The notes: generated by a model not told the origin, from the letters alone. Numbered from the stretch's first letter, positions 1 to 38,802 are shown. The stretch: DNA of 38,802 nucleotides from Anaerolineae bacterium (GCA_016788625.1 JAEUQX010000260.1:1-38802); one strand, 5' to 3'. Made by a program: numbers and translations.

Positions 1-684
1 CGAGAGCGCGAACGCCAGCATCCCCCCTGCCAACAGCGCGGTAGCAATGTTGGGCAGGATGATGTAGCGAAAAGTCTGGAAGGTCGATGCGCCCAAATCC
101 ATTGATGCTTCGATCTGCGAATGCGCGGTGCGGCGCAGGCGCGCGACGACGTTGTTGTAGACCGTGACGATACAGAATGTCGCATGACCGATGACAATCG
201 TCCAGATAGTGAAATTGACACCCAGCAAACTGATACCTGAGCGCAGCGCGATGCCCGTGACGATGCCCGGCAAGGCGATAGGCAGGATGACCAGCAGGCT
301 GATGGCTTCGCGCCCGAAGAACTTGCTGCGATAGATGGCGGCGGCGAGCAGAGTGCCAAGGATCATAGCGATGACCGTAGCCAGGGAAGCCACCGTGAGG
401 GAAAGACCGAGCGCATTCCAGAAGTCAGGGCGATTAGGTTTATAGGCACAGAGCGGCGGCGCGTCCGCCTGTTCTTCGCAAATCGTCTCCCCGCCGAGCA
501 ACTGACCAAACCACTGCGTCGTCAGGCCGGGGGGTGGAAATGTAAAGCCCGATTCCTCAATGGTGAAGGCGTACAGAATGATGATGACTATCGGAAAGTG
601 CAGGAAAAACAGCGCACATCCGGTAGCCGTTTTTAAACCCCACGAAGCGCGCGGGGCCGCGTTGTCACGAGGATTAGAGCGCAT
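1..684 (-). CDS. PotC/YdcV-like ABC transporter permease (3' end cut off)
   Basis: Inner-membrane permease of a polyamine-type ABC importer; the window edge removes its C-terminus, leaving 228 codons. The start ATG at 684 overlaps the stop of the preceding permease by 11 bp, with a GGGGG stretch 8 nt upstream. A first membrane segment (residues about 23-42) is followed by a periplasmic loop and then the binding-protein-dependent permease domain. The coupling (EAA-type) loop is visible as EASMDLGAS near residue 196. The loop before the permease domain carries two cysteines (ETICEE and PPLCAY), which may form a disulfide. It is the last gene of a five-gene operon with the ATPase, sister permease, aldehyde dehydrogenase and binding protein. 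Family assignment is firm; the substrate (putrescine, spermidine or GABA-like) is inferred from the operon. Confidence 0.9.
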   Translation of the reverse strand, partial: MRSNPRDNAAPRASWGLKTATGCALFFLHFPIVIIILYAFTIEESGFTFPPPGLTTQWFGQLLGGETICEEQADAPPLCAYKPNRPDFWNALGLSLTVASLATVIAMILGTLLAAAIYRSKFFGREAISLLVILPIALPGIVTGIALRSGISLLGVNFTIWTIVIGHATFCIVTVYNNVVARLRRTAHSQIEASMDLGASTFQTFRYIILPNIATALLAGGMLAFALS

Positions 685-1612
685 CGAAGGCCCCCATTCG
701 TTTCGCCACCATCAGATAGACGCCCATGATCAGCATCGGCACAACAGTGAAAGCCGCTGCCAGGGGAATATTGCCGGCTGTACCCTGCTGCGCGAAGACC
801 ACCTGGCCGATGAAGAAGCTGGAGTTGCCGATCACACCGGGAATGATGTAATCGCCCAATGTGAGCGAAAAGGTGAAAATTGACCCCGCGACCACGCCGG
901 GAAAGGCGAGCGGCAGGATAACATGGCGAAAGGTGTAGCCGGGCGGCGCGCCCAGATCGGCGGATGCTTCGACGAGCGATTTGGGCACCCGTTCGAGCGC
1001 GGCATTGATCGGCAGGATCATATACGGCAGCCAAATGTAGACGAAGACCAGGAACGTGCCGATAAGTGAGAATGAGAGTGATGGCCCACCGATACCTTCA
1101 ATACCCAAAACGGCATCCAACAGCCCACCCAACCCCAGGGTATTGACAACCCAACTGATGATGCCCTCCTGCGCGAGAATGATCTTCCAGGTGTAAACGC
1201 GCACCAGGTAGCTCGACCACAGCGGCACCAGCACCGCCAGATAGAGGATAGCTTTGACGCGATACGGAGCATAACGCGCCACGTAGTAGGCCAGCGGGAA
1301 AGCGATCAGCGCACAGGTCACGGTGACGGCGGCGGCCATGATGGTGGTGCGCCAGATGATGTCGAGGTTGGAGGGCAGCAGCAGTTCCTGGTAGGTTTGC
1401 AGCCCGAACTGGCGAATGATTCGCCCGGTGAAACCATCAAGGCGAAAAAAGCTCTGGATGAGCAATGTCGCCAGCGCGCCCAGGTAGAAGATACCGAGCC
1501 AGAGGACAGGCAGCGCCAGAGTCAAGCCAAGCGAGAGGTTAGGACGGGTAAAAAAGAACGTCGAAATGCGCCGCAGCAGCGTAGGCGGGGGCGCAGCAGG
1601 CATGGAAGACAT
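674..1612 (-). CDS. PotB/YdcU-like ABC transporter permease
   Basis: First of two membrane subunits of the polyamine-type importer, 312 aa, with about six predicted membrane segments. The N-terminal segment lies around residues 27-55. The coupling motif EASADLGAPP, followed by FRHVILPLAFPG, marks the cytoplasmic loop that docks on the ATPase. Length and motif order fit the PotB/YdcU family. It starts 8 bp after the ATPase stop and overlaps the next permease by 11 bp, so the subunits are translationally coupled. The sequence supports a permease of the spermidine/putrescine family; the exact solute cannot be read from it. Confidence 0.93.
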   Translation of the reverse strand: MSSMPAAPPPTLLRRISTFFFTRPNLSLGLTLALPVLWLGIFYLGALATLLIQSFFRLDGFTGRIIRQFGLQTYQELLLPSNLDIIWRTTIMAAAVTVTCALIAFPLAYYVARYAPYRVKAILYLAVLVPLWSSYLVRVYTWKIILAQEGIISWVVNTLGLGGLLDAVLGIEGIGGPSLSFSLIGTFLVFVYIWLPYMILPINAALERVPKSLVEASADLGAPPGYTFRHVILPLAFPGVVAGSIFTFSLTLGDYIIPGVIGNSSFFIGQVVFAQQGTAGNIPLAAAFTVVPMLIMGVYLMVAKRMGAFDAL

Positions 1613-1620
1613 AGCGCGCC

Positions 1621-2667
1621 CTACCCTTCTGCCTCGCCGCTGACAGGACGATTGTGACTCTTATCCCAGAGCAGCAGCACGCGGTTTCCCCGCGCAGACA
1701 AGACATCCATAGAGGTCGTTTCAAGGTTCTGCTGCACAACGGTCAGATCGCCACCTGCATCCAACTGCACAAGGTAGCGCGTATGCATCCCCAGGTAGAT
1801 GACATCACGGATACTTCCCGCTGCCGAGCACTGCTGCGCACCAATAGATGTATCCGGCGCAGCCATTCGGATTTTTTCGGGGCGGACTGAGAAGGTCTGC
1901 GCGCTGCCTGTGAGCTGCTGCGCCAATGCCCCACTGATCAAATTCGACGTGCCAACGAACCCCGCGACAAAACCCGTTTGAGGACGCTCATAGACCTCTG
2001 CCGGAGTCCCGACCTGCTCGATGCGACCGTGATTGAAAACCGCCAGGCGATCGCTCATCGTGAGCGCTTCTTCCTGGTCGTGGGTGACAAAAATGAAGGT
2101 GATGCCGATCTTCTGCTGAATCGCTTTGAGTTCGATCTGCATCTGCTGGCGCAATTTGAGGTCAAGCGCACCGAGCGGTTCATCCAGCAGCAGTACACGC
2201 GGATGATTGACCAGTGCACGCGCCAGGGCAACGCGCTGTCGCTGGCCGCCAGATAGCTGGTTGGGTTTGCGATTCTGCATTCCCGGCAGGCGAACCAGGT
2301 CGAGCATTTCGGCCACGCGCTGCTCACGTTCGGCCTTCGGCACATTCTTGATCATCAGCCCGTAAGCAACATTCTGGCCGACGGTCATATGCGGGAAGAG
2401 CGCATAGTCCTGGAACACCGTATTGACATCGCGTTCATAGGGCGGCACTCCTGCAACCTCCTGGCCGTGCAACTGGATGCTGCCAGAAGTGGCCTGTTCA
2501 AAGCCCGCGATCAGGCGTAAACAGGTGGTCTTGCCCGACCCCGAAGGGCCGAGCAAGGAAAAGAACTCACCATCATAGATTTCGAGGTTAAGGCGGTCAA
2601 CAGCCTTGACGTCGCCAAAGTAGCGGCAGACATCAATCAGCTTGACCGCAACGGATTTGGCGGCCAT
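1621..2667 (-). CDS. PotA/YdcT-like ABC transporter ATPase
   Basis: ATP-hydrolysing subunit of the polyamine-type importer, 348 aa. Walker A GPSGSGKTT is at residues 40-48, the Q-loop at VFQDYALF, the signature LSGGQRQ at 138-144, and Walker B with DEP at 162-164, followed by the D-loop GALD. After about residue 240 there is a C-terminal TOBE-like domain, as in PotA and other CUT-type ATPases. Its start codon overlaps the stop of the aldehyde dehydrogenase by 1 bp (TAATG). The nucleotide-binding domain appears complete and active. It could in principle also serve the ATPase-less sugar transporter at 8815-11984, but the gene order ties it to the polyamine permeases. Confidence 0.95.
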   Translation of the reverse strand: MAAKSVAVKLIDVCRYFGDVKAVDRLNLEIYDGEFFSLLGPSGSGKTTCLRLIAGFEQATSGSIQLHGQEVAGVPPYERDVNTVFQDYALFPHMTVGQNVAYGLMIKNVPKAEREQRVAEMLDLVRLPGMQNRKPNQLSGGQRQRVALARALVNHPRVLLLDEPLGALDLKLRQQMQIELKAIQQKIGITFIFVTHDQEEALTMSDRLAVFNHGRIEQVGTPAEVYERPQTGFVAGFVGTSNLISGALAQQLTGSAQTFSVRPEKIRMAAPDTSIGAQQCSAAGSIRDVIYLGMHTRYLVQLDAGGDLTVVQQNLETTSMDVLSARGNRVLLLWDKSHNRPVSGEAEG

Positions 2668-4109
2668 TATGCGTTCTTGACCATGACATGCTTGGTGATG
2701 CGATAGTCGGACACAGCTTCCGCCGAAAGGTCTTTGCCGAAACCAGACTGCTTGAAGCCACCATGCGGCGTCTCTGAAGTGAGCGGGATGTGATCGTTGA
2801 TCCAGACCGTGCCGAACTCCAACTGCGACGAGACGCGCAGCGCACGCCCGATGTCGCGCGTCCAGATCGAAGCGGCCAGGCCGTAGTTCACATCATTAGC
2901 GTAGGCGACGGCTTCTTCTTCACTCTTGAAGGTGCTGATCGTCAGCACGGGGCCGAACACTTCGCTCTGGATGATCTCAGCTTTCTGGTCGGCGTCAACA
3001 ATCACGGTTGGCTCAAAGAAGTAGCCCTTGTCATAAGCAGCAGGGACAGCGCCGCCTGTCAGGATTTTCGCGCCGCTCGACTTGGCACGTTCGACGAAAC
3101 CCTGCACGCGCTCGCGCTGCACGCCGGAGATCAGCGGCCCCATCTGCACACCATCTTCGTAAGGCGTGCCGATCTTGACGGCGCGCATGGCCTCGACGAT
3201 CGCTTCGACGGCATCATTGGCGCGGCTGCCCGCCACATACACGCGCGTAGCCGCCGTGCAGTCCTGCCCGGTATTGACGGTGCTGGTAAACGCCGCCACA
3301 CCCGCGACCGTTTCGGGATCAACATCATCAAAGACGACAAACGGCGCTTTGCCGCCCAGTTCCAGGTGAACGCGCTTGAGCGTGTCCGACGCAGTCTTCA
3401 TGATCTTCTTGCCCGTGTTGGTCGAACCAGTCAGGCTGACGAGGCGCACATCAGGATGTTCGACTAACGCCTGCCCGGTCTCGTTGCCGCCAGTGACGAT
3501 ATTGACGACGCCCGCCGGAATACCCGCTTCGGCAATCAATTCGGACAGCAGCAGTGTGGTCAGGGGCGTGCCAGGCGCGGGCTTGAGAACGATGGTGCAG
3601 CCTGCTGCCAGCGCGGGGCCGATCTTCCAAATGGCCATCATCAGCGGATAGTTCCAGGGCGTGATCTGGCCGACGACGCCAACGGGTTCACGGCGATAAA
3701 TCGAGGTGTAACCCTTCATGAATTCGCCGGACGTATAACCGTGCGTGTCACGGGCGGCTGCGGCAAAGAAGCGCAGATTGTCAACGCTGAATGGCAGATC
3801 GCCACCCAGGCTGACCAACTGATAGGGCTTGCCTGTATTCTCCGATTCAAGGCGAGCAAACTCTTCCTTGCGTGCGTCGAGCAGGTCAGCCAGCTTCCAC
3901 AGCGCCATCGAACGCTCGGCAGGCGTCAGGCGCGACCAGCGTCCATCGTAGAAAGCGCGGTGGGCAGCCTGGACAGCACGGTCAACATCTTCCCGGCTGG
4001 CGTCCACAACTTCAGCAATAATCGCGCCATTAACCGGGTTCTCGACCGACATGCGCTTGCCGCCCTGACTGTCGACCCACTGCCCATCAATCCACAATTT
4101 ATAGTCCAT
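2667..4109 (-). CDS. NAD-dependent aldehyde dehydrogenase, PatD (gamma-aminobutyraldehyde dehydrogenase)-like
   Basis: Oxidises an aldehyde to its acid with NAD(P), 480 aa, standard ALDH length. The catalytic cysteine is in GQDCTAA (C284), the general base is E250 in LELGGKAP, and the oxyanion asparagine is in PWNYP (N153). The C-terminal motif PHGGFKQSGFGKD is typical of betaine-aldehyde/aminobutyraldehyde dehydrogenases. It sits between the binding-protein gene and the ATPase, and E. coli has the same combination in ydcSTUV-patD. The likely role is oxidising the aminoaldehyde made from an imported amine such as putrescine. An AAGGA ribosome site lies 8 nt before the ATG. ALDH family is certain; the substrate is inferred. 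No transaminase that would make the aldehyde lies in the window. Confidence 0.93.
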   Translation of the reverse strand: MDYKLWIDGQWVDSQGGKRMSVENPVNGAIIAEVVDASREDVDRAVQAAHRAFYDGRWSRLTPAERSMALWKLADLLDARKEEFARLESENTGKPYQLVSLGGDLPFSVDNLRFFAAAARDTHGYTSGEFMKGYTSIYRREPVGVVGQITPWNYPLMMAIWKIGPALAAGCTIVLKPAPGTPLTTLLLSELIAEAGIPAGVVNIVTGGNETGQALVEHPDVRLVSLTGSTNTGKKIMKTASDTLKRVHLELGGKAPFVVFDDVDPETVAGVAAFTSTVNTGQDCTAATRVYVAGSRANDAVEAIVEAMRAVKIGTPYEDGVQMGPLISGVQRERVQGFVERAKSSGAKILTGGAVPAAYDKGYFFEPTVIVDADQKAEIIQSEVFGPVLTISTFKSEEEAVAYANDVNYGLAASIWTRDIGRALRVSSQLEFGTVWINDHIPLTSETPHGGFKQSGFGKDLSAEAVSDYRITKHVMVKNA

Positions 4110-4207
4110 ATGAACATGTCCTTAAAAACAGTGTTTACGAAAGGGACGCCACACGGCATCGCGGGCGTCCCAGAGAAATTCAATTCATTCGGATAGGCGA
4201 TAACGCC

Positions 4208-4259
4208 TCACCTGCCCTCCATATTTCGCTGCGCTTATGGAGGGGAGAAGCAAAGGTGA
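4208..4259. repeat. Palindromic element with nested hairpin between binding-protein and ALDH genes
   Basis: The outer arms TCACCT (4208-4213) and AGGTGA (4254-4259) enclose a perfect 9-bp hairpin, CCCTCCATA (4215-4223) with TATGGAGGG (4236-4244), and a 12-nt loop. It lies in the 165-bp gap after the binding-protein stop, inside the operon. There is no U-tract, so it is not a standard terminator. It could stabilise the upstream binding-protein message or reduce read-through. Its CTCACC edge and C-rich/G-rich arms resemble the element at 31730-31767. Confidence 0.7.
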
Positions 4260-4274
4260 CTTGGCACGAGCCGG

Positions 4275-5459
4275 TTAGCGCCCGCCGATCACCGCGATAT
4301 AGCTGGTGACCCATTCGTAGTACGGCACACAGACCGCACCGCGATCATCACCACACTCAGCAGTCGGGGTACGCCAGAAGCGGATCTTCTCGAAATCTTC
4401 GAAGCCGTTGGTGGCGCAGCCTTCGTCAGTCAGCAGTTCGTTGCCCGTGCAAGCCGCCGGAACAGCAGGCACCGAGCCGAACCAGGCCGCCAGGTCACCC
4501 TGAACCTTGGGGCTGAGCGAGTGTTCGAGCCACATGTAGGCGCAGTTCGGATGCGGGGCGTTGACGTGCATCATGGTCGTGTCGGCCCAGCCGGTCGCGC
4601 CTTCAACGGGCACCGTGCTGGCGATGGGCTGACCTTCGGCCTTGAGCAGGTTCACCTGGAAAGGCCACGAACCCGAAGCGACGATGCCTTCGGTCTTGAA
4701 GTCGTTGATCTGGACGAAAGCGTCGTGCCAGTAACGGGCGACGAGGTTGCGCTGCTGCCGGAGCAGATCGAGCGCGGCATTGAACTGATCACGATCCAGC
4801 GAATACGGGTCGGTGATTCCCAGATCAGGGTTGTGGTACATCAGGTACTGCGCGGCATCGGCGATGTGAATCGGGCCATCATAAGCCTGAACACGACCGA
4901 CATTCGACTCGCCGTCGGGCAGCGTCTGTTCTTCAAACACCACGCTCCAGCTCGTCGGGGCTTCCGGGAAGACCTCGGTGTTATACATCAGCACATTGGG
5001 GCCCCACTGGTAGGGCGTGCCGTAGTGCTCAACCGTACCGTCGCCATCCACGTCAACCGTGTGCCAGGGGGCACTCTGCAGGCGCTCGTCAACGGTGCTC
5101 CAGCTTGGGATCAGGTCGGGGTTGATGGCCTGAACACGACCGCCGTAGATCAGGCGCAGGCTGGCATCACCGGAGGCCGTCACGAGGTCGAAGAGACCTT
5201 CGTTCATCAGCGCGACCATTTCGTCGGAGGTGGCAGCGGTCTTGACATTGACAGCACAGCCCGTCTCGGCCTCGAAGCTGGTCACCCAGTCGAAATTGGC
5301 GTCAGTTTCGCCACGTTCGATGTAGCCCGGCCAGGCGACAATATCGACCTGCCCTTCCCCGGGGCCAATCTCAGTCATCATACCATCCTGCGCGACAGTG
5401 ACAGACACCATGCCCAGGAGCAGCACAAACACGATCATCAGAAACGAAAGTTTTTTCAT
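4275..5459 (-). CDS. Polyamine-type ABC transporter substrate-binding protein (PotD/YdcS-like)
   Basis: Secreted solute-binding protein, 394 aa. The signal peptide has a Lys pair, a hydrophobic core at residues about 5-22 and probable cleavage after VTVAQ. There is no lipobox cysteine, unusual for a Gram-positive-type anchored protein. The mature part shows the PotD/F pattern: VDIVAWPGYIERG near the start, a DEMVALMN segment, TPYQWGPN and PTSWSVVF. Four or five C-terminal cysteines may form disulfides. It is the first gene of the transport operon and is separated from the ALDH gene by 165 bp holding a hairpin, which fits the usual excess of binding protein over permease. A GAGG ribosome site lies about 10 nt before the ATG. 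The ligand is inferred to be a polyamine or related amine. Confidence 0.92.
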   Translation of the reverse strand: MKKLSFLMIVFVLLLGMVSVTVAQDGMMTEIGPGEGQVDIVAWPGYIERGETDANFDWVTSFEAETGCAVNVKTAATSDEMVALMNEGLFDLVTASGDASLRLIYGGRVQAINPDLIPSWSTVDERLQSAPWHTVDVDGDGTVEHYGTPYQWGPNVLMYNTEVFPEAPTSWSVVFEEQTLPDGESNVGRVQAYDGPIHIADAAQYLMYHNPDLGITDPYSLDRDQFNAALDLLRQQRNLVARYWHDAFVQINDFKTEGIVASGSWPFQVNLLKAEGQPIASTVPVEGATGWADTTMMHVNAPHPNCAYMWLEHSLSPKVQGDLAAWFGSVPAVPAACTGNELLTDEGCATNGFEDFEKIRFWRTPTAECGDDRGAVCVPYYEWVTSYIAVIGGR

Positions 5460-5483
5460 GGCACCATTTCCTCACAAAATCCA

Positions 5484-5510
5484 TCTTGCAATAGGTTGCA
5501 GCAGGCAAGA
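5484..5510. promoter_or_regulatory. Candidate operator at the transport operon start site
   Basis: Inverted repeat TCTTGC (5484-5489) and GCAAGA (5505-5510) with a 15-bp spacer that also contains two TTGCA direct repeats 10 bp apart. It touches the -10 box and covers the expected +1, where a repressor would act. The regulator is unknown; this rests on position and symmetry only. Confidence 0.35.
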
Positions 5511-5538
5511 TTATAACAAGCGCTTAATTCACTCTCAA
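5510..5538 (-). promoter_or_regulatory. Sigma-70-type promoter of the polyamine-type operon
   Basis: Read on the minus strand: -35 TTGAGA (5538-5533), a 17-bp spacer and -10 TATAAT (5515-5510). The -35 box lies inside the last codons of the epimerase gene. The predicted start of transcription is near 5503, about 45 nt before the binding-protein ATG. Confidence 0.75.
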
Positions 5539-6492
5539 GTGCCCTGCCGCAATAGCGTGCTGGAAAATGCGGATCGTTTCCGCCACACCCTCATCCAGCG
5601 ACGTATACGCCAGATCACCCAGAAGACTCATCAATGTCTTATCTTCCATCTCTTCCGGGAACGGAAGCTGTTTGTCATCAAACGTGATTTGTCCTGCGAT
5701 GCCGGGTACGGCACGCTCGATTGCCGCGACAATGTCGCTCATACGCACAACACTACCGCGCAGATTATATGCTTCAGCGTTCTGCGCGGCAGCGCGGGCC
5801 GCACGGATGAAGATACGCGCGGTATCGTCAGCATACTGGTACATCGACCGACCGCCATATGCGATGTGGTATGGCTCTCCGGACGCAGCTGCGAGCATGG
5901 CTTTGGTCGGAGCAGATGTTAACCCCTGGTCACGGCCAGGACCATAGACGATATAGGGGCGCAGGCCGATGCTGCTGATGCCTTCATCGAGCCAGTAAAT
6001 GCGCGCAGTACCCTCGTTGGCCTGCTTGTAAACGCCGTAATGCGTGCGCGGCTTGAGCGCGGCATCGTGCGCCAGTGCGCCTTCGGGATAATCTTCGCTG
6101 AGGCCATAGACAGCAATGCTGCTGGCGTAGACCACATGGTTGATACCCGCGCGTTTGGCAGCCTCGAAAACGTTAACCGTACCAACAACATTGACGCGCG
6201 CCCCCAGCGCGGGATCGGCCTTGCACATCGGCACCTGAAGACCAGCCAGGTGAATAATGCGCGTCGCGCCGCTGTCTTTCACCGCGCTTTCGACGGCGGC
6301 GAGATCGCTGATGTCACTGCCAATGATAGGCAGCGCGTTCAGTTCGTCGTCGCTCATGATCAGGCGCAGGCGATGCAGGCTGCCGCCAGGGTCGAAGATC
6401 GTCACGGGTACGCCCTCGCGAACAAGGTTACGAACAACCCACGCGCCGATACAGCCCAATGCGCCTGTCACCAAAAAACGTTCATCAGCCAT
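5524..6492 (-). CDS. NAD-dependent epimerase/dehydratase (extended SDR)
   Basis: Extended short-chain dehydrogenase of 322 aa, probably acting on a nucleotide sugar or similar substrate. The N-terminal Rossmann motif is TGALGCIG, the active-site serine is in YASSIAVYG, and YGVYK supplies the YxxxK catalytic pair. RPYIVYGPGRDQG is the usual substrate-loop region. The start is placed at 6492 (MADERF): the reading frame stays open up to 6588, but the extra residues do not match the fold and would lie inside pyrF. AGGGG is well placed upstream of 6492, and this start overlaps the pyrF stop by 8 bp. The transport-operon promoter begins in its last codons. The specific substrate cannot be told. Confidence 0.88.
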   Translation of the reverse strand: MADERFLVTGALGCIGAWVVRNLVREGVPVTIFDPGGSLHRLRLIMSDDELNALPIIGSDISDLAAVESAVKDSGATRIIHLAGLQVPMCKADPALGARVNVVGTVNVFEAAKRAGINHVVYASSIAVYGLSEDYPEGALAHDAALKPRTHYGVYKQANEGTARIYWLDEGISSIGLRPYIVYGPGRDQGLTSAPTKAMLAAASGEPYHIAYGGRSMYQYADDTARIFIRAARAAAQNAEAYNLRGSVVRMSDIVAAIERAVPGIAGQITFDDKQLPFPEEMEDKTLMSLLGDLAYTSLDEGVAETIRIFQHAIAAGHLRVN

Positions 6493-7303
6493 TGTTGTCA
6501 CCCCTGATGCGGTATTGATTGATTTCATCGCGGAGTTTTCGGGCAGCACGCCAAGGTTCTTCCGCGAAGATGATGCTGCGCGAGGCATTAATGATCAGCC
6601 CATTGCGCTGCGTATTGATCCCCGCCTCAACAACCTGCTGAACGCTGCCCGCCTGTGCCCCGACGCCGGGAATAAAGAGCGGCATATCCCCTACGCGCTG
6701 GCGCACGTCGCGCAGTTCGCTGGGTTCAGCCGCCCCCACAACGAGCATACAGTTGCCCCGCGAATTCCACTCCTGTGCCACTCGCTCGGCGATATGCAGC
6801 CAAAGTGGGACACCGTCTACCTGAAGGTCTTGCAGTTCACGCGCGCCAGGATTAGCGGTGCGACAGACAACGATGGAGTACTTATCACCGCGCTGCAAGA
6901 ACGGTTGCAAAGCCTGTTTGCCCAGATAGGGGTGCAGCGTTACCGCGTCAAACCCGAGCCAGTCATAGATTGCTTCGACATACCCCACATTGGTCGAACC
7001 GATATCTGCGCGCTTGGCATCACAAATTGTAACAATGTTGGGATGGCGTTCCTGGAGATAGGAGACCGTCATCTTGAGTTCAGCCATGCCTCGGTCGCCG
7101 CGCGCTTCATATAGCGCGCTGTTCATCTTGTAGGCGCAGACGTAATCGCGCGTTTCATCGATAATGACGCGGTTAAAGGCAAACTGCGGAAACGGGTCAT
7201 CGCGATAATGGCGCGGAATCTGGCGGATGTCGCTGTCGAGGCCGATGCACAACAGCGTATTGGCTTGGCTGACCCGATTTTGATATTTATCTGTGGGGTT
7301 CAT
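6485..7303 (-). CDS. pyrF: Orotidine 5'-phosphate decarboxylase, type 2
   Basis: Last step of UMP synthesis: decarboxylates OMP to UMP in the cytoplasm. At 272 aa it has the longer length typical of the type-2 (actinobacterial/Myxococcus-like) subfamily. The N-terminal LLCIGLDSD supplies a substrate-contact Asp. The catalytic DxKxxD motif is seen as DAKRADIG. Near the C-terminus, FIPGVGAQAG is the phosphate-binding loop. It starts next to the divergent purB-like gene (123 bp apart) and overlaps the epimerase downstream by 8 bp. A pyrimidine and a purine gene thus share an intergenic region, but I saw no convincing PurR- or PyrR-type site there. Confidence 0.93.
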   Translation of the reverse strand: MNPTDKYQNRVSQANTLLCIGLDSDIRQIPRHYRDDPFPQFAFNRVIIDETRDYVCAYKMNSALYEARGDRGMAELKMTVSYLQERHPNIVTICDAKRADIGSTNVGYVEAIYDWLGFDAVTLHPYLGKQALQPFLQRGDKYSIVVCRTANPGARELQDLQVDGVPLWLHIAERVAQEWNSRGNCMLVVGAAEPSELRDVRQRVGDMPLFIPGVGAQAGSVQQVVEAGINTQRNGLIINASRSIIFAEEPWRAARKLRDEINQYRIRGDNNG

Positions 7304-7426
7304 GAGCAGCGATCCCCGTCACGCATGATGAAGTAAGGTGTCTGGTGTAAGATTGTGTCACTGATGATAGCAGAAAAGCGCGCAAGATGCGGCTGTCCGC
7401 CAACAAATGGCGAAGGTTATGAACCC

Positions 7427-8863
7427 ATGTCGGAAGCATTTACACACGATACGTTTGTCAGCCCGTTTACCTGGCGCTATGGTTCGGCAGAAATGCGCAC
7501 GTTGTGGTCAGAGGAGCACAAGCGGCGCTTGTGGCGGCGCATCTGGGTAGCGCTCGCGGAAGCACAGCAGCAAGCAGGCTTGGTACGGGCGGAACAGGTC
7601 GAGGATTTACGGGCGCACGCGGAAGACATCAACCTGCAACGCGCACATGACATCGAGGCAGAAATCCGCCATGACCTGATGGCCGAAGTTCACGCTTATG
7701 CAGAGCAGTGCGCCATCGGCGGCGGCATCATCCATCTTGGCGCGACCAGCATGGATATTGAAGACAATGCCGAGGCGCTGCGGATGGTCGAAAGCATCGA
7801 CCTGACCCTGAATCGACTGCGGGACATCCTGACCACGCTGAAAGGGCTGATCGAACGCGAGGCCGAGCATGTATGCATAGCTTTCACGCACTTACAGCCT
7901 GCCGAGCCAACCACAGTGGGATACCGTTTGGCAAGCTGTGGGCAGGACTTGCTGGCGGACTATGACGCGCTCGATCAAGTCCGCGCGGCACTGAAGGGCA
8001 AAGGCTTCAAGGGTGCGGTAGGGACGGCAGCTTCGTACCACGAACTCCTGGCGGGCACCCGTATGACGCCAGAGGAAATGGAAGCGGAGATCATGGGGCG
8101 ACTGGGTTTGAAGGCATTCCCAATCGCGACACAGACCTATCCCCGGCGGCAGGACTGGGATGTCCTGAACGCACTGGCGGGACTGGCGTTGACCATCTAT
8201 AAGTTCGCCTTCGACCTGCGGCTGCTACAATCACCCGTGTTTGGCGAATGGTCCGAGCCGTTCGCCAGCAAGCAGGTTGGCTCATCGGCCATGCCTTTCA
8301 AACGCAACCCCATAAATGCAGAGAACCTCGACAGTCTGGCGCGTTATGTGGCTGCCCTGCCCCGCGTAGCCTGGGACAATGCCGCGCACAGCCTGCTGGA
8401 ACGCACGCTTGACGACTCGGCCAACCGTCGGTTGATCCTGCCGGAAGCATTTCTGGCGACCGACGAGATGCTTGTACGTTTGCAGAAAGTGCTGACAGGC
8501 TTGCGCATCGACCCGCAAGGCATCCGCCGCAACCTGGAGATCTACGGCGTGTTCGCGGCAACCGAGCGACTGCTCATGGAAGCGGCGCGGCGCGGTGGCA
8601 ACCGCCAGGAACTGCACGAAATCATCCGGCTGCACAGCCTGACCGCCTGGGAAGCACTGCGCCTGGGTCAGCCGAACCCGCTGTCAGAGTTATTGAGCAG
8701 TGATGCTCATCTGCAAGCGCTCATCCCTGCCGAGGAAATCCGCGAACTGCTGACAGCAGAGGGGTATGTCGGCAGTGCACCCGCGCGGGCACGAGCGCTG
8801 GCGACAGCAATTGATCAACGCATTGTCCGCAGACCGCTGAGCGAGACACCTTCGATAAAGTAG
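7427..8863 (+). CDS. purB: Adenylosuccinate lyase
   Basis: Fumarase/aspartase-superfamily lyase of 478 aa, cleaving adenylosuccinate (and SAICAR) to AMP (and AICAR) with fumarate release. The catalytic acid region is THLQPAEPTT (H155), and the flexible signature loop with the catalytic serine is GSSAMPFKRNP (S286/S287). HLGATSMDIEDN is the substrate-binding segment. The start is placed at 7427 (MSEAFTHD) with GAAGG upstream. The frame is open from 7355, but those 24 residues contain no family feature. The C-terminal 16 codons overlap the opposing ABC permease gene by 49 bp. The tripartite motif set makes the superfamily certain; the AMP-pathway role is the best fit. Confidence 0.9.
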   Translation: MSEAFTHDTFVSPFTWRYGSAEMRTLWSEEHKRRLWRRIWVALAEAQQQAGLVRAEQVEDLRAHAEDINLQRAHDIEAEIRHDLMAEVHAYAEQCAIGGGIIHLGATSMDIEDNAEALRMVESIDLTLNRLRDILTTLKGLIEREAEHVCIAFTHLQPAEPTTVGYRLASCGQDLLADYDALDQVRAALKGKGFKGAVGTAASYHELLAGTRMTPEEMEAEIMGRLGLKAFPIATQTYPRRQDWDVLNALAGLALTIYKFAFDLRLLQSPVFGEWSEPFASKQVGSSAMPFKRNPINAENLDSLARYVAALPRVAWDNAAHSLLERTLDDSANRRLILPEAFLATDEMLVRLQKVLTGLRIDPQGIRRNLEIYGVFAATERLLMEAARRGGNRQELHEIIRLHSLTAWEALRLGQPNPLSELLSSDAHLQALIPAEEIRELLTAEGYVGSAPARARALATAIDQRIVRRPLSETPSIK

Positions 8864-9687
8864 CGCTGCAAAACCACAAACATCAGCAGCATGGGCAATG
8901 TTGCCAGGAAAGACCCCATCATCAGGATATTCCAGGGGGTGTTGCGCTCGCCCTGCAGCAGGCTGATGCCAATTGTCGCCACGCGGGTCTCTGGCGTATT
9001 CGCGGCCACCAGCGGGAACAGGAAATCGTTCCAGGCCGCCTGAATGGTGATGACGGCAAAGGCGGCGAGCGCGGGCACCGAGAGCGGCAGCGTGACATAC
9101 CACAAAACCTGCAGCGGATTCGCGCCTTCCAGTTCTGCAGATTCTTCGAACTCGATGGGGATTTGCAGGAAAGCCTGACGCAGCAGGAATAGGGCGAAGG
9201 CGCTAAATGAACCCGGCACGATGAGAGCCGTCAGCGTGTTCAACCAGCCAAGACGGTTGAGCAGCATGTACTCCGGGATGAGGATGGCCTGGAACGGCAC
9301 CATCAGCAAGCCAAGACAGAGGGCAAACAGCACGCCGCGCCCCGGAAAACGAAAGCGCGCGAACCCATAAGCAGCCAGTGAACAGGTAATAAACTGCCCA
9401 ACAGTTCGCCCCAGCGTCATGATGGCGGAATTCAGCAGATAGCGATTGAAGTTGGGCGACTGGTCATAAAGCTCGGTCAGGTTCTCCATACACATGGGCT
9501 GCTGCGGAAACCACTGAATCGGAAAGGTATTCAGTTCGGCAGGGGGTTTGCAGGCCGTCGAGACCATCCACACGAAAGGCAGCGCCATCGAAAATGCGCC
9601 GACCAGCAGCATGGCATATGTGAGCAGTTTGAGCGGACGGCTAAGATCAGCATAGCCGCTCGGCTGAGCGAGTTGTTGGGCTTTCAT
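8815..9687 (-). CDS. Sugar ABC transporter permease, MalG/CUT1 type
   Basis: Inner-membrane subunit of a carbohydrate importer, 290 aa, about six membrane segments. The coupling motif is EESAELEGANPLQVLWYVTLPL, abbreviated here as EESAELEGA then LPLSVPAL. The C-terminus ends in the CUT1-type pattern RYFIEGVSLSGL. Its ATG overlaps the stop of the partner permease (ATGA). Its 3' end runs 49 bp into the opposing purB. No ATPase gene accompanies the set, as is common in CUT1 systems that share a MsmK-like ATPase. The sugar cannot be predicted. Confidence 0.93.
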   Translation of the reverse strand: MKAQQLAQPSGYADLSRPLKLLTYAMLLVGAFSMALPFVWMVSTACKPPAELNTFPIQWFPQQPMCMENLTELYDQSPNFNRYLLNSAIMTLGRTVGQFITCSLAAYGFARFRFPGRGVLFALCLGLLMVPFQAILIPEYMLLNRLGWLNTLTALIVPGSFSAFALFLLRQAFLQIPIEFEESAELEGANPLQVLWYVTLPLSVPALAAFAVITIQAAWNDFLFPLVAANTPETRVATIGISLLQGERNTPWNILMMGSFLATLPMLLMFVVLQRYFIEGVSLSGLRTMR

Positions 9688-10664
9688 ACCCCGCCCTCCG
9701 ATTCATAGTAGACCCAACGGCGCTGAAGACGAAGCTGAAGAATCGTCATGCCAAGGATGATGAGGAACAGAACCATGGCAATCGCGGATGCGTAACCAAA
9801 CTCGGACTTCAGGAACCCACGATCATACATGAAGTAGGTCAGCGTAACTGCGCTGCCACCTACCCCGCCACGCGTGGTACGCGCTGTCATGACATAGACC
9901 TGATCAAAGACCTGGAAGGCGTTGATGACCGACAGCAGGACGATAAAGAAAGTCGTCGGCGACAGCATGGGCAGGGTGACGAAACGAAAACGCTGCCAGC
10001 GATTGGCACCATCAATGATGGCCGCTTCATAAAGCTGGCGCGGAATGTTTTGCAGCCCGGCAAGAAAGAGCACCATGTCAAAGCCGATGCGCTGCCAGAC
10101 CATGACGATGCCGATAGGAATGAGCACCAGATCGGGGCGTGTAAGCCAATTCAAATCACGCAGTCCGAGCGGCGATAACAGGTTTCCCGCCAGTCCGTAA
10201 CGCGGCTGAAAAATCCACGTCCAAACCATCGCGGCAGCAACAGTGGAGGTCACTACTGGCAGGAAGTAAATGGTGCGGAAGATGCCGCGCCCACGCAACT
10301 GCTGGTTGAGCAGGAGCGCCACGAACAACGCAGATGCCACACCGACGGGCACAGCAAAAATGAGCAGCTTGAGCGTATTGGTCAGCGCCTGCCAGAATGC
10401 CGAGTCGTTCGCCAGGCGCTCAAAGTTAGCGAAACCGATGGGCACAGGGGGCTTGATGGCGTTCCATTCCTGAAACGACGTGATGAACGCGTTCAGCACG
10501 GGGATACCAAAGAAGAAAAGCAGGCCAAGCACATTCGGGGCCACGAGTGCCAATCCCCACAGCGCCCTTCTGCGCGTGAGCGGGGTGCGCCCCAGCCAAT
10601 TCAAGGCTATCGTCATGATGTTTCTTGAGACTTCGGGTAAATCAGGGAGGGAAACCTTACGCAC
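9684..10664 (-). CDS. Sugar ABC transporter permease, MalF/CUT1 type
   Basis: Partner permease, up to 326 aa, with about six membrane segments beginning at a hydrophobic segment near residues 34-56 and the coupling loop EAAIIDGANRWQRF. The annotated start is a GTG at 10664, 15 bp after the binding-protein stop. It has a purine-rich GGGGAGG directly before it, which is unusually close. An in-frame ATG at 10616 (MTIALNWLG) is the alternative and gives 310 aa, but its ribosome site is weak. The start is therefore unresolved, while the family is secure. The 4-bp overlap with the MalG-type gene shows translational coupling. Confidence 0.9.
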   Translation of the reverse strand: MRKVSLPDLPEVSRNIMTIALNWLGRTPLTRRRALWGLALVAPNVLGLLFFFGIPVLNAFITSFQEWNAIKPPVPIGFANFERLANDSAFWQALTNTLKLLIFAVPVGVASALFVALLLNQQLRGRGIFRTIYFLPVVTSTVAAAMVWTWIFQPRYGLAGNLLSPLGLRDLNWLTRPDLVLIPIGIVMVWQRIGFDMVLFLAGLQNIPRQLYEAAIIDGANRWQRFRFVTLPMLSPTTFFIVLLSVINAFQVFDQVYVMTARTTRGGVGGSAVTLTYFMYDRGFLKSEFGYASAIAMVLFLIILGMTILQLRLQRRWVYYESEGGV

Positions 10665-10679
10665 CCCTCCCCGTCTCTG

Positions 10680-11984
10680 TTAACGAACGGCAGAAAGCTG
10701 AGTGTTGATGAAGTCGCAGGCGTCCTGGGCGGCCTGTTCAACCGAAACCCCCAGGTCGAAGACATTAACGACCAACTCGGTGTTGATCTTGTCCCAGATT
10801 TCATCGAACACCGTGACACCCTGTGAGTCCTCAGTCGCGTCAATGAAAGCCTGAATATTGACTTCCGTATCGCCAAACGAGTCAACCCAGATTTGCTGAA
10901 CGGCCGGATTGGCAGGAGCAACGCCACCAGCCTCGGCAAAAAAGCGCTGGCCCTCATCACTGGACAGATAGACAATCAGATTGGCGGCCAGATCGGGGTT
11001 CGGCGTATTGGCCGAAGCGACATAGCCAACCGAATGCACGATGGAACGGGTGCGTCCAGTCTCGGGATTGCGCGGCAGGCGCACAACGTCCCAATTGAAC
11101 GTCGCTTCTTCCAAAGCCGTCGGCAGCTTCCACGAACCAGCGCTGACCATCGCCAGCTTGCCCGCCAGCCAGAAGTTAAAGGCATCATCTGCCGAAGCGC
11201 CGCCCATGATTGAGACGCTCGGCATATAGCCGTTGTCATACAGGTCCTTGAGGAAGTTGAGCGCATCAAGGCTGCTGGTCTCCGTCAGCGTACACTGCGT
11301 CCGGCCAGGGCCAACGATGGGCGGAATGCCGGTCGAGGCAATCCAGTTGGGATAACCCGACTGATACTCCGAGTAGACTGCCGCTCCATAAATGTCCTGT
11401 TCCGCGTTGGTCAGCGCGGCCGCCGCCGCCGCAAAACCGTACCAGTCCCATTTTTCGCTGGGGTAAGAAATACCTGCCGCGTCAAAAATATCTTTGTTGT
11501 AGAAAATAACGATGGTATCCCAATTGACCGGGGCAGCATAGAGATCACCGTTATCACCCCAGCGGTAAGGATCGATCATGCCAGAACCCCAGACTGAGGT
11601 ATCAACCCCCGCCTCATCGAAATACGTCTGTAAATCGAGCAGCGCATCATTACTGGCATAGAAAAAGAACCGATCCTGAGAAACATTGAAGACATCCGGC
11701 ATGTTGCCACCCGCGACATTGGTCTTCAACAGATCCCAATACTGCTGCCACGGTTGTACCTGCAAGTCAACCGTCGCGCCGGGGCAGTATTTCTCTGACC
11801 ATACGTCGATGGCGGAACCAATCACTCGCGCCCAATTCTCGTCCCACACCCACATGGTCAGATTGCCGGGTTCAGCACAGTTCTGCGCGCCGATCACTGG
11901 CACGTCCTGGGCATAGGCAACAGATACAACCAGCGCGAAAAGCAAGACTACAAGCAGCCAACTACATCGTTTTGCGTGTCGCAT
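10680..11984 (-). CDS. Sugar ABC transporter substrate-binding protein (family 1)
   Basis: Secreted solute-binding protein, 434 aa. The signal peptide has RHAKR, a hydrophobic core at residues about 9-22 and cleavage near AYAQD, without a lipobox. The mature part has features of family 1 binding proteins: WVWDENWARVI at the start of the first lobe, NMPDVFNVSQDRFFFYAS, and NKDIFDAAGISYPSEKWDW, the usual hinge and ligand region. It is the first of three transport genes and lies 74 bp after a TatA/B-like gene. The ligand is probably a di- or oligosaccharide or glycerol-phosphate compound, but this is not determined by the sequence. Confidence 0.92.
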   Translation of the reverse strand: MRHAKRCSWLLVVLLFALVVSVAYAQDVPVIGAQNCAEPGNLTMWVWDENWARVIGSAIDVWSEKYCPGATVDLQVQPWQQYWDLLKTNVAGGNMPDVFNVSQDRFFFYASNDALLDLQTYFDEAGVDTSVWGSGMIDPYRWGDNGDLYAAPVNWDTIVIFYNKDIFDAAGISYPSEKWDWYGFAAAAAALTNAEQDIYGAAVYSEYQSGYPNWIASTGIPPIVGPGRTQCTLTETSSLDALNFLKDLYDNGYMPSVSIMGGASADDAFNFWLAGKLAMVSAGSWKLPTALEEATFNWDVVRLPRNPETGRTRSIVHSVGYVASANTPNPDLAANLIVYLSSDEGQRFFAEAGGVAPANPAVQQIWVDSFGDTEVNIQAFIDATEDSQGVTVFDEIWDKINTELVVNVFDLGVSVEQAAQDACDFINTQLSAVR

Positions 11985-12058
11985 ATTCCCTCACTTTGCT
12001 GCATATCCGCCAGTACGATTGAACAAAGACTCACACAAGCTTTTGAATATCTGCGGCC

Positions 12059-12523
12059 TTACGACTCTTCGTCGGACGACCTACCCGACCAGGTGCCAAA
12101 GTCCGCGCTGCCGTTGCTAGAGGGAGCGCTGGCTGATGTTGTGGGCGGCTTGACGGGAAGGGGCTTACTGGAAGGCTCGCGAACCGTGGCGTGTTGTTTG
12201 ATATCCTTGAGCTGTGAAGTCGTCTCGTCAAGTGCTTCCTGCATCGGCTTGGTGACTGGCGACATGGCCTTTTCCACCTGCTTGTTTATCTGACGGTTCA
12301 AATTGCCGCGTGTGGGCACTTCCTTCGGCAGCTCAATATCGACGCCAGCATCCTTGAATTCCTTCTGAATGTACGTCATCGTCTCGGCCCACATCGCCCG
12401 TGCCTTAGCAGCATATTTCCCCAGGATGTAGGCCCACTGAATCATGCGCTTGGGACCCGCCACGACCAGCATGATGATCAGAATGGCGATGAGTTCCGCG
12501 CCGCCGATGCCCAGGATTTCCAT
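12059..12523 (-). CDS. TatA/TatB-like twin-arginine translocase subunit
   Basis: Small single-span membrane protein, 154 aa. One transmembrane helix spans residues about 8-23. The typical short hinge (GPKR) and amphipathic helix (ILGKYAAKARAMWAE) follow, as in the TatA/Hcf106 family that forms the Tat channel or receptor. The C-terminal half (residues 75-154) is acidic and Ser/Pro-rich and looks disordered, longer than in canonical TatA and closer to TatB. No tatC is in the window. It lies between two catabolic/transport blocks in the same direction, 55 bp after the zinc dehydrogenase. Assignment to TatA versus TatB is uncertain. Confidence 0.8.
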   Translation of the reverse strand: MEILGIGGAELIAILIIMLVVAGPKRMIQWAYILGKYAAKARAMWAETMTYIQKEFKDAGVDIELPKEVPTRGNLNRQINKQVEKAMSPVTKPMQEALDETTSQLKDIKQHATVREPSSKPLPVKPPTTSASAPSSNGSADFGTWSGRSSDEES

Positions 12524-12578
12524 ACCTTACCCTCACTCTATGCGTCGTCAGATGTGATTATAGCGCTGCCCGCAGCAG

Positions 12579-13625
12579 CTATCCATGTTGACGATTGGGC
12601 AGCACGACGGCGCGAACAACACCATCCTGGTACAAGCCAGCTACCTCAAATGCCTCGCGGGTCTGATCAAGGTTAAACTGATGCGTCGCCAGCGAGTCCA
12701 GATCAACCTGTTTGCTGAGCGCAAGCTGGATAGACACCGGATAAGTATGCTTCATGCGGCGCGAATGCTGGATCAGCAGTTCTTTACGCCGCGCAGCCGA
12801 AGCCTTGATGGTAAGAACATCTTCGACCGGGATACCGACAATGATAACCCTGCCACCAAAACGGGCAACCTCGACACAGATATTCGTCGTATCCGCCACC
12901 CAGGCAGCTTCCAGCGCCAGATCAACGCCGCGTTTGTTGGTAGCGCGCATAATCTCGGCCACCACATCAGTCTCGTCAGCGTTGTAGATAACATCCGCGC
13001 CGAATTGAGCAGCCTGATTGAGCCGCCAGACGTGGCGATCAACCGCGAAAATACGCCGCGCGCCAGCAAGCCGCGCCAGACGAATGAGCAGCAGACCAAT
13101 ACCGCCGCACCCGATCACAGCCACATCTTCGCCAAGCTGTACCTGCGCCAGGCGGGAAGCGTGCAGCGCCACACCAAGCGGTTCGAGCAGCGCGATACTG
13201 GCATCGGAAATGCCCGTAGGAATGGGGACGCAGGACTTGGCCGGGTGTACCATGCGTTCACGCAGCGCGCCGTGATGCGGCCACAAACCCATGAAGATCA
13301 TGTTGAGGCACAGATGCGGTTCACCTGCTCGGCAGTGTTCGCATTCACCACAATTGGTGGCCGGGTCAATCGCAACACGATCGCCCACCTTGAGTGTGGT
13401 CACACCTGCGCCAAGCGCCAGGACACGGCCAGCGGCTTCGTGCCCCAATGTGAACGGCCCATCGCTGGCGATGCCGCCAACATTGCCGTACATGTAGGTA
13501 TGCAGGTCACTGCCGCAGATGCCGACGGCTGTAACGTCCAGCAGCACCTCTCCCGGGCCGGGTTCGGCGTCCGTGCCCTCTTCAATGCGAATATCACGCG
13601 GGCCGTAGAGTGACGCGATCTTCAT
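12579..13625 (-). CDS. Zinc-containing alcohol/polyol dehydrogenase (medium-chain)
   Basis: NAD(P)-dependent medium-chain dehydrogenase of 348 aa, sorbitol/threonine-dehydrogenase type. Catalytic zinc ligands C37 (in GICGSD) and H62-E63 (GHE) and four structural-zinc cysteines (C92, C95, C98, C106) are all present. The dinucleotide motif is IGCGGIGLLL near residue 170. It lies 19 bp after the iron alcohol dehydrogenase, in the same operon. Likely role: oxidation of a sugar alcohol or secondary alcohol in a catabolic pathway, perhaps of a compound imported by the nearby sugar transporter. A good AAGGA ribosome site precedes the ATG. Confidence 0.9.
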   Translation of the reverse strand: MKIASLYGPRDIRIEEGTDAEPGPGEVLLDVTAVGICGSDLHTYMYGNVGGIASDGPFTLGHEAAGRVLALGAGVTTLKVGDRVAIDPATNCGECEHCRAGEPHLCLNMIFMGLWPHHGALRERMVHPAKSCVPIPTGISDASIALLEPLGVALHASRLAQVQLGEDVAVIGCGGIGLLLIRLARLAGARRIFAVDRHVWRLNQAAQFGADVIYNADETDVVAEIMRATNKRGVDLALEAAWVADTTNICVEVARFGGRVIIVGIPVEDVLTIKASAARRKELLIQHSRRMKHTYPVSIQLALSKQVDLDSLATHQFNLDQTREAFEVAGLYQDGVVRAVVLPNRQHG

Positions 13626-13644
13626 AGCCAGTAGTCCTTGTGCT

Positions 13645-14796
13645 TCATTGGGCGGCGATCAGAATATGGCGCATTTCGTCGGAGGTGAGCTTGATGGGGT
13701 TGCCCTGCATCGAACTGGCAACCGCCGCTTTCTCGATTAGCGTAGGATAATCGTCAGGCGTAATGCCATAACGCCCCAGTGGCGCGATGTCGAGCGCGGT
13801 AGAGAGATCATCCGCCCAGATAGCAGCGTCTTCAGCACGGGCGTCCGCGTGTCCCGTGAGCATCCGTGCGATTTCACCGTAGCGGCGAAGCGCATCTGAT
13901 TCGGGCGCACGTTCTCGCAGCGCACGAATATTAGCTTCTATGACAAATGGCAGCAACCGCGCGCAGATTGCTCCGTGCGGCGCGTCGAACATCCCGCCAA
14001 AAGGCCCGGCGAAACCATGCACCGCACCCAGCTTGGCATTCGAGAGCGCAAACCCGCCGTAAAGGCTGGTCAGCGCCATATCCTCACGAGCGGCAGCGTG
14101 GTCAGGCTGCTCGTATGCCAGTCGCAGTGAACGCGCGGCTCGCTGAATACCATCACGGCACAGCGCATCCGTCATCGGGTTGGCCTTATTGGAAACGAAC
14201 GGCTCAATCACCTGGGTCAACGCATCCAGTCCGCTCTGCGCGGTGACGGCGGGCGGCGAGGAATGTGTCAGAGTGGGGTCAATGACGGCCACACGCGCCA
14301 GCATCAGCGGGCTGCGAAGACTGACCTTGACGCGGTGCGATTCTGACGCAAGCACAGCATTGCTTGTGACTTCCGATCCGGTTCCCGCAGTGGTCGGAAT
14401 AGCGATAAACGGCGCGGACTGCTGCGTGATCGGCTGTCCACGCCCGATGACTTCGAGATAATCGAGCGGGTCGCCGGGATTGGTCAACAGCGCGGCAATG
14501 GCCTTGCCCGTATCCAGCACGCTGCCACCGCCCATGGCAATGATCATCTCGGCAGCAGAGTCGCGGCCAAGTTGTGTGCCCTGCCGTGCCAGTTCGACAG
14601 ACGGTTCACCGCTAACGCTGAAAACCGTCACAGCAATCTTGTGCTCGGTCAGCAGGGAAATGAGCGATTGGGCACGTACAGGACTGCTGCCCGTGACCAC
14701 AAGCGCGCGTGTGCCGAAACGGGCGGCAACAGAGCCGATATTCTGTAAGGCTCCCGCCCCAAAGATGATGCGGGCGGGCGCAGCAAATTCAAACAT
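13645..14796 (-). CDS. Iron-containing alcohol dehydrogenase
   Basis: Group III metal-dependent dehydrogenase, 383 aa, full length. The NAD-binding motif is GGGSVLDTGK (about residues 90-99), with a TTAGTGSEVT substrate loop. Metal ligands are an Asp in SGLDALTQ and His residues in GAVHGFAGP and DAPHGAICA. The gap to the ABM-domain gene is 20 bp and to the zinc dehydrogenase 19 bp, so the three are co-transcribed. Two different dehydrogenases side by side suggest consecutive oxidations or reductions of the same carbon skeleton. Alternative members of the family include maleylacetate reductase and glycerol or lactaldehyde dehydrogenases; the sequence does not decide. Confidence 0.92.
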   Translation of the reverse strand: MFEFAAPARIIFGAGALQNIGSVAARFGTRALVVTGSSPVRAQSLISLLTEHKIAVTVFSVSGEPSVELARQGTQLGRDSAAEMIIAMGGGSVLDTGKAIAALLTNPGDPLDYLEVIGRGQPITQQSAPFIAIPTTAGTGSEVTSNAVLASESHRVKVSLRSPLMLARVAVIDPTLTHSSPPAVTAQSGLDALTQVIEPFVSNKANPMTDALCRDGIQRAARSLRLAYEQPDHAAAREDMALTSLYGGFALSNAKLGAVHGFAGPFGGMFDAPHGAICARLLPFVIEANIRALRERAPESDALRRYGEIARMLTGHADARAEDAAIWADDLSTALDIAPLGRYGITPDDYPTLIEKAAVASSMQGNPIKLTSDEMRHILIAAQ

Positions 14797-14816
14797 GGTA
14801 TTAACCTACCCTATCC

Positions 14817-15119
14817 TCATTCCGGCGAGGTGCGCAGCAAATATTGATAACGAATGCCTGTGCGCGGTTCAGCCATCATATCCACAACGGTATCGCGCCA
14901 TTTCAGGTAGTGTGCGGTTTCGCGGTGCCGGGCGGGCGCATCATCCGAGCGGTACGCTTCGATGAGGACAAATCGCGTCGGATCATCGGCTTGCTGAATG
15001 AAATCGAATTGGGCAATGCCTGGTTCCTGAATGCTGTTCCGCGCATTTTCGAGCGTAGCAGCGATAAACGGGTCAATGTACTCAGCTTTAATGTGAATGT
15101 GAACCAGAGCGACAAACAT
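14817..15119 (-). CDS. Antibiotic-biosynthesis-monooxygenase (ABM) domain protein, LsrG/YgiN-like
   Basis: Single ferredoxin-like alpha+beta domain of 100 aa. The N-terminal strand [11 protein letters not shown] is followed by a helix (residues 15-27), the EPGIAQFDF segment, [12 protein letters not shown] and [10 protein letters not shown], the usual order in LsrG and YgiN proteins. The start at 15119 is chosen because AGGAG lies 7 nt upstream; the longer open frame to 15200 adds an Arg-rich tail with no match to the fold. It is the first gene of the dehydrogenase operon. Members include quinol monooxygenases, isomerases and LsrG, so the reaction is unknown. It probably acts on a product of the neighbouring dehydrogenases. 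Confidence 0.82.
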
Positions 15120-15154
15120 AGCGCGTCTCCTGATGCAAATTACCAGACGGCGCA

Positions 15155-15183
15155 ATCTTAACCTTTTGTGAGATTGGTCGCAA
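15155..15183 (-). promoter_or_regulatory. Promoter of the ABM/dehydrogenase operon
   Basis: On the minus strand: -35 TTGCGA (15183-15178), a 17-bp spacer and -10 TAAGAT (15160-15155). Two copies of AAGATTGCG, ending at plus positions 15151 and 15179 (28 bp apart), overlap the -35 and -10 boxes. This suggests a regulator bound to tandem sites. Confidence 0.6.
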
Positions 15184-15212
15184 TCTTTAGCGATAACCAC
15201 CTCTATTTGGGG

Positions 15213-15240
15213 TTACAATCTGGAATGTGTGGCTTATAAT
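15213..15240 (+). promoter_or_regulatory. Promoter of the HEAT-repeat gene
   Basis: -35 TTACAA (15213-15218), a 16-bp spacer and -10 TATAAT (15235-15240), a strong match. Transcription should begin about 28 nt before the ATG at 15275. It is divergent from the promoter at 15155-15183. Confidence 0.75.
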
Positions 15241-15274
15241 CTGACCAATATTGTTCAGACTCAAGAGGGTGCGT

Positions 15275-15523
15275 ATGTCCGAATCCCAAAAACGCATCAT
15301 CAACTTCCATATTGCGCGACTGCAAGACAAAAGCCGTGACGTGCGCCTGAAGGCCATCGCAGAGTTGGCGCTGCTCCCAGACCCAGAGGTGCTGGAGGCC
15401 TTGCAGGGTGTCTTCAAGACCGATGGTGATCTGGAAGTTCGGAAGGCTGCCCAGGAAGCGGGCAGGAATGTATTCATCAAACTCAAAGAGCAGAACGCGC
15501 CGGGTGGCAGCGCAGGTATCTGA
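15275..15523 (+). CDS. Small HEAT-repeat protein
   Basis: 82-aa protein dominated by helices. RDVRLKAIAELALLPDPEVLEAL and the following DLEVRKAAQEAGRNVF fit two PBS-lyase-type HEAT-like repeats, here cited by their core motifs VRLKAI and VRKAAQ. The ATG at 15275 is chosen over the in-frame TTG at 15251 because AGAGG sits 8 nt upstream. It has its own promoter and terminator and is not part of an operon. HEAT repeats bind proteins; no catalytic residues are visible. Function unknown. Confidence 0.8.
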   Translation: MSESQKRIINFHIARLQDKSRDVRLKAIAELALLPDPEVLEALQGVFKTDGDLEVRKAAQEAGRNVFIKLKEQNAPGGSAGI

Positions 15524-15545
15524 CCAGATTGATGCGCTTGTTGGA

Positions 15546-15576
15546 GGGGCGACTGTTCATACAGCCGCCCCTTTTT
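15546..15576 (+). terminator. Rho-independent terminator after the HEAT-repeat gene
   Basis: Stem GGGGCGACTGT (15546-15556) pairs with ACAGCCGCCCC (15561-15571) with one A-C mismatch and a TCAT loop, followed by TTTTT. It starts 22 bp after the HEAT-repeat stop. On the opposite strand the hairpin lies just after the valS stop but has no U-tract. Confidence 0.85.
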
Positions 15577-15580
15577 ATAC

Positions 15581-18199
15581 CTATTTACAGAGCGAGGAGA
15601 GCCGCTCGGTAATCTGCGTATGGCTGGCCTGCAAATCCGCCAGACGCGCCCGTTCCTTCTCGACCACATCCGGCTTGGCGCGGTTGATGAACTGTTCGTT
15701 GGCAAGCATGGCCTGCGAGCGATTAATCTGCTCCTGAAGCTTCTGTTGTTCCTTGGTCAGACGTTCACACTCCGCTTTAATATCGATCAAACCGGCCAGC
15801 GGCAGATAGGCCGTCACATCGTTGATCACCACAGAAGCCGCATCGCCTGGCGCGGCAGCACCCGCAGCGAGGAAGCTGATCTCAGAGACGTTGCACAGGC
15901 GCGCAAACAGGTAGCTGTAGCGTTGGAGCAGTGCCGCATTGTTACCAGCGGCGACCACTGCAGCGATCTTCCGTCCCGGATCGACATTGTACTCTGCGCG
16001 CACATTACGGATAGCACGCACCAGTTCCATGATCAGGTTCATCTCGGCTTCGGCTGAGTCATCCAGATAGCTCGCATCCGCGCTCGGCCAGCGCGCCAGG
16101 ATCAGCGCCTTACCATCGTGCGGGATGTAGCTCCAGATTTCCTCGGTGAAAAATGGCATGAACGGATGCAGCAGTCGCAGTGCCGTATCCAGCACCGCGA
16201 CGAGTGTGCGCTGCGTCTCTGACTTGGCAGCCGCGTCGCCCTCATAGAGCGGATGCTTGGACATTTCGATGAACCAGTCCGCGAATTCGCTCCACAGAAA
16301 TTCATAGATCTGCCGCCCGGCTTCACCGTACTGGTAGATGTCAAAGAGATACTGCACATTGGCAACCAGGCGCATCAGACGGCTGATAATCCAGCGCGAC
16401 GGCAGTGAGAGATCGGCCTTCGAGGGCAGTCCCGGCTGTACGTCGCCATCCAGATTGGACGTGATGAAGTTCGCCATCTGCCAGACTTTGTTGACGAACT
16501 TCCAGTTCGATTCGATGCGCTCCGTATCAAGGTTGATATCGTTGCCAGGTGTACCGCCAGTGACGAGCGTGAAGCGCAGCGGATCTGCGCCGAACTGGTC
16601 AATCAGGTCAAGTGGGTCGATGGTGTTGCCGAGGGTCTTGCTGATTTTGCGCCCGAACTTATCGCGGATGAGACCATGCAGATAGACTGTGTTGAACGGC
16701 GCCTCATCGGTAAACCACATGCCAAGCATAATCATGCGCGCCACCCAGAAGAACAGGATGTCGTAGCCCGTTTCCATCGTGCTGGTCGGGTAGAAGCGCT
16801 TGAGGTCAGGCGTCTGTTCCGGCCAACCCAGCGTGCTGAACGGCCATAGCCCGCTGCTGAACCACGTATCCAACACATCAAGTTCGGGTGTCCAGCCGTC
16901 GCCCGCAGGCGGCTGCTTGCCCACATACACCTCGCCATTCGGGCCATACCATGCGGGGATACGATGCCCCCACCACAACTGACGACTGATGCACCAGTCC
17001 TCGATATTCTCCAGCCAGTGGTAGTAGATCTTCTCGAAGCGTTCTGGCACGATCTTGATGCGCCCATCGCGCACCGCGGCCAGAGCCTTCTCGGCCAGCG
17101 GCTGAATCTTGAGGAACCACTGCGTGCTCAGCAGCGGTTCGACCACCTCGCCGCCACGCTGGCTGCGCGGCACGATGTAGGTGTGATCAGCCACCTTGAT
17201 CGTCAGGCCAGCAGCTTCCATATCTGCCCACAGCTTTTCGCGACAGGCAAAACGGTCGAGACCCTTATAGAGGCCAGCCTGCTCATTCATGCTGGCGTCA
17301 CGGTTGAGGATGTTGATCACCGGGAGCTTGTGACGCTGACCAATTTCGTAGTCGTTGAAGTCGTGCCCCGGCGTGATCTTGAGCGCGCCCGTGCCAAACT
17401 CACGATCCACATAGTCATCGGCAATGATCGGAATCGCGCGATTGAGCATTGGCACATAGGCCGTCTTGCCGATCAGGTGTTTGTAACGGTCATCTTCGGG
17501 ATGCACGCACACCGCCGTATCGCCCAGGATAGTCTCCGGGCGCGTGGTGGCGACAGGCAGGTATTCGCCTCCCTCAACCGGATATTTGAAATAGTAGAGC
17601 TTGCCCTGCTCTTCTTCGCGCTCCACTTCCAGATCAGAGACGGCGGTTTGCAGCCCCGGACTCCAGTTCACCAAACGTGGGCCGCGATAGATCAATCCTT
17701 GCTCATAGAGTGTAACAAATACCTCGGCCACCGCCTTCGAGAGACTGTCGTCCAGCGTGAAGCGTTCCCGATCCCAGTCGCAGCTCGTCCCCAGGCGGCG
17801 ATGCTGGTCAGAGATGACATTGCCGTATTTTTCCTTCCACGCCCAGGTGCGCGCGAGGAATTCCTCGCGCCCCACCTGAACGCGGCTGGTGCCCTCGCTC
17901 AGCAGCAGGCGCTCAACCATGAGCTGCGTGGCAATGCCCGCGTGATCGGTTCCCGGCACCCACAATGCCGCCTTGCCGCGCATCCGCTCGTAACGAATCA
18001 TCAGGTCTTCGACGGAAGCCGTGAGCGCGTGGCCGATGTGCAGCGACCCCGTCACATTGGGCGGTGGCATACTGATGACGAAAGGCTCAGCGTCGGGAGG
18101 AGCAACCTCCGGCTTGAACCAGCCGTTCTCTTCCCACCACTTGTATATGCGGGGTTCAGATTCCTTGAAATTGAAGTTCTTGGGCATAGGTCGGCTCAT
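15581..18199 (-). CDS. valS: Valyl-tRNA synthetase
   Basis: Class I synthetase that charges tRNA-Val, 872 aa, the normal bacterial length. The HIGH motif is at residues 54-57 (SLHIGHAL). The KMSKS loop reads KISKT at 518-522, a conservative variant. The large CP1 editing domain lies between about 190 and 345 (GDTAVCVHPEDDRY). The anticodon-binding domain follows, and the last ~65 residues form the ValS coiled-coil arm (ECERLTKEQQKLQEQ). An AGGAG ribosome site sits 9 nt before the ATG. It is controlled by the T-box leader just upstream. No second valS is visible in the window. Confidence 0.97.
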   Translation of the reverse strand: MSRPMPKNFNFKESEPRIYKWWEENGWFKPEVAPPDAEPFVISMPPPNVTGSLHIGHALTASVEDLMIRYERMRGKAALWVPGTDHAGIATQLMVERLLLSEGTSRVQVGREEFLARTWAWKEKYGNVISDQHRRLGTSCDWDRERFTLDDSLSKAVAEVFVTLYEQGLIYRGPRLVNWSPGLQTAVSDLEVEREEEQGKLYYFKYPVEGGEYLPVATTRPETILGDTAVCVHPEDDRYKHLIGKTAYVPMLNRAIPIIADDYVDREFGTGALKITPGHDFNDYEIGQRHKLPVINILNRDASMNEQAGLYKGLDRFACREKLWADMEAAGLTIKVADHTYIVPRSQRGGEVVEPLLSTQWFLKIQPLAEKALAAVRDGRIKIVPERFEKIYYHWLENIEDWCISRQLWWGHRIPAWYGPNGEVYVGKQPPAGDGWTPELDVLDTWFSSGLWPFSTLGWPEQTPDLKRFYPTSTMETGYDILFFWVARMIMLGMWFTDEAPFNTVYLHGLIRDKFGRKISKTLGNTIDPLDLIDQFGADPLRFTLVTGGTPGNDINLDTERIESNWKFVNKVWQMANFITSNLDGDVQPGLPSKADLSLPSRWIISRLMRLVANVQYLFDIYQYGEAGRQIYEFLWSEFADWFIEMSKHPLYEGDAAAKSETQRTLVAVLDTALRLLHPFMPFFTEEIWSYIPHDGKALILARWPSADASYLDDSAEAEMNLIMELVRAIRNVRAEYNVDPGRKIAAVVAAGNNAALLQRYSYLFARLCNVSEISFLAAGAAAPGDAASVVINDVTAYLPLAGLIDIKAECERLTKEQQKLQEQINRSQAMLANEQFINRAKPDVVEKERARLADLQASHTQITERLSSLCK

Positions 18200-18232
18200 G
18201 TGCTTCGCTCCTGCATCCTGCCTGCGGGCAAT

Positions 18233-18270
18233 AAAAAAGCCCTTTCATCCTCAAACAAGGACGAAAGGGC
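18233..18270 (-). terminator. T-box regulated terminator
   Basis: Stem GCCCTTTCGTCC (18270-18259) with GGATGAAAGGGC (18250-18239), one G-U pair, an 8-nt loop and six U residues (18238-18233). The 5' arm follows the T-box, as needed for the alternative antiterminator. It ends 33 nt before the valS ATG. Confidence 0.92.
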
Positions 18271-18492
18271 CAGCTTTCGCGGTACCACCTTGATTCCCAA
18301 CACGCCAAGGCTGTTGGACTCTCATGACGCTGTAACGGGCGTGCCCGGCCGATGCTTACTGCTTTTTCAGCATGGCGACTCGTGGGCGACATTCGGTGAA
18401 CAGTTGCGAGTAGGCTTTCAGCCGGTGACCTACACTCTCTGCCGCAGGGGAGTTCACCTACTCCTCCCAGTCGGGGTCGTTGTTTGTATATG
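18233..18492 (-). promoter_or_regulatory. T-box leader of valS with GUC (valine) specifier
   Basis: Transcribed minus-strand leader that senses uncharged tRNA-Val. The T-box core, AAGGTGGTACCGCG, is at 18291-18278. In Stem I the lower helix (CGACT with AGTCG), the GGTGAAC/GTTCACC helix and the distal AGAGAG...GGCTGAAAG platform are all present. The specifier loop has AGTA on the 5' side and GAAT-GTC-G on the 3' side, with GTC (a valine codon) at 18390-18388. Next comes the terminator hairpin listed separately. Uncharged tRNA-Val would pair with the specifier and T-box, disrupt the terminator and allow valS expression. Confidence 0.93.
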
Positions 18493-18498
18493 AAGGGC

Positions 18499-18528
18499 AG
18501 TATATCACAGGGGGAATTAGAGGGTCAA
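18499..18528 (-). promoter_or_regulatory. Promoter of the valS leader
   Basis: -35 TTGACC (18528-18523), an 18-bp spacer and -10 TATACT (18504-18499), preceded by TGA, an extended -10 form. Start of transcription is expected near 18492, at the 5' end of the T-box fold. Confidence 0.75.
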
Positions 18529-18559
18529 TAGGTCGTAGGCGGACGAGCATTAAGCCGGG

Positions 18560-18588
18560 TTGCAGCACCATTATGGATGTGCTAGACT
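18560..18588 (+). promoter_or_regulatory. Promoter of the receiver-ParA/sirtuin/kinase operon
   Basis: -35 TTGCAG (18560-18565), a 17-bp spacer and -10 TAGACT (18583-18588) preceded by TGC (extended -10). It is divergent from the valS leader promoter and lies 33 bp before the ATG at 18622. Confidence 0.65.
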
Positions 18589-18621
18589 GTTTCAAACTCT
18601 TGATTCAGCGATGAAACACTC

Positions 18622-19785
18622 ATGCCAGAAAAAATCCTGATCGTGGATGACGACATTGACAGTCTGAAGTTGATCGGCTTGATGTTGCAACGGCACGGCT
18701 ATGAAGTTGTCGCGGCCAACGCCGGCAACCAGGCGCTTAACAAAGCATCCAGCGAACATCCCAGCCTGATCATTCTTGATGTGATGATGCCTGATATGGA
18801 TGGCTACGAGGTCTGCCGCCGCCTGCGCGCAAATCCGGATACCAAGGCCATTCCGATCATCATGTTCACGGCCAAGACGCTGGTCGATGATAAAGTGGCG
18901 GGATTTGAGGCAGGTGCGGATGATTATCTGACCAAGCCAACGCACCCCGCCGAACTGGCATCGCGGGTTAAATCGATCCTGGCCCGCAGCGCCACGCAGA
19001 AGCGCCAGGACACAAATCGCGGATTCACGATTGGCGTGATCGGCGCAAAGGGTGGCGTGGGAACAACGACCATCGCGCTCAACTTGGCGGCAGCATTCAG
19101 CGTCAAGGGTGAAAATCCAGTCGTGGCGGACTTCCGACTGGGGTCGGGCAGTATGGGGCTGTACATCGGCTTTCCTCAGTCCGGCGGCATGGCGAATATC
19201 CTGAGTAAACCCACCAGCGAAATCCGTTCTTCCACTATCGAAGACGAACTCATTGTGCATCAATCCGGGCTGCGAGCACTGTTGTCATCCACCCGCGTTA
19301 AGGAAGCACAATTGACCTTCCCGATTGACTCGGCCATGGCCGTCGTACGGAATCTCCGAACGATTGGTCGTCCCGCCATTTTTGATCTGGGCAGCACGCT
19401 CGATCTGGTCGCCCAACGTGTATTACGTGAGATGGATCAGATTATCGTCGTGGTCGAACCCAATCCGGTCGCGCTGAATATGGCGCGCGAGATGATCCAG
19501 GAAATTGAACCAAACGGTGCCAGCAGCGGACGTATCCAGATCGTGATCGTCAACCGCGTGCAGTCCAACACCCAAACTCCCTGGCATGAGATCGAGCATT
19601 CACTCGGCCAAGAACTCCGCGCAATCATCTCCCCAGCACACGAACAGTTATTCCAGGCGATGCGCGCTGCCGTCCCGGTCGTCCTCTCCCAGCCAAATGC
19701 GATCATTTCCAGCCAGATTTTGAAGCTGTGCGATGATTTGTTCGCGCGTGTAAAGGTCGCGGCTGGGGGAGAAATGAGTTACTGA
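18622..19785 (+). CDS. Receiver domain fused to a ParA/MinD-type ATPase (CpaE/TadZ-like)
   Basis: 387-aa two-domain protein. Residues 1-122 are an intact CheY-type receiver: acidic pocket D9-D11, phospho-acceptor D53 (LDVMMPDMDG), T83 and K105 (YLTKP). Residues 135-380 are a SIMIBI ATPase with deviant Walker A KGGVGTTT (143-150), followed by VVADFRLGSGS and VEPNPVALNMAREM. CpaE/TadZ proteins, which place pili or secretion machines, usually carry a degenerate receiver; here the receiver looks functional. No tad pilus genes are present. It is the first gene of an operon with a sirtuin (11 bp gap) and a histidine kinase. Inference: a phosphorylation-controlled positioning or switch ATPase driven by the kinase. 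Confidence 0.88.
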   Translation: MPEKILIVDDDIDSLKLIGLMLQRHGYEVVAANAGNQALNKASSEHPSLIILDVMMPDMDGYEVCRRLRANPDTKAIPIIMFTAKTLVDDKVAGFEAGADDYLTKPTHPAELASRVKSILARSATQKRQDTNRGFTIGVIGAKGGVGTTTIALNLAAAFSVKGENPVVADFRLGSGSMGLYIGFPQSGGMANILSKPTSEIRSSTIEDELIVHQSGLRALLSSTRVKEAQLTFPIDSAMAVVRNLRTIGRPAIFDLGSTLDLVAQRVLREMDQIIVVVEPNPVALNMAREMIQEIEPNGASSGRIQIVIVNRVQSNTQTPWHEIEHSLGQELRAIISPAHEQLFQAMRAAVPVVLSQPNAIISSQILKLCDDLFARVKVAAGGEMSY

Positions 19786-19796
19786 AACAATGATTT

Positions 19797-20558
19797 ATGG
19801 CGCCTGAAAAATTAGATCAGATTGCTACGCTGATTCAGCAAGCGCGCTATGCCATCGCCTTCACGGGCGCAGGCATCAGCACACCGTCTGGCATTCCCGA
19901 TTTTCGCAGTCCGAAGTCCGGCATGTGGCATGATGTTGACCCGATGGTCGTCGCCAGCATGTACGGATTTCGCAACAATCCAGCGGCATTCTATAACTGG
20001 ATTTATCCCCTCACCAAGCTGACGTTTTATGCTCAGCCGAACCCAGCGCACCTCGCGCTCGCCAAGCTGGAATCACACGGTCTGCTGAAAGCCCTGATCA
20101 CGCAGAACATCGACATGCTCCACACGCGTGCGGGCAGCCAGGTTGTATTTGAACTGCACGGCCACCTACGAGAAGCCACATGCATTCACTGCTTCCGCTG
20201 CTACACTGCCGAGCCGATCATCCGTAAGTTCCTGGATGATCGACAAGTGCCCTATTGCGAGGACTGCGGCGGCGTAATCAAGCCAAATGTGATCCTGTTT
20301 GGTGAGCAGTTACCCATTCAACAATTGCTGGCAGCGCAGGATGCCGCGCGCAAAGCTGACCTGGTGATTATCGTCGGGTCCTCGCTGGAAGTCGCGCCCG
20401 CCTCGGACATCCCGGTGCTGGCGATGCGGAATGGCGCGAAGCTCGTCATCATCAACCTGGATTCAACACACCTGGACGCACGAGCCGATGTACTGCTGCA
20501 CGCGGACGCCGCCGAAGTCCTGCCCGAAATCACGCAGCGTTTGGAGATTGTGGGATGA
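19797..20558 (+). CDS. Sirtuin (Sir2-family NAD-dependent protein deacylase)
   Basis: 253 aa, class III/U-like bacterial sirtuin length. NAD-binding motif GAGIS (24-28) with IPDFRSP, TQNID (102-106), catalytic H121 in ELHGHL, and a zinc ribbon with C129, C132, C154 and C157 (an extra C135 is nearby). The C-terminal GSSLEVAPAS completes the Rossmann fold. All catalytic residues are intact. It starts 11 bp after the receiver-ATPase gene with a weak ribosome site, so coupling is likely. Its stop overlaps the kinase start (ATGA). Likely deacylates lysines; in this operon it may act on the partner proteins, but that is inference. Confidence 0.93.
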   Translation: MAPEKLDQIATLIQQARYAIAFTGAGISTPSGIPDFRSPKSGMWHDVDPMVVASMYGFRNNPAAFYNWIYPLTKLTFYAQPNPAHLALAKLESHGLLKALITQNIDMLHTRAGSQVVFELHGHLREATCIHCFRCYTAEPIIRKFLDDRQVPYCEDCGGVIKPNVILFGEQLPIQQLLAAQDAARKADLVIIVGSSLEVAPASDIPVLAMRNGAKLVIINLDSTHLDARADVLLHADAAEVLPEITQRLEIVG

Positions 20559-21775
20559 ACATTACAACCGACCATCAGGAAGGCCACGGGCTAATGCTGG
20601 CTCGTTATCAACGCTTGATCGAAATCAGCCAGCAGTTAAATTCGACGCTGGACTTGCAGTCGCTGCTGAAGAAGATCATCTCCGCCGCGAAAGAACTGAC
20701 CAACACTGAGGCCGCATCCATTCTGCTGATCGACGCGGCAACGGGCGACCTGCGTTTCGAGATTGCCTCCAACATCAAGCCGCAGGATATGGAAGATATC
20801 ATCGTCCCGAAGGGCAGCGGCATCGCGGGTTGGGTTGCTTTGCACGGCGAACCACGCGTGATTGACGATGTGACCAAAGAACCGACGTGGAGTCGCAAGG
20901 TAGACGATACCATTGAGTTCCAGACGCGCAGCATCCTGGCCGTACCGCTGCGAGCGCACACCAAAATCATCGGCGTACTGGAAGGTATCAACAAGATTGG
21001 CAGCGGCGGATGGGATGAGAACGACATCAACACCCTGACGACGCTGGCAAGCCAGGCCGCTATCGCCATTGAGAACGCGCGTTTGTTCCAGCAAAGCGAC
21101 TTCATCGCGGAAATGGTTCACGAGCTGCGAACGCCGCTGGCCGCGCTGAAGGCCAGCACGGTACTGCTGCTGCGCCCCGAACTAAAAGAAGATCGGCGCG
21201 TGGACATCATCCAGACGATGCACAGTGAAACCGAGCGGCTGAGCCGTTTGGCGAGTGACTTCCTCGACCTGGCACGGCTCGAATCCGGGCGAACGCGGCT
21301 GGATGCCTCGCGCTTTGACCTCAAGAAGCTGATCGAAGAGAGCGTCGATGTCGTGCACCCGCAAGCGGGCGATAAAGGTGTGAACATCACCATTGAGTGT
21401 GATCACTTCACAGCGAATGCTGATCGCGGCAAAGTCAAACAAGTGCTGCTCAACCTGCTAACGAACGCCATTAAGTACAACCGTGAGAACGGCAGCATTT
21501 GGGTACGGGCTGAAGAAACGCGCGGTGAGGACGACCAACCTTTCGTGCGCGTTTCCGTGCAGGACAGCGGGTACGGCATCTCGAAAGAACATCAGAAGCA
21601 TATGTTCGAGAAGTTCTACCGCGTCTCCGATACGGCTGGCTTCACGCAGGGCACAGGTTTAGGGCTGGCAATCGCCAAGCAGATCATCCAGGCACATGGC
21701 GGGCAGATCACGCTGGAGAGCGAGCAAGGCGTCGGCTCGACCTTCGCGTTCACGATTCCCCTGGCGACGCGCTGA
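20555..21775 (+). CDS. GAF-domain sensor histidine kinase
   Basis: 406 aa, no membrane segment, so a cytoplasmic sensor. The GAF domain covers about residues 20-178 (KGSGIAGWVALHGEP, VPLRAHTKIIGVLE). The dimerisation/phospho-acceptor region has H189 in MVHELRTPL. The ATPase domain has N-box LLNLLTNAIKYN, G1 DSGYGI, F-box FEKFYRV and G2 GTGLGLAI. All catalytic boxes are present. It overlaps the sirtuin gene by 4 bp and is third in the operon. The intact receiver of the first gene is the obvious partner, since no other response regulator is near. The GAF ligand is unknown. Confidence 0.93.
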   Translation: MNITTDHQEGHGLMLARYQRLIEISQQLNSTLDLQSLLKKIISAAKELTNTEAASILLIDAATGDLRFEIASNIKPQDMEDIIVPKGSGIAGWVALHGEPRVIDDVTKEPTWSRKVDDTIEFQTRSILAVPLRAHTKIIGVLEGINKIGSGGWDENDINTLTTLASQAAIAIENARLFQQSDFIAEMVHELRTPLAALKASTVLLLRPELKEDRRVDIIQTMHSETERLSRLASDFLDLARLESGRTRLDASRFDLKKLIEESVDVVHPQAGDKGVNITIECDHFTANADRGKVKQVLLNLLTNAIKYNRENGSIWVRAEETRGEDDQPFVRVSVQDSGYGISKEHQKHMFEKFYRVSDTAGFTQGTGLGLAIAKQIIQAHGGQITLESEQGVGSTFAFTIPLATR

Positions 21776-21888
21776 AGTCATCAGACCAGTGCTTTTCGAG
21801 GCCGTACATCCGGCAGCTCATAAGATGACATCGATGCCTGAGATATGCCGCATCGCAGGTGGCGCATCAATCGTGGTGAATTAAGAAT

Positions 21889-22473
21889 ATGCCTCGTTCG
21901 CGCGAATTCGACCAGGATGATGTCTTGGATCGTGCCATGCTGCTGTTCTGGGCGCAGGGGTACGAGGCAACTTCAGTGCGCGATTTGATTACTGCCATGG
22001 GCATCAGCAGCAGCAGCCTGTACGAAGCTTTTGGCGACAAGCAGGCCGTCTTCCTGGCGGCGCTGGCTCGTTACTGCACGATTGAACAAGCGCGCGTCCG
22101 GCAAATGGCCGATGCCGCTGCCACTCCCCAAAGCTTCGTCGAAGCGCTGTTCACTTCTCTGGATGATTTGAATCAGTACCCAGGGCAGACCAGAGGCTCC
22201 TTCGCATTCAATACGATGGTCGAATTTGGCACGCGGCACGAAGGGGTCACCAAACAACTGCTTGACCATTACTACAAGATTGTGGATATCATTGCCGCAA
22301 AGCTGGCCGAGGAGCAGTCCGCCGGAGCAATCAGCAGCGCCCTGCCGCCGCTACACCTGACACATACCATCCTCAGCACATTGCAGGGGCTTGCCACGCT
22401 CAAGAGCGTGCAAGCAGATTTCGCTCATCGGCAGGCCGTCACACAAATGATCCTGCACCTGCTGGATCGATAA
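21889..22473 (+). CDS. TetR-family transcriptional regulator
   Basis: 194 aa. The N-terminal helix-turn-helix is clear: DQDDVLDRAMLLFWAQGYEATSVRDL then GISSSSLYEAFGDKQAVF (motifs given in part), as in AcrR/TetR proteins. The C-terminal part (60-194) is an all-helical ligand and dimerisation domain. It is 127 bp upstream of the P450 gene in the same direction, and a palindrome sits on the P450 promoter. The simplest reading is a repressor of the P450 that is released by the P450 substrate or a related compound. I found no copy of the palindrome before its own gene, so autoregulation is not supported. Confidence 0.92.
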   Translation: MPRSREFDQDDVLDRAMLLFWAQGYEATSVRDLITAMGISSSSLYEAFGDKQAVFLAALARYCTIEQARVRQMADAAATPQSFVEALFTSLDDLNQYPGQTRGSFAFNTMVEFGTRHEGVTKQLLDHYYKIVDIIAAKLAEEQSAGAISSALPPLHLTHTILSTLQGLATLKSVQADFAHRQAVTQMILHLLDR

Positions 22474-22508
22474 GTCGCCTTATTCACAGAAATTTACGAA
22501 GCTTTAAG

Positions 22509-22536
22509 CTGTCACTGGCTGACCCTGTGCTACAAT
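22509..22536 (+). promoter_or_regulatory. Promoter of the P450 gene
   Basis: -10 TACAAT (22531-22536) preceded by TGC (extended -10), 16-bp spacer, weak -35 CTGTCA (22509-22514). Predicted start is near 22543, immediately before the inverted repeat. A second possible promoter is TTGACG (22538-22543) with CAGAAT (22562-22567), 18 bp apart, which would place the palindrome between its boxes. Confidence 0.6.
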
Positions 22537-22543
22537 GTTGACG

Positions 22544-22567
22544 ATTCTGAAACAGTTGTTTCAGAAT
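22544..22567 (+). promoter_or_regulatory. Probable TetR-family operator
   Basis: Perfect inverted repeat with 10-bp arms, ATTCTGAAAC and GTTTCAGAAT, separated by AGTT. Length, symmetry and position at the transcription start are what TetR-family repressors bind, and a TetR gene ends 71 bp upstream. Binding by that protein is inferred. Confidence 0.7.
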
Positions 22568-22600
22568 AACACTGTAACGAAAGCGAGACAGGAACAACCA

Positions 22601-24004
22601 ATGACGAAACCACTGCCCCCAATGTTATCCGGGGGGTTACCCGTATTCGGCCATGCGCTGGAAATGCTGGGGAATCGCGAAAAGCTGTTCAAGCGCGGCC
22701 ATGCCGAAAAAGGCGACTTGTTCGCGATCAAGCTTGGCCCTAAGAATGTCGTCGTGATTACCGGTGCCGAAAACAACCGGATGATGTACACCGAGACCGA
22801 CAAAAGCCTGAACATGCAGGACGGCTATGCCTTCCTGAAAAAATCGGTCGGCGAAGTGCTGTTCACGGCCAGCAAAGAGGACTATTATAATCAACGTCCT
22901 GTATTGCAGGAGATCTTCCGCCGGGAACGCATGACCAGCTATGTCCAGGCAATGAACATAGAGGTACAGAGATGGCTGGATTCACTGGGCAAAACAGGTG
23001 AAATCGACATCACCAAAGAGATGCTGCGGTTAACGCAGTATGTTGCCGGGCACGCCTTTGTCGGGGCGAATTTCCAGGCCGAACTAGGGGAAGACTTCTG
23101 GGAGTGTTACGCAGACATCAGCGCCTCACTCGACCCAATCCTGCCGCCGAATCTGCCGCTGCCGAAGTTCATTCGACGCGACCGCGCTCGCAAGGTCATT
23201 TACAGCCGCCTTGAATCGGTGATCAGAACTCGCCGCCAAAACCCAGATCGCTACGATGATCTGATCACAGCGTTGATGACCACACCGCTCAAAGATGGCA
23301 GCCTGATACCGGATGAACTCATCATCAACATGTTCATCGCATTCATCTTTGCCGGGCACGAGACCACCGCCGGTCAGGCAGCGTGGCTCATAGCGCTGCT
23401 GCTGCAACATCCCGCGTATCTGGAACAGCTCAAGAGCGAAATCCACGCCAACGCACCTTATGGTACAGCACTGGACGGAGCTACGCTCAGCCGCCTTGAA
23501 CATGTCTATATGGCAATTGACGAAACGACCCGAATGCGGCCCTCGGCAGACACCCAGATTCGCACCGTCGATCAACCACTAGATATGGGCGACTACGAAA
23601 TACCTGCAGGCTGGATGATGATGGTCAGCGGAGCAACCTCACACTTCCTGCCGGATGTGTTCAAGAACCCGGAACGCTTTGATCCACTGCGGTTCTCTGC
23701 AGAACGCGGCGAAGGCAAGAATCCGTTTGCAATAGTTGGATTTGGCGGCGGAATGCACAAGTGCACTGGTATGAACTTCGCCAAAAATGAAATGGCGATC
23801 ATCACGACGCTGCTCTTTCAGCAGTTCGACGTACAACTGTTGAGCGAAGACATTCGTGTCGTGATGGGCAATGGGGCAAATCATCCATCGGCAGTGCGCG
23901 TGCGTTACCAGCGCAAACCCCTGAGCGAACTGACTGACGCCGCGACGATCAAAGCGGCTGTCGAAGGCGGATGTCCGCATATTACGCGGCAGGTCACGCC
24001 GTAG
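22601..24004 (+). CDS. Cytochrome P450, CYP51-like clade
   Basis: Haem monooxygenase of 467 aa. The I-helix oxygen-binding motif is FAGHETTAGQ, the K-helix ExxR is ETTR, and the haem-binding loop is FGGGMHKCTG with the axial cysteine C388. The segment PNLPLPKFIRRDRARKV resembles CYP51-type proteins. No membrane anchor is seen. The start at 22601 (MTKPLPP) is preferred to the in-frame ATG at 22535: AGGA lies 8 nt before it, and the earlier ATG overlaps the -10 box, upstream of the predicted transcript start. No ferredoxin or reductase gene is adjacent. Substrate unknown; the TetR gene upstream is the likely regulator. Confidence 0.92.
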   Translation: MTKPLPPMLSGGLPVFGHALEMLGNREKLFKRGHAEKGDLFAIKLGPKNVVVITGAENNRMMYTETDKSLNMQDGYAFLKKSVGEVLFTASKEDYYNQRPVLQEIFRRERMTSYVQAMNIEVQRWLDSLGKTGEIDITKEMLRLTQYVAGHAFVGANFQAELGEDFWECYADISASLDPILPPNLPLPKFIRRDRARKVIYSRLESVIRTRRQNPDRYDDLITALMTTPLKDGSLIPDELIINMFIAFIFAGHETTAGQAAWLIALLLQHPAYLEQLKSEIHANAPYGTALDGATLSRLEHVYMAIDETTRMRPSADTQIRTVDQPLDMGDYEIPAGWMMMVSGATSHFLPDVFKNPERFDPLRFSAERGEGKNPFAIVGFGGGMHKCTGMNFAKNEMAIITTLLFQQFDVQLLSEDIRVVMGNGANHPSAVRVRYQRKPLSELTDAATIKAAVEGGCPHITRQVTP

Positions 24005-24036
24005 GTCTAACCGGGCTATCACGTCCATCATAAGAT

Positions 24037-24065
24037 GTAGGGGTAACCGCGCAGGTTGCCCCTAC
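24037..24065. repeat. Dispersed-type palindrome between convergent P450 and secF
   Basis: GTAGGGGTAACC (24037-24048) pairs with GGTTGCCCCTAC (24054-24065) around a GCGCA loop; one pair is U-G. It lies between two convergent genes and lacks a U-tract on either strand. Similar GTAGGGGC-type palindromes are common as dispersed repeats in Chloroflexota and cyanobacterial genomes. It may also serve as a two-way transcription barrier. Confidence 0.7.
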
Positions 24066-24093
24066 CATTACAGCTTGTGCTTCGCGGACTGCA

Positions 24094-25047
24094 TCAAACC
24101 TCGGCGTCGGCAGTCTCCAGAGGCTGGCGATTCACGAACGGGATTTCGCCCTTCTCCCAGGCAACCAGCAACGGCACGGCGATGAAGATCGACGAATAGG
24201 TGCCCGTGAGCAGGCCGACGAAGAGAATGGCGATGAACTGCTTGATGCTCTCGCCACCAAAAATCAGGATGGCGATCATGATGAAGAAGGCGTTCAACTG
24301 CGTGGCAAGCGAGCGGTGAATCGTCTCCAGAATGCTGCGGTTGACGATCGTTTCATAAGGCTGTCCAAGATGCTTGGGAATGTTCTCGCGGATGCGATCG
24401 AAGAGGACGATGGTGTCCTGAATTGAGAAGCCAACCACCGTCAGCACCGCCGTCAGAAACAGCGCATCGACTTCCCACCCGAAGAGCAGCCCCGCGAGCG
24501 ACATCACAGCAGATACCACCAGGACGTCATGCACCATCGCCAGAACTGCGCAGACACCATATCGAAAGGCGTTGGGCACCTGGCGGAACGCGATGACGAT
24601 AAAACCGGTGACGACTGCAGCGACCACCAGCACCGCGACAAACGCAGCGCGTGTGACTTCCTGACCAACGGTGGCCGAAACCCGTTCGATACGCAGGCTG
24701 TCCAGGTCGAGGGGCGCGAGCTGGCCGAGATCGCGAACAAGCTGACTGGAGACCGACTGATCGACGAACGAACCGCGCACCGACCAGCGGTAATCCACCA
24801 CTTCGCCTAGCTGCTGAATGATGACATTCTCATCATCGTAGCGCCCAAACACCTCGCGAATGCCCGCCTCAGTGGCCCCAGCATTCGTGAATTTCAATTC
24901 ATAGATGCTGCCACCCTCAAAGTCGATGCTCATGCGAAAAAGCTGCCCAGTCGTCGCCCAGGAATAGATCATGATGGCGATGCCCGGCACGATGACCAGC
25001 GCAGAAATCAGAAAGAACCAGCGGCGCTTTTGTACCAGACTGAACAT
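24094..25047 (-). CDS. secF: Protein translocase subunit SecF
   Basis: RND-type membrane subunit that, with SecD, uses the proton gradient to help complete Sec-dependent export. 317 aa with six predicted membrane segments; the periplasmic P1 loop lies between segments 1 and 2. Family motifs FEGGSIYELKFTN and, in segment 4-5, GFSIQDTIVLFDRIREN, are present. The Asp in the latter corresponds to the proton-relay region. It starts 12 bp after secD with GGGAGA well placed. Order yajC-secD-secF as in E. coli. Confidence 0.96.
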   Translation of the reverse strand: MFSLVQKRRWFFLISALVIVPGIAIMIYSWATTGQLFRMSIDFEGGSIYELKFTNAGATEAGIREVFGRYDDENVIIQQLGEVVDYRWSVRGSFVDQSVSSQLVRDLGQLAPLDLDSLRIERVSATVGQEVTRAAFVAVLVVAAVVTGFIVIAFRQVPNAFRYGVCAVLAMVHDVLVVSAVMSLAGLLFGWEVDALFLTAVLTVVGFSIQDTIVLFDRIRENIPKHLGQPYETIVNRSILETIHRSLATQLNAFFIMIAILIFGGESIKQFIAILFVGLLTGTYSSIFIAVPLLVAWEKGEIPFVNRQPLETADAEV

Positions 25048-25059
25048 GTCGAAATCTCC

Positions 25060-26505
25060 CTAGACGCCCAGAAGCCACTGGCGTTGTGTAAGCGGCTGCC
25101 GAAGTACAGCAACCAGCAGGTGCAAAAAGGTACGGGTAACGATGATCGCCGTGAACAGATTGAGGATGAGGCCAAGCGCCAGCGTAACCGCGAAACCACT
25201 GACGATGCTTGCACCTGGCGTTTGACCGAAGAGGAACAGGATCGCACAGATGATAATCGTCGAGAGGTTCGAGTCGCGGATGGAAGCCCAGGCACGATCA
25301 AACCCAGCTCTGAGAGCAGTTTCCAGATCGTTGCCCGCGCGCAGTTCTTCCTTGATACGCTCAAAGATCAGGATGTTGCCATCCACCGCTGTACCGATAG
25401 AGATGAGGAAACCGACGATGGCGGGCAGCGTGAGTGTAACCGGGATCAGCTTAAAGAGGGCGAAGTTCAAGGCAATGAAGACCAGGAGGGCCAGATCAGC
25501 AGCGATGCCGGGGACACGGTAGTAAACGAGCATGAACGTCAACACGACGATCACACCGATGATACCCGCCCGAATGCTGAGATTGACGGATTCCTGGCCG
25601 AGCGTCGCGCCGACGGTTTCAGCCGTTTCGACGCGCAGTGGGATGGGCAGCGCGCCGGAACGCAGTTGCAGTGCTAACTCTTTGGCCTCTTCCTCCGTGA
25701 AGGCGCCAGAGATAACCCCGCCGGTGTCCAGACGCGCCTGAATGGTAGGCGCAGAGAGAACCACACCATCCAGCACAATCGCCATCGGCTGACCAATGCG
25801 GCTCTCTGTGAACGGCCCGAAGGTCTCGCCAGCCTCTGCGGTCAAGTCGAACTGGATGAGCCATTCGCCCGCCGGGTCAAAGGTGGCAATCGCTGCTTGC
25901 AGCCCCGCACCCGTGATGACCGTCTGGAAAGGTTGATTCGTGAGCGGACTGGGAAGCGCAACGGGTTCTGCTGTCCCGGGTTCAGGCGTCGCCTCCGGAC
26001 CGGCTTCAGCCGCGCTGGTTGCTTCGCGCTGCTGCTGAATGAGGAACTGCTCAGTCGTGATAATGCGCTGGCCGATCAACTGCTCAACCTGTGAACGATT
26101 CAGCCCGCCAAAATCCACGAACTCCAACAGAGCGGTCTTTTGAATCGTGTTAACCGCCTGTTCGGGATCACGTATGCCGGGCAGCTCAACCAGGATACGG
26201 TTGCTGCCCTGCACCTGCACCGTCGCCTCACCTACGCCCAATGAGTTCACACGACGTGACACATTATTGGCCGCCTGACGCAGATCTTCGATGGTATAGG
26301 AACCCGGCGGAAGTTCAGCGGCGAGCAACACGCGCAACCCACCAACGAGGTCAAGGCCGAGGCTTTGACGCAGGGCCACGTCGACCTCATTGACCCCGTC
26401 ATTATTGACATCAATGCGAAAACCTGTGTTATCTGGCAGGCTGACCCAGATAGCAACGACGGTCAGCGTTAGAATGATGACCAGCCAGCGAAAATGAGAT
26501 CCCAT
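25060..26505 (-). CDS. secD: Protein translocase subunit SecD
   Basis: Partner of SecF, 481 aa. N-terminal membrane segment (residues about 5-25), then the P1 periplasmic domain, beginning with GLDLVGGLRVLL, and the C-terminal five-helix RND module. The conserved segment 4 GTAVDGNILIFERIKEE contains the Asp used in proton movement. A Pro/Glu/Ala-rich insertion at about 166-184 in the periplasmic part (EAGPEATPEPGTAEP) is a low-complexity linker not found in E. coli SecD. A ribosome site AAAGG precedes the ATG. It is 48 bp downstream of yajC. Confidence 0.96.
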   Translation of the reverse strand: MGSHFRWLVIILTLTVVAIWVSLPDNTGFRIDVNNDGVNEVDVALRQSLGLDLVGGLRVLLAAELPPGSYTIEDLRQAANNVSRRVNSLGVGEATVQVQGSNRILVELPGIRDPEQAVNTIQKTALLEFVDFGGLNRSQVEQLIGQRIITTEQFLIQQQREATSAAEAGPEATPEPGTAEPVALPSPLTNQPFQTVITGAGLQAAIATFDPAGEWLIQFDLTAEAGETFGPFTESRIGQPMAIVLDGVVLSAPTIQARLDTGGVISGAFTEEEAKELALQLRSGALPIPLRVETAETVGATLGQESVNLSIRAGIIGVIVVLTFMLVYYRVPGIAADLALLVFIALNFALFKLIPVTLTLPAIVGFLISIGTAVDGNILIFERIKEELRAGNDLETALRAGFDRAWASIRDSNLSTIIICAILFLFGQTPGASIVSGFAVTLALGLILNLFTAIIVTRTFLHLLVAVLRQPLTQRQWLLGV

Positions 26506-26553
26506 AAATGGCCTTTCTAAACGAAACCAGAATAGCAGGTGTTCCGCGAAGAG

Positions 26554-26877
26554 TTACTGTTCGCTTGATGCGCTGCCGCCCAAGCTAAGGCGCGCGGCTT
26601 CTGCAATTGCCTCCGGGTCATAAGGCTGCATGAGCGCTGCCGTCAGGAGGCGCACCACTACACCTTCAGCGATCTCGACCTGGGCGATGCCTTTCTCGGC
26701 CTCGACAGAGATAACCTTGCCGATGATGCCGCCGTAGGTCACGACCTCATCACCAATGGCCAGCGCGCTGACATAACGCTGACGCTTCGAGAAATCACGC
26801 TGTTTGGGGAAGATGACCATCGCCCAATACGCTCCCAAACCAAGGAGCATCACCAACGCTAAGACCGCGAATTCCAT
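26554..26877 (-). CDS. yajC: Sec translocon accessory protein YajC
   Basis: 107-aa single-span membrane protein; the helix is at residues 1-19, followed by a cytoplasmic domain with the YajC hallmark GDEVVTYGGIIGKV. Length is standard. First gene of the yajC-secD-secF operon, with an extended -10 promoter 34 bp upstream. YajC associates with SecDF-YidC and is not essential in E. coli. Confidence 0.95.
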   Translation of the reverse strand: MEFAVLALVMLLGLGAYWAMVIFPKQRDFSKRQRYVSALAIGDEVVTYGGIIGKVISVEAEKGIAQVEIAEGVVVRLLTAALMQPYDPEAIAEAARLSLGGSASSEQ

Positions 26878-26910
26878 GCCTTTATTCCCATTCTTCCCAA
26901 AACCTGGGTC

Positions 26911-26919
26911 ATTATAGCA
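26911..26919 (-). promoter_or_regulatory. Extended -10 promoter of yajC-secDF
   Basis: Minus-strand TGCTATAAT (26919-26911) in the 61-bp gap between yajC and the upstream glycosyltransferase. No -35 match was found at the normal distance; the TGn extension can replace it. Confidence 0.55.
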
Positions 26920-26938
26920 CTCGGCTGGACAGCGACGA

Positions 26939-28822
26939 TTACGAACCTGTAACCTCTAGCCAACCTGCCCCCTGATCCGAATACGGCCCACCCCGCGGCC
27001 CAACAGCGACGAGCAGCACATATCGTCCTGGGGGCACGTCCGGCGGCACAACAAAGCCATGCCAGGTCGAAAAACGCCCTACCCACTCGTCAGTTACATA
27101 ATCGCCGTCGAACGCCGGGTTCATGCCCGCCATATCAAACCCCTTGACGGCAATATGCAGGTCGCGCGGCAGGTCACCCGTCACTTCCCAATCCAGGCGC
27201 ACGCGCACCGTGCCGCCCGCGCGGGTTAGTGCGACACCGTCCATCGCCAAACCAAGCAGGCGCATCCCCGGATAATCGAGCGTCACAGGCTGTTCCGTCA
27301 ACGCGGGAACGGGTAGTTGACGCTGGAAGATGGTCACGGGGCCGGACGAGTAGCGTGGGTCGTCAAACTCGGTGATGGGCTGATAGTTGGCGCGGAACCA
27401 AGGATCATTCTCGATAACGTAGTTGTAAAGGACAAGCGCCGCGCCCCGAAAACGCTGAAACACCAAATAGTCAGGCGCATAACGAATCAACCAACTGTAC
27501 AGGTCGCCCCGCCGCAGCATCGCCGACGCTTCTGGTTGAAGCAGGCCGAGATAATCAGTCATCCAACGGCGAGCGTAGAAACCAAGCTGCCCCACCTCCG
27601 CGACGCCAACCGTCGCATCAGGCGCAGCGTTCGTGTGCAGCCATTCGCCGGTCTCGCGATAGACCTGCCAATCGACAATTGGCAGCATCACATCCACCGG
27701 ACCACCTGCGCGCATCTGCTCGCTGATTCGCGCAAAGGATGAAGCCTGGGCGATAAGTGGAAAGAGCGCCAGGATCGCCGCGAGGTACGCAGCCACCCTG
27801 AAGCGCCGAATTCGTACCCGCTGATGAATAAATCCTAAGCCGTGCGCGGCCAGCAGCGCCACTGCCGGGACAAGCGGCGCGTAGTACCAGCGGTAGGGCG
27901 CAACATCCAGAATGATGTATGCCAGAAGATGCAGTACGCCCCAGGCAGCGATCAACACAATGGGCGTAGTAATCGACCCAGCCAGTCCCAGGATGACCAG
28001 GATAGAAAGCGCCACGTAGAGCGAACTCTGGTTCATCAGGCTGGCAAGGATCAACCGCACGCCGCCCAGGGTATCCACGTTCACACCCAACCCAGTAATG
28101 CCAAGCACAGCCTGCGCACCTTTCGCGCTCAAGGTCGCGGGAAAGGGAGAACCATATGTAGCGAACGCCCACAGCGCAAACAGGGCAATGGGCAGCGCGG
28201 CGGCCAGCACAAAGCTGACCAGCGCACGCCACCAGCGTGTGATCGTATGACGGGCATTCACGGCAGAGACAAACGCGCCAAGACCCAGCAGCCCACCGGG
28301 CAGCAGCGCATCCGGACGAGTCAGGACGGCCAGCCCGATCAACAGACCCGCAAGGCCCCAGCGCTGACGTGCAGCAAACATCACAGCCGCGAGCACAAGC
28401 ATCACCCACAATGCGGTTTCCATGCCGAGCGAGAGCCACAATGGACTGCTGAGCGCATAAACCAGGCCAGCCCAATAGCGTATCTGCGGGGATAGGGAAC
28501 GTGGCGCGAGTTCAGCAACACAATATGCGCCGAGGCCGATGGAGATCACACCTATCAGACTGCCGAGGACGTGAAAATCAGGGATGAACAGGCTCAGCGC
28601 GGCAAGCAGCATCGCGTATAGAGGTGCGGTCGTGCTAAGGACAGAATCGCCCGCGTTGTAAACAAGACCAACACCAGATGCCAGGTTACGCGCATAGCGG
28701 TAGGTGATGAAACTGTCGTCCAGACGGAACTCCGCCATCACACCAAGCCAGATGATGACCGCCAGCACGAGATAGGTAATCAGGGGGATAAAGGGTGAAC
28801 GGATGCTGAGTTGCTTGACCAT
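26939..28822 (-). CDS. GT39/PMT-type integral membrane glycosyltransferase with C-terminal beta-rich domain
   Basis: 627-aa polytopic membrane protein with about 11-12 hydrophobic segments in residues 10-360, of the dolichyl/undecaprenyl-phosphate mannose-type transferase fold. The first outside loop has the acidic pair LDDSFITYRYARN, and STTAPLYAML follows, typical of these GT-C enzymes. From about residue 380 the protein is soluble, and the last ~130 residues form a beta-sandwich-like domain that also occurs in the second glycosyltransferase at 30884. Probable role: transfer of a lipid-linked sugar to a cell-surface acceptor. It is divergently arranged with that second gene's operon. Substrate unknown. 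Alternative: a non-enzymatic paralogue; the acidic pair argues against it. Confidence 0.8.
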   Translation of the reverse strand: MVKQLSIRSPFIPLITYLVLAVIIWLGVMAEFRLDDSFITYRYARNLASGVGLVYNAGDSVLSTTAPLYAMLLAALSLFIPDFHVLGSLIGVISIGLGAYCVAELAPRSLSPQIRYWAGLVYALSSPLWLSLGMETALWVMLVLAAVMFAARQRWGLAGLLIGLAVLTRPDALLPGGLLGLGAFVSAVNARHTITRWWRALVSFVLAAALPIALFALWAFATYGSPFPATLSAKGAQAVLGITGLGVNVDTLGGVRLILASLMNQSSLYVALSILVILGLAGSITTPIVLIAAWGVLHLLAYIILDVAPYRWYYAPLVPAVALLAAHGLGFIHQRVRIRRFRVAAYLAAILALFPLIAQASSFARISEQMRAGGPVDVMLPIVDWQVYRETGEWLHTNAAPDATVGVAEVGQLGFYARRWMTDYLGLLQPEASAMLRRGDLYSWLIRYAPDYLVFQRFRGAALVLYNYVIENDPWFRANYQPITEFDDPRYSSGPVTIFQRQLPVPALTEQPVTLDYPGMRLLGLAMDGVALTRAGGTVRVRLDWEVTGDLPRDLHIAVKGFDMAGMNPAFDGDYVTDEWVGRFSTWHGFVVPPDVPPGRYVLLVAVGPRGGPYSDQGAGWLEVTGS

Positions 28823-28843
28823 CTGTCACATTGTCCCTAAAAT
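28815..28843 (+). promoter_or_regulatory. Promoter of the secreted protein/NERD-like/GT39 operon
   Basis: -35 TTGACC (28815-28820), 17-bp spacer, -10 TAAAAT (28838-28843). The -35 box covers the start codon of the divergent glycosyltransferase. The transcript would carry an 85-nt leader before the ATG at 28935. Confidence 0.65.
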
Positions 28844-28934
28844 AGCCGCCGAATCATACACCAAGTGGAGTGGCGCCAACATCCCTTTTTCACGGCATGT
28901 AACACACCTGCGTCGCCACTAGATAGGATGAGCT

Positions 28935-30074
28935 ATGTCTTCGTTTCGCAAACTCACGCTGGTCGCGCTGCTCCTGTTGGTCGCGCTACCCTTCTCGACA
29001 CTGCTTGTCGATGCCGGGCAGGTGGCGCTGAACAACAATCGGGGCGACAGCAGCACCGTATGGTTCATCACGGGTGAACAAACCTTGGTGATGAATGGTT
29101 TTGATCTGACCCCGCTGAATCTGCAACTGCCCGCTGTGATCGACAAAGTCAGCATCGCAGTCGATACTGCCGTGCAGGGCGTAGCGACGGAGATCGTGGT
29201 TTATGAAGACGGCAACGGCGGCTCGCCACGCGACGCCAAGCTGGTCGGGCAAGCGCAGGCCACCATCACTCAGGGCGGTGTATTCACCTACACCTTCCCG
29301 ACCCCTGTCACGGTCACACAGCCTGTCGTGTGGGTTGGCTTCTACCTGCCCGTCAACTTCCGCTTCCTGGCAGATAACCAGGGTTCATCAGTGCTGACCT
29401 ACTGGGCATGGTCGCCGGGCACGCGCTTTGATGTAGCCAACCTGTCGTCCGCTGTTGTGCTCGGTCCTTCAAACGGCACCGCGCCCGTCAACCTGGATAT
29501 CAAGGGCATTGCGCGCATCACCGCTGAGATCACTGGCGGCATCACCTTGACAACTTCGCCCGGCGCACCAACCGCGATTGTGCCGACCTTCGCCGGAACA
29601 CCCGCGTTCAACGTGACACAGTTCCCCGCCAGCGGCAGTGAACGGCTCAGCGTGCTGAAGGTCTATGCTCCAGCCTGCGAAACGCTGTTCTGGGACAGCG
29701 AGGATGTTGGCATCACCTTCCGGGGCAGCATTGAACCGCGCTGCACGGCGATCTGGGTGGGCTATGCGCCATCGTCGCCACTCGGTTACGTCCGCCGCCA
29801 GCTTTACTACGATGTCACCTTCTATAACGCCAGCGGTAACCCGATCAGCGAGACGCTGGCCGCTGCGGTAACACACTGCGTCAAGCCGAACCCGGAGGAT
29901 ATCAACAGCGCCGTGATCGGGCTGGCAGTCGGTTCGCCGCGCACGTTCAAGATTCTACCCACCCTGCGGATTGGCGATCTGGTCTGCGCGGAAGTAAACC
30001 AGAGCGGTGGTATTTCCTACTTTGTGCCAGGCAGCGCGACGGTAACGCCAACCTTCACGCCCGTGCCACGTTAA
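28935..30074 (+). CDS. Secreted beta-rich protein of unknown function
   Basis: 379 aa. Clear signal peptide: basic residues at 5-6, hydrophobic core 8-24, cleavage near VDAGQ. The mature protein is rich in beta-strand, Thr, Val and Pro with few charged residues, and ends in the T/P-rich TVTPTFTPVPR. Two parts are separated by a linker around residue 210 (GAPTAIVPTFAGT). The N-terminal part contains VYEDGNGGSPRDAKL, as in jelly-roll-like modules; the C-terminal part holds about four cysteines. No catalytic motif recognised. The ATG is preceded by AGGA. It is followed 15 bp later by the NERD-like gene in the same operon. Confidence 0.75.
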   Translation: MSSFRKLTLVALLLLVALPFSTLLVDAGQVALNNNRGDSSTVWFITGEQTLVMNGFDLTPLNLQLPAVIDKVSIAVDTAVQGVATEIVVYEDGNGGSPRDAKLVGQAQATITQGGVFTYTFPTPVTVTQPVVWVGFYLPVNFRFLADNQGSSVLTYWAWSPGTRFDVANLSSAVVLGPSNGTAPVNLDIKGIARITAEITGGITLTTSPGAPTAIVPTFAGTPAFNVTQFPASGSERLSVLKVYAPACETLFWDSEDVGITFRGSIEPRCTAIWVGYAPSSPLGYVRRQLYYDVTFYNASGNPISETLAAAVTHCVKPNPEDINSAVIGLAVGSPRTFKILPTLRIGDLVCAEVNQSGGISYFVPGSATVTPTFTPVPR

Positions 30075-30089
30075 ACCAGAGGATATGGT

Positions 30090-30881
30090 ATGCGCGTCGA
30101 AACCAACACTCCGCTCATCAAACGCAATCGCCGCAATGCGAACTACCTGTTCTTCTTCAGCATTGCCGTGCTGGTCGCTGGTTTCCTGCTGGCGAACCTT
30201 CAGCTTACGGCAACTGATGAGACCGGACTGGCGCTGGCGGTCTTCCTACCCTGGTTGATCCTGCCTGTTGGCTTCATTGCCACGCTGGCTTCGGTACGAA
30301 TGACAAACCTGTGGCTGCGCCGCCCGCGTCCGGAGACGGTAATTCAGGAAGGCTTGAAGGGTATCAGCAACAAGAGTGTGCTGTACCACTATTACCATTT
30401 CCCTGCGCGGCATGTGCTGATCGCTCCACAGGGTGTTTTCGCCATGATTACGCGCTTCCAGGAAGGGCGCTTCAGCGTCGAAGGCGACAAGTGGCAGACT
30501 GCGGGCGGGCCGTTCGGGCGTGTCATGCGTTTTCTGCGGCGCGATGACATCCGCAACCCTTCGGAAGAAGCACGACTGGCAGCGGAACATGTCAAGAAAC
30601 TGATCGGAGCGACCCTGCCGGATGTCGAGGTGCAACCGCTGGTGATCTTCGTGGACCCCCGCGCGCAGCTCAACATCACCAACCCGACAGTGCCAGTACT
30701 GTTCGCGGACGACAACAAAGAGCCAAACCTGCGCGATTACATGCGCGACATCGCCGCGCAGATGCAGCAGGACAAGCAGCCACAGACACAACCCAAGAAA
30801 AAAGGTGAGAAAGAGAAACCCAAGAGCGGCGCAAGCGTAGAAGCCATCGCCGAGGCGCTGGAAGCCGCAACGATCCTTTAG
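30090..30881 (+). CDS. Two-span membrane protein with NERD-like domain
   Basis: 263 aa. Two membrane helices (residues 18-38 and 46-68) anchor a cytoplasmic domain (81-220) that resembles the nuclease-related (NERD) fold: HVLIAPQGVFAMITRFQEGRF in part, a GDKW turn, NPSEEARLAAEHVKKLI and VEVQPLVIFVDPRA. In NERD proteins the strand after GVF carries a Glu and a Lys (vIExK); here those places read ITRF, so the catalytic pair seems absent. The C-terminus is Lys/Gln-rich (QPKKKGEKEKPK), likely disordered. It lies 2 bp before the GT39 gene, so translation is coupled. It may be a non-nucleolytic scaffold. Family assignment is moderate. Confidence 0.7.
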   Translation: MRVETNTPLIKRNRRNANYLFFFSIAVLVAGFLLANLQLTATDETGLALAVFLPWLILPVGFIATLASVRMTNLWLRRPRPETVIQEGLKGISNKSVLYHYYHFPARHVLIAPQGVFAMITRFQEGRFSVEGDKWQTAGGPFGRVMRFLRRDDIRNPSEEARLAAEHVKKLIGATLPDVEVQPLVIFVDPRAQLNITNPTVPVLFADDNKEPNLRDYMRDIAAQMQQDKQPQTQPKKKGEKEKPKSGASVEAIAEALEAATIL

Positions 30882-30883
30882 CC

Positions 30884-32890
30884 ATGCAACGACTTTTCCC
30901 GCTGGTCATGGTGGTCGCAATCACCATGATCGGCGCTTTCCTCCGCTTTCATGATCTCGCCCAGGTGCCCCTACGCGGCGACGAAGCATTCACCGTGCTG
31001 TATTGGGCACGCCAACCCCTGAACGTCTCCCTCACGCAGACGGCGACGATTGAACCGCATCCCGTATTGACTTACGCGATCTTTCACGGCTGGGGGCTGG
31101 CGACAGGTACGAGCGCATTCACTATGCGACTGCTGCCCGCCCTGGTGAACCTGCTGGGCATTCCGGCAGTTTATGTGTTGGGCAGGCGGCTGACAAAGAC
31201 CGCTGGGCGAGCAGAGGGAGTAGGATTGCTGGCAGCGCTGCTGTTTGCGCTGCATCCATTCGAGATCTGGCACGCACAGGACGCGCGCAACAATGCGATC
31301 TGGGCGGGACTGAGCGCCGCGACCATGTGTATCGGGGTCATGGCGCTGGAAAAACCGTCACGGCAGCGCTGGACGCTGTATGGCCTGTGCGCAGCCCTGA
31401 CGGCCAATATGTTTTACTTTGAGCTGCTGTTCCTCACGACCTTTGGCGTGTACGTCTTCCTGGCACGGCGCAGGCAGTTCCGAGAATGGGTGATGGCTGC
31501 ATTGCCAGCGTTCGTGACATCAATTGCATCATTCGTTATCCTGCAAGGTGCTCTGATCGCGTCGGGCAGCTACGCGGGCACCATTGCCAGCCGCTTCGAC
31601 TTTAATCTGCTGCTTTCTACATTTCTGCCTGTCCTCAGTTTTGGGGAGACGCTGCCAGCAGACGTGTCGAGCGCGCTGTGGCCGTTCATCATCTTGGCGC
31701 TGGTCGCGGGATTGCTGGCGCAAAGCAAGCTCACCCCCCTATCCCCTCTCCAAAGGGATAAGGGGAGTCAAGATACTATGGACGCACAACACCCTGGAGA
31801 ACTCCGTTCCAAGCGATTGTTCCTGCCCATCATGCTGCTGCTGCCAGTTGTGCTGTTCAGCGCCGCGGCACTACGCTTCAACATCTTCACGCCGCGTTAT
31901 CTGCTGCCACTCGTGCCGATCATGATTCTGATCTTCAGCGGGTTGGTCATCGGGCTGTTGCAACGCGGGTGGCACAGACGAGATGTATCGCGTCCCCTCA
32001 GTGCATCACGATTGAATCGCGGCATAGCTTTGGGCGGGATAGCGCTGCTGATCGGCTGGCTGAGCGTGACCGCAAGCACGCTGAACAACTATTACACCGC
32101 TCCTGCCTATGCGAAATCGCGCGACTGGCCTGCGCTGACCGAGTACCTGGCCGCGAACGTCAGCGCCGATGACCTGGTGATTCAACTATCAGTCGATTCG
32201 GCCTTTGGGTTCTACTACAACGCCGCTGCCGATGACATCGCCCTGCCCGGCTACCCAACGCAGCCCGCCGACGAGATCCGTGCCATTCTGGCGCGGGAAG
32301 CCACCCAACGGCGCAGCATCTGGATCGTCGGGCAAAGCTTTCCGGACTGGCCGAGCGCGGGCATTGTTGAGGATTGGCTGCAAACGCACATGCAGAGTGG
32401 GCGCGCGGGCGTGGCCGCAGATCTGAACTACCGCCAGTTTGTGACCTGGGATGTCGCACCCGGCGAGACGGGAAACGTGCTGGCGACGTTTGGCGAGGTA
32501 GCCGAGTTAGTTGGCTATCAGGTTTTCCTCCCCCCTGCCCCGTCGGGTCATCTGACTGTGTGGCTGTACTGGCGGCCTGTTTCGAGCAGCGAAAAGCCAC
32601 TCAAGGTCTTCGTGCATCTGCTGGGCGAGATCAACCCGCAGACCGGGACGCCATTGTGGTCCCAGGATGACCAGTTCCCCCAGGATGGCCTCATCAACAC
32701 AGACTCGTGGGAAACTGGGCGCGTCTACCGCGACATTTACACGCTGCCGCTGGCAGATGTACCGGGGGGTGAATACATGCTGCATGTGGGATTTTATGAC
32801 CCTGACACCAACGAGCGGCTGACTGCTGGTGAAAGTGACAGCTATCCACTGCGCGACCTGACGGTGAACGTGCAAAAGTCCACAAAATAA
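30884..32890 (+). CDS. GT39/PMT-type glycosyltransferase carrying an in-frame palindromic repeat
   Basis: 668-aa membrane glycosyltransferase. RGDEAFTVLYWAR at residues about 31-43 gives the acidic pair of the first outside loop, followed by HPVLTYAIFHGWG. About 11 membrane segments reach residue ~395. The C-terminal ~130 residues are a beta-rich soluble domain (LTVWLYWRPV, GEYMLHVGFYDPD). Residues 283-295 (LTPLSPLQRDKGS) lie in a hydrophilic loop and are encoded by a palindromic element, so the repeat has entered the coding frame without breaking it. Start codon is 2 bp after the NERD-like stop with no separate ribosome site. Sugar donor and acceptor unknown. Confidence 0.82.
   Translation: MQRLFPLVMVVAITMIGAFLRFHDLAQVPLRGDEAFTVLYWARQPLNVSLTQTATIEPHPVLTYAIFHGWGLATGTSAFTMRLLPALVNLLGIPAVYVLGRRLTKTAGRAEGVGLLAALLFALHPFEIWHAQDARNNAIWAGLSAATMCIGVMALEKPSRQRWTLYGLCAALTANMFYFELLFLTTFGVYVFLARRRQFREWVMAALPAFVTSIASFVILQGALIASGSYAGTIASRFDFNLLLSTFLPVLSFGETLPADVSSALWPFIILALVAGLLAQSKLTPLSPLQRDKGSQDTMDAQHPGELRSKRLFLPIMLLLPVVLFSAAALRFNIFTPRYLLPLVPIMILIFSGLVIGLLQRGWHRRDVSRPLSASRLNRGIALGGIALLIGWLSVTASTLNNYYTAPAYAKSRDWPALTEYLAANVSADDLVIQLSVDSAFGFYYNAAADDIALPGYPTQPADEIRAILAREATQRRSIWIVGQSFPDWPSAGIVEDWLQTHMQSGRAGVAADLNYRQFVTWDVAPGETGNVLATFGEVAELVGYQVFLPPAPSGHLTVWLYWRPVSSSEKPLKVFVHLLGEINPQTGTPLWSQDDQFPQDGLINTDSWETGRVYRDIYTLPLADVPGGEYMLHVGFYDPDTNERLTAGESDSYPLRDLTVNVQKSTK
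31730..31767. repeat. Palindromic repeat inside the GT39 coding sequence
   Basis: Begins CTCACC and contains inner arms TATCCC (31740-31745) and GGGATA (31755-31760), with outer arms CCCC (31735-31738) and GGGG (31762-31765) separated by one mismatch. The C-rich then G-rich layout, with little protein-level reason, resembles dispersed palindromes in Chloroflexota. Its edge matches that of the intergenic element at 4208-4259. Confidence 0.65.
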
Positions 32891-32893
32891 GAA

Positions 32894-32913
32894 GGCGCGA
32901 GATACCCCGCGCC
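32894..32913 (+). terminator. Candidate hairpin terminator after the GT39 operon
   Basis: GGCGCG (32894-32899) pairs with CGCGCC (32908-32913) over an 8-nt loop, 4 bp after the stop codon, between convergent genes. There is no clear U-tract (CAACTTTC follows), so it could be factor-dependent or inactive. Confidence 0.35.
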
Positions 32914-32942
32914 CAACTTTCAGTTCACGATTTAAGCAGCGA

Positions 32943-34025
32943 CTACATCTCGCTGAGGCGTTTCTGCCATTTTTCAACCAATCGGTTATAAACGGCTTCG
33001 GAAAGCTCGCCCTTCGCCAGCTTCATGTCGAGGTTGTCGAGCAGCGCCTGCACCTCTTCTTTCGTCTGCGGATTGTCCGAAACGGGCGCAGCGGCCTGTT
33101 CAGCGGGTCGATTGCCCTGCTGGTTCTGCATCATCTGCATCATCATCTGCTGCATCAGCATTTGCTGCTGTTGCAACTGCTGCTGCATAGCCGCCGCTTC
33201 CGGGTTCATGGTCGCGCCAAGCGCCTGCCCGACACCGAAGCCAACACCCGCGCCCGCCAGCGCGCCGCCAGCGCCAGGATTAGCCGCCGCCGTTTGGGCG
33301 ATGTTCAGCTTCTGGACGCGTTCCCAGATGTCCAGGCTGACGTAGTTACGCAGCTCATCCAGCGGCACATCCTTTGCGGTGAAGGGATTAGACTCAAAGG
33401 CCTTGATGCGAAGACCGAGCGCCTGGAACTTCTCATTGACCTTGACCAGCATCGCGCCTTCGATGTCGCTCAGGACATTGTTGGCGGCAGGAATGCTCTG
33501 CGCGCCAGATGCGGAGATCAAACCGGAGATTTCGCCGAGCAGCATAGCCTGAATGCGGTCACGGATGCTGTCCAGACGCAGCACAGACTTGCCGACGGCA
33601 TACTGCTTGACGAACAGCAGCGGATCATCCACACCAATGTCGATGACGCCGTGCGTGATCAGCAGGACGACACCAAGCCCCTTGCCGGGGGTTTCCATGA
33701 CGATAGGTGTGCTGGTGCCCCAGCGTACCTGCGGCATGTCTTTGAGGTTGACAAAGTAGAGATCCGCCGTGAAGGGGGTACGCCCGCTGGTCGCCAGCCC
33801 AATCAGGCCGGATAGAATAGGCAGGTTGGCCGTCGAGAGTGTGTGCCGACCGGTCTTGAGCACGTCCAACACCTGCCCGCCGCGCACGAATACCGCGACC
33901 TGGCTCTCTCCGACGATGACCTGCGATCCCATGCGGAAATCGCCGCTGCCCTCCTGTGGTTCGCGGTAAGCAAATTCATCGTCACCGACATTAGTATGAT
34001 CAACGACATCAATAATGCGAGGCAT
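32943..34025 (-). CDS. SPFH-domain protein, YdjI ('virion core protein') family
   Basis: 360 aa, no signal peptide or obvious membrane helix. Residues about 25-245 form the SPFH/band-7-like domain of the YdjI type: SQVIVGESQVAVFVRGGQVLDV (part), GRHTLSTANLPILSGL, WGTSTPIV and the SIRDRIQAML segment. A glycine-rich hinge and a Gln/Met-rich stretch (about 279-308, MMMQMM) follow. The end has a SHOCT-like helical hairpin (LAKGELSEAVYNRLVEKW). Strong AAGGAG ribosome site 7 nt before the ATG. Last gene in a four-gene operon. In Bacillus subtilis YdjI acts with PspA and the zinc-ribbon protein YdjG at membranes, so a membrane-stress role is inferred. Confidence 0.85.
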   Translation of the reverse strand: MPRIIDVVDHTNVGDDEFAYREPQEGSGDFRMGSQVIVGESQVAVFVRGGQVLDVLKTGRHTLSTANLPILSGLIGLATSGRTPFTADLYFVNLKDMPQVRWGTSTPIVMETPGKGLGVVLLITHGVIDIGVDDPLLFVKQYAVGKSVLRLDSIRDRIQAMLLGEISGLISASGAQSIPAANNVLSDIEGAMLVKVNEKFQALGLRIKAFESNPFTAKDVPLDELRNYVSLDIWERVQKLNIAQTAAANPGAGGALAGAGVGFGVGQALGATMNPEAAAMQQQLQQQQMLMQQMMMQMMQNQQGNRPAEQAAAPVSDNPQTKEEVQALLDNLDMKLAKGELSEAVYNRLVEKWQKRLSEM

Positions 34026-34068
34026 GTCTATCTCCTTGAAATGATCAACTCAACAAACTGGCGAGCAG

Positions 34069-34602
34069 CTACGACAGGCTCTTGTCGAGGCCGGTCAGCA
34101 CATCTTCGCGCAGGGAAAAGGCGTCATTCGCTTCGACAGTCACCTGATCAAGCGCGCTGATCGCCTCTGCAATCCCATCTTTAGCATTCACAGCGCTTTC
34201 CAAGCCTGTCAACGCGGTGTCGAACTGGTCGAGGTAACGCACCTGAGCTTCATCAAAGCTGTAAAGCTTCTCCATCTCCTCTGCACCGATCTTGATGGCG
34301 GCGAAGAAACCGGAATAGCCGGGCACGGCCGCGGCGACACGATCACGGTACAGTTGCAGCTTCGTCTTGGCACTTTGCGTCTTTGTCATGAAGGACAAAC
34401 CGCCGTTATCAAGCAGTACCTTCTCAATACGCACGAGACGCGCGACGCGCTGCGAGAGTTGATCAGCAATGTGGTCACGCAGCAGTCGGTCTGCTGAACG
34501 GCGCGCCTTATTGTCAACGTATCCCTTGAATCCTGGCAGCCTGGCGACCAACCGTTCAAAAGACCCTCGTTCGCTTACGATACGATCATACAATTCAGAC
34601 AC
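34069..34602 (-). CDS. Conserved-looking alpha-helical protein of unknown function
   Basis: 177 aa, almost entirely helical and charged, without membrane segments or signal peptide. Notable features: LYDRIVSERGSFERLVARLPG at the N-terminus (given in part), an Arg-rich helix KARRSADRLLRDHIADQL, and two later helical hairpins with GFFAAIKIGAEEMEKLY. Start is GTG at 34602 with AAGGA 7 nt upstream; the nearby ATG at 34607 is out of frame. It lies between the SPFH gene and the zinc-ribbon gene. In the Bacillus pspA-ydjGHI operon the coiled-coil protein PspA accompanies the other components, so a structural analogue is possible, but no PspA similarity is visible. Confidence 0.75.
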   Translation of the reverse strand: MSELYDRIVSERGSFERLVARLPGFKGYVDNKARRSADRLLRDHIADQLSQRVARLVRIEKVLLDNGGLSFMTKTQSAKTKLQLYRDRVAAAVPGYSGFFAAIKIGAEEMEKLYSFDEAQVRYLDQFDTALTGLESAVNAKDGIAEAISALDQVTVEANDAFSLREDVLTGLDKSLS

Positions 34603-34673
34603 ATCTCATCCTTTCCACTTGTAGACTGTGCGCGGACACAGCCTTGCCATGTCCCCACTTTTGATTTCAGAGA

Positions 34674-35186
34674 TCAGGATAGAAAGTACTCTGTCCCACA
34701 GAATTTGCAGGTGACTACTCCCTTGCCAACCAGTTGAATGTCACCGTTGCAGTTCTTGCACTGCTGCAAGCCGCGCAAACTGCCCGCATCCGATGAATAG
34801 ATGACACCCTTCTCCCAGTTTACGTAACCGCTGAAAACCTGCAACCCCACTAATTGGTGTATCAGCGAGCGAACTTTGTCCGCGCTGACCTTCATTTCGA
34901 GCGCCAGGTCGGAGACAGCCACTTCGCCATGACTCTTGACGATATCGAGCAGTTGACGCTGCTGCTGCATCTCGGACTCTTCCAGCGCCTCACGCCCACC
35001 GATGACGACCAGGTAAATGCCCGCGCCAACCAGGATAGCGACAGGGATAAAGGCGATACCCGCGCCAATCAGGATGCCCCCTGCGCCGACCTGCTGTGCC
35101 TGAACGGCCAGCCACAATCCGGCAATGATGGCGATGCCAAAACCGATGACAATCAGGATGATGCCGACCAAACGTCCCGTATTCAC
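34674..35186 (-). CDS. Two-span membrane protein with winged-helix domain and C-terminal zinc ribbon
   Basis: 170 aa. Two membrane helices (7-27 and 36-62) with a short glycine-rich loop, then a winged-helix-like segment at 77-130 (LLDIVKSHGEVAVSDLALEMKVS in part, KVRSLIHQLVGL), and a zinc ribbon with C143, C146, C160 and C163. Start is GTG at 35186 with GGGAGG 8 nt upstream. The winged helix and zinc ribbon suggest DNA, RNA or protein binding at the membrane. Cluster position resembles YdjG, the zinc-ribbon membrane protein of the Bacillus pspA operon, though the sequence is much shorter. Function not known. Confidence 0.78.
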   Translation of the reverse strand: MNTGRLVGIILIVIGFGIAIIAGLWLAVQAQQVGAGGILIGAGIAFIPVAILVGAGIYLVVIGGREALEESEMQQQRQLLDIVKSHGEVAVSDLALEMKVSADKVRSLIHQLVGLQVFSGYVNWEKGVIYSSDAGSLRGLQQCKNCNGDIQLVGKGVVTCKFCGTEYFLS

Positions 35187-35231
35187 TCCGGAAACCTCCC
35201 GTGTTTTGAGTGTGAGCTATGTCGAGATGGG

Positions 35232-37148
35232 TTAGCCAAAGCCGCGACTCCCGCCACCGCTGCCACCCCCGCGCGATGACCCACCGCCGCTCCAACTGCG
35301 TCCACCGCTGCTCCAACGCCCGCTGCTGCCGCTTGTTTGCTGCGGCTGGCTGGTCATGACCGACGAGGCGGAAGACAACAGGGTCGTCAGACTGTTGGAG
35401 ATATTGTTGAGACCAGCGGACATCTGCCCCGAAAGATCGCCGAGCGAGAAATCGGCGTCTGCGCGCGCCAGATCGCCGGGGAGACGCTGTGCCCCACCCC
35501 AACCCGGCAGCGGCGTGCCCGCGGTGTAACCGCCGCCCCAGCGTCCGCCCATGTAGGTTGGATAGTACCAGCGTGGAACTGGCACATTCGTTAGTTGGCT
35601 GAAACGCCGAATCCACGAACGCTCGATGCCAAAAGCAACGGCATATGGCAGATAGGCTGCGAACTGTGCGCCGGCTTCCTGTACGTCGGCGTACTTCTCC
35701 AGGTTGCGCAGATATTCGAGGAATGCACGCCACTTGGCGGCTTCTTCAGCGCCCTTGCGCGTCTTGGCGGGCATGGCTTGCCCAAAGGCGATACCCAGGA
35801 GGCCGACCACGCCGAGCGCGGCAGGGATACAAAACAGCGCGCCCGTGATGGCTGGGCTGAGTTCATACATGACAAACAGCCCGATGCCAGCAATGACCAA
35901 CAGCAGGATGCTCAGGCCAATCCACGTCCAGCGCGTAGTGTTGGGGTTACTCCTGAACAGCTCGTCCTTGACGACCTGCGCATACAGATCCTGTTGCAGA
36001 TAGGGGATGACCGCATAAAAGGAATTGCGAAGCGATTCGAGCGTGCGTTCCGGGCGGGTGGCGAAAAGCGAATTGAGCATTCGTTTCTCGAACAGCTTCA
36101 GATCATCAGCGACCTTATCGGTACGTTTGAAGGTGAACTCACTGGTTCGGCCAAAGCCCAAGATTCCTTCGCGCTGGTTCTCTTCCAGCACCAGATAACC
36201 GCGCTGCGCGAGGTCAATGAGGATGGAGATTACATCGCGCACATCAGCGATCTCGTCCAGCAGCGTACCGACTTCCGCCGGACGTAGATCACTGGGCGGC
36301 TCGGTCAGATACTGCGGAACGGGGCCAACGCGCGGATCGCGTCCGCGTGTGTACCACAGCGCGTACAGGCCAAAACTGCCGCCAAGCAGCAGCAGTATGG
36401 ACAGCGCTATCGCCCCCAACGTGAGCAGCGGACCAACTGTCTGCTGGCGATCAAAGGCGGCCTGCCATAAGGCAACGCGTGCGGAAGGGCTGTGCGGGTA
36501 CTGCACACGAATCTCGAAAGATTCGCTGCCCGTGATAGCCTGTTCAGCAACTGCTGTGATCGTCGTGCCGCTCACGGACACGCGGGCAGGCACGCCATAC
36601 GTTTCAACCGGATCAAGACCTTCGCGCGGGGCAAAACCGGGCGGCATCTGGACGGTGACGGTACTGTCGCCAACCGAGAAACCATAGCGATCAGATGGAA
36701 CTGCAATCCAGTAGAGCTGGTCGCCGCCTTCGTAAACGCGCAGCGCGCCGATGACCGTGTAGCGGATTTCGAACTGCTGCGCGGAGTCTCTGATTGGCTG
36801 GCTGAAATAATACGTGACCGAAAGCGCGTCCGCGCCGAGTTCCGCGCAGAATGTGCCGGGTGTACCAGAACAGCTTTCGCGCAGCGGCTGCCCGGCTTCC
36901 AGCACCTGCACGCGCCGGATGTCCTCGATATTATTCAGTGGAACGACCGCAGATCCAAAGGTAAACGTTCCGGAAAAATCGATCTCATATTGCTCGGAAA
37001 CATCAAAACGATTGTTGGCGGTATCGATGTTATCGATGTGCACGTTCCACTGCCGCCAGAACACCGAGCGCGATTGAGCAGTGACGGCACTTGCAAGGCC
37101 GAGCAGCACAGCAGTCAACGTCAGCAGCAATCCCAGACGAACGCGCAT
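35232..37148 (-). CDS. DUF2207-family membrane protein
   Basis: 638 aa. Signal peptide at 1-24 (MRVRLGLLLTLTAVLLGL, cleavage near TAQS). An extracellular beta-rich domain (about 25-225) follows, then a membrane helix (LGAIALSILLLLGGSFGLYAL), a cytoplasmic winged-helix-like region (VGTLLDEIADVRDVISILIDL in part), a pair of hydrophobic helices around ILLLVIAGIGLFVMY, and a Gly/Ser-rich tail (GGGSSRGGGSGGG) typical of DUF2207 proteins. The start at 37148 has GGAGG 5 nt upstream; the open frame extends to 37280, but that part is Cys-rich and lacks the signal peptide. First gene of the four-gene operon. Biochemical function unknown. Confidence 0.85.
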   Translation of the reverse strand: MRVRLGLLLTLTAVLLGLASAVTAQSRSVFWRQWNVHIDNIDTANNRFDVSEQYEIDFSGTFTFGSAVVPLNNIEDIRRVQVLEAGQPLRESCSGTPGTFCAELGADALSVTYYFSQPIRDSAQQFEIRYTVIGALRVYEGGDQLYWIAVPSDRYGFSVGDSTVTVQMPPGFAPREGLDPVETYGVPARVSVSGTTITAVAEQAITGSESFEIRVQYPHSPSARVALWQAAFDRQQTVGPLLTLGAIALSILLLLGGSFGLYALWYTRGRDPRVGPVPQYLTEPPSDLRPAEVGTLLDEIADVRDVISILIDLAQRGYLVLEENQREGILGFGRTSEFTFKRTDKVADDLKLFEKRMLNSLFATRPERTLESLRNSFYAVIPYLQQDLYAQVVKDELFRSNPNTTRWTWIGLSILLLVIAGIGLFVMYELSPAITGALFCIPAALGVVGLLGIAFGQAMPAKTRKGAEEAAKWRAFLEYLRNLEKYADVQEAGAQFAAYLPYAVAFGIERSWIRRFSQLTNVPVPRWYYPTYMGGRWGGGYTAGTPLPGWGGAQRLPGDLARADADFSLGDLSGQMSAGLNNISNSLTTLLSSASSVMTSQPQQTSGSSGRWSSGGRSWSGGGSSRGGGSGGGSRGFG

Positions 37149-37182
37149 CATTTCCTCCGGCACGATACAATAAACGGTGTGG

Positions 37183-37191
37183 ATTATAGCA
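37183..37191 (-). promoter_or_regulatory. Extended -10 promoter of the DUF2207/SPFH operon
   Basis: Minus-strand TGCTATAAT (37191-37183), 35 bp before the start codon. No -35 match at 16-18 bp. The identical nonamer precedes yajC at 26911. Confidence 0.6.
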
Positions 37192-37208
37192 CCCTTCCTG
37201 TGACATGA

Positions 37209-37236
37209 TTGGCAGGAAGCGCTTGAACAGTGTAAT
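37209..37236 (+). promoter_or_regulatory. Promoter of the LysM-glycoside hydrolase gene
   Basis: -35 TTGGCA (37209-37214), 16-bp spacer, -10 TGTAAT (37231-37236). It leads to an approximately 43-nt leader and is divergent from the DUF2207 operon promoter. Confidence 0.6.
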
Positions 37237-37284
37237 ATGCACACAGATGTCGTTTTTCTTTTGAGACTCAAGGAGAACATCCGA

Positions 37285-38802
37285 ATGCGCTTTCAACGAG
37301 TAGTGGCGACATGTTTGATTGGAGTCTGCCTGTTCGCGGGAGTAGTGGTCAGCGCTCAGGATGTTACGCCCGAAGTGACGGCTGAAGCCCCCGCAGAAGT
37401 AACGGCTGAAGCAACAGCCGAAACGACCAGCGAAGCGTTGACTTCTGCTCCGGCAGAGGTCGTCGCGCCCAGCCCTACCCCGGCAGGTGTGCAATATGTC
37501 GTTCGGTCGGGTGATACGCTGTTCCGCATCGCGGTGCGCTTTGGCACAACCGTGCGCGCGCTGGTCGAGGCAAACAATATCACCAATCCCTCACTGATCT
37601 ACGCTGGGCGAACACTGGTCATTCCGGGCGTCACGGCCACTCCGACGCCAACCGCAGCCCCGACACAGGCACCAACCAGCACGCCCGTGACCGAACCGAC
37701 AACCACCTACGTGGTGCGGCGCGGTGACACACTCTACCGCATCGCCATCAACAACCGCACGACGATCAGCAAGCTGGTGGCACTGAATAACCTGCGTAAT
37801 CCGAACATGATCTACGTCGGTCAGCGACTGCTCGTGCCCGTCGTAAGCGGCGGCAGCGCGGCGGCCCCAGCGATGACGCAGGCGCCAGCGGCAGCAATCA
37901 GCGGACAGGGTGGCGCAGCGGTTGGTTATGGCTTCGAGTATGGCATTGAAGCTTACGTGTTCGGGCAGGATATCAGCGCAATCACGTCTGATGTTCAGGC
38001 GCTGGGCACGAAGTGGGTGAAAGTAACAGTTAACTGGCGCGATTTCGAGCCGGAAAAAGGCGCGATTGAATTTGCATCGCTGGACGAAGTTGTCAGCAGT
38101 CTGAACGGCGCTGGACTGAACGTTCTTCTGACGATAACGACTTCCCCGGCCTGGGCGCGCAGCAACGTGGACGAGAGCGGCCCGCCGGACAACTTCTCTG
38201 ACTATGCCACATTCGTCGGTGCCGTGGCGGCGCGTTACACGGGGCAAGTACAGGCCTACCAGGTCTGGAATGAACCGAACCTGCGGCGCGAATGGAACAG
38301 CAGCGTTCATCAGATCAGCGGCGCAAGCTATGTACAGCTGCTCAATGCCGGCTACAGCGCGATCAAAAGCGCGGACGCCAACGCCGTCGTGATCAGCGCG
38401 GGTCTTTCGCCGACTGGTTTCAACGACGCCGTAAACGCCGTGAGTGATCGTCAGTTCTTACGCGATATGTACGCGAGCGGGTTGGCGAACGTCAGCGACG
38501 CGGTGGGCGCGCACCCGCTCGGTTGGGCGAATCCACCCGATGCGCAGTGCTGCGCGGCTCCGGTCGGCGTGGAGACGCACTACCAGGACACGAGTTTCTT
38601 CTTCCGCAATACCTTGCAGGATTATCGCCAGATCATGAGCGCAGCGGGCGACGGCAGCACGCCGATCTGGGTGACAAAGTTCGGTTGGGGCACGAGCGAG
38701 GACACTGCCGCGCCGCCGGAGTCGCTGGTCTATCTGACCTATACGACACTGGGCGAGCAGGCGATTTACGACCCGCGCGGCTTTGAACTGGGGGCAGAAC
38801 TG
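37285..38802 (+). CDS. Secreted LysM protein with GH39/GH5-like catalytic domain (3' end cut off)
   Basis: 506 codons are visible and the gene runs off the right edge. Signal peptide at 1-25 (cleavage near VVSAQD). A low-complexity Ala/Glu/Thr stretch is followed by LysM 1 (YVVRSGDTLFRIA to TLVIPG, about 71-115), a T/P linker and LysM 2 (YVVRRGDTLYRIA to RLLVPV, about 141-186). From about 215 a TIM-barrel glycoside-hydrolase domain begins (GTKWVKVTVNWRDFEP). The acid/base motif is VWNEPN with E330. The strand that normally carries the nucleophile glutamate (VTEFGW) reads VTKFGW, K465. AAGGAG lies 9 nt upstream of the ATG. Likely peptidoglycan- or polysaccharide-bound at the cell surface; activity is doubtful. 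Confidence 0.88.
   Translation, partial: MRFQRVVATCLIGVCLFAGVVVSAQDVTPEVTAEAPAEVTAEATAETTSEALTSAPAEVVAPSPTPAGVQYVVRSGDTLFRIAVRFGTTVRALVEANNITNPSLIYAGRTLVIPGVTATPTPTAAPTQAPTSTPVTEPTTTYVVRRGDTLYRIAINNRTTISKLVALNNLRNPNMIYVGQRLLVPVVSGGSAAAPAMTQAPAAAISGQGGAAVGYGFEYGIEAYVFGQDISAITSDVQALGTKWVKVTVNWRDFEPEKGAIEFASLDEVVSSLNGAGLNVLLTITTSPAWARSNVDESGPPDNFSDYATFVGAVAARYTGQVQAYQVWNEPNLRREWNSSVHQISGASYVQLLNAGYSAIKSADANAVVISAGLSPTGFNDAVNAVSDRQFLRDMYASGLANVSDAVGAHPLGWANPPDAQCCAAPVGVETHYQDTSFFFRNTLQDYRQIMSAAGDGSTPIWVTKFGWGTSEDTAAPPESLVYLTYTTLGEQAIYDPRGFELGAEL

Follow-up and report, generated by a model that had tools for sequence, protein, structure and literature searches.

PspA-type membrane repair is ancient, and to our knowledge the anchoring of PspA outside model bacteria is poorly known. 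In Bacillus, the promoter of the pspA-ydjGHI operon is stress-inducible and of the sigma W type. YdjI, a soluble SPFH protein, and PspA reach the membrane of B. subtilis only with YdjG and YdjH (PMC8581546), and DUF4178 has already been reported in PspA operons (PMC11237479). The Chloroflexota operon described here shares with pspA-ydjGHI an SPFH protein of the YdjI family (PF13421), a membrane zinc-ribbon protein (TMZ, with two TM helices and a C4 ribbon) and a further membrane protein whose tail is Gly-rich. In contrast to the Bacillus operon, it lacks pspA, has a non-homologous DUF2207 protein where Bacillus has the TPM-domain protein YdjH, and contains an extra gene for a 177-aa protein, H177. 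The architecture of TMZ is also unlike that of YdjG, its zinc ribbon being C-terminal and behind a winged helix, and the SPFH protein ends in a SHOCT-like hairpin rather than in the zinc ribbon of YdjI. Our literature search found no paper joining DUF2207 with PspA and SPFH.

Organization and transcription signals of the operon

The window, i.e., the whole stretch of 38,802 nucleotides analysed, belongs to a 6.6-Mb Chloroflexota metagenome assembly, and its relatives are labelled Anaerolineae/Aggregatilineales in the public records. Four ORFs on the minus strand between 32943 and 37148 encode, in the order of transcription, the DUF2207 protein, TMZ, H177 and the SPFH protein, with intergenic gaps of 45, 71 and 43 bp. 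The preliminary description had reported four same-strand genes with gaps of 43–71 bp behind one extended −10 promoter, and all four ORFs, the gaps and the promoter element were found as described. The promoter element, TGCTATAAT at 37183–37191 (−), is a perfect extended −10 located 5′ of the DUF2207 gene and without a good −35; it is of the plain extended −10 type rather than an ECF-sigma site. Of 28 related loci, 14 carry the motif TGNTATAAT close to the start of DUF2207, compared to 0.08 expected from shuffles. Because the longest possible DUF2207 frame would include the extended −10, translation is likely to start at 37148 or 37151, the latter being a second in-frame ATG. Directly 3′ of the SPFH gene lies a terminator-like hairpin (GGGCGCG-GGGT-...-CGCGCC; 32914–32893, minus strand) with the T-rich tail TCTTATTTTG; since hits of the terminator scan were no more numerous than in shuffles, the call rests on the position of the hairpin. 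The flanking genes are oppositely oriented to the operon; upstream lies a LysM/glycosidase-like gene, downstream a PMT_2 glycosyltransferase and a NERD-like gene. A defence-system reading of the operon was rejected, as it had no PADLOC match.

Conservation and co-occurrence of the four genes

H177 is encoded in 50 of the 61 genomes of the window's own order. The complete DUF2207-TMZ-H177-SPFH set, in the same order and on the same strand, is present in 26 of the 41 loci compared in 41 genomes of this order, while TMZ-H177-SPFH occurs in six and H177-SPFH alone in nine. The SPFH gene adjoins H177 downstream on the same strand in all 41 loci, and a protease or NfeD-type gene is not among their conserved genes. 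A survey of named genomes used the TMZ profile as query and is therefore biased to TMZ-bearing loci; here the complete set was found in 53 of 80 loci, DUF2207-TMZ without H177-SPFH in 19 (some of them cut by contig ends), and TMZ-H177/DUF4178-PspA-SPFH in two. The four-gene order is far beyond chance, and the caveat of the preliminary description that the genes might rarely occur together is not borne out by either survey. Across 301 Chloroflexota genomes, SPFH is present in 42 of the 44 genomes that carry H177, and a strong SPFH match without H177 was found in only three further genomes (no correction for phylogeny). The two genes also co-occur unlinked in one Anaerolineae family, in which TMZ was not found. 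Xanthine-dehydrogenase-type genes lie beside H177 in the Anaerolineae family f9; they were considered as partners and judged to be local neighbours only, because SPFH is encoded elsewhere in those genomes.

The membrane proteins and the SPFH protein

The DUF2207 protein (35232–37148, or to 37151, minus strand; ~639 aa) matches DUF2207_C (PF20990; E 1.5e-40, 139.9 bits) and DUF2207 (PF09972; E 9e-9, 36.2 bits), both over the cut-off. It consists of a signal peptide, an extracytoplasmic N-terminal domain, TM helices, the DUF2207_C domain and a Gly-rich tail that ends in GSRGFG, and the terminal GFG is kept in nearly all homologues. The proposed comparison with TPM-type YdjH did not reveal homology: hhalign aligned 17 columns only, and after removal of the Gly-rich tails the alignment was confined to the signal peptide. 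The C-termini of both families, DUF2207 and TPM, are Gly-rich tails bearing a terminal aromatic residue (GFG or SGSW), and published primers imply the tails SRGSF for YdjH and GGGF for YdjG (PMC8581546). The DUF2207 protein of Streptococcus mutans, SMU.243, belongs to the same domain family and likewise has an extended −10 promoter; unlike the gene of the window, it adjoins uppP and is not reported with SPFH or H177 (PMC10457818).

TMZ (34674–35186, minus strand; 170 aa) has two N-terminal TM helices, a winged helix and a C-terminal C4 zinc ribbon with the cysteines C143/C146/C160/C163, according to the alignment and an AlphaFold2 model (pLDDT 88). The closest folds to the modelled winged helix are the PCI domains of CSN2 and Rpn6 (COP9 signalosome and proteasome lid) together with UFL1/DDRGK1, with Z of 7–9.8 and rmsd mostly of 1.4–2.5 over ~70 residues. 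The sequence signal is weak, with Pfam matches below the cut-offs (PCI, E 0.002; DDRGK, E 0.03). DDRGK1 is also membrane-anchored, whereas the zinc ribbon is an addition of TMZ. The model thus assigns a PCI-type winged helix to TMZ. Such winged helices usually join proteins edge to edge, and for this reason we consider a role in protein assembly likelier than DNA binding.

The SPFH protein (32943–34025, minus strand; 360 aa) is assigned to Band_7_1 (PF13421) with E 6e-32 and 111 bits against a gathering score of 24, and the alignment of its homologues has 49 invariant columns. Like YdjI, it has no TM helix. Its C-terminus comprises a Gln/Met-rich stretch and, by eye, a SHOCT-like helical hairpin; the YdjI-style C-terminal zinc ribbon is absent.

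H177 is related to a PspA-partner domain

The H177 protein (34069–34602, minus strand; 177 aa) had been called unrecognised, which holds for Pfam, where it has no match, and a sequence search of the PDB was empty as well. It does, however, match the NCBIfam model NF047596 (LIMLP_15305 family, Leptospira) over its full length (E 1e-11), as do 33 of 33 H177 homologues. The score of H177, 45 bits, lies below the curated cut-off of 210 bits, the homologues are likewise sub-threshold, and the two families come from different phyla, so that H177 is classified as a homologue, not an equivalog, of LIMLP_15305. The AlphaFold2 model (pLDDT 84) is a compact four-helix bundle with helices at residues 31–66, 69–91, 107–140 and 144–170. 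Its structural neighbours (Foldseek, VIA-align) are IncA (Z 13.5), V-ATPase c and talin R13; these are generic four-helix bundles at chance level for such bundles, and assignment to a known fold was rejected. Homology to PspA/ESCRT-III was rejected as well: comparison with the PspA profile by hhalign gave E 0.16 and a probability of 0.4, and H177 is accordingly not placed among PspA homologues.

A relationship of a different kind was found in other Chloroflexota, in a second group of proteins with two TM helices, a helical domain and a C-terminal DUF4178 (PF13785, E 1e-14 to 1e-21). The 2TM part of these proteins matches the two TM helices of TMZ (profile E 1.6e-16), and their helical domain matches H177 over 123 columns (hhalign E 8e-7, score 45.8). 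Controls for the latter match, comprising 200 heptad-block shuffles and the reversed sequence, scored at best 25.6 and 19.5, respectively, and none of the 200 shuffles reached E 1e-3. The pspA gene lies directly 3′ of the 2TM-H177like-DUF4178 gene in four genomes: L156 and L157 have DUF2207 5′ of it, L154 is without DUF2207, and in L155 the middle gene is broken in the assembly. In three further loci (L107, L249 and L250), one operon encodes TMZ, an H177-DUF4178 fusion, PspA and an SPFH protein that ends, like YdjI, in a zinc ribbon. The fusions match the H177 HMM with E 4e-27 to 7e-30 and our DUF4178 model with E 5e-9 to 2e-13 (Pfam itself makes no DUF4178 call on them), and their PspA proteins match PF04012 with E 2e-48 to 6e-45. 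In the SPFH tree, the PspA-bearing operons fall in one clade (support 100/99), and the tree gives no direction for pspA loss or gain, as its base is unresolved. A plasmid search with the H177-DUF4178 protein gave no matches.

The match to the DUF4178 proteins and the operons with PspA lead us to regard H177 as the helical domain of a PspA-partner protein. By homology, the H177 of the window would be this domain free of the DUF4178 and TM parts, in contrast to the DUF4178 proteins of PspA operons (PMC11237479), which share the helical domain and stand beside PspA in Chloroflexota. The related operons thus point to a PspA partner, not a PspA substitute, and the connection of this helical domain to PspA as a partner domain is, as judged from sequence, new here. 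The preliminary description had identified the right locus, and its comparison with ydjG-ydjI and PspA is strengthened by the sister operons that join PspA, TMZ, H177 and SPFH; the PspA-like scaffold role that it offered for the 177-aa protein is not.

PspA is not confined to such operons. The window's genome has two PspA-family genes outside the four-gene operon, and PspA may still take part there, encoded elsewhere. No PspA is detectable in 32 of the 44 sampled H177-bearing genomes (Fisher p 5e-4 for the anti-association, without correction for phylogeny), which implies that the H177 module must work without PspA in those genomes. It is conceivable, although we hold this only tentatively, that in Anaerolineae without detectable PspA, H177 and SPFH, with or without the DUF2207/TMZ base, form a PspA-independent system of inner-membrane maintenance in which the job of PspA is done by a different scaffold.

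A proposed membrane-maintenance complex and its alternatives

The presence of TMZ, H177-DUF4178, PspA and SPFH with a zinc ribbon in one operon places the four-gene module with PspA/SPFH membrane maintenance. We therefore favour, with moderate confidence, the reading that the four proteins form a complex for membrane maintenance (envelope stress), a pspA-less variant of PspA/SPFH systems. DUF2207 and TMZ would form a membrane base, the former presenting a sensing domain outside the cytoplasm and a Gly-rich tail in the cytosol, the latter its PCI-type winged helix and zinc ribbon to the cytosol. Since the SPFH protein has no TM helix, we propose that it is recruited to this base, where it could oligomerise into a ring or patch and spread on the inner leaflet. 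The four-helix bundle of H177 is probably an adaptor that couples the membrane base to the scaffold, which would be SPFH in the window and PspA, or PspA and SPFH, in relatives; PspA would join the complex in lineages that keep pspA in the operon. We infer the topology, binding order, ring formation and membrane-stress role from the recruitment of YdjI and PspA by YdjG and YdjH in B. subtilis (PMC8581546).

The acid and peroxide sensitivity of the S. mutans DUF2207 mutant (SMU.243) is consistent with a membrane-maintenance complex, whereas the lack of an envelope-antibiotic phenotype in this mutant argues against it (PMC10457818). The DUF2207-TMZ loci without H177-SPFH also count against it, as does the Anaerolineae family that has H177 apart from SPFH and in which TMZ was not found. 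Gly-rich tails, winged helices and zinc ribbons, moreover, are common and compatible with other functions.

One alternative is a constitutive platform for membrane-protein assembly or quality control, of the SPFH chaperone type and with no special stress role. Proteases and respiratory complexes are clients of SPFH/HflKC-type scaffolds, and a plain extended −10 in place of an ECF-sigma site would suit constitutive expression. Chaperone-like roles have also been proposed by Ravi et al. for band-7/TPM partners of PspA (PMC11237479). However, the conserved operon has no protease or NfeD-type gene, and its association with PspA and DUF4178 speaks for membrane stress, so we regard such a platform as rather unlikely. 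A signalling module, in which TMZ acts as a winged-helix regulator tethered to the membrane and H177 as an adaptor feeding a Ser/Thr kinase, is improbable. The winged helix and zinc ribbon of TMZ would fit a regulator, and at one locus (L045) a Ser/Thr kinase domain (Pkinase E 1.7e-52) is fused to the N-terminal side of H177, suggesting that signalling enzymes can be brought to the complex through H177; yet this fusion occurs in 1 of 41 loci only, and the winged helix is closest to PCI-type protein–protein modules, not to DNA-binding ones. Least probable is the earlier suggestion that H177 is itself a membrane scaffold replacing PspA and polymerising by analogy with PspA/ESCRT-III: H177 does occupy the position that pspA has in DUF2207-2TM-PspA operons, and the uncorrected anti-association with PspA would agree, but the profiles of H177 and PspA show no similarity, H177 is modelled as a compact bundle of ~150 residues instead of a long hairpin, it stands side by side with PspA in three genomes, and the window's own genome keeps two PspA-family genes elsewhere.

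As a pspA-less variant of PspA/SPFH systems, the operon ties the LIMLP_15305/H177 family, DUF2207 and a membrane protein with a PCI-type winged helix and zinc ribbon to PspA and SPFH through shared operons and domain homology. These three poorly understood families thereby gain a testable role, and the natural variants with and without pspA make it possible to ask which part recruits which.

The 177-aa four-helix-bundle protein of the operon (H177) is also found in fused forms. In one fusion protein, encoded at L045:4431-6065 (+), a Ser/Thr protein kinase domain (Pkinase, E = 1.7e-52) is N-terminal to H177; the gene occupies the same operon slot as H177 and occurs in one genome of the family. 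In a Chloroflexota protein family (L154-L159, L166-L169), two transmembrane (TM) helices are joined to a helical domain resembling H177 and to DUF4178; the genes of this family often lie downstream of DUF2207, with pspA directly after in four genomes. The window's own genome carries a PspA-family gene on contig C390 (L130:539-2166, minus strand), preceded by a receiver/histidine-kinase gene and followed by a gene for a 271-aa TM protein that has no Pfam assignment and is predicted to contain a coiled coil.

A Pfam-assigned DUF4126 membrane protein (L102:3681-4259, +) and another that is DUF4126-like by eye (L250:1861-2436, +) are encoded close to TMZ-H177-SPFH genes. In another Chloroflexota family, a weak SPFH relative (L165:6222-7802, +) is followed by a gene whose product has zinc ribbons as well as a Tim44-like domain and may be a further membrane partner of SPFH. 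Genes for NERD-like, PMT_2 glycosyltransferase and LysM/glycosidase-like proteins flank the operon on the opposite, plus strand (window 30090-32890 and 37285-38802); their retention there in about 25 of 41 loci looks like plain synteny.

The PCI domains of COP9/proteasome lid, and likewise UFL1/DDRGK1, are eukaryotic protein-assembly modules. In the AlphaFold2 model med0cab1e82ee, they are the nearest in fold to the winged helix of the zinc-ribbon protein TMZ (window 34674-35186, minus strand), a likeness with a weak sequence signal.

The DUF2207 protein has a Gly-rich C-terminal tail (window 35232-35300, minus strand). Such tails, ending in GFG or SGSW, are common to DUF2207 and TPM proteins (L254-L260), two unrelated families, and the ends of Bacillus subtilis YdjG and YdjH implied by published primers resemble them (PMC8581546). 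This shared ending may serve in docking or sorting.
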